Source: Streptomyces griseus subsp. griseus (lineage in GTDB: Bacteria > Actinomycetota > Actinomycetes > Streptomycetales > Streptomycetaceae). From it: DNA of 64,000 nt. The notes under the pieces are model-generated. The model saw nothing but the letters and a program-made list of their open reading frames with translations, was not told the DNA's origin and did not search any database. The DNA lies in NCBI RefSeq assembly GCF_003610995.1, contig NZ_CP032543.1, positions 3,410,001 to 3,474,000 of the forward strand. Reading direction: 5' to 3'. Positions 1-64,000 of the stretch are shown in pieces (positions within the stretch are counted from its first letter, which is position 1; each line of letters begins with the position of its first letter). Position numbers and translations under genes: made by a program.

Positions 1-263
1 GCGCCCCCACCCGTCCGGGCGCCACTCCCCGCCCGGACCCCGCCCTCGGTGCACGTGGAGCGGTCCGTCCAGCCCCGCACCACCGCCGTCCAGGACCACC
101 AGCCGGCTCCTGCATCCGGTGCGGCCTCCAGCAGCAGTGCGCCCCGGCCACGCACCGCTCGTCTCCGGCGCCCCGCGGCCACGCCCAGTACAAGCTGCAC
201 CGCGGCACCCGACAGCGCCGCCAGCATCCCCAGCCTGTGGAGAACTTCTCCCGACGCGCTCAT
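1..263 (-). CDS. Type II secretion F family protein (TadC-like), C-terminus outside the window
   Basis: The reading frame opens with ATG at 263 and runs off the left edge, leaving 87 codons. Its start overlaps the stop of the next upstream gene in an ATGA arrangement, as in the rest of this operon. The N-terminus holds a hydrophobic stretch (about residues 12-30) followed by an arginine-rich segment, which suits an inner-membrane platform protein. I infer TadC from position, because tadA-tadB-tadC is the usual order in Flp/Tad systems; the visible part alone has no diagnostic motif. Confidence 0.6.
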   Translation of the reverse strand, partial: MSASGEVLHRLGMLAALSGAAVQLVLGVAAGRRRRAVRGRGALLLEAAPDAGAGWWSWTAVVRGWTDRSTCTEGGVRAGSGARTGGG

Positions 264-1180
264 GGAGCCTCCCCTCCCCGCACGATCCGGCAGGCCCAAA
301 GAAGTCCCGCCGCTTCCAGACATCCCCCCACCGCCAGGCAGAACAGCCCGCCGGGCGTGTGCAGCAGCACCCGCAGCGGATCCGCTCCGAGCGCCGCGCC
401 CAGCCCCAGCCCCGCCACCGGCAGCAGCGCCAGCACCACGACGGTCGACCAGGCTCCCGCCAACTGGGCCCGCAGCTCCTCCCGTCTCCGCCGGTCGGCC
501 CGCAACGCCCTCTCCAGGCGGTCCAGGCCGGCCGCGAGACCGGCCCCGCCGTCAACGGCCACCCGCCAGCACGCGGCCATCCCGGACAGGCCGCCCAGCC
601 CCGGCCCATCCGCCGCCTGCCGCAACGCCGCGGGGACATCGCCCCCGAAGCGCGCGGCCGCGAGCACAGCGGCCTCCGCGTCCCCGAGCCACGTACCGCC
701 CCGGCCTCCCGTCCCGCCCCTGACCTGTGGCTCCCCCTCCGCCGCGCACTCCCGCAGCCCGGCCAACAGGGCCTGGCCCGGCTCCTGTCCGGCCCGCAGC
801 TCCCCGACCACGGCCCCGCACAACGCCGCCACCATGTCCGCCGCCCGCTCACACTGCCGCCGCCTGGCACGACCACGCAGCCACCTCCGCACCAGAGGCA
901 CCGCCACGGCCCCTGCGACCAGCGGCAGTACCGACGCCCCCAGCACGGCCAGCAGCACCGCCACCGGAACGCACCACCACTCGCGCCGCTCCACGGCCGG
1001 CCCCCGGGCTTTGAGCAGCCACGACCACCCGCGCCACGCCCGCCATGGCTCAACCGGCCCGTCCACGAACAGGACCCTCGCCCGCCGAACCCCGGGCTCC
1101 CGCATCGCCATCAGCCAGACCGCCACGCCCGCGAAGAGAGCCGCCACATGTGCCGCGTGACCCGCCGCCACCCCCGTCAC
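260..1180 (-). CDS. TadB-like type II secretion F family membrane protein
   Basis: This 306-residue protein has several hydrophobic segments near the N-terminus, in the middle and at the C-terminus. A cytoplasmic stretch of about 110 residues contains the GQEPGQALLAGL-like helix typical of the T2SSF domain. In Tad pili such proteins form the inner-membrane platform that the CpaF ATPase acts on. The GTG start at 1180 overlaps the stop of the ATPase gene (GTGA) and its own stop overlaps the following tadC-like start, so the genes form one translationally coupled operon. Confidence 0.8.
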   Translation of the reverse strand: MTGVAAGHAAHVAALFAGVAVWLMAMREPGVRRARVLFVDGPVEPWRAWRGWSWLLKARGPAVERREWWCVPVAVLLAVLGASVLPLVAGAVAVPLVRRWLRGRARRRQCERAADMVAALCGAVVGELRAGQEPGQALLAGLRECAAEGEPQVRGGTGGRGGTWLGDAEAAVLAAARFGGDVPAALRQAADGPGLGGLSGMAACWRVAVDGGAGLAAGLDRLERALRADRRRREELRAQLAGAWSTVVVLALLPVAGLGLGAALGADPLRVLLHTPGGLFCLAVGGCLEAAGLLWACRIVRGGEAP

Positions 1181-2325
1181 AGCGCACCCCCGATCAGCGA
1201 CTCCAGCCGCGCCCAGCCCCGCTCAGGGACGAAGCCGTCAGCGCCCCAGCTCAGGGCCGGCGCCGTGAACACCAGGCCGGCCGCGTCACGCTCCAGCACG
1301 TGCACGTCGGCGATCCGTCGGCGTCCGGCCCGGTCCCGTACCAGATGGACGACCACCGAGAGCGCGGCCGCCAACTGGCTGTGCAGAGCGGCCCGGTCCA
1401 GCCCTGCGGCAGTCCCCAGCGCCTCCAGCCGAGCGGGAACGTGCTCGGCGGCGTTGGCGTGGACGGTGCCGCAGCCACCCTCATGACCGGTGTTCAGGGC
1501 GGCCAGCAGTTCCGTCACTTCAACCCCTCTGACCTCACCCACCACCAGTCGGTCGGGCCGCATCCGCAGCGCCTGGCGCACCAGATCGCGCAAGGTCACC
1601 CGCCCCGCGCCCTCCTGGTTGGCCGGGCGGGACTCCAGGCGCACCACATGGGGGTGATCGGGTCGCAGTTCGGCGGAGTCCTCGGCGAGGACGATCCGTT
1701 CGTCCGCACCGACGGCGCCCAACAGGCTGGCGAGGAGGGTCGTCTTGCCCGCCCCGGTGCCTCCACTGATCAGGTAGGAGAGGCGGGCCTCCACCATGGC
1801 CCGAAGGATCCGGTCGCCACCCGGCGGCACCGTCCCGGCCGCCACCAGCTCCGCCAGCGAGAAGGCGCGCGGGCGCACCACCCGCAGGGAGAGGCAGGTC
1901 GAGCCGACGGAGACCGGGGGCAGCACGGCGTGCATACGCGTCCCGTCCGGCAACCGCGCGTCCACCCACGGCCGGGCGTCGTCCAGCCGCCTGCCCGCGA
2001 CGGCGGCGAGCCGCTGGGCCAGCCGCCGCACCGCCGCCGCGTCCGGGAAGGTGATACCCGTCAGCTGGAGCCCGCCGCCCCGGTCCACCCACACCCGATC
2101 GGGCGCGGAGACCAGCACATCGGTCACCTCGGGGTCCGCGAGCAGCGGCTCCAGGACGCCCGTTCCGACGAGCTCACCGCGCAGCTCGGCCGCCACCCCG
2201 AGCACCTCGGCGTCGCCCAGCAGCCGCCCCTGGGCCCGAAGTGCTGCCGCCACTCCGGCAGGTGTGGGCGCGTCCCCACTGCGCGCCAGCCGTTGACGTA
2301 CGGCATCCAGCAGCGCATCAGTCAT
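1177..2325 (-). CDS. TadA/CpaF family secretion ATPase
   Basis: A 382-residue hexameric secretion ATPase expected to power Flp/Tad pilus assembly or export at the inner face of the membrane. The central region carries a Walker A motif (GGTGAGKTT), followed by an Asp box (LAEDSAELRP), a Walker B-like segment (RPDRLVVGEVRG) and the His-box segment ALNTGHEGGCGTVHAN. This is the motif order of the CpaF/VirB11 class. It lies between the Ssd/CpaE gene and tadB with ATGA and GTGA overlaps. No prepilin is visible in the window; it would lie further left. Confidence 0.9.
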   Translation of the reverse strand: MTDALLDAVRQRLARSGDAPTPAGVAAALRAQGRLLGDAEVLGVAAELRGELVGTGVLEPLLADPEVTDVLVSAPDRVWVDRGGGLQLTGITFPDAAAVRRLAQRLAAVAGRRLDDARPWVDARLPDGTRMHAVLPPVSVGSTCLSLRVVRPRAFSLAELVAAGTVPPGGDRILRAMVEARLSYLISGGTGAGKTTLLASLLGAVGADERIVLAEDSAELRPDHPHVVRLESRPANQEGAGRVTLRDLVRQALRMRPDRLVVGEVRGVEVTELLAALNTGHEGGCGTVHANAAEHVPARLEALGTAAGLDRAALHSQLAAALSVVVHLVRDRAGRRRIADVHVLERDAAGLVFTAPALSWGADGFVPERGWARLESLIGGAL

Positions 2326-3461
2326 GGTGCGCCTCCCCCGCCCGGAGCCGCTGCGGAACCCGGCTCCCCGGCTGCCCCGGCCGCCCGCTCCCAGAACTCC
2401 GCGCAGAAGCGGGCCAGTGGGGTGCGGGCGCTGCCGCCGGGTGGCGCTCCGACGTCCTGGTCGGCCAGGAGGCCTGGCTCCAGGGGCAGTTCGCCGACGA
2501 GCGGCAGGCCGATGGCCTGGGCGACCCAGCTCTCGTCCAGGCCTGCCGCGTACGGTCCCCGAGCCACCACCCGCACGTCGTCCAGCACCATGCGAACCGT
2601 GGACGCCACGCGCTTGGCCGCCGCGACCGCCCTCAGCTCGCCCGGCACCACGAGCAGGCCGAGGTCGATCTGGGCCAGGGCTTCCGCGACGCCCTCGTCC
2701 ATCCGGCGCGGCAGATCAACGACCACCACCCCGCCGAGCCGGCGCGCGGCGGCCAGGACCGCCTGCACGGCCTGCGGCGCGATGGCCACCTCGTCGTCCC
2801 GGCCCCAGCTCAGCACCCGCAGTCCGTGGAGCGCGGGCAGCGAGTCCTCCAGGGCCCCACCGCCGAGGCGCCCCTTCGAGTGGGCGAAATCCGGCCACCG
2901 CATCCCCTCGGCCCGTTCCCCGCCGAGCAGGACGTCGATGCCCCCGCCCAGCGGGTCCGCGTCGATCAGCATGGTCCGCCGGCCGGACCTCGCCGCGCTG
3001 ACGGCGAGGGCGCAGGCCAGCGTCGATGCGCCGGAGCCGCCCCGGCCGCCGATCACCCCGACGGTGAGCGCCGGCCTGCCGACACCTTCGGCCGCATTGG
3101 CGATCTGGTCGACGAGCCAGCCCTCCGAGTCCGGCAGCCGCAACACGTATTCGGCCCCGATCTCGACGGCCCGCCGCCAGACGTCCGGGTCGCCCTGGTC
3201 CCGCCCTACCAGCATCACCCCCCGCCTGCGGGTGGCCCCGCGGCACCGTGCGGCCGCGTCGTCTCCCACCAGGACCATCGGCGCCTGATCCCAGCCGCCC
3301 CGCCGCCCTGGCGGCCCGTGATGCACCTCCGGGTCCGCCCCGGCCGCCGCGCAGAGCCGCAGCAGGTCATCGAGCAGCTCCACGTCCTCCGTCACGATCA
3401 GCGGTCCGCCGCGTCGCCCTTCGGCAACCGTCAGCCCTTCCCGCGTGAGGGATCCAGCCAC
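2322..3461 (-). CDS. Ssd/CpaE-like septum-site determining ATPase of the tad operon
   Basis: A 379-residue MinD/ParA-superfamily protein. An N-terminal receiver-like domain (about residues 15-120) precedes a deviant P-loop, IGGRGGSGASTLA, and a MinD-like core containing LIDADPLGGG. In actinobacteria such proteins are called Ssd and sit at the head of tad loci, where CpaE/TadZ relatives localise the secretion machine. The Walker A lysines of true MinD are altered, as is usual for Ssd. It is the first gene of the operon and shares an ATGA overlap with the CpaF gene. Confidence 0.85.
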   Translation of the reverse strand: MAGSLTREGLTVAEGRRGGPLIVTEDVELLDDLLRLCAAAGADPEVHHGPPGRRGGWDQAPMVLVGDDAAARCRGATRRRGVMLVGRDQGDPDVWRRAVEIGAEYVLRLPDSEGWLVDQIANAAEGVGRPALTVGVIGGRGGSGASTLACALAVSAARSGRRTMLIDADPLGGGIDVLLGGERAEGMRWPDFAHSKGRLGGGALEDSLPALHGLRVLSWGRDDEVAIAPQAVQAVLAAARRLGGVVVVDLPRRMDEGVAEALAQIDLGLLVVPGELRAVAAAKRVASTVRMVLDDVRVVARGPYAAGLDESWVAQAIGLPLVGELPLEPGLLADQDVGAPPGGSARTPLARFCAEFWERAAGAAGEPGSAAAPGGGGAP

Positions 3462-3964
3462 GATCTCCGCCCCCTTCTCCCAGCCCCTTCAGTGCGGTTC
3501 GCGGCGATCTCGGAGCGTTTCCGAGATGCGCGATTCCGGTACCCGCGGACTTCGCGGGAGGAATCAACGTGCAGCACCACGGAAAAACATGTGGATCTTG
3601 CTCGAAAACTGTGGACAACTTCAGCGTTGTGAATATCTCCGTCACCCGAACCAGCGACTTCCGGAGCGCAGCCTCGCTGCTACACACTGTGACGAGACGG
3701 GTATCGCGTCGACGCCTGGCACGAGCGGGCCTCACGGGGCCGGGGAGGGAGGGAAGGGCTGGGCCCGGGCGTCAGAAATGCATCCGGACATGCGACGACC
3801 CCCGCCGGGGGGGAGAGCGGGGGTCGTCCCCACGGCCGACTCGGGGGGGGAGGAGCCGGACCGGGGTTAGCACGGTCGCGAACGATCCGTGACTTCCATG
3901 GTGTACCCGAGGGCCTTCTCAGGCAAACCCACGCGCCGGACTTTACGCCGAATGGCGGCCCCCT
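3462..3964. other. Divergent intergenic region with DnaA-box-like sites and a 12-bp hairpin
   Basis: No convincing gene lies in these 503 bp between the tad operon and the HAD gene. TGTGGACAA at 3610-3618 is the exact complement of the Streptomyces DnaA box TTGTCCACA, and TGTGGATCT (3590) and TGTGGAAAA (3976) resemble it. A perfect 12-bp inverted repeat occupies 3794-3805 and 3817-3828 with an 11-nt loop and no T-tract. It could be a terminator of an unrecognised short transcript or a leader structure. Promoters for both flanking genes must lie here, but I cannot assign them. Confidence 0.5.
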
Positions 3965-4813
3965 ATGCTCAGCGTTGTGGAAAACTGCTTCTCGCCGCGC
4001 ACAGCAGCCTTCTTTGACCTGGACAAGACGGTCATTGCGAAGTCATCGACGCTGACCTTCAGCAAGTCCTTCTACCAAGGCGGACTGATCAACCGCCGCG
4101 CCGTACTGCGGACCGCGTACACGCAGTTCGTGTTCCTGGCCGGGGGCGCCGATCACGAGCAGATGGAGAAGATGCGTGCCTACCTCTCCGCCCTCTGCAA
4201 GGGATGGAACGTCCAGCAGGTCAAGGAGATCGTCGCCGAGACCCTGCACGACCTGATCGACCCGATCATCTACGACGAGGCGGCCACCCTCATCGAGGAA
4301 CATCACACGGCCGGCCGCGACGTGGTCATCGTCTCGACCTCCGGTGCGGAGGTCGTCGAACCGATCGGCGAGCTGCTGGGCGCCGACCGTGTCGTCGCCA
4401 CGCGCATGGTCGTCGGCGACGACGGCTGCTTCACGGGAGAGATCGAGTACTACGCCTACGGGCCGACCAAGGCGGAGGCAGTGCGGGCGCTCGCCGTCTC
4501 GGAGGGGTACGACCTTTCGCGCTGCTACGCCTACAGCGACTCGGCGACCGACGTACCGATGCTGGAAGCGGTCGGCCACCCGCACGCGGTCAACCCCGAT
4601 CGCGCGCTGCGCCGCGAAGCCACCCTTCGCGAGTGGCCGATTCTCGTCTTCAACCGTCCGGTCCGGCTGAAGCAGCGGCTGCCTGCCTTCTCGATGCCGC
4701 CTCGCCCGGCACTCGTGGCCGCCGCCGCGGTCGGAGCCGCGGCCGTCACCGCGGGACTCGTCTGGTACGCCAGCCGTCGGCGTGCCGCCGGGGCGGCGGC
4801 ACTGCCCAGCTGA
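3965..4813 (+). CDS. HAD-IB family hydrolase with C-terminal membrane anchor
   Basis: A 282-residue SerB-like phosphatase of the HAD-IB group. Motif I is FFDLDKT (nucleophile D18, acid D20), motif II is the STS in IVSTSGAE, and motif III/IV is YSDSATDVPMLEAVG. These residues form a complete catalytic set. A C-terminal hydrophobic helix (about residues 245-268) followed by RRR predicts anchoring on the inner membrane with the catalytic domain in the cytoplasm. The gene diverges from the tad operon; such HAD genes commonly neighbour ssd/tad in Streptomyces. The substrate is unknown. The chosen ATG is the first in frame. Confidence 0.85.
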   Translation: MLSVVENCFSPRTAAFFDLDKTVIAKSSTLTFSKSFYQGGLINRRAVLRTAYTQFVFLAGGADHEQMEKMRAYLSALCKGWNVQQVKEIVAETLHDLIDPIIYDEAATLIEEHHTAGRDVVIVSTSGAEVVEPIGELLGADRVVATRMVVGDDGCFTGEIEYYAYGPTKAEAVRALAVSEGYDLSRCYAYSDSATDVPMLEAVGHPHAVNPDRALRREATLREWPILVFNRPVRLKQRLPAFSMPPRPALVAAAAVGAAAVTAGLVWYASRRRAAGAAALPS

Positions 4814-5297
4814 GCCGACGGGCAGCCGGCCACCAGCGGGCAGAGGACGACCGACGCGGAGCGCCCGACCCATGGGCACCACCGCCCGATTCGCCCATGA
4901 TTGAACCTAAAAGTAAAGAAGTGGAGCCAGGGCTTCCCCTTCCCCTGTTCCCGGAGTACAAAGGAGTCAACGGCCCGCGAGACCAAGGACATCCGTGAGG
5001 ATGACCTGTAACGCAGTGAAGGCCCCACGGACCGCGCACGAAAGCCGAGCACCCACGCGACGTCGACCCGTCGATTACGGGCCAGCCGCACCAGGTGACG
5101 GGCAAAGCACCCGACCTGATGGGCAATTTACGAGGACGCTTGGTAACTGGGCGGACGTGCCAGCGGCGGTACCGCATTCCGGTACCGCCGCAACCTTTCC
5201 CCCGGACCCGTCACCCACCGGGGACGGCCCCGGCGTCACCGACCCCGCCTGCCGTCACCCACCCGGACCACCGCGACCCACGCCGGAGCGCCGACTC
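4814..5297. other. Convergent intergenic region with terminator hairpin
   Basis: These 484 bp separate the HAD gene from the converging Fic-like gene. I see no gene with Streptomyces codon bias. The only clear element is the hairpin at 5164-5190, listed separately. Around 4905-4920 there is a short AT-richer stretch of no evident function. Confidence 0.5.
5164..5190. terminator. Bidirectional hairpin terminator candidate
   Basis: A perfect 11-bp inverted repeat (5164-5174 with 5180-5190) has a 5-nt loop and lies between two convergent genes. There is no long T-tract, which is common for Streptomyces terminators. Confidence 0.6.
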
Positions 5298-6121
5298 CTA
5301 AGCCGCGCCGCGCTGCAGGGCCTCGCAGACCGCCGTCGACTCGCGCACTCCGAGCCCCACCGACCGACCGCAGTGCGCGATCCATGCGGCCACGCCCTCC
5401 GGGGTCCCCGACGTGTACCCCTCGAAGGCCGCGACGTATGCCGCCCCCCCTGTTCCGCATGCCCCACCTCGGCAGGGCAGACGGACTTCGGGTCCAGTCC
5501 GCTGCCGATCAGCACGATGCGCTCGGCGGTCCGCGCCACCAGGCCGTTGTGCGAGCCGAAGGGGCGCAGCGCCAGCAGCTCGCCGTGCACCACTGCGGCC
5601 GTCACCAGGGCGGGGGCGGCGGTACCCGCGATGATCAGCTGCGACAGCCCTTCGAGCCGCCCGGCCACCTCGTCGGCGTCGGGGAGCCGCGCTTCGATCA
5701 GCGGTTCGTCGACGGGTTCCCCGGCCAGCCGCGGGCGCCCGACCGCATCGTCGGGCGCTGCCCCGCCGGCCGCCACCAGATGCAGCCGCGCCAGCACCCG
5801 AAGCGGCGACTGCCGCCAGATGGAGAGTAGTTGCCCGGCCTCCGCAGTGAGCCTCAGCGCGGCTCCGACCACCCGCGCCTCGTCCTCGCCACTGAAGTCG
5901 GTGCGCCGGCGCACCTCCTCCAGGTTCCAGACGGCACCGGCGAGCGCCGCCGACCCCCGGGAGCCCCGCAGTGCGGCCTCGGCCGTGATCTCGTTGCTGC
6001 GGCGGCGCATGACGCGGTGACCGTAGACGCGGTCGACGGCCTTGCGTACGGAGTCCACGGCATCGGGCACCCCGGGCAGGGAACCGAGCGTGGCGAGCGG
6101 GTCTGAGGCAGTCGTACTCAT
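5298..6121 (-). pseudogene. Fic-family-like protein with degenerate Fic motif, single-base frameshift
   Basis: The start at 6121 (ATGAGTACGACT) gives about 225 residues in one frame. At the seven-C run 5444-5450 the frame breaks: the uninterrupted frame turns into an Arg/Ser-rich tail. One added base restores a sensible end, AYVAAFEGYTSGTPEGVAAW through to a TAG at 5298-5300, for about 275 residues. The Fic-loop position reads RPFGSHNGLVAR where active Fic enzymes have HPFx(D/E)GNGR, so the catalytic His and acidic residue are absent and AMP transfer is unlikely. The indel at a homopolymer suggests sequencing error rather than decay. Confidence 0.7.
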
Positions 6122-6217
6122 AAGTAGCGAGGCTACGCGCCCCCTACACCCGGACCGCCCCCAAGTGGCCATCTTCACGAACTTCGACAGCGCAGCGCGA
6201 TCGACCCGCTACCCTAG

Positions 6218-7219
6218 GTGAACATGAAGATCGCTTTCGTCGGGAAGGGCGGCAGCGGAAAGACCACGCTGTCCTCGCTCTTCATCCGCCACCTCGCCGC
6301 CAACGAAGCCCACGTCATCGCCATCGACGCCGACATCAACCAGCACCTCGGGGCCGCCCTCGGCCTCGACGAGGCGGAGGCAGCCGCGCTGCCCGCCATG
6401 GGGGCGCACCTGCCCCTCATCAAGGACCATCTGCGCGGTACCAACCCCCGTATCGCCTCCGCCGAGACGATGATCAAGACGACTCCGCCGGGCGAGGGCT
6501 CACGGCTGCTGCGGGTCCGCGAGGACAACCCGATCTTCGACGCCTGCGCCCGTACGGTCCGGCTGGACGACGGGGACATCCGGCTGATGGCGACCGGACC
6601 GTTCACGGAGTCCGACCTCGGGGTGGCCTGCTACCACTCCAAGGTCGGGGCCGTGGAGCTCTGCCTCAACCATCTGATCGACGGCCCGGAGGAGTACGTC
6701 GTGGTGGACATGACGGCAGGGTCGGACTCGTTCGCCTCGGGAATGTTCACGCGCTTCGACATGACGTTCCTGGTCGCGGAGCCGACGCGGAAGGGAGTGT
6801 CGGTGTACCGCCAGTACAAGGAGTACGCACGGGACTTCGGCGTCGCGCTGAAGGTCGTCGGTAACAAGGTGCAGGGCCCGGACGACCTGGACTTCCTGCG
6901 TGCGGAGGTCGGCGACGACCTGCTGATCGGGGTGGGCCACTCCGACTGGGTGCGGTCCATGGAGAAGGGGAGGCCGTCCCGGTTCGAGCTGCTGGAGGCG
7001 GACAACCGGATGGCCCTGCAGTCCCTCCAGGACGCCGCCGAGGACTCGTACGAGCTGCGCGACTGGGAGCGCTACACCCGGCAGATGGTGCACTTCCACC
7101 TGAAGAACGCGGAGAGCTGGGGCAACGAGAAGACGGGCGCCGACCTGGCCGCCCAGGTGGACCCGTCCTTCGTGCTCGGCGAGCGGCTCGCGGAAGCGAC
7201 CGTCCCGGCACCCGCCTGA
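6218..7219 (+). CDS. CooC/MinD-like P-loop ATPase
   Basis: A 333-residue SIMIBI-class ATPase. The P-loop is FVGKGGSGKTT near residue 10, with AIDADINQHLGAALG as the A' motif and VVDMTAGSDSFASG as switch II. CooC proteins load nickel into CO dehydrogenase, but no such enzyme is nearby, so the client here is unknown. The protein reads through to a single stop with normal codon use. GTG at 6218 and ATG at 6224 (giving MKIAFVGKGG) are both possible starts; the ATG looks more natural. It diverges from the Fic-like gene with about 96 bp between them. Confidence 0.8.
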   Translation: MNMKIAFVGKGGSGKTTLSSLFIRHLAANEAHVIAIDADINQHLGAALGLDEAEAAALPAMGAHLPLIKDHLRGTNPRIASAETMIKTTPPGEGSRLLRVREDNPIFDACARTVRLDDGDIRLMATGPFTESDLGVACYHSKVGAVELCLNHLIDGPEEYVVVDMTAGSDSFASGMFTRFDMTFLVAEPTRKGVSVYRQYKEYARDFGVALKVVGNKVQGPDDLDFLRAEVGDDLLIGVGHSDWVRSMEKGRPSRFELLEADNRMALQSLQDAAEDSYELRDWERYTRQMVHFHLKNAESWGNEKTGADLAAQVDPSFVLGERLAEATVPAPA

Positions 7220-7269
7220 CCTGCGAGCCGCCCCACCCCGCGCCGCCGCCCCGTCAGGCCGCACCGCAC

Positions 7270-7325
7270 CTCCCGTCACCCCGGCGACGTACAGACGTAC
7301 AGACGTACAACCGGGGTCACGGGAG
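7270..7325. terminator. Convergent terminator with repeat-containing loop
   Basis: Arms 7270-7284 and 7311-7325 pair at 14 of 15 positions. The 26-nt loop holds three direct copies of GACGTACA. It lies between the CooC-like gene (plus) and the deacetylase gene (minus), so it may terminate both. Confidence 0.6.
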
Positions 7326-7335
7326 GGGGCTGCGG

Positions 7336-8664
7336 CTAGCCCGCGTTCCGGGCTGCCGGCTCTCCGGCCTCCGGACCGGCCGCCTTGCCCTTCTCGCCCT
7401 TGGGGGCCGCGGCGGCCTGGGCGCCGAGGTAGGTCTTCCACCCCTCCTTGGGCGCCTCGCCGACGCCGAGGGTGGTGAGCTTGGCCAGCGCCTGCGGGTC
7501 CTGCGCGTCCAGCCAGTCCGCGAGCTGCCGGAAGGACACGCAGCGGACCTCTTGCTTGGTGCACACCTTCGCGATGGTCTCCTCGACGGCGCGCATGTAG
7601 GTGCCGCCGTTCCAGGACTCGAAGTGGTTGCCGATGATCAGCGGTGCCCGGTTGCCGTTGTACGAGCGGTCGAAGGCCTGAAGCAGGCCGTCACGCATCT
7701 GGTTGCCCCAGTAGGTGTGCTGGGAGGGGTCGCCCTGGGTCTTCGTACCGGACTGGTTGACCATGAAGTTGTAGTCCATGGAGAGGGTCTCGAAAGCGCG
7801 GCCGGGCATCGGGACGAGCTGGAGCGGGATGTCCCAGACGCCGTCCTTCTTCTTGGGCCAGACCTGGTTGCCGACGCCGCTGGAGTCGTAGCGGAAGCCC
7901 ATGTTCCGGGCCGCGGCGACCATGTTCTTCTGCCCTTCCAGGCAGGGAGTGCGGGCGCCGACCAGCTCCTGGTCGTAGTCGAAGGGGAGCGGGGCCTCAC
8001 CCTTCAACTCCGGAGCGTTGGTCTTCCAGTTCTTGACGAAAGCCTTCGCCTGGCTGATCTCGCTCGCCCACTCCTCGACGGACCAGGTGCCCACACCGCC
8101 GTCCGGGCCGCAGAAGTGACCGTTGAAGTGGGTGCCGATCTCATTGCCGTCCTTCCAGGCGGCGCGCACCTCGGCGAGGGTGTTGCGAATGCCCTCGGCA
8201 TCGTTGAAGCCGATGTCGGAGCGGCCCGCCGAGTGCTGCGGCGGAGCGTAGAGGGATCGTTTCTCCTCAGGCAGGAGATACACACCGCTGAGGAAGTACG
8301 TCATCTTGGCGTTGTACTTCTTGGCGACGCCGCGGAAGTGCGAGAAGAGCTTCTGGCTGTCTTCTCCGGCCCCGTCCCAGGAGAACACCACGAACTGCGG
8401 GGGCTTCTGACCCGGCGCCAGGCGCTGCACGGCAGGCATCTTCGGCTGGGCGCCGGTGAAGGCGGTGGAGCCGTCCCCGATGAGCTTGACGGCGTTCTTC
8501 GGGGCGGCCTCCGGGGCGTTCTCCTTCGCGCCGTGAGCCCCCTTCTCCGCGCCAGCACCGACCCCGCCGGGCGCGGAACCCCCGGATCCCGAACAGCCCG
8601 CGAGTACGGCGACCAGCGCCGTGGTCATGACGCCCAGGGCGATCCTCTTCGTGGCGGCCATCAT
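7336..8664 (-). CDS. Secreted polysaccharide deacetylase lipoprotein
   Basis: From the ATGATG at 8664 the protein has 442 residues and starts with a lipoprotein signal: MMAATKRIALG, a hydrophobic core, and the lipobox LAGC. A low-complexity Gly/Ala/Lys linker follows, then a NodB-like domain with FVVFSWDGAGED (metal-binding acid region) and EIGTHFNGHFCG (metal-binding His). It should act on the outer membrane face, removing acetyl or similar groups from a cell-wall polysaccharide. The frame extends upstream to 8781, but those residues lack a signal-like character. The purine-rich GGAAGAGGG before ATGATG supports the chosen start. Confidence 0.85.
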   Translation of the reverse strand: MMAATKRIALGVMTTALVAVLAGCSGSGGSAPGGVGAGAEKGAHGAKENAPEAAPKNAVKLIGDGSTAFTGAQPKMPAVQRLAPGQKPPQFVVFSWDGAGEDSQKLFSHFRGVAKKYNAKMTYFLSGVYLLPEEKRSLYAPPQHSAGRSDIGFNDAEGIRNTLAEVRAAWKDGNEIGTHFNGHFCGPDGGVGTWSVEEWASEISQAKAFVKNWKTNAPELKGEAPLPFDYDQELVGARTPCLEGQKNMVAAARNMGFRYDSSGVGNQVWPKKKDGVWDIPLQLVPMPGRAFETLSMDYNFMVNQSGTKTQGDPSQHTYWGNQMRDGLLQAFDRSYNGNRAPLIIGNHFESWNGGTYMRAVEETIAKVCTKQEVRCVSFRQLADWLDAQDPQALAKLTTLGVGEAPKEGWKTYLGAQAAAAPKGEKGKAAGPEAGEPAARNAG

Positions 8665-8950
8665 CCGCCCACCCTCTTCCTTGCAGGTTTTTTGCGTTGA
8701 GTGCCGACACGGCGCGGCCAAACTCGCACGCAGCCCTGCAGGAAGGAGGGCGACATACCGAATGAAAAGCTGCCTATTCACTTGAATGAGTGATGCACTG
8801 ACCCAAATGACCGGAATGCGAGGCGCTGAACTTTACTCTCCATTACCGTTCATTTACCGAGAGTTGAGAAATCCCGCCGCTGCATGCCGTGACTCACGGC
8901 CGCGTCCCTTACGTCCTCGCGACCGCGCTGCCTCCGGAGGAGACGGGAAC

Positions 8951-11527
8951 ATGTCCACCTGCGCCCCCACTCGTCATGACCCCACGCGCCACCCTCCGCG
9001 CGCCCGCCGCGCACCGGGGGCGAAGAGTCCTCACGGCCCGCCGCCGACGGGTGGCCGCCGCCTGCGGATCGCGGGCGCGGATGTGTCGGCCTCGATCACC
9101 GTCTTCCTGATCGCCGTCCCGATGTCGCTGGGCCTGGCCCTCGCCGTGGGCGCCCCGCTGGAGGCCGGATTGGTGGCCGCGGCCGTCGGCGGCATCGTCG
9201 CCGGGCTGTTCGGCGGGACACCTCTCCAGGTCAGCGGCCCTTCCGCCGGGCTGACCGTCGTCACCGCCGAGCTGATCCAGGTCTACGGATGGCGCACCAC
9301 CTGCGCCATCACCGTCGGCGCCGGACTGCTCCAGATCCTCCTCGGCACCGTGAGAGCCGCGCGCAACGCGCTCGCCATCAGCCCGGCGATCGTGCACGGG
9401 ACGCTCGCCGGCATCGGTGTGGCCATCGCGCTCGCCCAGCTCCACATCATGCTGGGCGGGTCGCCCCAGAGCTCCGCCGTCGCCAACGCCCTTGCTCTGC
9501 CGCGTCAGTTGGCCGGGGTCGGTGCCGCAGCCCCGCTGATCGGGGTGCTGACCATCGCCGTGCTGCTGCTGTGGCCCCGGCTGCCGGGTCGGGTCGGCCG
9601 GACGGTGGGGAGGGCCCCGGCCGCGCTCGCCTCGGTGGTGATCGCGACCGCGGTGGCGGCCGTGGCGACGCCGGGGCTCGCCCGGGTCGACCTGCCGTCC
9701 TGGCGGTCGCACGCTCTGCCGGAGCTGCCCCACGGGCCCGTTCTCGCCCTGGCCACCGCGGTGTTCACCGTGATGCTGGTGGCCGGCCTGGAATCGCTGC
9801 TCGCCGCGGTGGCTGTGGACAGGCTGGCCGCCGACCGCGCCGGAGCCCCGGAGCCCCTCCCCTCGCCCGTGAACGGGTCCGCACCCATGGGCGACGAGCC
9901 CCACCCTGCGAGCGCGTCCCGCAAGCCCAAGCCCGCGCCCGACACGCCCTCCCCCGCCGCACCCGCAGCGCCCGACTCCCTCGCCACAGTCCGGCCCCAG
10001 CGGTCCGACCTGGACCGTGAGTTGCGCGGTCAGGGCGTCGCCAACGCGGTGACCGGGCTGCTGGGCGGGCTCCCGGTGGCCGGGGGCGTGGTGCGGGGGT
10101 CGGCCAATGTGCGGGCCGGGGCGACCGGTCGCGCCTCCACCGTGCTGCACGGCGTGTGGGTGCTCATCGCGGCGGCTCTCCCGGTCACGGTCTTCGAGTG
10201 GATCCCGCTGGCCGCGCTCGCCGCCCTGGTGATGGTGGTCGGGATCCAGATGGTGAGCTTCGCGCACATCCGTAACGTCCATAAGCACCGTGAGTTCCCT
10301 GTCTACGCGGCCACGGTCGCCGGTGTCGTCGCCTTCGGCGCGCTGGCCGGCGTCGCGTTCGGGGTGGCCGTGGCCGTGATCGTCTCGCTGCACCGGCTGG
10401 GCCGCACGAAGATCACCGTGACCGAGCAGGACGGGCGCCATGTGATCACCGTCCACGGCCAGTTGACCTTCCTGGCCGTCCCCCGGCTCACCCGGACCCT
10501 GGGGCAGCTGCCGCCGGGTGTCGACGCGACCGTCGAGGTGGACGGCTTCTTCATGGACCATGCCGCCTATGAGGCGATCCGGTCCTGGCGCGGCACCCAG
10601 CTCGCCATGGGCGGCCGGATCGTCTTCACCGGCCGGTCCGGCAGCCGCATCGCCGAGCCCGCCGCCGCGGCCCACTCCTGCTGCCGCCCCTGGACCCCGT
10701 GGCGCAACCACCACTGCCACGACCGCCCCGCGGACAAGGCCGGTGCCACCACCGACCCGCTCACCAGGGGCGATCCCGGCGCCTCCCCCGCCCCAGGCGC
10801 CGGCCGGAAGGGCGGCGCCCATCGGCTGCTGAGCGGCCTGAGTTCGTTCCAGCGGAACACCGCGCCCCTGGTCCGCGACGAGCTGGCCCGGCTCGCCTCC
10901 GAGGGCCAGGCCCCGTCCCAGCTCTTCATCACCTGCGCCGACTCCCGCCTGGTCACCAGCATGATCACCTCCAGCGGGCCGGGCGACCTCTTCACCGTGC
11001 GCAACGTCGGCAACCTGGTGCCCCCGCCCGCCACCGTGTCGGGCGGGAGCGGCGACGACTCGGTGGCCGCGGCGATCGAGTACGCGGTGGAGGTGCTGCG
11101 CGTCGAGTCCATCACCGTCTGCGGGCACTCCGGCTGCGGTGCCATGCAGGCGCTGCTCAAGGGCGAGCCGGAGGCCGGTCCCCAGAAGCCGCGGACCCCC
11201 TTGTGGCGCTGGCTGCGCCACGGCCTGCCGAGCCTGGAGCGGATGGCATCGCGCCGCCACTCCTGGGCACGGATCTCGGGCCGGCTGCCCGCCGACGAGG
11301 TGGAGCAACTCTGTCTCACCAATGTGGTGCAGCAGTTGGAGCACCTGCGGGCGCACGAGGCGGTGGCCCGGCGGCTCGACGAGGGGACGCTCCAGCTGCA
11401 CGGCATGTACTTCCACGTCGGCGAGGCGCAGGCGTATCTGCTCACCGAGGAGTCCAGCTCCGGGACGGGTCCCGAGGAGGTCTTCGACCGGGTCGGCACA
11501 GGAGAACGGGAGCGCACCGGCGTCTGA
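8951..11527 (+). CDS. SulP family anion transporter fused to beta-carbonic anhydrase
   Basis: An 858-residue fusion. Residues 45-480 form a SulP/SLC26-type membrane domain with many hydrophobic helices, interrupted by a Pro/Ala-rich hydrophilic insertion (about 300-355). A weak STAS-like segment follows (about 490-570). A Cys/His-rich stretch (SCCRPWTPWRNHHC) leads into a beta-class carbonic anhydrase (about 622-800). Its zinc and catalytic residues are intact: C662, D664, R666, H726, C729. The likely role is bicarbonate transport coupled to CO2/bicarbonate interconversion at the membrane, as proposed for such fusions. The GGAGGAG before ATG 8951 decides the start. Confidence 0.9.
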   Translation: MSTCAPTRHDPTRHPPRARRAPGAKSPHGPPPTGGRRLRIAGADVSASITVFLIAVPMSLGLALAVGAPLEAGLVAAAVGGIVAGLFGGTPLQVSGPSAGLTVVTAELIQVYGWRTTCAITVGAGLLQILLGTVRAARNALAISPAIVHGTLAGIGVAIALAQLHIMLGGSPQSSAVANALALPRQLAGVGAAAPLIGVLTIAVLLLWPRLPGRVGRTVGRAPAALASVVIATAVAAVATPGLARVDLPSWRSHALPELPHGPVLALATAVFTVMLVAGLESLLAAVAVDRLAADRAGAPEPLPSPVNGSAPMGDEPHPASASRKPKPAPDTPSPAAPAAPDSLATVRPQRSDLDRELRGQGVANAVTGLLGGLPVAGGVVRGSANVRAGATGRASTVLHGVWVLIAAALPVTVFEWIPLAALAALVMVVGIQMVSFAHIRNVHKHREFPVYAATVAGVVAFGALAGVAFGVAVAVIVSLHRLGRTKITVTEQDGRHVITVHGQLTFLAVPRLTRTLGQLPPGVDATVEVDGFFMDHAAYEAIRSWRGTQLAMGGRIVFTGRSGSRIAEPAAAAHSCCRPWTPWRNHHCHDRPADKAGATTDPLTRGDPGASPAPGAGRKGGAHRLLSGLSSFQRNTAPLVRDELARLASEGQAPSQLFITCADSRLVTSMITSSGPGDLFTVRNVGNLVPPPATVSGGSGDDSVAAAIEYAVEVLRVESITVCGHSGCGAMQALLKGEPEAGPQKPRTPLWRWLRHGLPSLERMASRRHSWARISGRLPADEVEQLCLTNVVQQLEHLRAHEAVARRLDEGTLQLHGMYFHVGEAQAYLLTEESSSGTGPEEVFDRVGTGERERTGV

Positions 11528-11842
11528 GACAGGAGCAGCGGGACAACGGCAGCCGCACCGGGGCAGCTGAACCGGACAGCCCCCGGGTCCGTGAGACCTG
11601 ATGACCCCACTCCACGCCGTACGGCAGGAAAGCGGCACAGAGCGCCAGAACCGGCAGGGCGACTTTGCGCCATACGTCGTGAAGACGCGTCGTAAAGCTG
11701 TCCTGACCAGCGGAGCGGGATCATGCTTCCATACACGAAGACACAGGTCTAAACCAATTCCCGGCAGACACTTGTCACCCGGCCTCGCGCCTGATGAGCT
11801 ATGCCCCGGGACACAACGGACACCCTGGGACTGGGAGAAGTC
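11528..11842. other. Leader region of acsA
   Basis: These 315 bp between the transporter gene and acsA contain no convincing gene. A dre-like palindrome lies at 11745-11757 (listed separately), and a GGGAGAAG ribosome-binding site precedes GTG 11843. Confidence 0.5.
11745..11757. promoter_or_regulatory. Possible DasR (dre-like) operator upstream of acsA
   Basis: AGGTCTAAACCAA matches most of the palindromic core TGGTCTAGACCA bound by the GntR-family regulator DasR in Streptomyces. It lies about 86-98 bp before the acsA start codon. Only sequence similarity supports it. Confidence 0.3.
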
Positions 11843-13798
11843 GTGAGCAACGAGAGCCTGGCCAACCTGCTTCGGGAAGAGCGGAAGTTCGCTCCGCCTG
11901 CCGAGCTGGCCGCCAACGCCAACGTCACCGCAGAGGCGTACGAGCAGGCCGAAGCGGACCGGCTGGGCTTCTGGGCCGAGCAGGCCCGCCGCCTGACGTG
12001 GGACACCGAGCCGACCGAGACCCTCGACTGGAGCAACCCGCCCTTCGCGAAGTGGTTCGCGGACGGCAAGCTGAACGTCGCGTACAACTGCGTCGACCGG
12101 CACGTCGAGGCGGGCAACGGCGACCGGGTCGCCATCCACTTCGAGGGCGAGCCCGGCGACAGCCGCGCCATCACCTACGCGGAGCTGAAGGAAGAGGTCT
12201 CCCGCGCCGCCAACGCGCTGACCGAGCTGGGCGTGAGCAAGGGCGACCGGGTCGCCGTCTACCTGCCGATGATCCCCGAGGCCGCCGTCGCGATGCTGGC
12301 CTGCGCCCGCATCGGCGCCACGCACTCGGTGGTCTTCGGCGGCTTCTCCGCCGACGCCATCGCCACCCGTATCCAGGACGCGGACGCCAAGGTCGTCATC
12401 ACCGCCGACGGCGGCTACCGCCGGGGTAAGCCCTCCGCGCTCAAGCCCGCGGTCGACGACGCCGTCTCCCGTATCGACAGCGTCGAGCACGTCCTCGTGG
12501 TCCGCCGCACCGGTCAGGACACCGCGTGGACCGAGGGCCGCGACGTCTGGTGGCACGAGATCACCGCCCGTCAGTCCGCCGAGCACACCCCCGAGGCCTT
12601 CGAGGCGGAGCAGCCGCTCTTCATCCTCTACACCTCGGGCACCACGGGTAAGCCGAAGGGCATCCTGCACACCTCGGGCGGCTACCTCACCCAGGCGGCG
12701 TACACGCACCACGCGGTCTTCGACCTCAAGCCGGAGACCGACGTCTACTGGTGCACCGCCGACGTCGGCTGGGTGACCGGCCACTCGTACATCGTCTACG
12801 GGCCGCTGGCCAACGGCGCCACCCAGGTCATGTACGAGGGCACGCCCGACACCCCGCACCAGGGCCGTTTCTGGGAGATCGTGCAGAAGTACGGCGTCAC
12901 GATCCTCTACACCGCGCCGACCGCGATCCGTACGTTCATGAAGTGGGGTGACGACATCCCCGCCAAGTTCGACCTGAGCAGCCTCCGGGTCCTCGGTTCG
13001 GTCGGTGAGCCGATCAACCCCGAGGCGTGGATGTGGTACCGGAAGAACATCGGCGCCGACAAGTGCCCGATCGTGGACACCTGGTGGCAGACCGAGACCG
13101 GCGCGATGATGATCTCGCCGCTGCCGGGCGTCACCGAGACCAAGCCGGGATCGGCCCAGCGCGCTCTGCCGGGCATCGCCGCCACCGTCGTCGACGACGA
13201 GGCGAACGAGGTGCCGAACGGCGGGGGCGGATACCTGGTCCTCACTGAGCCGTGGCCCTCCATGCTCCGTACCATCTGGGGCGACGACCAGCGGTTCCTC
13301 GACACCTACTGGTCGCGCTTCGAGGGCAAGTACTTCGCGGGCGACGGCGCCAAGAAGGACGAGGACGGCGACGTCTGGCTGCTCGGCCGGGTCGACGACG
13401 TCATGCTCGTGTCGGGCCACAACATCTCGACCACCGAGGTCGAGTCCGCCCTCGTCTCCCACCCGTCGGTCGCCGAGGCGGCCGTGGTCGGGGCGAACGA
13501 CGAGACGACCGGCCAGGCCATCGTCGCGTTCGTGATCCTGCGGGGCACGGCGACCACCTCCGACGAGCTGGTCGCGGAGCTGCGCAACCACGTCGGCACG
13601 ACACTCGGCCCGATCGCCAAGCCCAAGCGCGTCCTGCCGGTCGCCGAGCTCCCCAAGACCCGGTCGGGCAAGATCATGCGCCGCCTGCTGCGCGATGTCG
13701 CCGAGAACCGCGAGCTGGGTGACGTCACCACGCTCACCGACTCCTCGGTGATGGACCTGATCACCACCCAGCTGCCGTCCTCGTCCTCCGAGGACTGA
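11843..13798 (+). CDS. acsA: Acetyl-CoA synthetase (AMP-forming)
   Basis: A 651-residue enzyme that turns acetate, ATP and CoA into acetyl-CoA. The length is typical of the family (about 650). The adenylate-forming signature [11 protein letters not shown] is present, as is the C-terminal [11 protein letters not shown] motif; its lysine, K610, is the residue acetylated in regulated homologues. I chose GTG 11843 ([10 protein letters not shown]) because GGGAGAAG lies just upstream and this N-terminus matches Streptomyces AcsA as I recall it. An ATG at 11801 would add 14 residues. It is followed by nhaA. Confidence 0.95.
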
Positions 13799-14029
13799 GC
13801 AGCCTTCTGAAAATCTGAGAAAGATCTTCTTGTACGGCTCCGATGGGCATCCGGCACCGCGCCGGATGCCCATCGCTGCTCCCGTACAGTGAAGGACGTG
13901 CCGCCCGCGATGTCGTAGCGGCACGACACCGCCGTCGTGGCGGAAAATCTTCACAGGGGCGCCGGGAAGTCTGGTCGGCACGATCATCAGCCATGGCATC
14001 ATGCCGTTCCCCACCAGGAGGTTCCCCTC

Positions 14030-15430
14030 GTGGCACCGCCCACCCCTGCCCCGCCCCGCCGCACCCTGCTCGGCAGGCTGCCCCTCCCCGAGCGCGCCTA
14101 TCTGGCCGACGCGCTCCGCACCGAGACCGTCGGCGGCCTGATCCTGCTGGCCGCCGCCGTCACCGCCCTGATCTGGGCGAACACCTTCGGCGGCTCGTAC
14201 GCGGACGTCAGCGGCTTCCACTTCGGACCCGCCTCGCTCGGCCTGGACCTCTCCGTGGCGCACTGGGCGGCGGACGGGCTCCTCGCGGTCTTCTTCTTCG
14301 TCGTGGGCGCCGAGCTCAAGCGGGAACTGGTCGCGGGCCAGCTCCGCGATCCCCGGGCGGCCGCCCTCCCGATCGTGGCGGCCCTGTGCGGCATGGCGGT
14401 GCCCGCGCTGGTCTACACGGTCACCAACGTCGTGGGCGGCGGTTCCCTGGCCGGCTGGGCCGTGCCCACGGCCACCGACATCGCCTTCGCGCTCGCCGTC
14501 CTCGCGGTGATCGGCACCTCGCTGCCCGCCGCCCTGCGGGCCTTCCTGCTCACGCTCGCCGTCGTCGACGACCTCTTCGCCATCCTGATCATCGCGGTGT
14601 TCTTCACCGACGACCTCGACTTCCTGGCGCTCGGCGGGGCCGTCCTGGGCCTGGCGCTCTTCCATCTGCTCCTGCGCTTCGGCGTCCGGGGCTGGTACGT
14701 CTACGTACCGCTCGCCCTGGTCATCTGGGGCCTGATGTACAACAGCGGCGTCCACGCGACCATCGCCGGTGTCGCCATGGGGCTGATGCTGCGCTGCACC
14801 CGACGCGAGGGCGAGGCGCACTCCCCCGGCGAGCACATCGAACACCTGGTCCGCCCGCTCTCCGCGGGCGTCGCCGTTCCGCTGTTCGCGCTCTTCGCCG
14901 CCGGGGTCTCCCTCGACGGCGAGGCGCTGGCGGGCGTCTTCACCCGGCCCGAGACGCTCGGCGTGGTCCTCGGGCTCGTCGTCGGCAAGACCGTGGGCAT
15001 CTTCGGCGGCACCTACCTCGCCGCCCGCTTCACCCAGGCGGAGCTGAACAAGGACCTGGCCTGGGCGGATGTCTTCGCGGTCGCCTCGCTGGCCGGGATC
15101 GGGTTCACCGTCTCGCTGCTCATCGGCGAGCTCTCCTTCACCGGCGACGCGGACACGGTCAACGAGATCAAGGCCGCCGTACTGCTCGGATCGCTGATCG
15201 CCGCCGTACTCTCCGGTGTACTGCTCAGGCTCCGGGTGCGCAGACACCGCGCGCTGTACGAGGCCGAGGAGCGGGACGAGGACGCATCCGGGGTGCCCGA
15301 CGTCTATGAACAGGACGATCCGGGGTACCACCTGCGGATGGCCGCGATCCACGAGGAGAAGGCGGCCGAACACCGCCGTCGCGCCGAACAGGCGGGGGCA
15401 ACGCGCAACGAGCCGGACAGTCCGGCATGA
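14030..15430 (+). CDS. nhaA: Na+/H+ antiporter NhaA
   Basis: A 466-residue integral membrane protein that exports sodium in exchange for protons. About a dozen hydrophobic segments are visible. Key residues align with the E. coli transporter: TDIAFALAVLAVIG carries the Asp equivalent of D133 and VVDDLFAIL the D163-D164 pair. GTG 14030 with AGGAGG eight bases upstream is preferred to the earlier in-frame ATG at 13937, which would add 31 polar, non-conserved residues. The C-terminal tail of about 60 residues is charged and cytoplasmic. Confidence 0.93.
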   Translation: MAPPTPAPPRRTLLGRLPLPERAYLADALRTETVGGLILLAAAVTALIWANTFGGSYADVSGFHFGPASLGLDLSVAHWAADGLLAVFFFVVGAELKRELVAGQLRDPRAAALPIVAALCGMAVPALVYTVTNVVGGGSLAGWAVPTATDIAFALAVLAVIGTSLPAALRAFLLTLAVVDDLFAILIIAVFFTDDLDFLALGGAVLGLALFHLLLRFGVRGWYVYVPLALVIWGLMYNSGVHATIAGVAMGLMLRCTRREGEAHSPGEHIEHLVRPLSAGVAVPLFALFAAGVSLDGEALAGVFTRPETLGVVLGLVVGKTVGIFGGTYLAARFTQAELNKDLAWADVFAVASLAGIGFTVSLLIGELSFTGDADTVNEIKAAVLLGSLIAAVLSGVLLRLRVRRHRALYEAEERDEDASGVPDVYEQDDPGYHLRMAAIHEEKAAEHRRRAEQAGATRNEPDSPA

Positions 15431-15470
15431 TCTGACATCAGGTGTGTCGAAGACGGAGAGGGAGTCAGGG

Positions 15471-16004
15471 ATGAGCGACCCCGGCAACTACGTGGGCAGC
15501 GCGGACCGCAGCATCGGGCAGCTGGTCGCCTCGGCCACGGCCGAGATGTCCGCGCTGGTGCACGACGAGATCGCCCTGGCGAAGGCGGAGGTGCGCCAGG
15601 ACGTCAAGCGCGGGGTGATCGGCAGTGTCGCGTTCATCGTGGCGGGCGTGCTGCTCCTGTTCACGATGCCGATGCTGAGCTTCGCCGCCGCGTACGGCAT
15701 CCACAATCTGGGCCTCGGCCTGGCCTGGTCGTTCCTGATCGTCGCCGGTGGATTCGTCCTTCTGGCGGCACTGCTCGGGCTGGTCGGCTGGCTGAAGTTC
15801 AAGAAGGTCAAGCCGCCGGAGAAGTCGATCGCCTCCGCCAAGCAGACCGCCGCCGTCCTGCAGAAGGCGAAGCCGCACCCGCGCCCGGCGATCGAGGCCG
15901 ACGCGATCCTCAAGCGCTCCGGCTCCAGCCTCGCGGCGGGTACGGGCGTCGAGAGCCTCCCCGGTAAGGACAAGGCCGCCGCTGTGGCACGCTCGTCCAC
16001 ATGA
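15471..16004 (+). CDS. Actinobacterial phage-holin-like (DUF1469 type) membrane protein
   Basis: A 177-residue protein with the conserved N-terminal segment VGSADRSIGQLV, an amphipathic helix (VHDEIALAKAEVRQDVKRG) and two transmembrane helices (about residues 48-72 and 82-105). A basic C-terminal tail follows. This is the common actinobacterial 'phage holin family' protein, which is not phage-derived in this setting and has no proven role. ATG 15471 follows GAGAGGGAG. Its stop overlaps the next start (ATGA), so it is coupled to the hydrolase. Confidence 0.85.
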   Translation: MSDPGNYVGSADRSIGQLVASATAEMSALVHDEIALAKAEVRQDVKRGVIGSVAFIVAGVLLLFTMPMLSFAAAYGIHNLGLGLAWSFLIVAGGFVLLAALLGLVGWLKFKKVKPPEKSIASAKQTAAVLQKAKPHPRPAIEADAILKRSGSSLAAGTGVESLPGKDKAAAVARSST

Positions 16005-17014
16005 CGGTTCCCGATTCCAGCGCACTCGGCCCGGCGGGGTCGGCGAACCCCCCGGGTTCGGCCGGCCCGGCGGGCCCATCGACGAGCCCGGCCGGCTCCG
16101 GAGGCCCCGTACGACTCGACGGCCCCTGGACCCACCGCGACGTGGCGGCCAACGGGGCGCGCTTCCACATCGCCGAGATGGGCGAGGGGCCGCTGGTCCT
16201 GCTGCTGCACGGGTTCCCGCAGTTCTGGTGGACCTGGCGCCACCAGCTGCCCGCGCTCGCCGAGGCGGGCTTCCGGGCCGTCGCGATGGACCTGCGCGGG
16301 GTGGGCGGCAGCGACCGTACGCCGCGCGGTTACGACCCCGCCAACCTCGCCCTCGACGTCACCGGGGTGATCCGCTCCCTCGGTGAGCCGGACGCGGCAC
16401 TGGTCGGCCACGACCTGGGCGGCTATCTCGCCTGGACGGCCGCCGTGATGCGGCCCAAGCTGGTGCGCAGGCTCGCCGTCTCGTCCATGCCGCACCCGCG
16501 CCGCTGGCGCTCCTCGATGCTGTCCGACTTCGCGCAGTCGCGGGCGGGGTCGTACATCTGGGGCTTCCAGCGCCCCTGGCTGCCGGAGCGTCAGCTCGTC
16601 GCGGACGACGCCGCCCTGGTGGGCCGGCTGGTCCAGGAGTGGGCCGGGCCGCGCACGCCGGACTTCCCCGACGAGGAGACCCTGGCCGTCTACCGGCAGG
16701 CCATGAGCATCCCCTCCACGGCGCACTGTTCCATCGAGCCGTACCGCTGGATGGTCCGGTCGATGGCGCGTCCGGACGGGGTCCAGTTCAACCGGCGGAT
16801 GAAGCGGCCCGTGCGCGTGCCCACCCTGCACCTGCACGGATCACTCGATCCGGCGGTCCGCACCCGGAGTTCGGCGGGGTCCGGCCAGTATGTCGAGGCG
16901 CCCTACCGGTGGCGACTTTTCGACGGTGTCGGCCACTTCCCCCACGAGGAGGACCCGATCGCCTTCTCCACCGAACTCATCAACTGGCTCAAGGATCCTG
17001 AGCCCGACCGGTAG
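16001..17014 (+). CDS. Alpha/beta hydrolase (epoxide-hydrolase-like)
   Basis: A 337-residue alpha/beta-hydrolase. After a Gly/Pro/Ser-rich leader of about 35 residues comes the oxyanion motif LLLHGFPQFWWTW. The nucleophile elbow is VGHDLGG, with Asp as in epoxide hydrolases and haloalkane dehalogenases rather than Ser. The C-terminal FDGVGHFPHEEDP supplies the catalytic His. The substrate is unknown. The start overlaps the stop of the holin-like gene, which suggests a shared transcript. Confidence 0.85.
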   Translation: MTVPDSSALGPAGSANPPGSAGPAGPSTSPAGSGGPVRLDGPWTHRDVAANGARFHIAEMGEGPLVLLLHGFPQFWWTWRHQLPALAEAGFRAVAMDLRGVGGSDRTPRGYDPANLALDVTGVIRSLGEPDAALVGHDLGGYLAWTAAVMRPKLVRRLAVSSMPHPRRWRSSMLSDFAQSRAGSYIWGFQRPWLPERQLVADDAALVGRLVQEWAGPRTPDFPDEETLAVYRQAMSIPSTAHCSIEPYRWMVRSMARPDGVQFNRRMKRPVRVPTLHLHGSLDPAVRTRSSAGSGQYVEAPYRWRLFDGVGHFPHEEDPIAFSTELINWLKDPEPDR

Positions 17015-17129
17015 CCGCGCACCCGCCCGGGGCACACCTGTCCGATGAACAGCCACTTGCCTGCCGCATAAGCCAATTGGCTGACTCGCGCACGATTACC
17101 GACCTTGGGTCACGGGCAGAGGTCGGGGT

Positions 17130-17333
17130 ATGGGCTGGACGCACGACTTCACTGACGAAGCACGCAACCGCCGCTCCACCGCGACAGCAGGTGCGAGCAC
17201 TCATGAGGGGGGCGGCCCCCTGGGCCGGGTGCACGATGTGCAGGACCTTCATCATCACCGGCTCGGGATCTCGCGCATCCTCCGCCGCCGGGCCCGCTGG
17301 GTCTCGGCGCGGCTGCGCCATCCCCGTAGCTGA
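17130..17333 (+). CDS. Small conserved-looking hypothetical protein
   Basis: A 67-residue reading frame (MGWTHDFTDEARN...) with Streptomyces-like third-position GC, a purine-rich GAGGTCGGGG upstream of the ATG, and a hairpin terminator just downstream. The first third is polar and Thr/Ala-rich; the C-terminal third is basic (ISRILRRRARW). I recognise no domain. It could be a genuine small protein or chance coding in GC-rich DNA. Confidence 0.5.
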   Translation: MGWTHDFTDEARNRRSTATAGASTHEGGGPLGRVHDVQDLHHHRLGISRILRRRARWVSARLRHPRS

Positions 17334-17354
17334 TCTCTCCTGACAACCCCTCCC

Positions 17355-17394
17355 CCCCCGCCGATCCGCACAGGTGCTGACCGGCGGGGGTTTT
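17355..17394 (+). terminator. Rho-independent terminator between convergent genes
   Basis: A perfect 9-bp stem (17355-17363 with 17382-17390), an 18-nt loop, then TTTT on the plus strand. It can serve the small plus-strand gene and possibly the converging protease gene. Confidence 0.7.
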
Positions 17395-17442
17395 CAGGGC
17401 TCCAGCCGCTTCGGGGCCATCTGACTCAGGGCTCTGCCCGCC

Positions 17443-18648
17443 TCAGAGCGCGCAACCCTGGCTGTCGACCTGCTGGTTGGCCGTGCGGCCGATCTCGATG
17501 TCCTCGCGGATCTCATCGGCCGTCAGCGCGTAGCCGGTGTCCGGGTCGTCGAGCGACTTGGCGAACACCACTCCGTACACCTTTCCGTCCGGAGTGAGCA
17601 GCGGGCCGCCCGAGTTGCCCTGGCGCACGGTCGCGTAGAGGGAGTAGACGTCGCGCAGGACGGTGCCCCGCTGGTAGATGTCGGGGCCGTTGGCGTCGAT
17701 ACGGGCGCGGACGCGGGCGGAGCGTACGTCGTAGGCGCCGTTCTCCGGGAAGCCCGCGACGATCGCGCTGTCGCCGCTCCGCGCGTCGTCGTCCGTGCCG
17801 GTGAACTCCAGGGGCTTGGCCCTGAGGTCGGGGACGTCCAGGACCGCGATGTCGCGCTGCCAGTCGTAGAGGACCACCTTCGCGTCGTACAGCCGTCCTT
17901 CGCCGCCGATCTGGACGGTCGGCTCGTCGACGCCGCCGACGACATGGGCGTTGGTCATCACCCGGCGGTCGGAGAAGACGAAGCCGGTGCCTTCGAGAAC
18001 CTTGCCGCAGCTCGGGGCCGTACCGACGACCTTGACGATGGACTTCTTGGCGCGGGCGGCGACCGGGCTGCCCACCAGCGCCGGGTCCGGGGGCTTGACC
18101 TCGGTGATCGGCTCGTTGGCGAAGGGGCTGAAGACCTGCGGGAAGCCGTTCTGCGCGAGGACGGAGGAGAAGTCCCGGAACCACGGCGGGGCCTGTTGGG
18201 GCATCACCCGGGAGATCCCGAGGAGGACCGAGGAGTTGCGGACCTCCTTGCCGAGGGTCGGCAGCGAGGTGCGGGCCAGCGGCAGGGCGATCAGCCAGGC
18301 GACCAGCAGCATGGCCACCACGTTGACGAGGGCGCCGCCGGTGGCGTCCAGCGCGCGGGCGGGCGACCACGTGATGTACCTGCGGAGCTTGTTGCCGAGG
18401 TGGGTGGTGAAGGCCTGGCCGATCGAGGCGCAGATGATCACGATGACCACCGCGCCGATGGCGGTCGCGGTGGAGACCTCCGCACCCTCGGTCACCCGGT
18501 CCCAGATGATCGGCAGCAGGTAGACGGCGATCAGACCGCCTCCGAGGAAGCCGGTCACCGACAGGATGCCGACGACGAAACCCTGTCGATAGCCGATGAC
18601 CGCGAACCATACGGCGGCGAGCAGCAGCAGGATGTCCAGCACGTTCAC
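17443..18648 (-). CDS. MarP-type membrane serine protease
   Basis: A protein of about 401 residues. Four hydrophobic segments in the first 130 residues form a CvpA-like membrane domain. A periplasm-facing trypsin-like protease follows, with the triad in VMTNAHVVGG (His about 235), RDIAVLDVP (Asp about 266) and RQGNSGGPLL (Ser about 346). The mycobacterial homologue MarP protects against acid and oxidative stress. GTG 18648 has GAGG nine bases upstream; a TTG at 18654 is the alternative. It precedes the converging terminator at 17355. Confidence 0.88.
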   Translation of the reverse strand: MNVLDILLLLAAVWFAVIGYRQGFVVGILSVTGFLGGGLIAVYLLPIIWDRVTEGAEVSTATAIGAVVIVIICASIGQAFTTHLGNKLRRYITWSPARALDATGGALVNVVAMLLVAWLIALPLARTSLPTLGKEVRNSSVLLGISRVMPQQAPPWFRDFSSVLAQNGFPQVFSPFANEPITEVKPPDPALVGSPVAARAKKSIVKVVGTAPSCGKVLEGTGFVFSDRRVMTNAHVVGGVDEPTVQIGGEGRLYDAKVVLYDWQRDIAVLDVPDLRAKPLEFTGTDDDARSGDSAIVAGFPENGAYDVRSARVRARIDANGPDIYQRGTVLRDVYSLYATVRQGNSGGPLLTPDGKVYGVVFAKSLDDPDTGYALTADEIREDIEIGRTANQQVDSQGCAL

Positions 18649-18739
18649 CGTCAATAGCCTCGCAGTTTCGTCACCTGGCCCGTCGGGGGTGACGGGGTCC
18701 GGGCCCGGCCCGGTACAGCGCAGCAGGACAGCCAGCGTG

Positions 18740-19567
18740 TCATGTGCGCCAGTCGAGCGGCACCTGTCTGGCCCGGTCCCACGGGCGTTCCCAGCCCGCG
18801 TAGTGCAGGATCCGGTCGATCACACCGGCCGTGAACCCCCAGACCAGGGCCGATTCGACCAGGAATGCCGGGCCGCTGTGGCCGCTCGGGTGGACGGCCG
18901 TGGCGCGGTTGGCCGGGTCCGTGAGATCCGCTACGGGAACGGTGAAGACCCGGGCCGTCTCGCCCGGATCGACCACCCCGACCGGGCTGGGGGCCCGCCA
19001 CCAGCCGAGGACGGGCGTCACGACGAAGCTGCTGACGGGGATGTAGAGCCGGGGCAGCACGCCGAAGAGCTGGACGCCCCGGGGGTCGAGACCGGTCTCC
19101 TCCTCGGCTTCGCGCAGCGCGGCCCGCAACGGCCCGGTGGTGGCCTGGTCGCCGTCGTCGGGGTCGAGGGAGCCCCCGGGGAAGGACGGCTGGCCGGGGT
19201 GCGAGCGCAGGGTGCCGGCGCGCTCCATCAGCAGCAGCTCGGGGCCGCGCGCCCCTTCGCCGAAGAGGATCAGGACGGCGGACTGTCTGCCCGCCCCGCT
19301 CTCGGGCGGCAGGAAGCGGCTGAGCTGCTGCGGGCGGACGCTGCGGGCGGCCTGGGCCACGGGGTCCAGCCAGGCGGGCAGGCCCGTGGTGGTCACGTCG
19401 ACGGCCGCACGGGTGTCTGCTGCGGGAGTGCCCGCCGCACGGCTGCCCGGTGCCTGGGCGTCTACCGCACGGGTGCCCGGCGCGGGGCCGTCCGTCGCGC
19501 GATCCGGCCCGTGGGTGCCGGCCGCATGGGTGTCCGTCGCGTGTGTGTCTGTATGCGTGTGCGTCAT
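18740..19567 (-). CDS. NUDIX hydrolase, CoA pyrophosphatase-like, with repeat-rich N-terminus
   Basis: A protein of about 275 residues. The NUDIX box reads GGSLDPDDGDQATTG...REAEEETG, a version with an insertion, and it follows a UPF0035-like segment (ERAGTLRSHPGQPSFPGG) typical of CoA/ADP-ribose pyrophosphatases. The first 55 residues are an imperfect Thr/His/Ala/Gly repeat (MTHTHTDTHATDTHAAGTHG) of no known function. GAGGGGGG precedes ATG 19567. An earlier ATG at 19672 overlaps the nth stop (ATGA) and is possible, but its 35 residues have atypical codons. Confidence 0.8.
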   Translation of the reverse strand: MTHTHTDTHATDTHAAGTHGPDRATDGPAPGTRAVDAQAPGSRAAGTPAADTRAAVDVTTTGLPAWLDPVAQAARSVRPQQLSRFLPPESGAGRQSAVLILFGEGARGPELLLMERAGTLRSHPGQPSFPGGSLDPDDGDQATTGPLRAALREAEEETGLDPRGVQLFGVLPRLYIPVSSFVVTPVLGWWRAPSPVGVVDPGETARVFTVPVADLTDPANRATAVHPSGHSGPAFLVESALVWGFTAGVIDRILHYAGWERPWDRARQVPLDWRT

Positions 19568-19668
19568 CGGCACCCCCCTCGTCGCCCTGGTTTCACAACG
19601 TCTGTCGTCGGCCATTTCGTTCCGAGCCATTTCGTGGTTCGTCGGGAGGTGCTCGGTGCGGCGCCCCC

Positions 19669-20502
19669 TCATGCGGCTCCCAGTGCGGGAGCGGGCTTGC
19701 CCGGGAAGTCGGCGGGCGGGCTGAGCCGCTGGCCCGGGTGGCCGCCCATCTCGTACTTCAGCAGCTTCCTGGCCTTCTCCGGATCGGTCTCCCCTTCACC
19801 GTACGAAGGGCAGAGCGGGGCGATGGGGCAGGCGCCGCAGGCCGGTTTCCGGGAGTGGCAGATGCGGCGGCCGTGGAAGATCACCCGGTGCGAGAGCATC
19901 GTCCACTCGCTCTTGGGGAAGATGTCGGCGATCACCGCCTCGACCTTCACCGGGTCCTCCTCGTCCGTCCACTTCCAGCGCCGGACCAGACGGCCGAAGT
20001 GCGTGTCCACGGTGATGCCGGGGACCCCGAAGGCGTTTCCCAGCACCACGTTGGCGGTCTTGCGGCCGACGCCGGGCAGCTTGACCAGGTCCTCCAGGCG
20101 GCCCGGGACCTCGCCGCCGAAGTCGTCCCGCAGGGCGGCGGAGAGGCCCAGGAGCGACTTGGTCTTGGCCCGGAAGAAGCCGGTCGGCCGGATCAGCTCC
20201 TCCATCTCCTCCGGAACGGCCGCCGCCATGTCCTCGGGCGTCGGGTAGGCGGCGAAGAGCGCGGGGGTGGTCTGGTTGACCCTCAGGTCGGTGGTCTGGG
20301 CGGAGAGGACCGTGGCGACGAGCAGCTCGAAGGGGTTACGGAAGTCCAGCTCGGGATGGGCATACGGATAGACCTCGGCGAGCTCCCGGTTGATCCGGCG
20401 GGCGCGGCGGACCAGCGCGAGGTGCGACTCGGCCTTGGGGATCTTCGGCGCCTTGGTCGCTTTGGGCGCCTTGGGTGCCGTTCCGGTCTTCGACGATGTC
20501 AC
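19669..20502 (-). CDS. nth: Endonuclease III (DNA glycosylase/AP lyase)
   Basis: A 277-residue base-excision repair enzyme for oxidised pyrimidines. The helix-hairpin-helix [14 protein letters not shown] carries the catalytic lysine K148, and D166 lies in TVDTHFGR. The [4Fe-4S] loop is C215-x6-C222-x2-C225-x5-C231, fully intact. The Lys/Ala/Pro-rich leader of about 24 residues is an actinobacterial extension. The gene diverges from crp and lies upstream of the NUDIX gene, with a possible shared transcript. Confidence 0.95.
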
Positions 20503-20850
20503 TGCGAGCCTCCTGGCCGTCTCACGGACCGCTTTGCCGGTCCCTCCAGGGAGCCATTTGCGGCACTCTCCGGGCGAACCGGGGAGTGTTCGCCGACAGC
20601 GGAAACACGCTGCTCCGACACCCCATCAGCCCCCTCCGCCCGTGTGCTCCCCGGCATTCTGGACACCCGGCCAGCCTAGAGCCAGCCACTGACAACCGCC
20701 CCGGTCACCGCATATCCACCCCCGATCGGCCCCCTGCCGTAGGGACCGGCACGCCCGTGCGTCAAACTGGTTTGTGATTGATCGCACTGTTTTACCGTCC
20801 GGCATGATGGGGACCACGGTTCCCTGAACAGGCCGACAAGGAGAGAACTC
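20503..20850. other. Divergent nth-crp intergenic region
   Basis: These 348 bp hold no gene I can support. TTTGTGATTGATCGCACTG at about 20769-20787 resembles a CRP-type operator half-site pair (TGTGA...TCGCA), so crp autoregulation is possible. AAGGAGAG at 20839 is the crp ribosome-binding site. Confidence 0.4.
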
Positions 20851-21525
20851 GTGGACGACGTTCTGCGGCGCGCCCCGCTTTTCGCGGCGCTCGATGATGA
20901 GCAGGCCGCGGAGCTCCGCGCCTCGATGAGTGAGGTGACCCTCGCGCGCGGCGACGCGCTCTTCCACGAGGGCGACCAGGGTGACCGCCTTTACGTGGTC
21001 ACCGAGGGCAAGGTGAAGCTCCACCGCACCTCGCCCGACGGGCGCGAGAACATGCTGGCCGTGCTCGGCCCCGGCGAGCTGATCGGTGAGCTCTCGCTCT
21101 TCGACCCCGGCCCGCGTACGGCGACCGCCTCCGCGCTGACCGAGGTCAAGCTGCTCGGCCTCGGCCACGGCGACCTGCAGCCCTGGCTCAACGCCCGGCC
21201 CGAGGTCGCCACCGCGCTGCTGCGCGCGGTCGCCCGGCGGCTGCGCAAGACCAACGACCAGATGTCCGACCTGGTCTTCTCCGATGTGCCGGGCCGGGTC
21301 GCCCGCGCCCTCCTGGATCTGTCGCGCCGCTTCGGCGTCCAGTCGGAGGAGGGCATCCACGTCGTGCACGACCTCACCCAGGAGGAGCTGGCCCAGCTGG
21401 TCGGCGCCTCCCGCGAGACGGTCAACAAGGCCCTCGCGGACTTCGCGGGCCGCGGCTGGCTGCGGCTGGAGGCCCGCGCGGTCATCCTGCTGGACGTGGA
21501 GCGCCTCGCGAAGCGCTCGCGCTGA
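20851..21525 (+). CDS. crp: Crp/Fnr family global regulator Crp
   Basis: A 224-residue regulator. The N-terminal cyclic-nucleotide-binding fold includes GDRLYVVTEGKVKLHR and the phosphate-binding cassette-like GELIGELSLFDPGPRTATA. The C-terminal winged helix has LTQEELAQLVGASRETVNKAL as the recognition region. The S. coelicolor orthologue controls germination, growth and antibiotic production. The start is GTG 20851 with AAGGAGAG upstream. A strong terminator follows. Confidence 0.95.
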   Translation: MDDVLRRAPLFAALDDEQAAELRASMSEVTLARGDALFHEGDQGDRLYVVTEGKVKLHRTSPDGRENMLAVLGPGELIGELSLFDPGPRTATASALTEVKLLGLGHGDLQPWLNARPEVATALLRAVARRLRKTNDQMSDLVFSDVPGRVARALLDLSRRFGVQSEEGIHVVHDLTQEELAQLVGASRETVNKALADFAGRGWLRLEARAVILLDVERLAKRSR

Positions 21526-21553
21526 CCCTTCCCGTGATGTGACCTGCTGGACG

Positions 21554-21603
21554 AAGGGCCCCGCGCCGACCGGATGCGCTCCGGCGGGCGCGGGGCCCTT
21601 TGT
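21554..21603. terminator. Strong bidirectional terminator after crp
   Basis: A perfect 14-bp stem (21554-21567 with 21587-21600) ends in TTT on one strand and begins with AAG, so TT on the other. It lies between convergent crp and the metallo-hydrolase gene. Confidence 0.85.
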
Positions 21604-21616
21604 GTTCACGCGGGCG

Positions 21617-22447
21617 CTAGATGAGCCCGTGTTCCGCGAGGTACTCCAGCTGTGCCCGTACCGACAGCTCGGCGGCCGGCCACAGGGAGCGGTCCACGTC
21701 GGCGTAGACCCGGGCCACCACGTCCGACGGCGTACGGTGACCCGCCTCGACCGCCGTCTCGACCTGGGCCAGCCGGTGCGCGCGGTGGGCCAGATAGAAC
21801 TCCACGGCCCCCTGGGCGTCCTCCAGGACCGGCCCGTGGCCCGGCAGCACCGTGTGCACGCCGTCGTCGACCGTGAGCGAGCGCAGCCGCCTGAGCGAGT
21901 CCAGGTAGTCGCCGAGCCGCCCGTCCGGGTGCGCGACCACGGTCGTACCGCGGCCCAGGATCGTGTCGCCGGTCAGCACCGCCCGGTCGGCGGGCAGATG
22001 GAACGAGAGCGAGTCGGCGGTGTGGCCCGGCGTCGGGACCACCAGCAGCTCCAGGCCGCCGGTGGTGATCGCATCGCCCGCGCCGAGGCCCTCGTCCCCC
22101 AGCCGTAGCGCCGGATCCAGGGCCCGTACCTTCGTCCGCGTCAGCTCGGCGAACCGTCCGGCGCCCTCCGCGTGATCAGGATGCCCGTGTGTCAGCAAAG
22201 TAAGGGCGACGCGACGCCCCGACCGCTCCACCGCGTCGATCACGGCCCTCAGGTGTCCGTCGTCGAGGGGCCCCGGGTCGATGACGACCGCGAGATCGGA
22301 GCCGGGCTCGCCGACGATCCAGGTGTTCGTGCCGTCGAGTGTCATCGCGGACGGGTTCGGCGCGAGGACGTTGACCGTACGGGCGGTCGCGGGCCCGGAG
22401 GCCACGATCCCGCGCGGCTGTCCCGGCAGGGCGGCTGCGTCGCTCAC
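21617..22447 (-). CDS. Metallo-beta-lactamase fold hydrolase (LACTB2-like)
   Basis: A 276-residue MBL-fold protein. The metal motif THGHPDHAEG (HxHxDH) is complete, further ligands are in VVPTPGHTADS and LTGDTILGRGT, and HGP (LPGHGPVLED) supplies the later His. The C-terminal 60 residues form a winged-helix extension as in LACTB2/BLACT_WH proteins, which include nucleases; the substrate here is unknown. It overlaps the upstream NUDIX gene by four bases. Confidence 0.87.
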   Translation of the reverse strand: MSDAAALPGQPRGIVASGPATARTVNVLAPNPSAMTLDGTNTWIVGEPGSDLAVVIDPGPLDDGHLRAVIDAVERSGRRVALTLLTHGHPDHAEGAGRFAELTRTKVRALDPALRLGDEGLGAGDAITTGGLELLVVPTPGHTADSLSFHLPADRAVLTGDTILGRGTTVVAHPDGRLGDYLDSLRRLRSLTVDDGVHTVLPGHGPVLEDAQGAVEFYLAHRAHRLAQVETAVEAGHRTPSDVVARVYADVDRSLWPAAELSVRAQLEYLAEHGLI

Positions 22448-23358
22448 ACCGCACCTCCGCCCTCGCCCGCCGGGGAGCCCTCGCCCGCCGTCGGTACGTG
22501 CTTGGTGAACTCGTCGTGCCCCGGCCAGCTCAGCACCAGCTCATCCCCCTCCAGACGGGCCTGCGCGAGTACGGGAGTCAGGTCCTGGACGTCCGCCGCC
22601 CCCAGCGCCTCGGCGGCCGTCCTGAACGGCGTCAGGGCCCGCAGCGTCGACACGGTGGGCGGCATCATCAGCAGCTCGCCCAGGTCGTAGCGGCGGGCCG
22701 CCTCCGCCGGGGCGATCCACACCGTACGGTCCGCCTCCGTGGAGACGGCCCGGGTGCGTTGCCCTTGAGGGAGTGCGGCGACGAAGAACCAGGTGTCGTA
22801 CCGCCTCGGTTCGAACTCCGGGGTGATCCAGCGCGCCCAGGCGCCCAGCAGGTCCGAGCGGAGCAGCAGCCCACGCCGGTCAAGGAACTCCGCGAAGGAC
22901 AGGTCGCGGGCGACCAGTGCCTCCCGGTCGGCCTCCCACCCGGCCCCGGTCGTATCGCTGACCACGGTGCCGGCGGTCTCCCCGGCGAGCAGGACGCCCG
23001 ACTCCTCGAAGGTCTCGCGCACCGCCGCACAGACGACGGCCTGCGCCTCGGTGACGCTCGCCACCCCGAGCCGGGCGGCCCAGTGCTCCAGGGAGGGCCC
23101 GGCCCACCCGATCAGCCGGTCGTCGTCGCGCGGATCGACTCCGCCACCCGGATAGGCGTACGCGCCTCCGGCGAATGCCATGGACGTCCGCCGGCGCAGC
23201 ATGTGCACCACGGGACCGGGCGTCGGGGCCTCGGGCCCCGGATCGCGGAGCAGCATCACGGTGGCCGCCCGGCGGGGTGTCACGGCCGTCAGCTCACCGG
23301 CGGCGAGCGCCCGGATCCGGTCGGGCCATTCCGGGGGGTACCACTGACCTTGGGACAT
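22444..23358 (-). CDS. NUDIX hydrolase (NUDT19-like)
   Basis: A 304-residue protein. RRAATVMLLRD opens the NUDIX fold; the box runs from GGAYAYPGGGVDPRD to AVRETFEESGVLL, with a long insertion between the glycine and REXXEE parts as in NUDT7/NUDT19 CoA-type diphosphatases. The rest is alpha/beta with no membrane segment. Its stop overlaps the MBL-fold start (ATGA), so the two are co-translated. Confidence 0.83.
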   Translation of the reverse strand: MSQGQWYPPEWPDRIRALAAGELTAVTPRRAATVMLLRDPGPEAPTPGPVVHMLRRRTSMAFAGGAYAYPGGGVDPRDDDRLIGWAGPSLEHWAARLGVASVTEAQAVVCAAVRETFEESGVLLAGETAGTVVSDTTGAGWEADREALVARDLSFAEFLDRRGLLLRSDLLGAWARWITPEFEPRRYDTWFFVAALPQGQRTRAVSTEADRTVWIAPAEAARRYDLGELLMMPPTVSTLRALTPFRTAAEALGAADVQDLTPVLAQARLEGDELVLSWPGHDEFTKHVPTAGEGSPAGEGGGAV

Positions 23359-23532
23359 GGCCGGAGGCTATCCGGAACCGCGCCGATGTTCGAGAGGCTC
23401 CGTGATCACCACAGCTCCCCGACATGCCCCGTACACACCCGCTCCCGCCCGCCACACACACGATCCCGCCCGGTCGCGGGGACCGGACGGGATCGGGAGG
23501 GACATCGGGGAATGGCCGGTACGGCGTACGGC

Positions 23533-24003
23533 TCAGGCGTCGACGAGCTCGACCTGGACCTCGACCTCGACCGGGGCGTCCAGCGGCAACACGGCGACGC
23601 CCACGGCGCTGCGTGCGTGCACCCCCTTGTCGCCCAGGACCGCGCCCAGCAGCTCGCTCGCACCGTTGATCACGGCGGGCTGCCCGGTGAAGTCGGAGGC
23701 CGAGGCGACGAAGCCCACGACCTTCACGACGCGCTTGATCCGGTCCAGGTCACCGGCGACCGACTTCACGGCGGCCAGGGCGTTGAGCGCGCAGGTCCTG
23801 GCGAGCTCCTTCGCCTCGTCCGGCGTCACCTCGGCGCCGACCTTGCCGGTGACGGCGAGCTTGCCGTCCACCATCGGCAGCTGGCCCGAGGTGTACACGT
23901 ACACCCCGGACTGCACGGCCGGCTGGTACGAGGCCAGCGGCGGCACGACGGCGGGCAGGGTCAGGCCGAGCTCGGCGAGCTGAGCCTCGACGGCGCCCGC
24001 CAC
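23533..24003 (-). CDS. RidA family enamine/imine deaminase
   Basis: A 157-residue YjgF/RidA-type protein starting MAGAVEAQLAELG. Visible family segments are YTSGQLPMVDG, ALNALAAVKSVAGDLDRI and the end PLDAPVEVEVQVELV. RidA enzymes clear reactive 2-aminoacrylate; the Arg equivalent of the catalytic residue is in GVHARSAVGVAVLP. The GTG at 24003 shares one base with the stop of the preceding DUF4177 gene, so it is translationally coupled. The open frame upstream of this GTG is just antisense or out-of-frame extension. Confidence 0.87.
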   Translation of the reverse strand: MAGAVEAQLAELGLTLPAVVPPLASYQPAVQSGVYVYTSGQLPMVDGKLAVTGKVGAEVTPDEAKELARTCALNALAAVKSVAGDLDRIKRVVKVVGFVASASDFTGQPAVINGASELLGAVLGDKGVHARSAVGVAVLPLDAPVEVEVQVELVDA

Positions 24004-24161
24004 TACGCCTTCTCCCGCTTCAGGTAGGCCACGAGCTGCTCGGGGTTGTTCGGGCCGGGAACGACCTGGACCAGCTCCCAGCCGTCCTCGCCCCAGGTGT
24101 CCAGAATCTGCTTGGTCGCGTGCACGAGAAGGGGCACGGTCGCGTATTCCCACTTGGTCAT
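24003..24161 (-). CDS. DUF4177 small protein
   Basis: A 52-residue protein, MTKWEYATVPLL through to AYLKREKA. The KWEYATVPL start and the WGEDGWELVQVVPG core are diagnostic of DUF4177, a small beta-rich family of unknown function. Start and stop fit tightly between the divergent ArsA promoter region and ridA. The upstream gap to arsA1 is only 72 bp. Confidence 0.85.
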   Translation of the reverse strand: MTKWEYATVPLLVHATKQILDTWGEDGWELVQVVPGPNNPEQLVAYLKREKA

Positions 24162-24233
24162 GGGCCTGACTGTAACGCCTGGCACGTACGGTCCCGTGCG
24201 TAGCCCGGGGCCGGACTGGTTAGGCTCGAATAC

Positions 24234-25208
24234 GTGAGCAGGTTCCAGGTCGTCAGCGGCAAGGGCGGTACCGGTAAGACCACGGTCGCCGCCGCCCTCG
24301 CGCTCGCCCTCGCGACCGAGGGCAGGCGCACCCTCCTCGTCGAGGTCGAGGGCAGACAGGGCATCGCGCAGCTCTTCGGTGCCGACTCGTTGCCCTATGA
24401 GGAGCGGAGAATCGCCGTCGCGCCGGGCGGCGGCGAGGTGCACGCGCTGGCGATCGACGCCGAGCAGGCGCTCCTCGACTACCTCCAGATGTTCTACAAG
24501 CTCGGTGGCGCCGGCCGGGCGCTCAAGAAGCTCGGCGCGATCGACTTCGCCACCACCATCGCGCCCGGGGTCCGGGACGTCCTGCTGACCGGCAAGGCGT
24601 GCGAAGCCGTACGCCGCAAGGACAAGCAGGGCCGGTTCGTCTACGACTACGTGATCATGGACGCCCCGCCGACCGGCCGGGTCACGCGCTTCCTGAACGT
24701 CAACGACGAGGTGGCGGGGCTGGCCAGGATCGGCCCGATACACAACCAGGCGCAGGCCGTGATGCGGCTCCTGAAGTCCCCGCAGACCGCGGTCCACCTG
24801 GTGACCCTCCTGGAGGAGATGCCGGTCCAGGAGACCGCCGACGGCATCGCCGAACTGCGCGCCGCCGACCTGCCCGTGGGCCGTGTCATCGTCAACATGG
24901 TGCGCCCGCACCTGGTCGACGAGGAGACCCTGCGCACCGCCGCCACCGGCCGCCGCAAGGAGATCGCCAAGACGCTGACCCGCGCCGGGGTGACCGGCTC
25001 CGCCGCCCTCGTACGGCCTCTGATCGCGCAGGCCGCGGAACACGCCCAGCGGGTCGGCCTGGAGCGTGAGCAGCGCGCCGTGCTGGCCGGGCTCGGCCTG
25101 CCGACGGCCGAGCTGCCGCTGATCGGCGACGGGGTGGACCCGGCCGCGCTGCTCGACCTGGCCACGGAGCTCCGTAAACAGGGCGTAGGGGAAGAGGCGG
25201 ACGCATGA
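24234..25208 (+). CDS. ArsA/Get3-type ATPase, first of a pair
   Basis: A 324-residue P-loop ATPase. VSGKGGTGKTTVAAA is the deviant Walker A with signature lysine, and YVIMDAPPTGRVTRFL is the switch region. Actinobacteria carry two adjacent arsA-like genes upstream of wblA that are not tied to arsenic; their clients are unknown. The stop overlaps the second gene's ATG (ATGA). Confidence 0.85.
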   Translation: MSRFQVVSGKGGTGKTTVAAALALALATEGRRTLLVEVEGRQGIAQLFGADSLPYEERRIAVAPGGGEVHALAIDAEQALLDYLQMFYKLGGAGRALKKLGAIDFATTIAPGVRDVLLTGKACEAVRRKDKQGRFVYDYVIMDAPPTGRVTRFLNVNDEVAGLARIGPIHNQAQAVMRLLKSPQTAVHLVTLLEEMPVQETADGIAELRAADLPVGRVIVNMVRPHLVDEETLRTAATGRRKEIAKTLTRAGVTGSAALVRPLIAQAAEHAQRVGLEREQRAVLAGLGLPTAELPLIGDGVDPAALLDLATELRKQGVGEEADA

Positions 25209-26595
25209 CGCAGGCCACGGACACCCCGGAGCAGGCCCCGGGCTGGACACCGACGCACTGCTGGACGACCCGGGCATCCGGATCATCGTCTGCTGCGGCT
25301 CCGGCGGCGTCGGCAAGACCACCACGGCCGCCGCTCTGGGCGTACGGGCGGCCGAGCGCGGCCGGAAGGTCGTCGTCCTCACCATCGACCCGGCCCGCCG
25401 GCTCGCGCAGTCCATGGGCATCGACCAGCTGGACAACGTCCCGCGCCGGGTCGAGGACATCGCGGGCGAGGGCGAACTGCACGCCATGATGCTGGACATG
25501 AAGCGCACCTTCGACGAGACCGTGGAGGCGCACGCGGACGCCGAGAGGGCCCGCGCGATCCTGGAGAACCCCTTCTACCAGTCCCTGTCGGCCGGGTTCG
25601 CCGGTACGCAGGAGTACATGGCGATGGAGAAGCTCGGGCAGCTGCGGGCGCGCGACGAGTGGGACCTGATCGTCGTCGACACCCCGCCCTCGCGCTCCGC
25701 ACTGGACTTCCTGGACGCGCCGAAGCGGCTCGGCTCGTTCCTGGACGGGAAGTTCATCCGGCTGCTGATGGCGCCCGCGAAGGTGGGCGGCCGGGCCGGG
25801 ATGAAGTTCCTCAATGTCGGTATGTCGATGATGACCGGGACGCTGGGCAAGCTCCTCGGCGGCCAGTTCCTCCGGGACGTGCAGACGTTCGTCGCCGCGA
25901 TGGACACCATGTTCGGCGGCTTCCGCAGCCGCGCGGACGCCACGTACAAGCTGCTCCAGGCCCCCGGTACGGCCTTCCTCGTGGTCGCGACGCCGGAGCG
26001 GGACGCACTGCGCGAGGCCGCGTACTTCGTGGAGCGGCTGGCGGCGGAGGACATGCCGCTGGCCGGTCTCGTCCTCAACCGGGCGCACGGCAGCGAGGCC
26101 GCCCGGCTCTCCGCCGAGCAGGCGCTGGCCGCCGCAGAAAATCTTGACGCCGCCCGCATTGTGGATCAGACGGCCGGGAAGGCTGGCCTTGGTGACCGGG
26201 AGGCCCCCGACCCGGCGGTCACCCGCCCCGAAGCCGCCGCGCCGCCGCTCTCCCCCGAGCCCGGGCACGGCAACGAGCACAGGACCACCGGAGAACACGA
26301 CCACAGCCACGAGGACACGCACGAGCCGCATGCGAAGAACACGACGGACGAAACCGCCGAAACCCCTGCGGACATCGACGAACTGACGGCGGATCTGCTG
26401 CGCCTGCACGCCGAACGTATGCAGGTCGTCGCGCGTGAACAGCACACACGCGACCGCTTCACCGAGCTGCACCCCGAGGTCCTGGTGACCGCGGTGGCCG
26501 CTCTGCCCGGCGATGTGCACGACCTGGACGGCCTGCGAGCCATCGGCGACCGCCTGGCGTCCGGTTCCGACCCGGCTCCGGCCGGAGCTGCGTAG
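25205..26595 (+). pseudogene. Second ArsA/Get3-type ATPase, single-base frameshift near codon 13
   Basis: ATG 25205 overlaps the stop of the first ArsA gene, but its frame fails after about 13 codons. The neighbouring frame from 25243 encodes LDTDALLDDPGIRIIVCCGS, a P-loop GGVGKTTTAAALG, and continues without break to 26595. One extra G or C near 25236-25242 joins them into a protein of about 463 residues. No alternative start codon exists in the second frame before the P-loop; starting at ATG 25414 would lose it. A His/Glu/Thr-rich linker (about residues 355-390) precedes a helical C-terminus. I judge the frameshift a probable sequencing error. Confidence 0.75.
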
Positions 26596-26640
26596 CCCCC
26601 ACAGCTCCCCGCCCGAGCGACCCGGCCTGCCTCAGGGGCG

Positions 26641-26991
26641 CTACCCCGCAGCGGCGTACGTCTCGTGCAGTTCGTCGTCCTCCAGCCCGATCACCGCGGG
26701 CAGCATGCCGGTGGACCGCTCGTACTCACTGCGTGCGGTCTCCAGCAGGCGGCGCCAGGACGTGACGGTGGGCCGGCGGCGCAGCAGTGCGCGGCGCTCC
26801 CGCTCCGTCATTCCGCCCCACACGCCGAACTCGACGCGATTGTCCAGCGCGTCGGCCAGGCACTCGGTCCGCACCGGGCATCCGGTGCACACCGCCTTGG
26901 CCCTGTTCTGCGCTGCCCCTTGTACGAACAGTTCATCCGGATCGGTAGTGCGGCAGGCTGCCTGCGCACTCCAGTCGGTTACCCAGCCCAT
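26641..26991 (-). CDS. wblA: WhiB-family regulator WblA
   Basis: A protein of about 116 residues with the four iron-sulfur cysteines C13, C35, C38 and C44, the GVWGG turn and a basic tail region (ERRALLRRRPT). The sequence is that of WblA, which in Streptomyces lowers antibiotic production and promotes sporulation stages. I place the start at ATG 26991 (MGWVTDW), after GGGAGAGG. Starts at 27042 (ATG) or 27048 (GTG) would add 17-19 residues with poorer codon use. It converges with the arsA pair. Confidence 0.9.
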   Translation of the reverse strand: MGWVTDWSAQAACRTTDPDELFVQGAAQNRAKAVCTGCPVRTECLADALDNRVEFGVWGGMTERERRALLRRRPTVTSWRRLLETARSEYERSTGMLPAVIGLEDDELHETYAAAG

Positions 26992-27630
26992 GCCGGCGCC
27001 GTCCTCTCCCGAATCGAGGCTCCCCCACGGCGGTAGCGGCATATTCACCGCTGCCAGTTGAGGACGTTACGGAAGGTGGGGACAGCACAACACCCCCTTC
27101 GGGCCCAATCTTGAATGGTCCGAACGGACTATGCGTATGCGGCAGATCACCCAGGGAGTGAGGGGAAGACATGCGCGACTAACTCCGCGAAAACGGGACA
27201 GTACACCCGAATGGCAATGGACGTTCAGTGACACACGGGGCGATTTCGGGGGCGCCGTGTGTGCGGTTCACCTGTGCGTCGGCCGGGAGAAGAATGACCA
27301 GAAGAGGTGCATGGGGCGGCAGGGGGGTTGATACGGAACCGGACTGCTGTGACAGTTGAGAGCAGCTTAGGCCAAGGCCTGCACGCCTGTCCGGCGAATG
27401 AGAAGGTAGGCGCCTGACGTGCGCCTGTCGGCCTGTGCGCCCACGTTTTCCCGACCAGCGGCCCGTAAGGCCGCCGTCCCAGGCGTGCCGCCTTCCGCCC
27501 CGGCCCCGGTCCGCGATCACACCCCCGCTCCGGCCCGCGCCCTCACCCGGATGTCACGGTCTGGTACTCGAACGCTCCGAGAGGCCCCTGCTCCTACAGA
27601 ACGCTCATAACTACGGATTAGGCTGCCCTC
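26992..27630. other. Long divergent region upstream of wblA and the PBP gene
   Basis: I see no supported gene in these 639 bp. The stretch 27050-27360 is visibly richer in A and T than its flanks, as expected for the promoter and leader of wblA, which has a long upstream region in Streptomyces. No terminator or riboswitch could be recognised. Confidence 0.45.
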
Positions 27631-29880
27631 ATGCCAAAGAAGCGCTCGGGCGGGGGTCTCACCACGACCCAGCAGGCCGCCAAGTTCCTCGGTGTCGCCG
27701 CGCTCTCCGGAGCTGTCCTGGCAGGCATCGCGCTGCCCGCAGCCGGAGCGTTGGGGCTCGCCGCCAAGGGGACGGTCGAAGGGTTCGACGAGATCCCCTC
27801 CAACCTGAAGACTCCGCCGCTCAGCCAGCGGACCACGATCCTGGACCGCGACGGCGGGGCGATCGCGACGGTCTACTCGCGCGACCGCACCGTGGTCCCG
27901 CTCAAGGAGATCTCCCCGTACATGCAGGACGCGATCATCGCGATCGAGGACTCCCGCTTCTACGAGCACGGGGCGGTCGACCTCAAGGGCATCCTGCGCG
28001 CGATGAACCGCAACGTGCAGTCGGGCGGGACCGCGCAGGGCGCGTCGACCCTCACCCAGCAGTACGTGAAGAACGTGTTCGTCGAGGAGGCGGGCGACGA
28101 CCAGGAGAAGGTCGCGCAGGCCACCCAGCAGACACTCGGCCGCAAGGTCCGTGAGCTGAAGTACGCGATCCAGGTCGAGGAAGAGCTCGGCAAGAAGAAG
28201 ATCCTGGAGAACTACCTCAACATCACGTTCTTCGGCCAGCAGGCGTACGGCGTCGAGGCCGCTTCCCAGCGGTACTTCTCCAAGCACGCCAAGGACCTGA
28301 AGGTGGAGGAGGCCGCGCTGCTCGCCGGCATCGTCCAGTCGCCGACCCGCTACGACCCGGTCAACGACACGGAAGAGGCCACCAAGCGCCGTAACACCGT
28401 GCTGACCCGGATGGCCGCCACCCGCGCCATCTCGCAGGCCGAGGCCGACAAGGCCATGGAGACCCCGATCAAGCTGAAGGTCAGCAAGCCGAAGAACGGC
28501 TGCATCACAGCTGTCAGCGGTTCCGGGTTCTTCTGCGACTACGTACGCAAGACGATCCTGACCGACCCGGCGTTCGGCAAGACCGAGGAGGAGCGCTCCA
28601 AGCTCTGGAACCTCGGTGGGCTCACCGTCAAGACCACCCTCGACCCGCGCGCCCAGAAGGCCGCCAACGAGGCGGCGACCGCGAAGGTCAACAAGGACGA
28701 CAAATTCGCGGCCTCCGTGGTGCAGGTGCAGCCGGGCACCGGCAAGATCCTCTCGATGGGCCAGTCCCGCCCGTACGGCCTGGACCAGAAGCAGAACGAG
28801 ACGGTGCTGAACCTCTCCGTCAGCAACAGGATGGGCGGCAGCACATACGGCTTCCAGGTCGGCTCCACGTTCAAGCCGTTCACCGCGGCGGCGGCGCTGG
28901 AGAAGGGCATCACCCCGGCGACGTCGTTCTCGTCGGACTGGAAGATGACCCTCAAGGAGCAGGACTTCCGGAACTGCACCGGCTCCCCGGCGGGCTACGC
29001 GGACTGGAACCTGCAGAACGAGCTGGAGTCCGAGAAGGGCTCCTGGGACATGACCAGCGCGCTCGGCAAGTCGATCAACACCTACTTCGCGCTGCTGGAG
29101 CAGAAGGCCGGCCTCTGCGAGACCGTGGAGATGGCGAAGAAGCTCGGTTACGAGCGCGGTGACGGCAAGAAGATCGGCGAATACCCCTCGATCACCCTCG
29201 GCGGTGAGGTGAGCACCCCGCTCTCCATGGCCGGCGCGTACGCCGCGTTCGCCAACCGGGGCACGTACTGCACGCCGATCGCCCTTGAGTCGATCACCGA
29301 CCCGAACGGCAAGAAGCTCAAGGTCCCGCGGTCGAAGTGCTCGCGGGCGATGAGCGAGAACACCGCGGACACCATCAACCAGATGCTCAAGGGCGTCGTC
29401 GAGGACGGCACCGGCACGCAGGCCGGGCTGAGCGACCGTGACAACGCGGGCAAGACCGGTACGACGAACGACCGCAAGGACGCCTGGTTCGTCGGGTACA
29501 CGCCGAACCTCTCCACCGCGGTGTGGGTCGGTGACGACGTCGGCGAGAAGAGCTCGATGTTCAACGTCACCATCGGCGGCCAGTACTACGACAAGGTCTG
29601 CGGTGGCTGCCTCCCCGGACCGATCTGGCGGATCGCCATGACCGGAGCGCTCGACGCCTCCGAGACTCCGCAGTTCAACCAAGTCTCCGTTCCCCGGGCG
29701 AAGGACAAGGGCGACAAGGAGAAGGGGGACGGCGACGGTGACCGCGGCGGCGACGAGGGCCGTGAGGATGGCAAGCCCGGCCGGAACCGGCCCGGCGGCA
29801 TCCACCTCCCGCCCGGCCTGATCGGCGGCGGTGGCGGCGGCGATCAGAACCAGCAGGGCGGCGGCAGGTCCGGCCCCTGA
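27631..29880 (+). CDS. Bifunctional class A penicillin-binding protein
   Basis: A 749-residue peptidoglycan synthase. A single N-terminal membrane helix (about residues 18-45) anchors a glycosyltransferase domain with IAIEDSRFYEHG (catalytic E106) and GASTLTQQYVKN. The transpeptidase domain has GSTFK (S412), S481-I-N and K608-TGTT. All catalytic motifs are present. The C-terminus ends in a Gly/Asp/Lys-rich disordered tail with GGGGGGD. It lies next to wblA, an arrangement kept in Streptomyces. Confidence 0.93.
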   Translation: MPKKRSGGGLTTTQQAAKFLGVAALSGAVLAGIALPAAGALGLAAKGTVEGFDEIPSNLKTPPLSQRTTILDRDGGAIATVYSRDRTVVPLKEISPYMQDAIIAIEDSRFYEHGAVDLKGILRAMNRNVQSGGTAQGASTLTQQYVKNVFVEEAGDDQEKVAQATQQTLGRKVRELKYAIQVEEELGKKKILENYLNITFFGQQAYGVEAASQRYFSKHAKDLKVEEAALLAGIVQSPTRYDPVNDTEEATKRRNTVLTRMAATRAISQAEADKAMETPIKLKVSKPKNGCITAVSGSGFFCDYVRKTILTDPAFGKTEEERSKLWNLGGLTVKTTLDPRAQKAANEAATAKVNKDDKFAASVVQVQPGTGKILSMGQSRPYGLDQKQNETVLNLSVSNRMGGSTYGFQVGSTFKPFTAAAALEKGITPATSFSSDWKMTLKEQDFRNCTGSPAGYADWNLQNELESEKGSWDMTSALGKSINTYFALLEQKAGLCETVEMAKKLGYERGDGKKIGEYPSITLGGEVSTPLSMAGAYAAFANRGTYCTPIALESITDPNGKKLKVPRSKCSRAMSENTADTINQMLKGVVEDGTGTQAGLSDRDNAGKTGTTNDRKDAWFVGYTPNLSTAVWVGDDVGEKSSMFNVTIGGQYYDKVCGGCLPGPIWRIAMTGALDASETPQFNQVSVPRAKDKGDKEKGDGDGDRGGDEGREDGKPGRNRPGGIHLPPGLIGGGGGGDQNQQGGGRSGP

Positions 29881-29891
29881 CCTGCCCGTAC

Positions 29892-29937
29892 GAAAGGGGG
29901 GGCGCCCCGGTCCGTCGACCGGGGCGCCCCCCCTTTC
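29892..29937. terminator. Very strong bidirectional terminator
   Basis: A perfect 21-bp stem with a 4-nt loop (29913-29916) ends in CTTTC on both strands. It separates the PBP gene from the converging YqeY gene. Confidence 0.92.
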
Positions 29938-29953
29938 CCCGTCTGTACGGGTC

Positions 29954-30418
29954 TCAGCCCGCGAGACGCTTCTTCACCGCGGCGGCGACCCGGCCGCCCT
30001 CGGCGAGACCGGCCACCTTGGGGTTGACGATCTTCATGACGGCGCCCATGGCACGCGGCCCCTCGGCTCCGGCGGCCTTCGCCTCCTCGACGGCGGACGC
30101 CACGATCACGTTCAGCTCGTCGTCGGTGAGCTGCTTGGGGAGGTAGCCGTCCAGCAGCTCGCCCTCCGCTTTCTCCCGCTCGGCCTGCTCGGTCCGGCCG
30201 CCCTGGGCGAACGCCTCGGCCGCCTCACGGCGCTTCTTCGCCTCCTTGGCGATCACCTTCTGCACCTCGTCGTCGGAGAGCTCACGCGCCGACGTGCCGC
30301 TGACCTCTTCCTTGGTGATCGCGGTGAGGGTGAGCCGAAGGGTGGACGAGGTCAGCTCGTCACGCGCCTTCATGGCCGTGTGGAGGTCTTCCTTGAGCTT
30401 GGACTTGAGCGTGGTCAT
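29954..30418 (-). CDS. GatB/YqeY domain protein
   Basis: A 154-residue helical protein starting MTTLKSKLKEDLHTAMKARD. It contains the YqeY signatures LRLTLTAI and LPKQLTDDEL, ending MGAVMKIVNPKVAGLAEGGRV. The domain is shared with the tail of the amidotransferase GatB and may bind tRNA; its stand-alone role is unclear. The start at 30418 is chosen because the upstream 27 residues are Arg/Cys-rich and antisense-like. It diverges from the phosphoesterase gene with a gap of about 80 bp. Confidence 0.88.
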   Translation of the reverse strand: MTTLKSKLKEDLHTAMKARDELTSSTLRLTLTAITKEEVSGTSARELSDDEVQKVIAKEAKKRREAAEAFAQGGRTEQAEREKAEGELLDGYLPKQLTDDELNVIVASAVEEAKAAGAEGPRAMGAVMKIVNPKVAGLAEGGRVAAAVKKRLAG

Positions 30419-30497
30419 GCCGTGATTGTGACAGGTGCGGCGCTTCCGCCGCCCTCCGGTTTTCCGCTCGCGGCACCGTGTCTGCGACGATGGACAC

Positions 30498-31436
30498 ATG
30501 CGCGCACGCTACGGAGTACCCCTGAAAGTCACGGCAGTCGGTGCGGCGGTCGGCGCTGCCGGCCTCGCCTACGCCGCCGGATTCGAGGCCCGCTCGTTCC
30601 GCCTGCGGCGGGTCACCGTCCCCGTACTCCCGCACGGCGCCCGTCCGTTGCGCGTCCTCCAGGTCTCCGACATCCACATGGTGAGCGGCCAGCGCAAGAA
30701 GCGCGCCTGGCTCCAGTCGCTGGCGGGCCTGCGCCCCGACTTCGTGGTGAACACGGGCGACAACCTCTCCGACCCGGAGGCGGTGCCCGAGGTGCTGGAC
30801 GCGCTCGGGCCGCTGATGGAGTTCCCGGGGGTGTACGTCTTCGGCTCCAACGACTACTACGGGCCCAAGCTGCGCAACCCCGGCCGCTACCTCCTGGAGA
30901 AGGTCCAGGGCAAGCACGGCCTCAACGGCAACGAGCCCGCGGTGGGCGTCGTACACAATCCGTGGGAGCCGATGCGGGACGCCTTCGACGAGGCGGGCTG
31001 GCTGAACCTGTCGAACACCCGGGGCCGGCTCAAGCTGGACGGGACGGAGATCGCGTTCACGGGCCTGGACGACCCGCACATCAAGCGCGACCGCTACGCC
31101 GAGGTCCAGGGCGGCCCCGAGACCGGCGCCGACCTCTCCATCGGCGTGGTCCACGCCCCGTACCTGCGCTCCCTGGACGCCTTCACGGCCGACGGCTACC
31201 CCCTGATCCTGGCCGGCCACACCCACGGCGGCCAGCTGTGCATCCCCTTCTACGGGGCCCTGGTCACCAACTGCGACCTGGACACGGACCGGGTCAAGGG
31301 CCTCTCCACCCACACGGCGGGCGCCCACCGCGCCTACCTCCACGTCTCCGCAGGCTGCGGCACCAACCGCTACACCCCGGTCCGCTTCGCCTGCCCCCCC
31401 GAGGTCACGCTGCTGACGCTGGTGGGGCGGGACTGA
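30498..31436 (+). CDS. Membrane-anchored metallophosphoesterase
   Basis: A 312-residue calcineurin-like phosphoesterase. An N-terminal membrane helix (about residues 8-28) precedes VLQVSDIHM (metal motif DxH), NTGDNLSD (GDN), GSND (GNH-like; the last position is Asp here), and LAGHTHGGQ (GHxH). The family resembles YkuE-type cell-surface phosphoesterases. ATG 30498 is preferred to the upstream in-frame start at 30435. It lies just before tRNA-Pro. Confidence 0.87.
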   Translation: MRARYGVPLKVTAVGAAVGAAGLAYAAGFEARSFRLRRVTVPVLPHGARPLRVLQVSDIHMVSGQRKKRAWLQSLAGLRPDFVVNTGDNLSDPEAVPEVLDALGPLMEFPGVYVFGSNDYYGPKLRNPGRYLLEKVQGKHGLNGNEPAVGVVHNPWEPMRDAFDEAGWLNLSNTRGRLKLDGTEIAFTGLDDPHIKRDRYAEVQGGPETGADLSIGVVHAPYLRSLDAFTADGYPLILAGHTHGGQLCIPFYGALVTNCDLDTDRVKGLSTHTAGAHRAYLHVSAGCGTNRYTPVRFACPPEVTLLTLVGRD

Positions 31437-31596
31437 GGGTGGGGTGGGGGCCGGGCCAGGCTGGGCTGGGCTGGAGTGGGGCGGGGCTTGGATGAGGATG
31501 GGCTGAGCGGCCGGGTCCGGGTCCGGGGAAAGCGGATTTCGCCTCCGGCCGCAGGTGGGCTAAAGTAATCGATGTCGCCGGGAGACCGGTGGGCAT

Positions 31597-31670
31597 CGGG
31601 GTGTAGCGCAGCTTGGCAGCGCGCTTCGTTCGGGACGAAGAGGTCGTGGGTTCAAATCCCGCCACCCCGA
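31597..31670 (+). tRNA. tRNA-Pro (anticodon CGG)
   Basis: The 74-nt sequence folds as a full cloverleaf. Acceptor arms CGGGGTG (31597-31603) and CACCCCG (31663-31669) pair, the discriminator base is A31670, and CCA is not encoded. The anticodon stem CTTCG/CGAAG encloses the loop TTCGGGA, giving anticodon CGG for CCG codons. The T-arm has GGTTCAAATCC. The 3' 42 nt are part of the integration repeat, so the element kept the gene intact. Confidence 0.95.
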
Positions 31671-31695
31671 CAGCTAAGCACCAGGTCAGAGGGCC
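31629..31695 (+). repeat. attL: 67-bp direct repeat of the element
   Basis: These 67 bp recur exactly at 44870-44936. The first 42 bp are the 3' part of tRNA-Pro (anticodon loop to discriminator) and the last 25 bp run into the left arm of a terminator hairpin. Bases just outside differ on each side (G31628 versus C44869; C31696 versus G44937), which defines the limits. Confidence 0.93.
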
Positions 31696-31721
31696 CTTAC
31701 CGAATCGGTAAGGGCCCTCTG
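31687..31721 (+). terminator. tRNA-Pro terminator supplied by the element
   Basis: A perfect 16-bp stem (31687-31702 with 31706-31721) with a 3-nt loop stands just past the tRNA. Its left arm starts inside the att repeat; the rest is element DNA. The reverse orientation can also end int transcription. Confidence 0.85.
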
Positions 31722-31765
31722 GCGTTGCTGTGTGTCTATCTGCGTGACTATCGCTTCCTGCGTGC

Positions 31766-32935
31766 CTACGGCTTCCGTGGGTCCGCGCCGAAGATGCCGT
31801 CCATGACGACGGCGCCCGTCTGGATCACCGGCCTGATCTGCTTCCGGTAGACCTCCTCGGTCACGGCCGTCCCCGAGTGACCGACGAGCCGGGAGATCTC
31901 CTCCAGGGGGACGCCACGGTCGGAGAGCAGTGACACGAAGCTGTGCCGGAGTTCCCGAGGCGTCCACTCGGCCGCGTCGACCCCGTCGACGTCCTTGAGC
32001 GCTTGGCGGAAGGCGCGGCGGACGTTGGCGGCGTCGAGCGGCTTGCCGACGGCCGAGGAGAAAACGAGCCCGTGTTCCTCCCAGTCGTTGCCGGCGGCGA
32101 GCCGGTCCCAGCCCTGATCCTCGTACTGCCGCCAGAGCGCATCGATACAGCGTGACGGCAGGGCGAGCGTGCGCCGGGACTTGCGGGTCTTGGTGTCGCC
32201 ACTCCGCCGGACCGACCGCCACACAGCAATGTGCGGAGGCTGCGGCGGGACCAGGTCGGGCCGTCCCTTGAGGAAGACGTGGTCCCAGGTGAGGGCCCGC
32301 AGTTCCTCGGTGCGAGCGCCGGTCAGGAGGGCGACGACAATGTAGGCGTACATCGAGGTTCCCTCAGCTCCTTGGAGAACGGCCTCCGCCTGGGCGAAGG
32401 TGAGGGCTTTCGAGGGGCGCCCGGACTGCCCCTGAGGCACCGAGCACAGTTCCACGACGTTGCGCTTGACCTTGTCCCGGGCCATAGCTCGCTTGACCGC
32501 CCGGTTCAGGCAGGAGTGAAGGCCCTGGAGAGTTCGGGTGCTGAGCGTCCTGGACTTCTTGGCCAGCCAGCGGTCAACGTCCTCCGCGCTGAGGTCGCGG
32601 AGCTTGCGGGCGCCGAGCGACGGAATTACGTGCTTCTCGCTGAGGAGCGTGGTCGTCGCGACGGTGCTCGGGTCAAGGCCGGCCAGACCGTAGGTTAGCC
32701 AGTCCGTGACAGCGTCCTTCACGGTGTAGTTGGTCGGCGCGATGGCCAGACCGTCTTCGTGGTCGCGCAGCACCTCCTTGAGCTTGTTCTTCGCCTCCGT
32801 CTTGGTCCTGCCACTCCCCCGCTTCACGATCCGCTTGCCGCTCGGGTCGAAGCCGAGGTTCGCCGTGGCGATCCACCGTTGCCGCTTCTCGTCCCAGTGG
32901 AGGCCGCCGTCACCGCGGCTGCGTCGCTTGGTCAC
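31766..32935 (-). CDS. int: Tyrosine-type site-specific integrase
   Basis: A 389-residue recombinase for integration into and excision from tRNA-Pro. The N-terminal arm-binding domain (RGDGGLHWDEKRQRWIA) is followed by a SAM-like core-binding domain (about 70-160) and the catalytic domain: R208 in TGARTEELRAL, R330, H353 in LVGHSG and nucleophile Y363 in EEVYRKQ. The first His of the HxxR box is Arg here (PRELRHS), a substitution I recall in pSAM2-family integrases. The start overlaps the xis stop. Confidence 0.93.
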   Translation of the reverse strand: MTKRRSRGDGGLHWDEKRQRWIATANLGFDPSGKRIVKRGSGRTKTEAKNKLKEVLRDHEDGLAIAPTNYTVKDAVTDWLTYGLAGLDPSTVATTTLLSEKHVIPSLGARKLRDLSAEDVDRWLAKKSRTLSTRTLQGLHSCLNRAVKRAMARDKVKRNVVELCSVPQGQSGRPSKALTFAQAEAVLQGAEGTSMYAYIVVALLTGARTEELRALTWDHVFLKGRPDLVPPQPPHIAVWRSVRRSGDTKTRKSRRTLALPSRCIDALWRQYEDQGWDRLAAGNDWEEHGLVFSSAVGKPLDAANVRRAFRQALKDVDGVDAAEWTPRELRHSFVSLLSDRGVPLEEISRLVGHSGTAVTEEVYRKQIRPVIQTGAVVMDGIFGADPRKP

Positions 32936-33153
32936 TGCTCAGCCCCAGCTTCCCGCTCCAGGAGCGCAACGTAATCAGTGATGGCGGAAGCTGGAACGAG
33001 TCGGGTCCGCCCTTCCTTGACGGTCCGGAGACGACCAGCACGGATCAAGTCGTAGACGACGCTTCGGCTCAGCCCCAACACCCTCACAGCATCGGGAACG
33101 CGGTACAGAGCCGGAGGGATCGCCGGTCCCCCAGTGTCGAGTGCGGTCACCAT
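32932..33153 (-). CDS. xis: Excisionase / MerR-like helix-turn-helix protein
   Basis: A 73-residue protein with the HTH_17 excisionase pattern: YRVPDAVRVLGLSRSVVYDLIRAGRLRTVKEGRTRLVPASAI. It should bend att DNA and direct excision with Int. It overlaps rep by 7 bp at its start and int by 4 bp at its end, so rep-xis-int are one coupled operon, as in pSAM2. Confidence 0.9.
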   Translation of the reverse strand: MVTALDTGGPAIPPALYRVPDAVRVLGLSRSVVYDLIRAGRLRTVKEGRTRLVPASAITDYVALLEREAGAEQ

Positions 33154-34547
33154 TCCTCCTCAGCGCTCAGCAGTTCGGCGCGGTGTTCGCGGGCGGTTGC
33201 GCGGTTGTGTTGGATGTCGCGGTGGATGTTGACGGCGAGCCAGGATTCGCCGGGGGTGTGGCCGTTTCCGGCGTAGGCCCAGTGGGCGAGCGTGAGCGTG
33301 GTGGCTTCGGGGTGGTCGTCGGGGTCGGGGAGGCCGAGGGCGGCGCGTTGTTCGGCGGCGCGGTAGTCGGCGCGGACCTGTCGGAGGGCGCCGAGGGTGG
33401 TGGAGTAGGCCCGGGACTTGGTGGAGAAGTGGCCGCGGAAGCCGAGCATGTGGGCCCAGTCGCGGAGCTTGCGTTCCGGGTAGGCCTGGTGCAGGTCCAG
33501 GCAGGCTTCGATTAGCCGCCGTGGGTGCTCGGGGACGTCGAGGAGGACGAGGGCTTCCTTGTTGCCGACGCGGTGGTCGACGGTGCCGGTGGTCTCGGCG
33601 GCTTTGGTGGCGTATTTGGCGACGTAGGAGGCGACGGCTCGTTCGGTGAGGTCTTCGCCGTTACCGAACGCGCCGATGGGCTGCACGTCGAGCTGCGTGC
33701 CCCACCGCAGCGTCCACCCCTGCGTGATCCCGGCTTCCGGAACGGCCGGCACAACCACTTCGACCCGGGCGGCGGCGGCGCGGATCGCGTCGTCCAGCAG
33801 GTCGAGGGTGGCCCAGGCCGGGGGCGGGGTGTCCGGGCCGTCGGGTCCGTCGAAGCGGATGACCGCGTGGAAGTGAACGGCCCCGCGCTTCTGGTACTCG
33901 GCGACCTTGCCGAAGGAGACCTTGGACTGTTCGCGGGCGGCTTTCTGGGTGAGTCCGGCGCGGCGGGCGATTTCGCGGCGGAGGTAGATCGTGAAGTAGC
34001 GCCAGAGGTCGGAGGCGTGGTTGTTCCACAGCACCGCCCCCGCGTAGTCGTAGGTGTCCGGGTCGAGCGGCGTGCCCAGCTCCGGGGCGTCCTCGGTGTG
34101 CCGGGTACCGCAGCGGCAGGGGCGGTTGCCGGGCCGGTTGTGGACCGGGCCGAACGAGGGGGCCGTCAGGGTGGCGAAGACCCGGGGGTGGTCCCGGATC
34201 GTGGTGGGGGTGCCTTTGTCGGGGTCGCCGGTGAGTCCGGCGCGGATGAGGTGGTAGGTGTCGCCTGCGTAGGTCCAGGCGCAGGCGGGGCAGCGGGAGG
34301 CGCGGCGGTTGCCGCAGGCGATCCGTAACCGGCCGCCGGGCTCGGTGTCTGTCGAGTAGTGGTGCAGCAGGGTGCCGGTGGCCCTGTCGATGGTTTTGGT
34401 TGCGCCGGTGAGGTGGATGGGCTGGGAGCAGCCGCCGGTGCGGCGGAGTTGTTCGGTGAGGCGGTCGAAGCCGGGTGACCCGGCTACCCGGAGCAGATCG
34501 CTCAGGGTGGCCGGGTCCAGGCCCGCCGCGGTGGCGGTGTCGGTCAC
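33147..34547 (-). CDS. pSAM2-type rolling-circle replication initiator (RepSA-like)
   Basis: A 466-residue HUH endonuclease-type Rep. A Cys cluster (C78, C86, C89 in GNRRASRCPAC) probably binds zinc. The HUH motif is VHFHAV (H225, H227), and the catalytic tyrosine motif is SYVAKYATK (Y308 or Y312). It nicks the double-strand origin so that the element replicates when excised. GTG 34547 overlaps the previous stop (GTGA); the longer frame to 34589 would run into the upstream gene. Confidence 0.88.
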   Translation of the reverse strand: MTDTATAAGLDPATLSDLLRVAGSPGFDRLTEQLRRTGGCSQPIHLTGATKTIDRATGTLLHHYSTDTEPGGRLRIACGNRRASRCPACAWTYAGDTYHLIRAGLTGDPDKGTPTTIRDHPRVFATLTAPSFGPVHNRPGNRPCRCGTRHTEDAPELGTPLDPDTYDYAGAVLWNNHASDLWRYFTIYLRREIARRAGLTQKAAREQSKVSFGKVAEYQKRGAVHFHAVIRFDGPDGPDTPPPAWATLDLLDDAIRAAAARVEVVVPAVPEAGITQGWTLRWGTQLDVQPIGAFGNGEDLTERAVASYVAKYATKAAETTGTVDHRVGNKEALVLLDVPEHPRRLIEACLDLHQAYPERKLRDWAHMLGFRGHFSTKSRAYSTTLGALRQVRADYRAAEQRAALGLPDPDDHPEATTLTLAHWAYAGNGHTPGESWLAVNIHRDIQHNRATAREHRAELLSAEEEW

Positions 34548-35371
34548 GTGAAGCACCGCCCGGAGTCGCACAGGCCGGTCTCGTCCCACTCGTCGAAGGG
34601 GAGGGTGTCCCAGCCGTCGGGGATGGCTTGGTCGAGGGGTTTGCCGTACCGGGTGAGGTAGACCGGGTCTTTGCCGAGCATGGTGCGTCGTTCGTTGAGG
34701 AGCGTTTCGAGCTGGCAGGACTTGGCGAACAGGTCGGGCGTGGTGCGGCGCATTTCGCGCCAGGCTTCCGGGCGGCGGAACGGGCAGAAGTAGCAGGCCG
34801 ACTTGGGTGGTACGGGGAGCCCGGCAGCGTGGATGATGCGGTGGCAGTCGGTCCGGCGCAGGCCGAGGTCCAGGAGCGGGTAGGTCATCTGCTCGTAGGG
34901 CTCGCTGCGGCGGGTATTGGCGCGCTGGATCTCATCCACGCTGATGCCGACGCCGACAAGGGCCGGGTTGCTGGCGCTGGCGCCGAGCTGCTTGAGACGC
35001 TTGCCGACGACTTTGATTTTGAAGTCGCCGGTGCAGCTGCGCCTGCCGGGTGCGCCGTTGGCCATGCGGACGGGGATGCCGATGGAACGGGAGCCTTCGC
35101 GGGTCAGACGGCCGTAGAGGGTTTCGGTGCTGCCGTTACGGCGGGTGCGGTGGAGCTCCTCGATCGTGATCCCGTGAGCGGCGGCGAAGGGGGCCGCGTG
35201 CTGGCGGAAGTAGGTGATCGTTGCGGGGTCTTCGGAGTCCTCTCCGACGTTGGCGAAGAGGAATCGGTCGAAGTCGATGCGGCCTTGTGTGGCGAGGACG
35301 AGGCAGGCAACGGACTGGACGCCTCCGCCGAAGGAGAACACGCGCAGGGTGTCAGGTGTCGTGGTCATCAC
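34544..35371 (-). CDS. PP-loop ATP pyrophosphatase, PAPS-reductase-like
   Basis: A 275-residue protein of the adenine nucleotide alpha-hydrolase superfamily. The PP-loop is S13-FGGGVQS-20, and the Cys positions C113 (RRSCTGDFK) and C193-x2-C196 (CYFCPF) could bind an iron-sulfur cluster or zinc. PAPS reductases and DndC/phage base-modification enzymes share this layout. No other sulfate-assimilation or dnd gene is nearby, so it is unlikely to be housekeeping. It is locked into the element backbone by a GTGA overlap with rep and an ATGA overlap upstream. Substrate unknown; a role in nucleic-acid modification is inference. Confidence 0.8.
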   Translation of the reverse strand: MMTTTPDTLRVFSFGGGVQSVACLVLATQGRIDFDRFLFANVGEDSEDPATITYFRQHAAPFAAAHGITIEELHRTRRNGSTETLYGRLTREGSRSIGIPVRMANGAPGRRSCTGDFKIKVVGKRLKQLGASASNPALVGVGISVDEIQRANTRRSEPYEQMTYPLLDLGLRRTDCHRIIHAAGLPVPPKSACYFCPFRRPEAWREMRRTTPDLFAKSCQLETLLNERRTMLGKDPVYLTRYGKPLDQAIPDGWDTLPFDEWDETGLCDSGRCFT

Positions 35372-35562
35372 TGGCCCGTCCGGTTGTGAGCGGACCCGTG
35401 GTTCGCGGCGTAGCCCTCGACCAGGGCCTTGACCTGGCTGTCGCCCGTGGCGGTTGCCGAGGCTCCGCAGTGGCAGACGGCCGAGCCGGTGGCCGGGGTG
35501 TTCGGAGAGGGCTTACTGACATGGAGGCCAGGGCGGTCCGGGGTGGGGGTCAGGTTGGTCAT
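35368..35562 (-). CDS. Small AICE protein with CxC motif
   Basis: A 64-residue protein (MTNLTPTPDRPGLHVSKP...). AVCHCGASATATGDSQ holds a CHC pair, and the C-terminus has HGSAH. It overlaps the PP-loop gene by four bases. Similar short 'mobile element transfer' proteins sit here in AICEs; no function is known. Confidence 0.65.
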   Translation of the reverse strand: MTNLTPTPDRPGLHVSKPSPNTPATGSAVCHCGASATATGDSQVKALVEGYAANHGSAHNRTGQ

Positions 35563-35567
35563 GGCGC

Positions 35568-35753
35568 TCAGGCCCCGATCCGGGTGTGGGTGCGGGCGGC
35601 GGTGGTGGTGTGGCCGGTGCCGCGGCAGGCGGGGCAGTTCGCGGTGATGGTCTGGCGCTGCCCGTCGGGGGTGGTGTGGCCGGTGGTGATGGTGACGGTG
35701 GGGAAGCCGTCGCAGTGGCCGCAGATCAGCCGGGGCGGGGTGTGCTGGGGCAT
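35568..35753 (-). CDS. Small zinc-ribbon protein
   Basis: A 61-residue protein with two CxxC knuckles: ICGHCDG near residue 11 and CPACRGTGH near residue 40. The spacing and the CRGTGH end resemble a DnaJ-type zinc ribbon. It lies five bases upstream of the previous small gene in the transfer operon. Confidence 0.7.
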   Translation of the reverse strand: MPQHTPPRLICGHCDGFPTVTITTGHTTPDGQRQTITANCPACRGTGHTTTAARTHTRIGA

Positions 35754-35844
35754 GATGGGATCTCCCTTTCGGGTCCGTTGGATCGGGAAGGGGTGGGCGC
35801 CCGGGGCGGCGGAAACTTGGCGGTTGAGGCCGCCCCGGGGGCTG

Positions 35845-36186
35845 TCAGCGGTTGTTCGGGCGGTTGAGCAGCGAGCGCAGGACCACGGCGCACAGGGCGA
35901 CGGACGCGGCGGTGATCGCGGTCGCCAGGAGCATGGAGACCAGGACCGTGCCGATGATCAGGACCATGGCAGTGCCGCCCGCGGCGGCGACGAGGAGCGA
36001 TCCCGGGGTGAGCTGAACGGCCGGCCGGGAGACCGGAGCGGCCGGTGCGGGCGCCGGAGCCGGGGCGGCGCTGGGGCTGTCGTGGCAGGTGCAGGCCGGA
36101 GGGTGCACGAGGCCGGTGAGCGGCGGGACCAGGGACGTGCCCGGGATGGGGGCGGTGTCCGGCGGCGGGATCTTCGGGGTGAACAC
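35845..36186 (-). CDS. Spd-like membrane protein of the element
   Basis: A 113-residue protein starting at GTG 36186 behind a perfect AGGAGG. A Pro-rich N-terminal half with HPPACTCHD is followed by a long hydrophobic hairpin (about residues 65-108). Small membrane proteins at this position in pSAM2-like elements are Spd proteins that spread the element within the recipient mycelium. The upstream extension to 36492 is a shadow across the next gene. Confidence 0.65.
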   Translation of the reverse strand: MFTPKIPPPDTAPIPGTSLVPPLTGLVHPPACTCHDSPSAAPAPAPAPAAPVSRPAVQLTPGSLLVAAAGGTAMVLIIGTVLVSMLLATAITAASVALCAVVLRSLLNRPNNR

Positions 36187-36197
36187 GGTTCCTCCTG

Positions 36198-36386
36198 TCA
36201 GGGGTTGCAGCGGTGGGTGCGGGCGGCGAGTTCGGCAGCGGAGCGGTTGAGGTAGTCGGCGGAGAAGTCGCAGCGGGGTGCGGTGCAGGCGGCGACGTGC
36301 TTGGTGCGGCCCCGGCCGTCGTAGTAGGTGCCGACCTGAACGGGGCCGAAGCGGACCACGTTCGTGAAGCGATTCGGACGCGGCAT
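36198..36386 (-). CDS. Mobile element transfer protein (SpdA-like)
   Basis: A 62-residue protein (MPRPNRFTNVVRFGPVQVG...), with TYYDGRGRTKHVAACTAPRC and THRCNP; the three Cys plus His could hold zinc. The sequence type is the common AICE 'mobile element transfer protein' family. It is spaced 11 bp before the Spd-like gene. AAGGAGG precedes its ATG. Confidence 0.75.
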   Translation of the reverse strand: MPRPNRFTNVVRFGPVQVGTYYDGRGRTKHVAACTAPRCDFSADYLNRSAAELAARTHRCNP

Positions 36387-36406
36387 GACGTGAACCTCCT
36401 TGCGGA

Positions 36407-37078
36407 TTATGCGAGTTGGGCGGTGATGGCATCGGCGAGGTGTGCGGGTACGCCGAGGCGGGCGCGCAGGGTGGCCGCGTCGATCCGGGCACCGGTCGCC
36501 GCCTGGTGGGAGTCGGAGAGCTTCTGGGCGTGGTCGAGCAGAGCCGGAGGAACCGTCACCGCCGGAGCCGGGGGTGGAGCGGGCTCGCCGGATGAAGCCG
36601 CAGGGAGTTCCGGGGCCGGTTCGGGAGCCCGTTCCACCGTCACGTCCGCGGCCGGTTCAGGCGCAGGAGCAACCGGCGGTGCGGGCACCGGAACGGGCTC
36701 GGGGTCAACCTCGGGCGCGGCGGTGGGGGCGTGGACGAGGAGGGTGCCGCCGAGGAAGGCGAGGGCGGGCCATCCGGCGACGAGGATGCGGAGCCAGGCC
36801 GGAACGTCGTTGAGGTTGAGGAGTCCGGCGGTGGCGACGTTCGCGCCGAGCGAGGCGGCGAGGGCGATGATGAACCAGGCCCAGGCGGCGCGGTTGTCGG
36901 CGGTGGTGCGCATGCGACGCCAGGCCGCGACCAGGAGCAGATCGACGCTGATCGGGTAGGCCCAGGCTTTCCAGCCGTCCTGCCCGGCCGCTTCGGCCAG
37001 GTCATGCAGGTGCGCGAAGGACAGAGCACCAGCGATCACGGCCTGGACGAGCACGGCGTCAATGCGGATGCGGGACAC
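36407..37078 (-). CDS. DUF2637 membrane protein (SpdB-like)
   Basis: A 223-residue protein with four hydrophobic segments in the first 115 residues (VQAVIAGALSFAHLHDLA, ISVDLLLVAAW, AWFIIALAASLGANVA, LRILVAGWPALAFLG). These define DUF2637. A long Pro/Ala/Glu-rich linker (about 120-175) leads to a small helical C-terminus. In pSAM2-type elements these are SpdB proteins for intramycelial spread. AAAGGAGG lies just before the ATG. Confidence 0.85.
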   Translation of the reverse strand: MSRIRIDAVLVQAVIAGALSFAHLHDLAEAAGQDGWKAWAYPISVDLLLVAAWRRMRTTADNRAAWAWFIIALAASLGANVATAGLLNLNDVPAWLRILVAGWPALAFLGGTLLVHAPTAAPEVDPEPVPVPAPPVAPAPEPAADVTVERAPEPAPELPAASSGEPAPPPAPAVTVPPALLDHAQKLSDSHQAATGARIDAATLRARLGVPAHLADAITAQLA

Positions 37079-37159
37079 AGGGGTTCACCTCCTTTCAGGG
37101 GTGGGCCGGTGCCGGGCGGGGATCGAGCCGCCGCCGGGCACCGGAGCGGGGAGGTGTGG

Positions 37160-37348
37160 TCAGGCGTCGGGGGCGGTGCCGGAGCCGAGGCAGTTGAGGC
37201 AGAGGCCGTCCTGCTGGCCGACCGGGCGGCGCTTGCGGCCGACGCGAACCGTGGCGGCGACCATCCCGGACCCGTCACACGGCGAGCACACGACCGGGGC
37301 GGGCGGGGCGTTCTTCTGGGGCTTGGTGGTGGTCCGTCGAGGTGCCAT
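37160..37348 (-). CDS. Small zinc-ribbon protein
   Basis: A 62-residue protein with VCSPCDGSGM and LCLNCLGSGT, two CxxC knuckles each followed by a GSG turn, as in a DnaJ-type zinc ribbon. It resembles the product of 35568-35753, with the same paired CxxC layout. It lies in the transfer operon between the SpdB-like gene and the translocase. Confidence 0.7.
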   Translation of the reverse strand: MAPRRTTTKPQKNAPPAPVVCSPCDGSGMVAATVRVGRKRRPVGQQDGLCLNCLGSGTAPDA

Positions 37349-37435
37349 GGCAGTGGTTCCTTCCGGTTCCGGGCATGGGCGGGGTAGGGACCTGGCGCGA
37401 GACAGTCACGCCAACTGGCTTTGCAGGGAGGGGAG

Positions 37436-38785
37436 TTAGCTGGTTGCCGGGCGGGGCTTGAGGAGCGGCGAGCCCGGGGCCGGGGCGGTAGAAACGGCCG
37501 GCCGGAACGGTGCCAGAGCGGCAAGGTGCGGGGTGAGGTGCGCGTACTCGTGGCAGATGGCCACGGCTTGGGCGGGGGTCATGGCGGGCGTGCGGATGCG
37601 GGACCAGCCGCCGGAGGAGTCACCGGCCACCGCGACACCGGGACGATCCGGCGGGATGGTGGTCGCGGCGAAGACCGCTTCCGGGGCGATGTCCCCGAGA
37701 GCCATCTCGGCGGTCTGCTTGTCGTTAACCCGGTGCACCACACGCCCGGTGAGCTGAGCCCGCAGAGCAGTGGCGCCCTTGCCGAGGTCGGAGCCGAAAC
37801 GCTGCCCACAGACCTCCAGGAAGATCCCGACCGCGCGGGCCATCTGCGCGAGCCGGATCATCCGCATCACCATCCGGTCCCGCCGCTCCTCGTCCTTCTT
37901 CACGGCCACGAGGAAGAGTTCCGCGACCTCGTCCACCAGGACGACCAACGGCACCGGCCGCACCTTCGCAGGCAGACCCCACAGGTCCGAGACACCATGA
38001 GAGCTGAGGAGGTCAAAGCGCTCCTCCATCTCACCCACGAGGGCTTCCAGCAGCCCGTCAGCCTCGTCCGGGGTGATCGCCAGAGCGGAGAGGCGGGGCG
38101 CGTAGCCGCGCTGTTCCACACCCCGTTTGCAGTCGATCCCGACCAGACCGACCGGAAGCTTGGCCAGGCCGGAGATCAGGTTGCGCTGATACATCGACTT
38201 GCCCGACTGGTTCGCACCGACCGTCAGGGCGTGCGGGACCTTCTGATAGTCCCGGACGAACGCCGAACCGTCCTCCCTCAGCGCCACCGGCACGACCAGC
38301 GGACCAGCGGTGACATTGCGCGGGAGGCGGCGGGGCATCTTCACGCGGCGCAGGACGTCGTAGCCGGTCATCCGCAGTTCCACGAACCCCGGCTTCACCT
38401 CCACCACGTGGACCGAGTGGACGCCCCAGGCGTGGCGAAGCCGTTCGGAAGCGGCGGACACGCCGGCAGGCTCCAGACCGGCGGGAAGGCGAAGCGTCGC
38501 CCGCATGCCCGTGGTGGAGTAGCGGACCCGGCGGACCTGCGGGGGAACGGGCTGGACTTCCTGGCGGGCCACGTTGCGGACCATGAACGCCCTCAGGCGA
38601 GACGGCTGGACCGTCAGCCCGCACACATCCATCGTCGCCCGATACGTCACCGAGAACCGGACCCGGGCGACCGGGGCACCCACCAGCGACCAGAACACCC
38701 GCGGAGACCGGGCCTTCGCGTAACCGAGGCCACCGGCGGCCGATAAGGCCCCCGCCACCTCGATCACCGTGGACAGGTCCGACAT
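37436..38785 (-). CDS. FtsK/SpoIIIE-type DNA translocase (TraSA-like)
   Basis: A 449-residue conjugative translocase. Walker A is GANQSGKS (K196), Walker B is VVLVDEVAEL (D285, E286), and the arginine-rich segment RMIRLAQMARAVGIF follows as in TraB/TraSA. Streptomyces TraB pumps double-stranded DNA between hyphae without relaxase-style nicking. An N-terminal hydrophobic segment is short, so membrane attachment may need partners. The gene is spaced 2 bp from the upstream regulatory protein gene. Confidence 0.9.
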   Translation of the reverse strand: MSDLSTVIEVAGALSAAGGLGYAKARSPRVFWSLVGAPVARVRFSVTYRATMDVCGLTVQPSRLRAFMVRNVARQEVQPVPPQVRRVRYSTTGMRATLRLPAGLEPAGVSAASERLRHAWGVHSVHVVEVKPGFVELRMTGYDVLRRVKMPRRLPRNVTAGPLVVPVALREDGSAFVRDYQKVPHALTVGANQSGKSMYQRNLISGLAKLPVGLVGIDCKRGVEQRGYAPRLSALAITPDEADGLLEALVGEMEERFDLLSSHGVSDLWGLPAKVRPVPLVVLVDEVAELFLVAVKKDEERRDRMVMRMIRLAQMARAVGIFLEVCGQRFGSDLGKGATALRAQLTGRVVHRVNDKQTAEMALGDIAPEAVFAATTIPPDRPGVAVAGDSSGGWSRIRTPAMTPAQAVAICHEYAHLTPHLAALAPFRPAVSTAPAPGSPLLKPRPATS

Positions 38786-38787
38786 GA

Positions 38788-39120
38788 TCAGGCCCCCAGC
38801 GGGGTCACAGCGACCGCGCGGAACGAAATGCCGTGCCGAGTCTGGCCGTTGAAGGTGTTCTCCCAGTCCCGGGCCTTGAGCCCGACGACCGTGACCGGGG
38901 TGCCGGGGGCCAGGCTCTCCGGGACGCCCGTGTTCGGCACGGTCACCTGGTACAGGTTGCCCTCTCCCTCGTCCGCGACCAGCAGACCCACCGTCGCGAG
39001 CGGGGCACCGGTCTCCCGGTCGATCGCGATCTCACCGGTCTGCTTGCTCACGAGCTTCGGCGTCGGAGGCGTCGCCACGAACACGACAGCGGTCGAAACA
39101 TCGATCTTGAAGGACGGCAT
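38788..39120 (-). CDS. SCO3933-family regulatory protein of AICEs
   Basis: A 110-residue protein starting MPSFKIDVSTAVVFVATPP after GAGGAGC. It contains ETGAPLATVGLLV and a beta-rich C-terminus with GLKARDWENTFNGQTR. Proteins of this type always lie just before traSA-like genes and are catalogued as SCO3933-family regulators; their exact action is unknown. The upstream 27 residues of the open frame have no support. Confidence 0.75.
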   Translation of the reverse strand: MPSFKIDVSTAVVFVATPPTPKLVSKQTGEIAIDRETGAPLATVGLLVADEGEGNLYQVTVPNTGVPESLAPGTPVTVVGLKARDWENTFNGQTRHGISFRAVAVTPLGA

Positions 39121-39257
39121 GAGCTTGCTCCTCAGACAGAGGTGACTGACTTGGCTAGCCTTCTTGGCTGCATGACCAACGTAAGCAACATGGCTCGTCA
39201 TGTCAACACCTGACTGTTGGCTGTCCCAATGTCGGGGCCGCCGCGTACCATCGCCCT
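39121..39257. promoter_or_regulatory. Divergent transfer-operon/repressor promoter with TTGGCT repeats
   Basis: This 137-bp gap separates the minus-strand transfer operon from the plus-strand GntR gene. TTGGCT occurs at 39151, 39164 and 39217; the first two are 13 bp apart. In pSAM2 the GntR-type repressor KorSA binds this interval to silence both operons. These repeats are candidate operators; binding is inferred. Confidence 0.45.
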
Positions 39258-40124
39258 ATGACCTTCGTTCCCGATCCCCTCGACCCAGACGATGACCGGC
39301 CGCCCTACGAGCAGGTTGCGAGCAGCCTCGGAGCAGCAGTCCGGACGAGGAAGATCGCACCAGGGGAGAAGTTGCCGTCGCAGAAGGAGCTGACGGAGCA
39401 CTACGGCTTCGCGCGCGCGACCATTCAACGCGCACTGCGGGACCTCGAAGACGAAAGGCTAGTGGTCTCCCGCAAGGGAAGCGGAGTCTTCGTCCGCAGC
39501 CGGACAGAACGGCCGGCGGGGCTACGCCCTTACGTAGAGCAGGCCTTTGCCTCCGCGGACGTCACCATCGACTTCGCCGGGTTCTCCAGCGAAACCCTGC
39601 ACGGAGCACTGCAAGAGCCGTTGGACAAAATCCGGATCGGCAGGCTGACACCGGCAAGCATCACGGTCCGCATACTCGTTCCGGACATGGCTATCCCCCA
39701 GGCAGCTCCAGTCCGCCGTGAGGACTGCGGAGATGATGAACGGCTCCGGTCCCGCATGCACGACATCATGGTCGGGTACGCCCGCAGCATCCGTGACTCA
39801 ATGGCGGAGTTGAGTCACCTGGGCTTGGTCCCCGAGACGAGCGTTGACGTGCGAGTCCACAGTGGTACGCAGTTCTTCAAGCTGTACGTGATCAATGGAG
39901 CAGACGCCTTCTTCGGCTACTACCCGATCAAGCCCAACAAGGTTGTGGCGCAGGGCGATCCCATCGAAATCTGGGACCTGGTTGGGAAGGACACCGTCCT
40001 CTTCCACCACTCCGTCAACGACAGCGAGTCGTCTAGCGGCACGCAGCAGGTCCAGCAGGCTGGAATGTGGTTCGACAGCGTGTGGAACAGCATCGCGAGG
40101 GGATTCAACCTTGATGGACACTGA
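39258..40124 (+). CDS. GntR family repressor (KorSA-like)
   Basis: A 288-residue regulator. The winged helix spans about residues 15-80: PPYEQVASSLGAAVRTRKIA, LPSQKELTEHYGFARATIQ and a wing with SRKGSGVFV. The C-terminal domain is longer than in pSAM2 KorSA and ends WFDSVWNSIARGF. It is expected to hold replication and transfer genes silent until induction. Its end overlaps the HAD gene start by 11 bp. Confidence 0.83.
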   Translation: MTFVPDPLDPDDDRPPYEQVASSLGAAVRTRKIAPGEKLPSQKELTEHYGFARATIQRALRDLEDERLVVSRKGSGVFVRSRTERPAGLRPYVEQAFASADVTIDFAGFSSETLHGALQEPLDKIRIGRLTPASITVRILVPDMAIPQAAPVRREDCGDDERLRSRMHDIMVGYARSIRDSMAELSHLGLVPETSVDVRVHSGTQFFKLYVINGADAFFGYYPIKPNKVVAQGDPIEIWDLVGKDTVLFHHSVNDSESSSGTQQVQQAGMWFDSVWNSIARGFNLDGH

Positions 40125-40812
40125 CGACCTGGCCGCAGCGCTTGCCAGCACTACCGTGGTGCTTTTCGACTTCGACGGCCCCATCTGCGATGTGTTCGCG
40201 GGGCGCCCGGCGGACCAGGTTGCAAGGGACCTCACCGAGCTTGCAACCGAAAGCAACCCGGAGCTGGAAGGGAAGCTGTCCGGCATCGATGACCCTCTGG
40301 AGGTCCTGCGGCTGACGCACGAAGCGGATGATGCCGCTGGACTGGCAATCGAGAGAGCGCTCACCACAGCCGAGGTAGAGGCTGTAGGGGTGGCTGGAGA
40401 CCCGGTTATCGGGGCCGTTGCCTCTCTAAAGGCAGTTCGAGCGTCGGGGAGGGGAGCGGCGGTGGTGAGTAACAACTCCGCGGAGGCCGTCAGGGCATTC
40501 CTTGATCGACATGGGTTGTCGGAACACGTGCTCACAGTCGTTGGAAGGCCCGAAGGGCATCCGGAGCTGATGAAGCCGAACCCTCACTTGCTGATCGCAG
40601 CGGCTGAACGTTTGGACGTCGACGTCTCCTTGTGCGCCTTGATCGGCGACTCGCTGACAGACATCCAGGCCGCCCACGCGATCGGCAGTACAGCCATCGG
40701 CTTCGCCAACAAACCGCGCAAGCACCAACTCTTCGTCGAGGCAGGAGCCGAAGCGGTTACCGACTCCATGCAAGCCATCGCCCAGGCGATCAGCCCCCAG
40801 CCGGGCACCTGA
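40114..40812 (+). CDS. HAD family hydrolase coupled to the repressor
   Basis: A 232-residue HAD phosphatase. VVLFDFDGPICD is motif I, VVSNNSAEAVRAFL motif II, KPNPHLL the motif III lysine, and LIGDSLTDIQAA motif IV. The catalytic set is complete. ATG 40114 overlaps the GntR stop by 11 bp, so the two are co-translated, which hints at a ligand made or removed by the HAD enzyme. The small-molecule substrate is unknown. pSAM2 has a NUDIX-domain Pif near this locus; the HAD may be an analogue. Confidence 0.82.
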   Translation: MDTDDLAAALASTTVVLFDFDGPICDVFAGRPADQVARDLTELATESNPELEGKLSGIDDPLEVLRLTHEADDAAGLAIERALTTAEVEAVGVAGDPVIGAVASLKAVRASGRGAAVVSNNSAEAVRAFLDRHGLSEHVLTVVGRPEGHPELMKPNPHLLIAAAERLDVDVSLCALIGDSLTDIQAAHAIGSTAIGFANKPRKHQLFVEAGAEAVTDSMQAIAQAISPQPGT

Positions 40813-41277
40813 ATACTCGCGTCGCCCGGAGTTGTTACAGGTTTCTCTACCTCATCAAGGCACCCGGCTGCGCTCCGCTCCGCCGGGCGCGCTTCCCGGC
40901 TCTGGCTGCGCCCGCGCTCCTGCCTTCGGCCCGCTCGGCGCTGCCGCCGCCGACGCGCGCCCGCAGTGGATAGGCCCGTAGGGCATGAGACGAGAACCAA
41001 GCCCGCGGCTCCAAGACGATGCCTCCGGCGGGGGCGCTCAGACTCCGGGATGGACGGGGCACCGTTCGCGAGTGCCGGCCGGAGCGGGGCGAGCGTCGTG
41101 GGGCTCCCATCCCGACCACCTTCGACCCAGGCAGAGCCGAGCGGTCGCGGCCCAGGGCGTCAAGGTCGTTCGTACAGTGGCGCGCTCCACCTTGACGCCC
41201 TGAACCACGACCGCTCCACGGTGTGTGGGTCGAAGGCGGACGGGATGGGAGCCGGGGCGGGTGGTGGGTTGGGCAGG
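40813..41277. other. Gene-poor accessory stretch holding a large palindrome
   Basis: I find no supported gene in these 465 bp. GC-rich, hairpin-prone sequence (about 40860-40960) leads to a large symmetric palindrome at 41102-41253, described separately. Confidence 0.5.
41102..41253. repeat. 152-nt interrupted palindrome with symmetric internal loops
   Basis: Four arms pair in nested order: 41102-41114 with 41241-41253 (13 bp), 41119-41129 with 41226-41236 (11 bp), 41139-41147 with 41208-41216 (9 bp) and 41153-41166 with 41189-41202 (14 bp). Every arm match is perfect. The gaps between arms are equal on both sides (4, 9 and 5 nt) and the loop is 22 nt. This regularity points to a selected structure: a single-strand origin, a transfer locus (clt) or a structured RNA. 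Confidence 0.85.
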
Positions 41278-41874
41278 TTATGGGCGGCTGCGCGGATTCA
41301 ACAGCCGCTTGATTGTGCCCATGCGATTCCACTTCTCGTGCTTCTTCAAGTCTGCGATCAGCTCGGGAGCACCTGGTAGCGGCTTCCAAGTAGCCCTGCC
41401 TTCGACAGCTCCGAGCGCTGCGCGGGTCAGGATGTCGTGCTTCCTCCCCAAGGCGGCCAACACCTGCAGAGTGGCGTCCATGTCGTCGGTGCCGATTGGG
41501 TGGGTGACCGGAAGGCTACGGAGCACCTCGCGGAGAGCCGCTGGCTTGTCAGGGGCCGTCCGAATCAACTCTGCGTAGGTCTGCTTGACGGTGTCGGCTA
41601 GTTCTCCTTCCGTGAAGAGTGCTTGGACCAAGGCTTCACTCATCTCAGACTTACCACGACCATGGGATCGGCCGATGAGTTCCCCAAATGCGCCTGCAAC
41701 CTTCGTGTCCGCTTCGACGAGGGAGACGCGAAGGAGTCGACGTTCCTCTCGAACCTTTGCTGCGTACTGAAGGACTGCGGTAACAGCAGCGGCAGACACC
41801 ACAGCGATGCCGCCGACCAGAGCCTTTACTAGATTCGGATCCACACCAGCATCAAAGCTGACGAGGTACCGCAC
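41278..41874 (-). CDS. Hypothetical single-pass membrane protein
   Basis: A 198-residue protein. One N-terminal transmembrane segment (about residues 15-42, VKALVGGIAVVSAAAVTAVLQ) is followed by a charged cytoplasmic helical domain (REERRLLRVSLVEADTKV...). I recognise no domain. It lies in the element cargo, between the palindrome and another unknown gene. A role with the nearby nucleases is possible but unsupported. Confidence 0.65.
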   Translation of the reverse strand: MRYLVSFDAGVDPNLVKALVGGIAVVSAAAVTAVLQYAAKVREERRLLRVSLVEADTKVAGAFGELIGRSHGRGKSEMSEALVQALFTEGELADTVKQTYAELIRTAPDKPAALREVLRSLPVTHPIGTDDMDATLQVLAALGRKHDILTRAALGAVEGRATWKPLPGAPELIADLKKHEKWNRMGTIKRLLNPRSRP

Positions 41875-42092
41875 CGGCCATGGCTATACCGAACTACGTA
41901 CCGTCCACATGCACTTGGCAGGTTCTACAGACCCTCGGCTGTCGCTGACATCAGCGGCTGACACCAACACCGCCGGCCTCGGGCGAGCTTCGCCGTACAC
42001 CAAAAGCAGGCTGGCGCATGACGGGGCAAGGGCTGTCGTTGCGCTGAGGGCTCATGGATTGACCTGATAAGGATGAGGCTCTAGGTAGCCCG

Positions 42093-42130
42093 AATGGGGC
42101 GCCGCTCGTTTTCAGGGTGGCGCCCCATTT
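42093..42130. terminator. Hairpin terminator
   Basis: A perfect 11-bp stem (42093-42103 with 42119-42129) is followed by T on the plus strand and lies just downstream of the minus-strand gene ending at 42146. The loop includes GTTTTC. Confidence 0.75.
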
Positions 42131-42145
42131 GGTATGACTCAGCCG

Positions 42146-42745
42146 TTAAGGCATTGCCGGACCGGTTGTCAGGGGCTCGTGGTGATGCCAGATGAGGTAT
42201 CGGTCTTCTCGGCGCAGCTCGGCGGCGCCCCACTCCATTCTCATCACGCCGGCGTTCATGGAGCAGGCGTAGGCGACGAGGACCAGGCCGACTTCCGGAG
42301 GGAGCTGACCGAGGTCCCGGTGGGCTTCGGGTTCTTCGAGTTCCTCAAGCCCGAGGTCCAGCTCTCCCTGCATAGGTTCCGGCCCGTGGCGTCGAATGAG
42401 GTCAGCACGTAGGCCCGTGGCTCGTCGGAGTCTCGCCGCGGTGACAGGTACGTCCGTCTTGGCGTAGCGGATCGGGTAGATCACGTGGTCCGCGACGATC
42501 ATGACGGTTCGGGCCTGGAGGCGGACCGCGGTCGCGCCGGGGAGATGTTCGAGGCCGGCGGCGAGCTCCTCGTACTGCACGGCGTGGAGACCGTGTCCGT
42601 ACGCCTCCAACGTTTGGGTGTGCACACCTTGGTGACCGTTCCGAGCCCGTTCGTGGGCCCGCGTCAGGCACGCCGGTATGGCGTCAGCCAGCACCCCCGC
42701 CACCTCGCCGAATGTCTCCTTGGCCCACGGAGTCACCACGTTCAT
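42146..42745 (-). CDS. Unknown cargo protein
   Basis: A 199-residue soluble protein (MNVVTPWAKETFGEVAGVL...). It shows ACLTRAHERARNGHQG, YPIRYAKTDVPVTAARLRRA and LIWHHHEPL but no motif I can assign. It is divergent from the SRA-like nuclease gene with about 230 bp between, so it may be its regulator or partner. A purine-rich GGGGGAAGGGCGG precedes its start. A terminator follows its stop. Confidence 0.65.
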   Translation of the reverse strand: MNVVTPWAKETFGEVAGVLADAIPACLTRAHERARNGHQGVHTQTLEAYGHGLHAVQYEELAAGLEHLPGATAVRLQARTVMIVADHVIYPIRYAKTDVPVTAARLRRATGLRADLIRRHGPEPMQGELDLGLEELEEPEAHRDLGQLPPEVGLVLVAYACSMNAGVMRMEWGAAELRREDRYLIWHHHEPLTTGPAMP

Positions 42746-42882
42746 CGCCTACCGCCCTTCCCCCGGCGTCTCGCCCGCCAAAGCAGCACCGTGCCCACCG
42801 TCCCGGCCCAGACCTCAGCGCGGTAGTGCACATAGGGGCGCATCTATGCACGGAGCCGGCGTACAGATGAGTCGTAGGTCCA

Positions 42883-42927
42883 AATTGGATGTGGAAATTT
42901 GACATCCGATTCGCACGCGCGCATGAT
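42883..42927 (+). promoter_or_regulatory. Promoter and inverted-repeat operator of the SRA-like nuclease gene
   Basis: A sigma70-type -35 box TTGACA (42899-42904), a 17-bp spacer and CATGAT as -10 (42922-42927) lie about 50 bp before the start codon. An inverted repeat, AATTGGATGT (42883-42892) and ACATCCGATT (42902-42911), pairs at 9 of 10 positions and overlaps the -35 box. This is the position of a repressor operator. Confidence 0.55.
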
Positions 42928-42977
42928 TCTTACGATCGCATCTCGCTCGGAGGTGCGGCAGCTCTCGAAGGAGGCCC

Positions 42978-43919
42978 ATGAGCGAGACGGCATCGGACAC
43001 CGTGGAGTGGCAGCTCAAGCCCGGCGATCAGATCGAACGCAAGGCGCTGCACAGCAAGTTCGGGGGGCGGACGCAGGGAGGCATTGGGCCGTCGGCCAAG
43101 ACGCCCAACGTCTTCGTCTTCACGGACCCCGTCGCCGGCGAGAAGCACGGCTACTACGACGACTGGATGCCGGACGGCCGCTTCCACTACAGCGGAGAAG
43201 GCCAGTACGGCGACCAGCGGATGATCTCCGGCAACGCCAGCATCCTGAACCACCAGGCCGAAGGACGTGCGCTCCGCGTCTTCCAGGGCGCCCGCGGAAC
43301 GGTCACCTACCGCGGCGAGTTCACCGTCGACCAGGAGAACCCGTGGTACTCCGCGGATGCTCCCGAGACCAACGACGGCCCTCTCCGTAAGGTCATCGTC
43401 TTCCGGCTCAACCCGGTAGACACCGCACCCCAGGAGCCCGCCACCAAGCTCGGCCGGCTGCTCGTCTCGCACCCTAACCAGGTGGACGATCTCCCCTTGG
43501 AGAGGAACGAGAGCGAGACCACGTTCGTCAACCCGAACCAGGAGCCCTACGAGGCCGACCGCAAGGAAGCCCGCCTGGTCAAGGCGTTCGCCGACTACCT
43601 GACCAGCAACGGCCACCAGTCCGGCCGGCAGCGCATCCTGCCCCCCGGTGAAAGCCGTCCCCTCTTCACCGACCTCCACGCCAAGGGACTCGGACTCCTG
43701 ATCGAGGCCAAGGGCAGCGTCACCCGCGAGAACGTCCGCATGGCCATCGGACAGCTCGCGGACTACAGCAGGTTCGTCGACCACACCATCCGCGCCGTCC
43801 TGCTCCCCTCCGAACCGCGGGAAGACCTCCTGGCCCTGGCCAAGACGCAGGGCTGCGCCGTCATCTGGCCTGAGGGCAAGGGTTTCACCAGCACCAACCC
43901 CAAGGCCCTTCCACAGTAG
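42978..43919 (+). CDS. SRA-like domain/PD-(D/E)XK nuclease, probable modification-dependent restriction enzyme
   Basis: A 313-residue protein with two domains. Residues 10-145 resemble SRA/YDG base-reading domains: HSKFGGRTQGGI (24-36), HGYYDDW, YSGEGQYGDQ (71-80) and GRALRVFQG (96-104), followed by KVIVFRL. Residues 190-300 fit a PD-(D/E)XK nuclease: E192, D232, the E243-A-K245 pair and GQLADY (Q259). Such fusions are expected to cut DNA carrying modified bases (type IV restriction). GAAGGAGG lies six bases before ATG 42978. The domain calls are from motif reading, not a profile search. Confidence 0.72.
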   Translation: MSETASDTVEWQLKPGDQIERKALHSKFGGRTQGGIGPSAKTPNVFVFTDPVAGEKHGYYDDWMPDGRFHYSGEGQYGDQRMISGNASILNHQAEGRALRVFQGARGTVTYRGEFTVDQENPWYSADAPETNDGPLRKVIVFRLNPVDTAPQEPATKLGRLLVSHPNQVDDLPLERNESETTFVNPNQEPYEADRKEARLVKAFADYLTSNGHQSGRQRILPPGESRPLFTDLHAKGLGLLIEAKGSVTRENVRMAIGQLADYSRFVDHTIRAVLLPSEPREDLLALAKTQGCAVIWPEGKGFTSTNPKALPQ

Positions 43920-44048
43920 AGCGCTCACATCCCGAGCAACTCTTGGCGCACACGTCTCACCCATGGAGACCGTCACAGAAGGTAACTACTAAATTGCGAG
44001 CTGTCGGGTTGCTATCTGCGGTGCGACGCGTTAGCTTCTAACTACTCC

Positions 44049-44084
44049 TCCCCGCCGTCCGGGCCTAGCCCGCACTGGCGGGGA
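44049..44084 (+). terminator. Hairpin terminator after the SRA-like nuclease gene
   Basis: An 8-bp stem (44049-44056 with 44077-44084), a 20-nt loop and TTATT downstream. It ends about 130-165 bp after the nuclease stop and just before the NYN gene. Confidence 0.6.
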
Positions 44085-44105
44085 TTATTCGTTCGTGGGG
44101 GGACC

Positions 44106-44720
44106 TTGAGCGATCGCGTCGTCGTCTTCTACGACTACCAAAACACCTACATGCAAGCCCGACGGCTCTACCACGAGCACTGGGAGGGGTGGAACAAGGG
44201 ACAGTTCGACCCTGTTGCTCTCGCCCAGCACCTGGCCGCAGACAGCCCTTATGATCGCCACCTGCATCAGGTACGCATCTATCGTGGCCAGCCTGACGCA
44301 AGCAGACAGCCCGGCTCCTACGGGGCCTCGCGGCGGCAGCACGCCCAGTGGGAGCGCAACCCACTCGTCAAACTCGTCACTCGCCCTTTGCGCTACCCGT
44401 CCGCATGGCCTCAGGAACGAGCCCAGGAAAAGGGCATAGATGTCCAGCTGAGCATGGACTTTGCCGTCATGGCCACCCGGGGCGAATTTGACGTCGGGAT
44501 CTTGGTGTCGGCCGACACCGATCTCAAGCCTGCGCTTGAGTATGTGGCCGAGCTCACGGCCTCCCGCGGTAGGCCACGAGCCGAGGTCGCAGCATGGTCA
44601 GTCGACGGCCAGCACTGCCGACGCCTCGCCATCAGGGGCAGAAACCTCTACTGCCACTGGGTGGGAGAGGACACCTACAAAACGGTTCGTGACGACACGG
44701 ACTACACCACTAGTGGCTAA
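44106..44720 (+). CDS. NYN-domain (PIN-like) nuclease
   Basis: A 204-residue protein. The NYN/PIN acidic residues are in place: D10 (VVVFYDYQNTY), D112 (KGIDVQLSMD, with D118), and D137 and D139 (LVSADTDLKPAL). NYN proteins are metal-dependent ribonucleases, often acting on RNA in defence, toxin or processing roles. The start is TTG 44106 behind GGGGGGACC. It is the last gene before attR and follows the SRA-like nuclease; whether they act together is unknown. Confidence 0.78.
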   Translation: MSDRVVVFYDYQNTYMQARRLYHEHWEGWNKGQFDPVALAQHLAADSPYDRHLHQVRIYRGQPDASRQPGSYGASRRQHAQWERNPLVKLVTRPLRYPSAWPQERAQEKGIDVQLSMDFAVMATRGEFDVGILVSADTDLKPALEYVAELTASRGRPRAEVAAWSVDGQHCRRLAIRGRNLYCHWVGEDTYKTVRDDTDYTTSG

Positions 44721-44869
44721 GCCTCCGATGGACCCCGGGCATGCGGCGGGGTGAGTGTCTAAGTGCGTGACAACCGCGACGCACGACCACGAACAACCGT
44801 GGACGTCAGCGGACCAACCGTGCAGGTGATGGCCGCAGCAGCCCGAGGACAGAGAGCGTTCCAAGTTGC

Positions 44870-44936
44870 TTCGGGACGAAGAGGTCGTGGGTTCAAATCC
44901 CGCCACCCCGACAGCTAAGCACCAGGTCAGAGGGCC
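44870..44936 (+). repeat. attR: 67-bp direct repeat of the element
   Basis: An exact copy of 31629-31695, containing the last 42 nt of tRNA-Pro but not its 5' half, so no second tRNA is encoded. It marks the right end of the element. Confidence 0.93.
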
Positions 44937-44963
44937 GGTACTGATTTCAGTACCGGCCCTCTG
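44928..44963 (+). terminator. Original chromosomal terminator of tRNA-Pro, displaced by the element
   Basis: A near-perfect hairpin (44928-44944 with 44947-44963) shares its outer arms CAGAGGGCC/GGCCCTCTG with the attL hairpin but has different inner arms. By the logic of integration this copy belongs to the chromosome. Confidence 0.8.
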
Positions 44964-45440
44964 GCTTCGTTTGTGTGCATGCGTGTTCGCGTGACTACTG
45001 TTCCGGCGACTACTACTCCGGGGCGCATGCGGGCCGTCCGCCGACGTGATCACCACGCGACGGATCTGTCACAGGTTCCTCCCCCGCGCATCGCCCCGGC
45101 TCGCAGTGCAGACCCCCCGCGATCACGTCGAATCAGGGGGCGGCCCGGTTGAGCCGTTCGGTTGGACTTGGGTTCCGGGAGGGGGCTCCAGCGGGCCTGC
45201 ATCGACGTCGAATCGCCGTCGGGACAGGGGCGTTCAGGTACACAACATTTTCGTGAACTTGGCTGGGTCGACACGTAGTTGGGCGTTTATCTACGCGCGG
45301 AGCATGGGGCTTCGCGCGATCATCCGGGCATATCAGACGACTTCTTACGCGGGCATTACCGGTGGGTACCGGGAGCTGCTAGAAACTGCATCGCTCCTTC
45401 AACCCCCCACCCACCCCCCACACTTCGAAGGTCGGCAGCC
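44937..45440. other. Chromosomal junction and leader of the SGNH esterase gene
   Basis: No supported gene lies in these 504 bp. The left end holds the displaced tRNA terminator; the AT-richer stretch 45235-45395 probably contains the esterase promoter. I could not assign boxes. Confidence 0.45.
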
Positions 45441-46247
45441 ATGTCCGTACGTAGGTTCTGGGCATCCCTATCCACTCTCGCACTCGCCGCCGTGGCCGCT
45501 CTCGGTGTCTCCGGGGTCGCCGTCGCGGCGGACTCCGGTGCGGCCGGCGGCTATGTCGCGCTCGGTGACTCCTATTCCTCCGGTGTCGGTGCCGGGGACT
45601 ACCTTCCTGACAGTGGTGACTGCCGTCGCAGCGCCAACGCCTATCCACAGCTGTGGGCGGCGGCGAACTCCCCCACCTCGTTCGCCTTCGTCGCCTGCTC
45701 GGGTGCTACCACCGCTTCCGTCGCCAGTGGTCAGCTCGGGGCGCTGGACGCGTCCACCGCGCTGGTCAGCGTTACGGCCGGAGGCAACGATGTCGGGTTC
45801 GCCGATGTCATGCAGGACTGCGTGCTGGGGAGCGAGGCCACCTGCATCAGCAGCGTCAACGCCGCGGTCGCCGAGATGAACAACACCCTTCCCGCCAGCC
45901 TCGATTCGCTGTACAGCAGCATTCGCGCCGGGGCTCCCGCCGCCCAGGTCGTCGTCCTCGGGTATCCGCGCTTCTACCAGCTGTCGGGCAACTGCATCGC
46001 CGGGCTCACCGAGGCCGAGCGGGCCGCGATCAACGACGCTTCGGACGTGCTGAACGGGGTTCTCGCCAAGCGCGCCGCCGATGCCGGGTTCACCTTCTCC
46101 AGTGTCGTCGACGAGTTCACCGGGCATGAGCTGTGCTCCGGTGACTCCTGGCTCCACAGTGTGACCGTGCCCGTCTACAACTCGTACCACCCGACGGCCG
46201 CCGGACAGTCGGGCGGGTATCTGCCTGCCTTCCGGTCGGTCGTGTAG
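45441..46247 (+). CDS. Secreted SGNH/GDSL hydrolase
   Basis: A 268-residue exported esterase or lipase. The signal peptide is MSVRRFWASLSTLALAAVAA plus a short tail, cleaved after AVA at about residue 29. Block I is LGDSYSSG (nucleophile S44), block III is GGND (N116), and block V is SYHPT (H250) near the C-terminus. The Asp usually two or three residues before the His is absent, as in the Streptomyces rimosus/scabies group, which can use a backbone carbonyl. Paired Cys suggest disulfides. Confidence 0.92.
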   Translation: MSVRRFWASLSTLALAAVAALGVSGVAVAADSGAAGGYVALGDSYSSGVGAGDYLPDSGDCRRSANAYPQLWAAANSPTSFAFVACSGATTASVASGQLGALDASTALVSVTAGGNDVGFADVMQDCVLGSEATCISSVNAAVAEMNNTLPASLDSLYSSIRAGAPAAQVVVLGYPRFYQLSGNCIAGLTEAERAAINDASDVLNGVLAKRAADAGFTFSSVVDEFTGHELCSGDSWLHSVTVPVYNSYHPTAAGQSGGYLPAFRSVV

Positions 46248-46328
46248 ACAAGGCACTGCCCGCTTACGGGGAGGCGGTTCACCGGTGGTCCGGTGGGCCG
46301 TCTTCGTGTGCTGCGGAGCGCGGGCGGA

Positions 46329-46739
46329 TCAGTACCTCTCCACCAAGTGCTCCCGGCCCGCCGGGGGTTCGTACCTCTCCGGCCAGAAGTCCGTCACTCC
46401 GGTGATCAGGCCCCGGTCGTCGAAGGTGAAGAAGTGGATGGCGTTCATCTCCTCCGGGCCGACCGCGAACTCGGTCCGCGCGGCGGCCTGCCGGCCCTCC
46501 GCGTCCGCGACGATCCGTTCGATCCGGACATGCCAGTCGCCCGGGTACTCCCGGTTGAACCGGACGTAGCGGTCCTTGCCATGGATGCGTTCCCTGGTCT
46601 GCGGAAGCTCGTACACCACCTCGTCCGCCAGGGTCGCCGCGAAGGCGTCCCAGTCCCGGGCGTCGGCCGTCGCCCAGTACGTCTCAACCGCTGTGCGCAG
46701 GCCTGTTGTGGTGATGATTCTGTTGGTGTCGTACGTCAT
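46329..46739 (-). CDS. NTF2-like/SnoaL-like small protein
   Basis: A 136-residue protein with the NTF2-like cone fold pattern: TAVETYWATADARDWDAFAATLADEVVYELP and a final FFTFDDRGLITGVTDFW. The family includes enzymes and ligand-binding proteins; the substrate is unknown. It stands alone, with the methyltransferase gene starting about 900 bp away on the same strand. Confidence 0.82.
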   Translation of the reverse strand: MTYDTNRIITTTGLRTAVETYWATADARDWDAFAATLADEVVYELPQTRERIHGKDRYVRFNREYPGDWHVRIERIVADAEGRQAAARTEFAVGPEEMNAIHFFTFDDRGLITGVTDFWPERYEPPAGREHLVERY

Positions 46740-46797
46740 GGGAGGAGTGTGGCCCGTGGCACTGACAATCGCCCCCCGAGAAACTGCTGAGCTGCTG

Positions 46798-47640
46798 TTA
46801 CGGCTGGATCGGCTTGGGTTTTGTCGCCTTGATCGAGTACATCAGCGGGATGCGCGGGCGGTGCGCCGGGAAGCGGTAGTGGCCGTCCGCGTGGCGCTCC
46901 AGCGTGCCGAAACGCGGGAAGAGCGTGGCCTCGTGTTCGTGGAGGAACTCGATCCGCAGGCCGGTCGCCGCCAACGCCGTCACCACCTCGCTCACCGGGT
47001 GCTGCCACTCGACGCTGCGGTTGTGCATGGTCGGCGCGTCGAAGTCCGCGTACGTCCCGGGCGTCTCGTCCACCCAGGCGTCACGGCTGAAGTAGTCGTG
47101 GGTGACGACCGACCCCGTGCCGTCGTCCAGAGTGTCGGTGAGGGGGTGGAACTCCGCCACGTAGAGAAAACCCCCGGGCGCGACCAGCGAGGCCGCGGTC
47201 TCGGCCCAGCGCTCCATGTCGGGCAGCCAGTTCAGCGCGCCGGTGCCCGTGTAGACGATGTCGTACGAGGAGTCGGGGACGGCCGCTGCGGCGTCGTACA
47301 CGTCGGCCGTCACGAACGCCGCGCGCTCCGGGCCCAGGCCCAGCGATTCCGCGAGGCCGCGGGCGGTCTCCACGGCGGGCTCGGAGAAGTCCAGGCCCAC
47401 CACCTGCGTGGCGCCGTGCCGCGCCCAGGACAAGGTGTCCAGGCCGATGTGGCACTGGAGGTGCAGCAGGGTCTTTCCCGTCACCTCGCCGACCTCCGCG
47501 AGCTCGAACGGGCGCAGCACGTCCCTGCCCGCCCGGAACGCCTCCAGGTCGTAGAAGTCGCTCACCACGTGGATCGGCACGCGCTCGTCCCAGCGCGCGC
47601 GGTTGGCGTCCTGCCAGTCGTGCGGAGTCGGGGAGTACAT
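46798..47640 (-). CDS. Class I SAM-dependent methyltransferase
   Basis: A protein of about 280 residues starting MYSPTPHDWQDANRARWDER. The SAM-binding motif I is LLHLQCHIGLDTLSWARHGA and the acidic loop is VVGLDFSEPAVETA; YDIVYTGTGALNWLPD is motif IV. No target is evident. The frame extends to 47688, but ATG 47640 matches related N-terminal sequences. Confidence 0.85.
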   Translation of the reverse strand: MYSPTPHDWQDANRARWDERVPIHVVSDFYDLEAFRAGRDVLRPFELAEVGEVTGKTLLHLQCHIGLDTLSWARHGATQVVGLDFSEPAVETARGLAESLGLGPERAAFVTADVYDAAAAVPDSSYDIVYTGTGALNWLPDMERWAETAASLVAPGGFLYVAEFHPLTDTLDDGTGSVVTHDYFSRDAWVDETPGTYADFDAPTMHNRSVEWQHPVSEVVTALAATGLRIEFLHEHEATLFPRFGTLERHADGHYRFPAHRPRIPLMYSIKATKPKPIQP

Positions 47641-47690
47641 ATCCGGAAAGCTACCCAGGGGGCGAGAAGGGCGCGAGCCGTTATCCACAG

Positions 47691-47733
47691 GCGGGCAGTG
47701 TCAGGCCGATCATCACACCGGGGTTGTGGACAG
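47691..47733. promoter_or_regulatory. Inverted pair of DnaA-box-like sites
   Basis: TTATCCACA (47691-47699) is a consensus DnaA box, and TGTGGACAG (47725-47733) is a one-mismatch box in the opposite direction. They lie in the 133-bp divergent promoter region between the methyltransferase and S9 peptidase genes. Confidence 0.5.
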
Positions 47734-47773
47734 GTTTCTCCGGTCGGAAGGGCGATCGGGTTGGATGGAGGGC

Positions 47774-49606
47774 ATGAGCGAATCAGAGAACGTCTCGACC
47801 ATGCCGGATTGGGAGCAGCGGTTCCGCGCGCCCAGGGTGTCCCTGCCCGACTGGGCCGAGGACGCACCTGACCGCTCCCTCTTCGTCTCCAACGCCACCG
47901 GGACCTACGAGCTGTACGCATGGGACCGGGCGAGCGGGCGGCAGCGCCAGGTGACCGACCGGCCCAACGGGACCACCGACGGCGTCCTGACGCCGGACGG
48001 TGAAGCCATCTGGTGGTTCAGCGACACCGACGGCGACGAGTTCGGCGTGTGGATGCGCCAGCCTTTCGGCGGCGGGGAGGACGAGCCCGCCGCCCCGGGC
48101 CTCGCGCCCTCGTATCCGGCGGGCCTCGCCATCGGGCGCGACGGGTCCGCGGTGATCGGCCGTTCCACCGATGAGGACGGGACGACCATCCATCTGGTGC
48201 CGCCTGCGGGCGGTGGCGACGGCAGTGGGGGCGAAGCCGTCGAGATCTACCGGCATCGCGAGTCCGCCGGGGTCGGGGACCTGTCCTATGACGGCACCCT
48301 CATCGCGCTGGAGCACACCGAGCACGGCGACGCCATGCACTCCGCGCTGCGCGTGGTGCGCCCGGACGGCTCCACAGTGGCCGAGCTGGACGACACCGAG
48401 GGCGGTAGCAAGGAGCTAGGACTCGCCGTGCTGGGCTTCGCGCCGGTGGCCGGTGACACCCGGCTCCTCATCGGGCACCAGCGCCGTGGCCGCTGGGAGC
48501 CGATGATCTGGGACCCGGTCGCCAGGACGGAGACCGCGCTCCCCGTCGACCTGCCCGGTGATGTGGGCGCCGAGTGGTATCCGGACGGCTCCGCCCTGCT
48601 CATCGATCACAGCTTCGAGGCCCGTAGCGAGCTGTGGCGGTACGAGCCGGGGGCTCCGGAGCCCGTGCGCGTGGAGACGCCCGCCGGGACGGTGTCCGGT
48701 GCCACGGCCCGGCCGGACGGCACCGTGGAGTACCTGTGGTCCTCGGCCGCGCAGCCGCCCGTGGTGCGGTCGACGAGCGGCGCGGTGGTCCTGGACCCGC
48801 CGGGCGCCAAGGCCCCGGCCTCGGTCGCCGTCGAGGACGCGTGGGTGGAGGGGCCGGGCGGACGGATCCACGCCCTCGTGCAGAAGCCGGCCGGGGAGGG
48901 CCCGTTCCCCACCGTCTTCGAGATTCACGGCGGGCCCACCTGGCACGACAGCGACGCCTTCGCCTCCGGGCCCGCCGCCTGGGTGGACCACGGGTTCGCC
49001 GTCGTGCGGGTCAACTACCGCGGCTCCACCGGATACGGCCGCGCCTGGACGGACGCGCTGAAGCACCGGGTCGGCCTGATCGAGTTGGAGGACATCGCCG
49101 CCGTACGGGAGTGGTCGGTGGAGTCCGGGCTCGCGGACCCGCAGCGCCTGGTCCTGGCCGGGGGCTCGTGGGGCGGCTATCTGACCCTGCTCGGGCTCGG
49201 CACCCAGCCCGACGCCTGGGCGCTGGGGCTCGCCGCCGTGCCGGTGGCGGACTACGTCACGGCGTACCACGACGAGATGGAGGCACTGAAGGCGATGGAC
49301 CGCACGCTGCTGGGCGGTACGCCGGAGGAGGTGCCCGAGCGGTTCGAGGCCTCGTCCCCGCTGACGTACGTCGACGCGGTGCGCGCTCCCGTCTACATCT
49401 CGGCGGGCGTCAACGATCCGCGCTGTCCCATCCGTCAGGTGGAGAACTACGTGGACCGTCTGGCGGCGCGCGGCGCGGTGCACGAGGTCTACCGGTACGA
49501 CGCAGGTCACGGCTCGCTCGTGGTGGAGGAGCGCATCAAGCAGGTCCGGCTGGAGCTGGAGTTCGCCCTGAAGTATCTGGGGGGTGGGGCGCCCCTGGGG
49601 GCGTAA
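47774..49606 (+). CDS. S9 family prolyl oligopeptidase-like peptidase
   Basis: A protein of about 610 residues. The N-terminal half is a beta-propeller (YELYAWDRASGRQRQVTD repeats). The C-terminal alpha/beta-hydrolase domain carries GGSWGG (S465), D548 in VNDPRCP and H579 in DAGHGS. It has no signal peptide, so it should work on peptides in the cytoplasm. ATG 47774 follows GGAGGG closely; an in-frame ATG at 47765 is equally possible. Confidence 0.9.
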   Translation: MSESENVSTMPDWEQRFRAPRVSLPDWAEDAPDRSLFVSNATGTYELYAWDRASGRQRQVTDRPNGTTDGVLTPDGEAIWWFSDTDGDEFGVWMRQPFGGGEDEPAAPGLAPSYPAGLAIGRDGSAVIGRSTDEDGTTIHLVPPAGGGDGSGGEAVEIYRHRESAGVGDLSYDGTLIALEHTEHGDAMHSALRVVRPDGSTVAELDDTEGGSKELGLAVLGFAPVAGDTRLLIGHQRRGRWEPMIWDPVARTETALPVDLPGDVGAEWYPDGSALLIDHSFEARSELWRYEPGAPEPVRVETPAGTVSGATARPDGTVEYLWSSAAQPPVVRSTSGAVVLDPPGAKAPASVAVEDAWVEGPGGRIHALVQKPAGEGPFPTVFEIHGGPTWHDSDAFASGPAAWVDHGFAVVRVNYRGSTGYGRAWTDALKHRVGLIELEDIAAVREWSVESGLADPQRLVLAGGSWGGYLTLLGLGTQPDAWALGLAAVPVADYVTAYHDEMEALKAMDRTLLGGTPEEVPERFEASSPLTYVDAVRAPVYISAGVNDPRCPIRQVENYVDRLAARGAVHEVYRYDAGHGSLVVEERIKQVRLELEFALKYLGGGAPLGA

Positions 49607-49668
49607 GAGGCGGATAAAGGGGTGACCCCGCTCCGTGGGGGCGGAGCGGGGAACCGTACCTTGGTGGG

Positions 49669-50742
49669 GTGTATCGGTTCCTGCTGACCCCGCGATGGTG
49701 GGGGATCAACCTCTTCGTCGTGCTGGCCATCCCGTTCTGCGTGTTCATGGGCACCTGGCAGCTCGGCCGCTTCGAGGACCGTGTGCAGTCGCACGAGCAG
49801 GCTGCGAAGCAGCCCGATCCGAGCACCCGGGCCGCCGAACCGCTGGACGAGCTGCTGCCCGTCGACAAGGTGACGTCCGGCCGGCCGGCCACGGCGACCG
49901 GGACGTACGCCGATCAGTTCCTGGTTCCGGGCCGTGAACTGGACGACCGCCGAGGCTTCTATGTCCTGAACCTCCTGCGTACGGACAGCGGCAAGGCTCT
50001 GCCGGTGGTACGGGGCTGGCTGCCCGGTTCCGCGAGCGAGGCCCGGGTGCCCGCCGCACCGCAAGGCGAAGTCACCGTGACCGGGGACCTCCAGGCCTCC
50101 GAGAACATCCACAGCGATGGCGTCAACACCCGGGGCGGGCTCCCCGAGGGCCAGCTCGGCATGATCAGCGCCGCGTCCCTGGTGAACCTGGTCGACTATG
50201 ACGTGTACGACGCCTGGGTGACGCTTCCGGAGACGGAGGCGGAGGCGGGCGGTGCGACCGGCCCGGACGACGCGATGAAGCCGGTGCCCGCTGCGGCCCC
50301 GCAGGGCAGCGGACTGGATCTGAAGGCGTTCCAGAACCTGGGGTACACGGGCGAGTGGTTCGTCTTCGCCGGCTTCGTGCTCTTCATGTGGTTCCGGCTG
50401 GTCCGCCGCGAGGCCGAGGCCGTCCGCGATGTCGCCCTCGGGCTGGTCCCGGAGGGCGCGGACGGCGCGGACGGTGGAGATGGCGGGGATGGTGGGGGCC
50501 ATGGCGACGGCGGGGGCCGTGGGAGCGGCGAGGATGCTCCGGAGGCTACCGGCGCTGCCGATGCCGCTGGTGCTTCTGGTACTCCCGATGCCATCGGTGC
50601 TCCTGGTGCCGCTGGTGCCCCCGGTGCCGCTGGTACTCCCGGTGCTCCTAGTGCCGCTGGTGCCCCCGGCGCTCCCGATGCCGCCGGTGCTCCTGGTTCT
50701 TCCAAAGCAGGGGCTTCTTCGTCGGCCGCGCAGGGTTCCTAA
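49669..50742 (+). CDS. SURF1 family cytochrome oxidase assembly protein with collagen-like tail
   Basis: A 357-residue protein. Transmembrane helices near residues 8-28 and 228-248 flank the extracytoplasmic SURF1 domain (GTWQLGRFEDR, RRGFYVLNLL, PVVRGWLP). SURF1 proteins help assemble haem-copper oxidase. The C-terminal 100 residues are GADGGDGG and GAPGAAGAPGAAG repeats, a collagen-like low-complexity tail on the cytoplasmic side. GTG 49669 gives MYRFLLTPRWWG. Confidence 0.88.
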   Translation: MYRFLLTPRWWGINLFVVLAIPFCVFMGTWQLGRFEDRVQSHEQAAKQPDPSTRAAEPLDELLPVDKVTSGRPATATGTYADQFLVPGRELDDRRGFYVLNLLRTDSGKALPVVRGWLPGSASEARVPAAPQGEVTVTGDLQASENIHSDGVNTRGGLPEGQLGMISAASLVNLVDYDVYDAWVTLPETEAEAGGATGPDDAMKPVPAAAPQGSGLDLKAFQNLGYTGEWFVFAGFVLFMWFRLVRREAEAVRDVALGLVPEGADGADGGDGGDGGGHGDGGGRGSGEDAPEATGAADAAGASGTPDAIGAPGAAGAPGAAGTPGAPSAAGAPGAPDAAGAPGSSKAGASSSAAQGS

Positions 50743-50827
50743 GCGGGGCGACCGGCCTCTGGATGTTTCTGGGCGGGACGGTCACTCGCACTGATTCGGG
50801 GCTGTTGCCGTCCCGGGTTCGGCTGAG

Positions 50828-52495
50828 TTACGAGGTGGGCAGGACTCCCGTTCGGTAGATCGTGCCCGCGCAGGCGTTGTTGATCTTTGTCTCGGCCGTC
50901 GGTGCGCCCGTCTCCGGTGTGTGCGTCACGGCGATGCTGCCGTCCGCCGTGCCGCCGTCCTGGTGCAGCGACTGCGTGTCCGTGCCGGACTGGCCGGAGC
51001 TGTCACCCGTCGATCCCCCGGTGCCGTCCGACGACGGGGTGGGGGTGGGTGACGGGGGCACGGTCGGGCAGGTGTCGGCAGGCACCCAGGCGAACTGCAC
51101 CTCGTAGGCCATGGAGGGCTTCAGCAGCACCGTGCCCGGTTCCTGCGAGGGGTCGGGCAGGCCGGGGGCGGCGTCGCCCGCCGTGTGCTGGACCACATTG
51201 ATCTTGAGCGGGTCCGCCGCGCCGAGAGCGGTGAAGCTGACGGTGCCGTTGCTGCTGACCGTGCAGTCCGTACCGGAGACGTTCGCGATCCTGAAGCTGC
51301 CGTACACCGTGCCGTCGGCGCCCCGGGAACCCGCTCCCGCGGAGGCGACACCGAGCTGGCCCGGGTCGCAGGCCGGCAGGGAGGCGAGGTCGACGTGCGG
51401 CGGCGCGGAGGCACCGCCCGTCGCGCCGCCGCCCTCCGGGTCCTCGGCGCGGTTCGACGAGGGGGAGCCGGAGGGGTCCGGTTCGCCGACGCCGCCCCGG
51501 CTCTCGTGGTCGGTGGGCTCCATGCTCCGGCCGTCTGGTGTCTGGGGGCCGGGCTCCTCCCCGTTACCGCCGTGCGCCTGCTCGCCGTGTCCGGCGATGG
51601 CGGGGAATGCGGTGGAGGTGCCGTCCGAGTTCGCCACGTGCACGAAGGCAGGTACGGCGGTGCCGATCAGCAGTGCCGCCGCGGCCGCCCCCACGACGGC
51701 CTGTCGCCGGCGGGCGCGCCGGGCGGGCACCGCGCGCTGCAGATGCTCCAGGGTCCGGTCGGAGGGTTCGAGGTCCCCCACGGCGCCGTGCAGCATCCGG
51801 CGCAGGGTGACCTCGTCCAGCTCGTCGCCCGTACCGGCGAAGCCGGGGCCGCCAGCCGGGCCGAAGCCGTCGCCGGGGCCGTCGCCAAAGCCGTAGCCGT
51901 TACCAGGGGCGTTGCCGCTCCCGAAGCCGTCACCGCTCCCCGGGCCGTCACCCGATCCGCCTCGGGTGCCCCTGCCGCCGCCGAAGAGGTCGGTGAGCGT
52001 ACCTGCCGGGTCGGCGGGGTCGGCAGGACCCGCGTCGGCTGCCCGGAGCTCCGTGTCGGCGTCAGCCTTCCCCCCGGCGTGGGCGACGCTTCCGTCGCCG
52101 CCAGCCCTCTCCCCGTCTGCGCCGCCGTCGCCGCCGGCGCTGCCCCTGTCCCGGTCGGCGCTGCCCTCGGCCAGGCCCCCGACGCGGCCGGCCCGGTCCG
52201 CATCCCGGTCGGCGCTGCCCTCGGCGCCCCCCTCAGCCCCGTCCCCGTCCCCGTCCCCGTCCGCTCTCGGCGGCGCCGGTGACGGCCCGGGTTCCAGGCT
52301 CTCGTCCGGCTCGCTGGAGACGCCCTCGTCCTGCGTACCGTCCGGGCCGTCCAGCCCGTCCGGTCGGGTGCCCGGACCGTCCGGTCGGTCCGGATCGCTG
52401 CGCGGAGTCTTCTCCGGCCCGTGGTTCACCATTCCGTTTCCCGTCGGGTCGTTCTCGTGCCTGTGCTCGTGCCGGTCCAGCTCGGGCCCGCTCAT
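50828..52495 (-). CDS. Putative sigma-factor partner: single-pass membrane protein with long disordered region
   Basis: A 555-residue protein. Residues 1-225 are almost entirely Gly, Asp, Pro and Ala (for example GDGDGDGAEGGAEGS). A short helical segment (DEVTLRRMLHGAVGDLEPSD) precedes a transmembrane helix at about 265-286, then an extracytoplasmic domain (about 380-500, with VSGTDCTVSSNG) of DUF4232-like character. It is coupled by an ATGA overlap to the SigE-family sigma factor, which suggests an anti-sigma or sensor role, but there is no ZAS-type motif. Confidence 0.75.
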   Translation of the reverse strand: MSGPELDRHEHRHENDPTGNGMVNHGPEKTPRSDPDRPDGPGTRPDGLDGPDGTQDEGVSSEPDESLEPGPSPAPPRADGDGDGDGAEGGAEGSADRDADRAGRVGGLAEGSADRDRGSAGGDGGADGERAGGDGSVAHAGGKADADTELRAADAGPADPADPAGTLTDLFGGGRGTRGGSGDGPGSGDGFGSGNAPGNGYGFGDGPGDGFGPAGGPGFAGTGDELDEVTLRRMLHGAVGDLEPSDRTLEHLQRAVPARRARRRQAVVGAAAAALLIGTAVPAFVHVANSDGTSTAFPAIAGHGEQAHGGNGEEPGPQTPDGRSMEPTDHESRGGVGEPDPSGSPSSNRAEDPEGGGATGGASAPPHVDLASLPACDPGQLGVASAGAGSRGADGTVYGSFRIANVSGTDCTVSSNGTVSFTALGAADPLKINVVQHTAGDAAPGLPDPSQEPGTVLLKPSMAYEVQFAWVPADTCPTVPPSPTPTPSSDGTGGSTGDSSGQSGTDTQSLHQDGGTADGSIAVTHTPETGAPTAETKINNACAGTIYRTGVLPTS

Positions 52496-53154
52496 GTCTG
52501 GGCCTCCATCACGACGCGCAGCGCCGCGATTCCGCGCGACCCGTACGCCTTCACCGAACCCAGCGAAATCCCCAGCGTCTCCGCGACCTGGGCCTCGGTC
52601 ATATCCGCGAAGTAGCGCAGCACCAGCACCTCGCGCTGGCGCCGCTGGAGCCCTTTCATGGCCTTGATCAGGGCGTCCCGCTCCAGCTGGTCGTAGGCGC
52701 CTTCCTCCGCGCTCGCCATGTCCGGCATCGGCTTGGAGAGCAGCTTGAGGCCGAGGATGCGGCGGCGCAGCGCGGAGCGCGAGAGGTTGACGACGGTCTG
52801 GCGGAGGTAGGCGAGGGTCTTCTCGGGCTCCCGGACGCGGTTGCGCGCGGAGTGCACGCGGATGAACGCCTCCTGCACCACGTCCTCGCAGGACGCGGTG
52901 TCGTCCAGCAGCAGGGCAGCGAGGCCGAGCAGTGAGCGGTAGTGGGCGCGGTAGGTCTCGGTGAGATGGTCGACTGTGGTTCCTGCTGCCACCGTCTCGT
53001 CAGCACCCCCGCGCTGCGACGGCAGCTGGGCCGGGCGTGCAGCGGGCATGGGCGCGATCACCGGCATGCCGCCGGGTGCGCGGGGCCGCCGGAGCGGACG
53101 CACGGTCGCGCCTCGCAACGGGCCCACCACTGTGATGTCGAGAACCTCTGCCAC
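52492..53154 (-). CDS. SigE-family ECF RNA polymerase sigma factor
   Basis: A 220-residue sigma factor. Region 2 is YRAHYRSLLGLAALLLDDT...CEDVVQEAFIRV, and region 4 is LQRRQREVLVLRYFADMTE...AETLGISLGSVKAYGSRG. The N-terminal 55 residues are basic and Pro-rich. It starts at GTG 53154 and overlaps the membrane protein gene by four bases, a typical ECF sigma/partner pair. Confidence 0.9.
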   Translation of the reverse strand: MAEVLDITVVGPLRGATVRPLRRPRAPGGMPVIAPMPAARPAQLPSQRGGADETVAAGTTVDHLTETYRAHYRSLLGLAALLLDDTASCEDVVQEAFIRVHSARNRVREPEKTLAYLRQTVVNLSRSALRRRILGLKLLSKPMPDMASAEEGAYDQLERDALIKAMKGLQRRQREVLVLRYFADMTEAQVAETLGISLGSVKAYGSRGIAALRVVMEAQT

Positions 53155-53464
53155 GCCTGTTGGACACGCTGCCCCCCGTCAGGGTTGTACGCGTACGGCG
53201 CCACGTTCGGCGCTGTGCGACATGCCCTCATACGTACCTGCTCTTCCCCAAATGCCCCGTAAATGCGTCCCCGTCACGCAAGAAGTGACGGCATAGACGC
53301 CGCCCGGCCGACGTGCGGTTGCAGAAGGCCGGGAGATCATCGTCGGATATGACAACGCCCCAGCTCAAGAGGTTTAGACCAGGTAATTGCTCACAGGGCG
53401 TTCACGAATCCTACAAAACAGGTTCGATCAATCCGCGGGGCGAGCAGGGCAGAAGCGGTTTTGC
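53155..53464. other. Region between the sigma factor gene and asd
   Basis: These 310 bp hold no supported gene. GGTTTAGACCA at 53371-53381 (complement TGGTCTAAACC) is dre-like, similar to the site before acsA. The sigma-factor promoter must be here. Confidence 0.35.
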
Positions 53465-54537
53465 TCAGGACACGGTGATTTCCGCAGCCACCGATTCCGC
53501 GATCTGTGCGACGTTCAAAGCCGCACCTTTACGGAGATTATCGCCGCAAATGAACATTTCCAGGGCCCGGGGGTCGTCCATGGAACGCCGTACCCGGCCG
53601 ACCCAGGTGGGATCGGTGCCCACCACATCCGACGGGGTCGGGAAATCCCCCGACGCCGGGCTGTCGAAGAGCACGACGCCCGGTGCGGTCGCCAGGATCT
53701 CGTGGGCCCGGTCGACGGCGACCTCGTTCTCGAAGCGCGCGTGGACGGACATGGAGTGCGTCGCGATGACGGGGACGTACACACAGGTCGCGGTGGTCTT
53801 CAGCCCCGGCAGGGCCAGCACCTTGCGGGTCTCCTCGCGGATCGCGAGCTCCTCGGAGGACCAGCCGTCCCCGGCGTCCGTACCGGCCCAGGGCACGACG
53901 TTCAAGGCCACGGGCGCCGCGAACGGACTGCCGGCGCCCCCGCGTCGTCGCCCAGGGCCCGGCGTACGTCACCGGGGTGGGTGCCCAGCTCCGTACCGGC
54001 CACCAGCGACAGCTGTTCGCGCAGGGCCGTCACGCCGTCGCGGCCCGCGGCGCTGACCGCCTGGTAGGAGGAGACGATCAGTTCACGCAGCCCGAACTCC
54101 GCGTGGAGTGCGCCGACCGCGACGATCAGCGAGAGCGTGGTGCAGTTCGGGGAGGCGACGATCCCCCGCGGTCTGAGCCGGGCGGCGTGCGGGTTGATCT
54201 CCGGGACGACCAGCGGTACGTCGTCGTCCAGCCGGAAGGCCGCCGAGTCGTCGATGACGACGGCACCCTTGGACGCGGCGATCGGCGCCCAGTGGGCGGA
54301 CACGGTGTCCGGCACCAGGAAGAGGGCCACGTCGATGCCGTCGAACACGTCCTCGCCCAGCGCGAGGACCTCACTCTCGTCACCGCGCACGACCAGCTTC
54401 CGGCCGGCCGAGCGCGGTGAGGCGACGAGTCTGACCTCGCCCCAGACGTCCGCGTGCTGCGAAAGGATCCGGAGCATGACGCCGCCGATCGCCCCGGTCG
54501 CACCGACGACCGCGAGCGAAGGGCGGCGTGCGGTCAT
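53465..54537 (-). pseudogene. asd: Aspartate-semialdehyde dehydrogenase, split by one frameshift
   Basis: Two reading frames make up one enzyme of about 357 residues. The first (54537 down to about 53940) has the NADP-binding GATGAIGGV and the active-site ASPNCTTLS (C132). It then loses frame in RSRRPWP and stops at 53902. The second resumes at ALNVVPWAGTDAGDGW and carries the substrate-binding His region (THSMSVHARFENEV). One extra G or C between 53931 and 53941 joins them. The enzyme makes aspartate semialdehyde for lysine, methionine and threonine. It overlaps ask by four bases. A sequencing error is more likely than loss. Confidence 0.85.
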
Positions 54538-55055
54538 CGGCCGGTGCCCCCGTAGACGACGGCCTCGTCGGAGTCGCTGTCGAGGCCGAAGGCGGTGTGC
54601 ACGGCGCGCACGGCCTCGTTGACGTCGTCGGCACGCGTGACCACCGAGATGCGGATCTCGGATGTCGAGATGAGCTCGATGTTCACACCCGCGTCGGAGA
54701 GCGCCTCGAAGAAGCCGGCGGTGACGCCCGGGTTGGTCTTCATACCGGCGCCGACCAGGGAGATCTTGGCGATCTGGTCGTCGTAGCGCAGCGACTCGAA
54801 GCCGATGGGGCCCTTGGCCCGCTCCAGGGCGTCGATGGCCTTGCGGCCCTCGGACTTGGGGAGGGTGAAGGAGATGTCCGTCAGGCCGGTCGACGCGGCG
54901 GAGACGTTCTGCACCACCATGTCGATGTTGACCTCGGCGTTGGCGATGGCGCGGAAGATCGCGGCCGCCTCGCCCGGCTTGTCCGGGACGCCGACGACGG
55001 TGACCTTGGCCTCCGAGACGTCGTGGGCGACTCCGGAGATGATCGCGTGCTCCAC
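54534..55055 (-). other. Internal start giving the ask beta subunit
   Basis: Within ask, GTG 55055 follows AAGGGGA at an eight-base spacing and would give a 173-residue protein ([18 protein letters not shown]...) with both ACT domains. Corynebacterial and mycobacterial aspartate kinases make just such a beta subunit from an in-frame internal start, so the same is expected here. Confidence 0.6.
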
Positions 55056-55805
55056 CTTCTGGTCCCCTTGCGGCTCGTTGCTGACCCAGGTTCCGCGCAG
55101 TCCGGAGAAGGACGAGCGGACGTGGATCGGGATGTTGTAACGGCGTGCGTACTCGACGCAGCGGTGCAGCAGCACCTTGGAGCCGGACGCGGCCAGCTCC
55201 AGCATGTCCTCGAAGGAGATCCAGTCGATCTTCTTCGCCTTCTTCACGACCCGGGGGTCCGCGGTGAAGACGCCGTCGACGTCGGTGTAGATCTCACAGA
55301 CCTCGGCGTCCAGGGCGGCGGCCAGCGCGACGGCGGTCGTGTCCGACCCGCCGCGGCCGAGGGTGGTGATGTTCTTGCCTTCCTGGCTCACACCCTGGAA
55401 CCCGGCGACGATGGCGATGTTGCCCTCGTCGATCGAGGTCCGGATGCGGCCCGGCGTGACGTCGATGATGCGCGCTTTGTTGTGGACCGAGTCGGTGATG
55501 ACACCGGCCTGGCTGCCCGTGAACGACTGGGCCTCGTGGCCCAGGTTTTTGATCGCCATCGCCAGCAGCGCCATGGAGATCCGCTCACCCGCGGTCAGCA
55601 GCATGTCGAATTCCCGGCCGGTAGGCATCGGGGACACCTGCTCGGCGAGATCTATCAACTCGTCCGTCGTGTCGCCCATCGCGGACACCACGACAACCAC
55701 CTGGTTGCCGTTCCTCTTGGCGTCGACGACTCGCTTGGCGACCCGCTTGATGCCCTCGGCATCGGCTACGGAGGAGCCTCCGTACTTCTGCACGACAAGG
55801 CCCAC
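54534..55805 (-). CDS. ask: Aspartate kinase
   Basis: A 423-residue enzyme that phosphorylates aspartate, the first step to lysine, threonine and methionine. The kinase signature is [12 protein letters not shown] near the N-terminus, with [29 protein letters not shown] and two ACT domains at the C-terminus ([17 protein letters not shown] and [14 protein letters not shown]) for lysine/threonine feedback. GTG 55805 follows GAGGAGC. It overlaps asd (ATGA), the classic ask-asd operon. Confidence 0.95.
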
Positions 55806-56112
55806 GTGCGCTCCTCGCTCAGTCATTACTGCGGTCGGCTCAGTTTAACGAGCAGTCCGGAATCGACCCGTCCTTACCAGATGGTGAGATGTCCCGCTCA
55901 CAACCCGATACGGCGTGTCGACCCGAACTGCTCGTACGAGGCTGCTGCCCATCCCGGAGGACCGCACTCCCTTTTGTGTCCCAGCCCACACCCTCGGGGC
56001 GGAATGCGCGAGCCGGGGGGCACCGGCCGGGGGACGCCCCCTGACGGCACGGGACAGGACCTGTCGGCTCACGGCGCAGGGCCTGTCGGCTTATAGCGCA
56101 GGGCCTGATGAC
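55806..56112. other. Promoter region of the ask-asd operon
   Basis: These 307 bp contain no supported gene. A few repeated GCAGGGCCTG-like decamers (about 56066-56107) occur just after the DUF1838 stop. No T-box or leader peptide is recognisable. Confidence 0.35.
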
Positions 56113-56880
56113 TCACGGCACAGGGTGGAGCTTGCGGAAGTACGTCCAGCTCGTCTCGTTGGGCTCGCTCCACTTCTCCGGGGCGTGGGCGAACTCGGGG
56201 TGGTGGTCCGCGATGTACGTGCGGGTCCGCTCCGGGACTTCGTCGTACGAGCCCAGCTTGCGGCCCCGGCAGTGGAAGGTCAGCCCGCCGGGCCGCTGCC
56301 CCTGGGCCATCCACGGCAGCCAGGGCGACATCCGCGACCACGACATGGTGGCGGGGACACCGGGCGCCGGTCCGGCCAGGTCGGCGCGGTCGGCGAAGAA
56401 CTGGAAGAGCTCCAGCGCCTTGTAGGTGTCGCCGGCCGAGTGCTCCGGGTACTGGGCCACCGGCAACGGCGACGGGTAGGCGAGCGGGATCTCCAGGCTG
56501 AAGCAGACCTGGCCGCCGAGCTCGGTCGTGGGGACCGGGAAGGGGCGCCACTTCTGGTTGGCCGGGTCGTTCCAGACGTGCACCACCGGCCGGTCCTCCC
56601 AGGTCTCCAGGATCTCGCGGCTGGTGGGGTCCAGGTAGAACGCGGCTTCCCGGGTGAGCAGTTGGTACGCGTCCGGCCCGGCATCGGCGTCCTGGACCAG
56701 GCGGGCGACGTTGAGCCCCTCGAAGCCGAAGACGCGCCGGTAGGGCTCGTCGGGGGCCCAGGAGTACACGTCTCCCGACCACCAGTACGTGACCTCCTCA
56801 CCGTCCAGCGAGGCGCGGGTGCGGGCGAGGGAGCGGAGCAGCTCTGCGGGGGTCGGCTGCGCGGGTGGCGTCGTCGTCAT
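56113..56880 (-). CDS. DUF1838 family protein
   Basis: A 255-residue protein (MTTTPPAQPTPAELLRSLAR...). Family features are VTYWWSGDVYSWAPDEP, a YLDPTSREILETWED region and LTFHCRGRKLGSYDEVP near the C-terminus. DUF1838 proteins have no established function. It reads to a stop without break. The longer frame to 57150 is rejected because the extra 90 residues are Arg-rich and overlap the SgcJ remnant. Confidence 0.85.
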   Translation of the reverse strand: MTTTPPAQPTPAELLRSLARTRASLDGEEVTYWWSGDVYSWAPDEPYRRVFGFEGLNVARLVQDADAGPDAYQLLTREAAFYLDPTSREILETWEDRPVVHVWNDPANQKWRPFPVPTTELGGQVCFSLEIPLAYPSPLPVAQYPEHSAGDTYKALELFQFFADRADLAGPAPGVPATMSWSRMSPWLPWMAQGQRPGGLTFHCRGRKLGSYDEVPERTRTYIADHHPEFAHAPEKWSEPNETSWTYFRKLHPVP

Positions 56881-56977
56881 ACGCACCACTGTGCGCCACC
56901 GCCGCCCCGGGGGCCGCCGGTACGGTGCTCCGCGTCGCCTGCACCGTCCGGGGTGACGATGCGGCACACGGCCGGCC

Positions 56978-57407
56978 TCACCCCGCCGCCAGTGTCTCCG
57001 GGTCGGTGACCAAGGTGTTCTGCGCGGCCGCGACGCCGGACGCCGTCGTCCTTCGCCAGGGCGTAGGTCGGGGCGCCGGAGACCGACACGGGGTGGGCGG
57101 CGACGAGTTCGGAGGGGTTCTCCTGGCCGCGGAAGACCTCCTCCAGGCACTCCCCTCCGTCGCGGGTGGCCGGGCGCTGGCGGATCTTGACCGCCGCCGC
57201 GTCGGGGCGGATGAAGAGGATGAGGTCGACGGTGTACGTCGCGACCACCGGTGACCCCGCCCGCGGCGGGAGCGCCTTGCGGGTGAAGGCGCCGATCTCC
57301 GGCAGCCCGGTCAGCCTCTTCCCGTGGGCCGTGGTCCAGATGGCGTCATCGCGGAAGCCGCTGAGGAACGCTTCGGGGTCCGCGTCGCGCTGACCGGACC
57401 GGGTCAC
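56978..57407 (-). pseudogene. SgcJ/EcaC-like NTF2-fold protein, truncated and frameshifted
   Basis: From about 57388 the minus strand reads DPEAFLSGFRDDAIWTTAHG, then LTGLPEIGAFTRKALPP and LILFIRPDAAAVKIRQRP, which are SgcJ/EcaC family segments. The first 20 or so family residues are missing. After LAKDDGV (about 57035) the frame slips; the other frame continues VAAAQNTLVTDPETLAAG and stops at 56978. Restoring it needs a one-base loss or two-base gain outside a homopolymer. The GTG at 57407 is not a native start. Confidence 0.7.
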
Positions 57408-57627
57408 CAGGGGCGGACGTACCCACTCACCGGGCCGGAACGCATCACCCCGCGGCAGCTGGCCGGCGAGCTGGGGCGGAAGGTGGCCTGCGTCGGGGTC
57501 GGGCGGGAGGCGGCGTACGGGTCACCGGCCGCGATGACGGGGGCCGAGGTCGCGGACGGTGTCCTCGACCTCATGGGCGGCGATGTCAACGACGAGTTTC
57601 CGGCCGTACGTGACACCACACCGTGGC
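57382..57627 (+). pseudogene. 3' fragment of an NmrA-like NAD(P)-binding oxidoreductase gene
   Basis: On the plus strand VALTGPGHQGRTYPLTGPER, ITPRQLAGELGRKV and AEVADGVLDLMGGDVNDEF resemble the C-terminal third of NmrA-type NAD(P)H-binding proteins. No N-terminal Rossmann part is present; upstream lies the truncated SgcJ gene on the other strand. The junction is at about 57385. This is a recombination or deletion scar. Confidence 0.6.
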
Positions 57628-57686
57628 CCCGATCACCGGCTCGCCCGCCCGCCCGTACCGACGGTGGGCCGAGGAGAACGCCAGGC

Positions 57687-57817
57687 CTTCCGGTGACCGG
57701 TCCCGATGGCCGGGTCTTCCGGTGACCGGTCCCGGCGGTCGGGTCTTCCGGTGACCGGTCCCGGCGGTCGGGTCTTCCGGTGACCGGTCCCGGCGGTCGG
57801 GTCTTCCGGTGACCGGC
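57687..57817. repeat. 29-bp tandem repeat, about 4.5 copies
   Basis: Units start at 57687, 57716, 57745, 57774 and 57803, exactly 29 bp apart. Copies two to four are identical; the first differs at a few central positions and the last is cut short. Each unit carries CCGGTGACCGG, a near-palindrome. The array lies between the NmrA fragment and the DUF5063 stop. The rest of 57628-57848 shows no gene. Confidence 0.93.
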
Positions 57818-57848
57818 GCCGGCTCGCGAGGGCGGAGCCCCGTACCGG

Positions 57849-58508
57849 CTACTTCACCGGTCGCAGGCCCAGCGGTCCCGCGATCTCCTGGAGCATCACG
57901 CGGCCCGCCTCCTCGGCGAGGTCGTCCTCGCCCGGGTCCTGGTCGGTGTCCAGGCCGTCCAGTTCTTCCAGGGGCTGGCCGAGGCGGATGTGGGCCACCA
58001 GGGACTGGAGGGCGCGGAGGGCGGCGGAGGCGGTGGAACCCCAGTTGGAGAAGTAGGAGAACTGCCACCACCACAGCGCCTCGGCCGTGCGGTCCGCCTC
58101 GTAGTGGGCGAGGCCGTGGCCGAGGTCGGTGACCAGGTCGGCGAGGTCGTCGGAGATACGGTGCGGGACCGGGGCCTTGCGGGGCTCGTACGGGTCGAAG
58201 ACCTCGGAGTAGACGTCGATCGGCTCCAGCAGGGCCGCGAACCGCTCGCGCAGGCCGTCCGCGTCCGGCTCGGGGCCGAGGTCCGGCTCGTACCGCTCGT
58301 CGGGGAGGACGTCCTCGTACGCGCCGAGGCGGCCGCCGGCCAGCAGGAGCTGCGAGACCTGGAGGAGCAGGACCGGAACAGCCTCTTCCGGCTCCTCGAC
58401 CTTGGAGACCTCGGTGACCGCGACGATGAACGTCTTGATCTGGTCCGCGATCTGGACGGCGAAGTCGCCCGGGTCCTGCGTGACGGAGTTCAGCGTGGCG
58501 TCAGACAT
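57849..58508 (-). CDS. DUF5063 protein
   Basis: A 219-residue acidic protein (MSDATLNSVTQDPGDFAVQI...). Family segments include FIVAVTEVSKVEEPEEAVPVLLLQ and EALWWWQFSYFSNWGSTAS. It is all-helical by appearance and has no catalytic motif. It lies 92 bp downstream of recR on the same strand; DUF5063 genes regularly follow recR in actinobacteria, though no functional link is known. Confidence 0.85.
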   Translation of the reverse strand: MSDATLNSVTQDPGDFAVQIADQIKTFIVAVTEVSKVEEPEEAVPVLLLQVSQLLLAGGRLGAYEDVLPDERYEPDLGPEPDADGLRERFAALLEPIDVYSEVFDPYEPRKAPVPHRISDDLADLVTDLGHGLAHYEADRTAEALWWWQFSYFSNWGSTASAALRALQSLVAHIRLGQPLEELDGLDTDQDPGEDDLAEEAGRVMLQEIAGPLGLRPVK

Positions 58509-58600
58509 CGAGGGGACCTCCCGTGGGCGCGGTCACAGACGGTGAAGCGGACGGGGAAGCAGCCGACAGGGCCCGCGTGTGGGGGCGACGGGAGACGGTG

Positions 58601-59200
58601 TCAGACATCCAGGAGCCGCCTTCCCTCGAACGCGCGGCCCAGCGTGACCTCGTCGGCGTACTCCAGGTCGCCGCCGACCGGCAGGCCACTGGCCAGCCGG
58701 GTCACCCTCAGGCCCATCGGCTTGACCATCCGCGCCAGGTACGTCGCGGTGGCCTCGCCCTCCAGGTTGGGATCGGTCGCCAGGATCAGCTCCGTGATGG
58801 AGCCGTCCGCGAGCCGGGCCAGCAGCTCGCGGATGCGCAGGTCGTCCGGGCCGACGCCCTCGATGGGGCTGATCGCGCCGCCCAGGACGTGGTACCGGCC
58901 GCGGAACTCCCGCGTCCGCTCGATCGCCACGACGTCCTTGGGCTCCTCGACCACGCAGATGACGCTCCGGTCGCGCCGCGGATCGCGGCAGATCCCGCAC
59001 TCCTCCTGCTGGGCGACGTTGCCGCACACGGCGCAGAACCGGACCTTGTCCTTGACCTCCAGGAGGGCATGGGCGAGACGGCGTACGTCGGTGGGCTCGG
59101 CCTGCAGGACGTGGAAGGCGATCCGTTGCGCGCTCTTGGGACCGACGCCGGGCAGCCTGCCCAGTTCGTCGATGAGGTCCTGAACAACGCCTTCGTACAA
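58601..59200 (-). CDS. recR: Recombination mediator RecR
   Basis: A 199-residue protein of the RecFOR pathway. The HhH motif [18 protein letters not shown] is followed by a C4 zinc finger (FCAVCGNV...ECGICRD) and a Toprim domain ([16 protein letters not shown]). Length and motifs are typical. It lies after ybaB, with about 88 bp between, as in many genomes. Confidence 0.95.
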
Positions 59201-59288
59201 CGGAACGCCTTTCTTCGCTTCCTGCTCCGTACCGTAGTGGGTACGGGTCGGTACCAGTAGGCCCCCGGGCCTGATCGGACGGGCAGGA

Positions 59289-59648
59289 TCAGAACGGCAG
59301 GCCCGGGATGGAGCCGCCGCCGCCCAGGCCCTCGGCCAGCGGGCCGAGCTTCTCCTGCTGGAGCGCCTGCGCGTTCTCGTTGGCCGCCTGGACGGCCGCC
59401 ACCACGAGGTCGGCGAGCGTCTCGGTGTCCTCCGGGTCCACGGCCTTGGGGTCGATCACCAGGGACCGCAGCTCGCCGGAGCCGGTCACGGTGGCCCTCA
59501 CGAGGCCTCCGCCCGCCTGTCCGTCGACCTCGGTCCTCGCCAGCTCCTCCTGGGCCGCGGCGAGGTCCTGCTGCATCTTCTGGGCCTGCTGGAGCAACTG
59601 CTGCATATTGGGCTGGCCACCACCGGGAATCACGGTCACTCCTGGCAT
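59289..59648 (-). CDS. YbaB/EbfC family nucleoid-associated protein
   Basis: A 119-residue DNA-binding protein. [20 protein letters not shown] is the N-terminal helix, and [20 protein letters not shown] the core beta-sheet of the family. It ends [11 protein letters not shown]. The ybaB-recR pairing is conserved across bacteria. Confidence 0.92.
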
Positions 59649-59951
59649 TTCGACGACGAATGTTTCGGTAAGCCGAGCCTACGTGCTCCCCGGTCACCGC
59701 GCTCCACCCGCCGGGGGCCAACTCTTTCGGGTGAGTTTCGTCAACCGCCGTGAAGGCTCCTATACCTGACCAGGGGCCCTGCGCAGGCGGGAATCCCGCG
59801 TTTTCGACTCCGCGGCCCACCATTCGGCGGTAGGAAGGGCATGCACATCGGTACGCCTGCGCGCATGCGTGGTGACGCAGAGTTACCCGCATCGCCCGTG
59901 AGGAAGCCCCGAGCGTCCGTTCCGTCCGTCAGAGTGCGAAGGAGTGCCCCG
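59649..59951. other. Divergent region between ybaB and the SLATT gene
   Basis: About 300 bp without a supported gene. The 37 codons upstream of GTG 59952 remain open but have no ribosome-binding site of their own. Confidence 0.4.
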
Positions 59952-60899
59952 GTGAGTCAGCCGGAGATGCAGCCCGAGGGGCCGCCCCGCAAGGAGTCCG
60001 ATGCGGGTTCCGGTGAGATCGGAGTGGAGCGTTCCGCTTCTGGCTCCCATGCCGGTGGAGTCGGTGGACCCGGGGGGAGCAACGGGGGGCGTGGGGTGGG
60101 TAGCGGTGGCGCCGCGGGGCGTGACGGGGCGGGGAGCGGCGGGACCGGAGCCGGGTCCGGGGGCAGCGGTGGGGCTCCCCGGGCCGGTGGGGCCTGGGGC
60201 GGGTCCGGGGCCGGTGGGCGCGATCTGACCGGGCGGCCCTTTCCCCTCGGGGACTGGGGCGAGCCCGCCGAGCGGCTCGACGAGCTGTACCGCTGGGTCG
60301 AGTCCGGCGCCCTCGCGACGGCCGACTGGTATCTGAACGACCGCGTCTGGAAGCGCCGGGGAGCGAGGGCCCTGCGGCTGGGCACCGCCTTCGGGGTCGT
60401 CGCGGGGGCCGCGCTGCCGCTGCTGGACCTGACGGGGACGTTGAGCGGGTCGGCGGGGTGGGGGTATCTGTCGCTGCTGCTGGGGGCCGCCTGCATGGCC
60501 TGCGACCGTTACTTCGGGCTCACCTCCGGCTGGATAAGGAACCTCGCCACCGCGCAGGCCGTGCAGCGGCGGCTCCAGGTGCTCCAGTTCGACTGGGCGT
60601 CGGAGTGCGTACGGGAGATGCTCGGGCCGACCGAGGGGACCGCCAGTGAGGCGGCGGAGCGGTGCCTGGGGGTGCTGCGGCGGTTCTCCGAGGACGTGAC
60701 GGAGCTGGTGCGGTCGGAGACGGCGGACTGGATGGTGGAGTTCCGGGCGGGGCCCGCGCCCATGGGGACGCAGGCGTTGGTGTCGGGGAGTGCGGGAGGG
60801 CGGGCCGAGCCGGGGGGTGTGCCGGGGCGGTTCTCGATGCCGTCCGTTGCCGCTCGGCCGAATATGCCTCGGCAGCGGCCTCCGGAGGCGCCGCGGTAG
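59952..60899 (+). CDS. SLATT-domain two-helix membrane protein
   Basis: A 315-residue protein. Residues 1-90 are Gly/Ser-rich and disordered. The SLATT domain follows: LYRWVESGALATADWYLNDR, two transmembrane helices (about 142-160 and 165-185), and a C-terminal helical part (AVQRRLQVLQFDWASECV, CLGVLRRFSEDVTELV). SLATT proteins are predicted pore-forming effectors in nucleotide-signalling defence, but this lone copy has no partner nucleotidyltransferase or SLOG gene nearby. GTG 59952 follows GAAGGAG. Confidence 0.75.
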   Translation: MSQPEMQPEGPPRKESDAGSGEIGVERSASGSHAGGVGGPGGSNGGRGVGSGGAAGRDGAGSGGTGAGSGGSGGAPRAGGAWGGSGAGGRDLTGRPFPLGDWGEPAERLDELYRWVESGALATADWYLNDRVWKRRGARALRLGTAFGVVAGAALPLLDLTGTLSGSAGWGYLSLLLGAACMACDRYFGLTSGWIRNLATAQAVQRRLQVLQFDWASECVREMLGPTEGTASEAAERCLGVLRRFSEDVTELVRSETADWMVEFRAGPAPMGTQALVSGSAGGRAEPGGVPGRFSMPSVAARPNMPRQRPPEAPR

Positions 60900-60918
60900 G
60901 TGGGCCTGGGGCGGGTGT

Positions 60919-61110
60919 CCTCAAGCGCCGGACCGGCTGGGGTTGGTTGCTCCGCCGGCTCGGGAGCCCCCGTCAGGGTTTCGTCCTCAAGCGCCGGACG
61001 GGCTGGGAGTGCCCGCCCGGCCCGGGAGCCCCCCGGCGAGGGTTCCGTCCTCAAACGCCGGACGGGCTGGGAGTGGCGCGGCCTGGTCTGGGAGTGGCCC
61101 GGCCCGGGCT
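60919..61110. repeat. Three copies of a 65-bp REP-like repeat
   Basis: CCTCAAGCGCCGGAC-type units start at 60919, 60985 and 61049, 64-66 bp apart, each followed by GGCTGGG and a CCCGGGAGCC-like segment. The CAA(G/A)CGCCGGACGGGCTG core is a dispersed intergenic repeat in Streptomyces genomes. Confidence 0.85.
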
Positions 61111-61310
61111 GGAAGTGCCGCGGGCGGGCGGGAAATGGTGCCGGACGGGTGGAACGCGAGCGGGCAGGAAGCGCCGCAGACGGACGCAAGTGGCGCGGGT
61201 CGGGCAGGGAGTGGCCCGGCCTGGGCTAGGAGTGGCGCGGCCTGGGGCTAGGAGTCGCCCGGCCTGGGCAGGGAGTGGCGCGGCACGGGCTGGAAGTGGG
61301 CGTGGGCGGG
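61066..61310. repeat. Degenerate 21-bp tandem repeat array
   Basis: About eleven imperfect units of about 21 bp (consensus GGGAGTGGCGCGGCCTGGGCT) follow the REP-like copies and end just before the stop of the minus-strand gene at 61329. Together with the REP-like array this fills the convergent gap 60900-61328, in which I see no gene. Confidence 0.85.
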
Positions 61311-61328
61311 CTGGGTTCTCGGGGGGGG

Positions 61329-61979
61329 TCAGCTGAAGATGATCATGGAGCCTTGGGCCAGGGAGCGGGTCGCTGCCGCGTGGAGGCCCAGCCAGACGTG
61401 GCGTTCCCTGGCGAAGGGGCCGTCGTCGTACGGGACCGGGGTCGCCGGTTCCTCCAGGGTCGTGGGGCCCGGGGGCGGCTGCGGGGCGGCCGGGGGGTTG
61501 GCCGGGTCGATACCGATGGCCGGGGCCACGTACTCCAGCTCGCGCAGCAGGCCGTGCGAGGAGCCCAGCGGGCCGCCGCCCTCCAGCAGGGCGTCGTTGG
61601 AGAGCGGGTGCGGGAAGTCCACCGGGACGTACGCCCCGGCGTGGTCGTAGTGCCAGACCAGGTGCGACTGCTGCGCGGTCTGCTCGAACATCTCCAGCAG
61701 CTGCTCGTAGTCGCCGCCGAGGCCCTCGACCGGGGTGACCGCCAGACCGCTCAGCTGGAGCAGGTAGGCGCGGCGCAGGAAGTGCAGGGCGTCGTAGTCG
61801 AAGCCCGCCACCGGGGCGACGTCTCCGTTGAGGCCCGGCATGTAGGCGAAGACGGGGACGGGCGGCAGGCCCGCGTCGTTCAGCGCCCGGTCGTAGACGG
61901 CGATCTCTTCGGCGAACGGATTGTCGGGGCTGTGGCACAGCACATCGACGAGGGGGACCAGCCACAGGTCACAGGCCAC
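61329..61979 (-). CDS. Conserved hypothetical protein
   Basis: A 216-residue soluble protein (MACDLWLVPLVDVLCHSPDN...). It has VFAYMPGLNGDVAPVAGFDYD, YEQLLEMFEQTAQQSHLVWH and a Pro-rich segment (AAPQPPPGPTTLEEP). I recognise no domain; the sequence reads as a real gene with clean codon use. It follows the repeat arrays and lies 80 bp from the GntR gene on the same strand. Confidence 0.75.
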   Translation of the reverse strand: MACDLWLVPLVDVLCHSPDNPFAEEIAVYDRALNDAGLPPVPVFAYMPGLNGDVAPVAGFDYDALHFLRRAYLLQLSGLAVTPVEGLGGDYEQLLEMFEQTAQQSHLVWHYDHAGAYVPVDFPHPLSNDALLEGGGPLGSSHGLLRELEYVAPAIGIDPANPPAAPQPPPGPTTLEEPATPVPYDDGPFARERHVWLGLHAAATRSLAQGSMIIFS

Positions 61980-62060
61980 GAAGTCTCGCTCTCCAACGGG
62001 GTTCGGCGATCGTCGGAACAGCGTAATGCGAGGCGAACCCCGCGCACAGTGCGTGGGTTC

Positions 62061-62762
62061 CTACTCTTGCGGGCGCCCCCGGGTCTCCCCCGCCTCCTGC
62101 GCCTCCAGGTGGTCCGCCCAAGACAGCGCGTGGGCGTAGTACGACTGCATCACCGTGAGCACCCCGTCCCGGTCGCCGGCCCCGATGGCCTCGACCAGCT
62201 CCTCGTGGCCGAACCACAGCACATGCTCGTCCGCGTGCTCGCCGCGCAGCCGGTGGACGGCGAACACCCAGGCCTGGACGCGGAGTTTGGCGAGGAAGGC
62301 GGTGATGTACGGGTTGGCGACGAAGGCCCCGAGCTCCCGCCAGAAGCGGAGGTCGTACCCGATCAGTACGTCGAGATCGCCGCCCTTCGCCGCGCGGACG
62401 GCCTCCGAGGCCCGGCGCCGGATCGGGGCGAGTGCCTCGGGCCGGACGGCCACCTGGTCGGCGGAGCCGCGGAAGATGCCCTCGACGACGAGGGAGCGGG
62501 CCTCGACCATCGCCCGGTAGTCCGAGATCGTGAACTCGTGGACCTGGAAGCCGCGGTGCTGGTCGGAGGCGAGCAGCCCCTGCGCGGAGAGGTCGAAGAG
62601 CGCCTCGCGGACGGGGGTCGCGGAGACTCCGTACTGTTCCGCGATCTGCTTGACGGTGAATTCCCGGCCCGGACGCAGCCGCCCGGCCAGCACTTCGTCG
62701 CGCAGCGCGTCGGCGATCTGCTGGCGCAGCGTACTGCGGGTCACGCCTCCGCTCGGACCCAT
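62061..62762 (-). CDS. GntR family regulator, FadR/FCD class
   Basis: A 233-residue repressor type. The winged helix is LRQQIADALRDEVLAGRLRP, TVKQIAEQYGVSATPVREAL, and the FCD effector domain follows (YRAMVEARSLVVEGIFRGSA, with metal-binding His in VLTVMQSYYAHAL). FCD regulators respond to organic acids. It may control the neighbouring aminotransferase, but no operator was seen. An alternative GTG start lies six codons in. Confidence 0.85.
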   Translation of the reverse strand: MGPSGGVTRSTLRQQIADALRDEVLAGRLRPGREFTVKQIAEQYGVSATPVREALFDLSAQGLLASDQHRGFQVHEFTISDYRAMVEARSLVVEGIFRGSADQVAVRPEALAPIRRRASEAVRAAKGGDLDVLIGYDLRFWRELGAFVANPYITAFLAKLRVQAWVFAVHRLRGEHADEHVLWFGHEELVEAIGAGDRDGVLTVMQSYYAHALSWADHLEAQEAGETRGRPQE

Positions 62763-62922
62763 GGACGACCCTTCCCGTTCGTCAGCCGTATGTCAGCGGC
62801 CGTATTCAGCCGTGGTCCGGCTTCAGCCGTCTTTCGGCTCGGGTCACCTTAAGCCAGGGGCCCGCCGTGCCCGATTTCGGGCACGGCGGGGGCGGGAGGA
62901 GTGCGCGAGAGTGTCCGTTCGC

Positions 62923-64000
62923 TTACACCGTGTGCTCGTCGGCCACCGCGAGCGCGATGTCCAGCGCCGCGAGACCTTCCTCGGCCTCGGCCTCCGTGAC
63001 GTTGCACGCGGGGACGGCGTGGGTGCGGTTCATGTTGATGAACGGCCACAGACCCTGCTTCTTCGCCGCCGCCCCGAAGGCAGCCATCGGGGCGTTCGCC
63101 TCGCCGGAGGCGTTGTACGGGACGAGGGGCTCGCGGGTCTCCCGGTTGCGGACCAGGTCCAGCGCCCAGAACGCGCCGAGGCCGCGCACCTCGCCGACGG
63201 AGGGGTGGCGCTCGGCGAGTTCGCGCAGGCCGGGGCCGAGGACGGTCTCGCCGATCCGGGCCGCGTTCTCGATGACCTTCTCGTCCTCCATCACACCGAT
63301 GGTGGCGACGGCGGCCGCGCAGGCGAGCGGGTGGCCGGAGTAGGTGAGGCCGCCGGGGTAGGGGCGGGTCTCGAAGGTCGCGGCGATCTCCGCGCTGATG
63401 GCGACACCGCCGAGCGGTACGTAACCGGAGTTGACGCCCTTGGCGAAGGTCAGCAGGTCCGGTACGACGTCGAAGTGGTCGGCGGCGAACCAGGCGCCGG
63501 TGCGGCCGAAGCCGGCCATGACCTCGTCGAGGACGAAGACGATCCCGTACCGGTCGCAGATCTCGCGGACGCCCGCGAGGTAGCCCGGCGGCGGGGTCAT
63601 GATGCCGGCCGTGCCCGGGATGGTCTCCAGGATGATCGCGGCGATGGTGGCCGGGCCCTCGAAGGCGAGGGTGTCCTCCAGGTGCTGGAGCGCGCGGGCG
63701 CACTCCTCGGCCTCGGTCTGGGCGTGGAACGGCGAGCGGTAGAGGAACGGCGCCCAGAACCGTACGACGCCCGCCGAGCCGTTGTCGGAGGGCCAGCGGC
63801 GGGGGTCGCCGGTGAGGTTGATCGCGGTGGAGGTGGCGCCGTGGTACGAGCGGTAGGCGGAGAGCACCTTCGTACGGCCGGTGTGCAGCCGGGCCATGCG
63901 GATGGCGTTCTCGACGGCCTCGGCCCCGCCGTTGGTGAAGAAGATCTTGTCCAGGTCACCGGGGGTGCGCTCGGCGATGAGGCGTGCGGCCTCGGAGCGC
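62923..64000 (-). CDS. Class III (aspartate-type) PLP aminotransferase, N-terminus outside the window
   Basis: An open frame runs from the stop at 62923 past ATG 63897 to the window edge, so the start lies beyond 64000. The visible part has FFTNGGAEAVENAIRM, SYHGATSTAIN, FVLDEVMAGFGRTGAWF and the PLP lysine in TFAKGVNSGY. It is a class III omega-aminotransferase of the kind often annotated as aspartate aminotransferase family; the substrate cannot be told from this part. It lies beside the GntR gene. Confidence 0.88.
   Translation of the reverse strand, partial: RSEAARLIAERTPGDLDKIFFTNGGAEAVENAIRMARLHTGRTKVLSAYRSYHGATSTAINLTGDPRRWPSDNGSAGVVRFWAPFLYRSPFHAQTEAEECARALQHLEDTLAFEGPATIAAIILETIPGTAGIMTPPPGYLAGVREICDRYGIVFVLDEVMAGFGRTGAWFAADHFDVVPDLLTFAKGVNSGYVPLGGVAISAEIAATFETRPYPGGLTYSGHPLACAAAVATIGVMEDEKVIENAARIGETVLGPGLRELAERHPSVGEVRGLGAFWALDLVRNRETREPLVPYNASGEANAPMAAFGAAAKKQGLWPFINMNRTHAVPACNVTEAEAEEGLAALDIALAVADEHTV

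Follow-up and report, generated by a model that had tools for sequence, protein, structure and literature searches.

The open reading frame at positions 42978–43919 (+) encodes one 313-residue protein in which an SRA domain is coupled to a PD-(D/E)XK domain. Very probably, this protein detects methylated cytosines in foreign DNA and cleaves the DNA that bears them. We regard it as likely that the protein, a cargo of an AICE, is a type IV restriction endonuclease that depends on 5mC/5hmC and works on its own. The comparative evidence on the base that is read is good; cutting is what the predicted nuclease domain would be expected to perform. Coordinates refer to the window, the whole stretch of 64,000 nucleotides that was analysed, which corresponds to positions 3410001–3474000 of the host genome (G000, a single contig of 7.24 Mb).

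Domain architecture and predicted active sites

The gene, its domains and the residues considered here are located as follows:

42968–42974 (+): Shine-Dalgarno-like AAGGAGG ahead of the ATG, from the sequence
42978–43919 (+): SRA–PD-(D/E)XK protein, 313 amino acids, stop codon within the coordinates
43005–43427 (+): SRA domain, residues 10–150, from sequence and structure matches
43074–43076 (+): putative thumb residue Gln33 of the SRA domain, assigned by loop and motif
43152–43154 (+): putative pocket residue Tyr59 of the SRA domain, from alignment to SUVH5
43158–43160 (+): putative pocket residue Asp61 of the SRA domain, from alignment to SUVH5
43188–43190 (+): putative pocket residue Tyr71 of the SRA domain, from alignment to SUVH5
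43533–43916 (+): PD-(D/E)XK domain, residues 186–313, from motif, fold and structure matches
43566–43568 (+): Glu197 of the nuclease domain, invariant helix glutamate
43671–43673 (+): Asp232 of the nuclease domain, conserved catalytic residue
43704–43706 (+): Glu243 of the nuclease domain, conserved catalytic residue
43710–43712 (+): Lys245 of the nuclease domain, conserved catalytic residue
43752–43754 (+): Gln259 of the nuclease domain, conserved

The initial annotation had proposed an N-terminal SRA domain and a C-terminal PD-(D/E)XK domain within one protein, and motifs, fold and structure matches bear this out: in the structure comparison of both regions, an SRA/PUA-like fold was matched at the N-terminus and a PD-(D/E)XK core at the C-terminus. 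Pfam searches of the protein returned a sub-threshold SAD_SRA match alone, with no SBD, other PT reader or HNH domain, and PADLOC detects the protein solely via a partial match to another enzyme. Two other identities were ruled out on this basis, namely a sulfur reader, as Pfam shows no SBD match, and an HNH nuclease, as Pfam shows none and the C-terminus is PD-(D/E)XK by motif and fold.

The SRA domain contains a predicted base-flipping pocket of two aromatics and one aspartate together with a thumb glutamine. Residues Y59, D61 and Y71 align with Tyr416, Asp418 and Tyr428 of SUVH5 in a weak match (E 0.054), and the function of the SUVH5 pocket and thumb equivalents is taken from PMC4740795. 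All three pocket residues are kept in 28 of 31 aligned family members and in 26/26 sequences selected for the SRA profile, from which 5 of the 31 rows, including those lacking pocket or motif, were omitted. By sequence, the nearest relative of this domain is the SRA domain of ScoMcrA, whose structure authors judged its 5mC residues not to be conserved (PMC6224610). Based on the pocket residues and the methyltransferase co-occurrence described below, we infer that the base read is most likely 5mC/5hmC.

The nuclease domain has an alpha-beta-beta-beta-alpha-beta core (helix 196–210, strands 216–220, 233–235 and 240–244, helix 250–263, strand 271–275) carrying the D...ExK motif, and it shows structural matches to restriction-enzyme folds; its sequence profile matched no solved chain. 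Among the catalytic residues named earlier, D232, E243-A-K245 and Q259 stand, and E192 gives way to E197 as the invariant helix glutamate. None of the 24 sequences selected for the nuclease profile departs from D, E, K and Q at these positions; the profile omitted 7 of the 31 aligned rows, including those lacking pocket or motif. Such a domain would be expected to cleave DNA.

The initial annotation had also called this form less described. The SRA-then-PD-(D/E)XK layout is already known, because the MspJI family (including MspJI, AspBHI, LpnPI, SgrTI and SgeI) has it in the same order, an N-terminal SRA-like domain followed by a C-terminal PD-(D/E)XK domain, according to PMC3874153. Foldseek ranked the modification-dependent enzyme AspBHI first (E 5.8e-10), with an rmsd of 17.7 across the two domains, and MspJI aligned over 242 residues (rmsd 15.8). 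Further traits of the MspJI family are assembly as a tetramer and cutting on one side of the modified C, at a set distance from it. However, the MspJI (447–450 residues) and AspBHI (387 residues) chains are longer than the 313-residue protein, the motif is ExK here versus the (D/E/Q)XK given for MspJI in PMC3874153, and HMMER searches, whether run with the sequence by itself, with the full profile or with the domain profiles, found no match at E<=10 to MspJI-family PDB chains. The difference lies in the sequence family, with a ScoMcrA-like SRA domain and no detected kinship to MspJI, and the earlier description is thus partly right. A literature search of main texts, few of them from subscription journals, recognised no published description of the SRA–PD-(D/E)XK form of this family.

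Other SRA-containing enzymes differ as well. ScoMcrA of Streptomyces coelicolor (SBD-SRA-HNH; PDB 5ZMM/5ZMN) is 561 residues long and has, unlike the protein described here, an HNH nuclease and an extra SBD (PMC6224610). TagI (SRA-HNH) likewise has an HNH nuclease instead of PD-(D/E)XK, and its pocket Asp58 lies three residues past the first tyrosine, whereas the conserved D61 lies two residues past it. In PvuRts1I and AbaSI the order is reversed, the matching SRA part being in the C-terminal half of the chains.

Mobile element, neighbours and relatives

The nuclease gene belongs to an element of 13.3 kb that is flanked by two direct repeats of 75 nt:

31629–31703 (+): attL-like direct repeat, overlapping the 3' part of tRNA-Pro (31597–31671)
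31766–32935 (−): AICE tyrosine integrase (PF00589)
33147–34589 (−): AICE replication initiator RepSA, pSAM2 type (PF20199)
36407–37078 (−): DUF2637 protein
37436–38785 (−): FtsK/SpoIIIE (TraB-like) transfer protein
39258–40124 (+): GntR-family regulator of the AICE
42146–42745 (−): divergent upstream open reading frame (P0004), without Pfam match
44106–44720 (+): NYN-domain protein (PF01936, E 5.4e-9), between the nuclease gene and attR
44870–44944 (+): attR-like direct repeat, 96% identical to attL

The integrase, RepSA-type initiator and FtsK/SpoIIIE transfer protein, together with the tRNA att sites, identify this element as a pSAM2-type AICE, in agreement with the initial annotation. PADLOC matches the NYN protein in part to HEC-09 (E 6e-7), and no tblastn match to its gene (E<=1e-4) was found in the 26 close loci. 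Outside the AICE, an imperfect 9-nt repeat array (50537–50707) lies within a 121-residue open reading frame (50429–50794).

Searches by tblastn and clustering of open reading frames in the 26 close loci, together with a genus-wide check of P0004, revealed no partner gene that is generally conserved. Besides the window's own copy, P0004 has matches in 3/26 close loci (L002, L003 and L062); in the genus it occurs in 62/295 Streptomyces genomes and, by coordinates, adjoins the nuclease gene only in G000, G111 and G093. Being mostly unlinked to the nuclease, it was rejected as an obligate partner. Clustering over 27 loci (the 26 and the window) recovered mostly AICE backbone genes and regulators, plus some three-locus clusters, one of them a helicase common to L015, L016 and L072. 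In L015 and L072 the nuclease gene is adjoined by a PLD-helicase-DUF3427 protein (PADLOC mREase_IV, E 0), a relative of which stands beside L016 by clustering only; from its architecture we take this protein to be SauUSI-like. The presence of an mREase_IV protein beside the nuclease gene supports the type IV reading. A scan of ten larger neighbour proteins returned one DndB-family protein, the rest having assorted functions. The DndB-family gene of the Acrocarpospora locus L011 (9047–10411 (+); PF14072, E 2.8e-37) lies directly downstream of the nuclease.

The FtsK/SpoIIIE gene of the AICE has matches near the nuclease in 8/26 close loci and none in the other 18, whose flanks of ~8–10 kb end in some cases at contig ends; the nuclease is thus cargo that resides elsewhere too. 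A search of genome contigs gave 18 loci, comprising 16 long matches (60–96% identity) in Streptomyces, Wenjunlia, Acrocarpospora, Planobispora, Sphaerisporangium, Nonomuraea and Streptosporangium, and two matches to the nuclease part only. Some match is present in 72/295 Streptomyces genomes and classified members in 56/295; the other 16 genomes have short or partial matches, such as ScoMcrA-type SRA domains or the nuclease part alone, and are counted among the 239 genomes without a classified copy.

Relatives also occur on 13 viral contigs, and one is gene 63 of Gordonia phage Sidious, in which genes 63–65 (L259, 2992–5391) encode the nuclease relative followed by two PF01555 N6/N4 DNA methyltransferases. 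The eight long matches on plasmids and a phage match are annotated as "hypothetical protein". The relatives on large Streptomyces/Kitasatospora plasmids (L020–L024, L026 and L027) are ~32–36% identical and have neither the ExK motif nor the first pocket tyrosine; in L022 and L023 the gene is immediately followed by a DUF4007 gene, which in L024 and L027 comes only ~4 kb further downstream, and the L022 DUF4007 protein matches PADLOC SspB (E 9.3e-74). A haloarchaeal plasmid protein (L028, 4446–8072 (+)) combines a related SRA segment with an AAA_5 ATPase in an McrB-like layout.

Classified members fall into several groups. Copies with an intact pocket and changed nuclease residues (E-P-T, Q-P-T, E-A-M, S-V-R, A-I-R and others replacing E-x-K) are L057, L058, L078, L085, L090–L095 and L097, found in genomes G008, G123, G206, G048, G254, G010, G266, G188, G121, G158 and G275; G010 and G188 also have an intact copy. 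The nuclease motif is intact and the SRA pocket lost or truncated in L046, L056, L088 and L105 (genomes G264, G083, G149 and G190). L032 was read from L003, the two being one contig.

Association with C5-methyltransferases

Within the set of related genomes that we examined, a cytosine-methylating enzyme is rare where an intact copy is present. The host genome itself has no PF00145 C5-methyltransferase match at E<=0.001; it also has no PF02384 methyltransferase match at this limit. Across the genus, PF00145 matches are present in 238/295 genomes at E<=0.001, weak ones being counted unreviewed, and in 185/295 at E<1e-20, the limit by which we define a strong C5-methyltransferase. With classes and E-value limits chosen after the E-values were known, a strong enzyme is present in 5/39 genomes with pocket and nuclease intact (G012, G030, G064, G111, whose copy is 96% identical, and G263) and in 173/239 without a classified copy (Fisher 5.7e-13, with G206 still counted in an intact-copy group of 40). 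The five genomes named are exceptions that speak against the reading.

In the post hoc regrouping by pocket, genomes in which every copy has an intact pocket and changed nuclease residues have a strong C5-methyltransferase in 0/9 cases, a count that includes G206, moved by hand to this class (39 + 9, not 40 + 8) as its nuclease pattern had matched elsewhere, which was confirmed. Two of the nine have weak PF00145 matches (G158, 5.5e-11; G266, 6.9e-20, just past the limit). A strong enzyme is found in 4/4 genomes with the nuclease motif intact and the pocket lost and in 3/4 with both lost, hence in 7/8 with pocket-lost copies. The four copies with a lost pocket and intact nuclease motif possibly decayed after the host gained 5mC.

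The association also holds, with G206 in its new class, when tested on an rpoB tree. Of 140 genomes chosen, the tree comprised 139 (55 from the family and 84 drawn at random from the other 240; rpoB of G001 is partial). The dependent model was preferred over the independent one for copies with both sites intact (LR 37.2, p 1.6e-7) and for those with an intact pocket (LR 56.6, p 1.5e-11), and 0/4000 simulations were as extreme as observed. For N6-methyltransferases, used as a control, the same tree gave LR 4.9 (p 0.3; simulation p 0.09) and LR 7.4 (p 0.12; simulation p 0.024, borderline), respectively, so that a slight N6 trend is possible, and these enzymes show at most a weak trend. In an earlier grouping of 40 "active" genomes, with G083 and without G206, PF00145 was depleted at each of the limits 1e-3, 1e-20 and 1e-40, and N6 counts were 18/40 versus 137/246 at 1e-40 (p 0.23), the limit adopted because matches near 1e-30 are common, and 33/40 versus 207/246 at 1e-20 (p 0.82). 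RepSA proved uninformative as a control trait because 261/295 genomes have it; of the 34 genomes lacking it, 20 were listed, and 17 of these have a strong C5-methyltransferase (p 0.033), which runs in the opposite direction and to which we attach no weight.

Could the pocket read another mark? We consider it unlikely that the reader senses 5hmC solely in its glucosylated form, N4mC, phosphorothioate or some other hypermodified phage base, the C5-methyltransferase association being indirect. Specificity does differ among SRA domains (PMC7461809), and both the DndB-family gene of L011 and the DUF4007 genes near some plasmid-type relatives, with the SspB match in L022, point in this direction. 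However, the Pfam result gives the protein no SBD or other PT reader, and the association concerns C5- and not clearly N6-methyltransferases and tracks the pocket residues.

The changed-nuclease chromosomal members were an internal "dead nuclease" control, and their depletion (0/9) went against our first expectation. The association alone is accordingly no proof of cleavage, and the step from exclusion to cleavage is weakened. These members may cut by means of different residues, the reader may suffice by itself, or their lineages may be policed by another type IV enzyme. The same count favours a non-cutting reader, in which the SRA domain would bind 5mC and silence or block incoming DNA or recruit a nuclease, with the PD-(D/E)XK domain structural or nicking. 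This seems quite improbable to us, given the invariant D, E, K and Q of the nuclease profile, the retention of D and ExK in 13/13 viral-contig relatives and the failure to find a generally conserved partner gene in the 26 close loci. That the protein is an AICE housekeeping or regulatory factor unrelated to restriction, as the nearby FtsK/SpoIIIE gene in some loci might suggest, is highly improbable in view of the loci without such a gene, the relatives on viral contigs and in a phage, and a fold that is that of restriction enzymes.

Proposed mechanism and implications

The type IV role put forward in the initial annotation is supported as the best reading by the predicted pocket and catalytic residues and the structure matches and, indirectly, by the negative association with C5-methyltransferases. 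In the mechanism that we infer for this endonuclease, which extends to flipping, cleavage, oligomeric state, cut distance and sequence context, the thumb Gln33 would enter the minor groove and flip a 5-methyl- or 5-hydroxymethylcytosine, which Tyr59 and Tyr71 would then hold from either side while Asp61 faces its Watson-Crick edge. The tethered PD-(D/E)XK domain, with Mg2+ held by D232, E243 and K245, would then cut a short distance away, probably as a homodimer or as two bound copies. The outcome would be restriction of phages, plasmids and rival elements bearing 5mC/5hmC, with a penalty for hosts that have a C5-methyltransferase of their own.

If this is true, the protein represents a compact (313-residue) and widespread actinobacterial family of modification-dependent restriction enzymes, present in 56/295 Streptomyces genomes, which could help explain the poor entry of methylated DNA into some Streptomyces. 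One could then test whether 5mC methylation and 5mC restriction exclude each other, and the enzyme would be a candidate reagent for mapping modified cytosines. We offer the tentative and rather doubtful proposal that the family polices Streptomyces cytosine methylation as a mobile agent, in which the pocket and not an intact nuclease decides C5-methyltransferase ownership; pocket-intact members would exclude these enzymes even with changed PD-(D/E)XK residues, whereas pocket-lost members would not. Should this be so, the classical catalytic residues would be dispensable for the action of some members on 5mC DNA, and AICE-borne copies would help to set the epigenetic marks that a genus can use.
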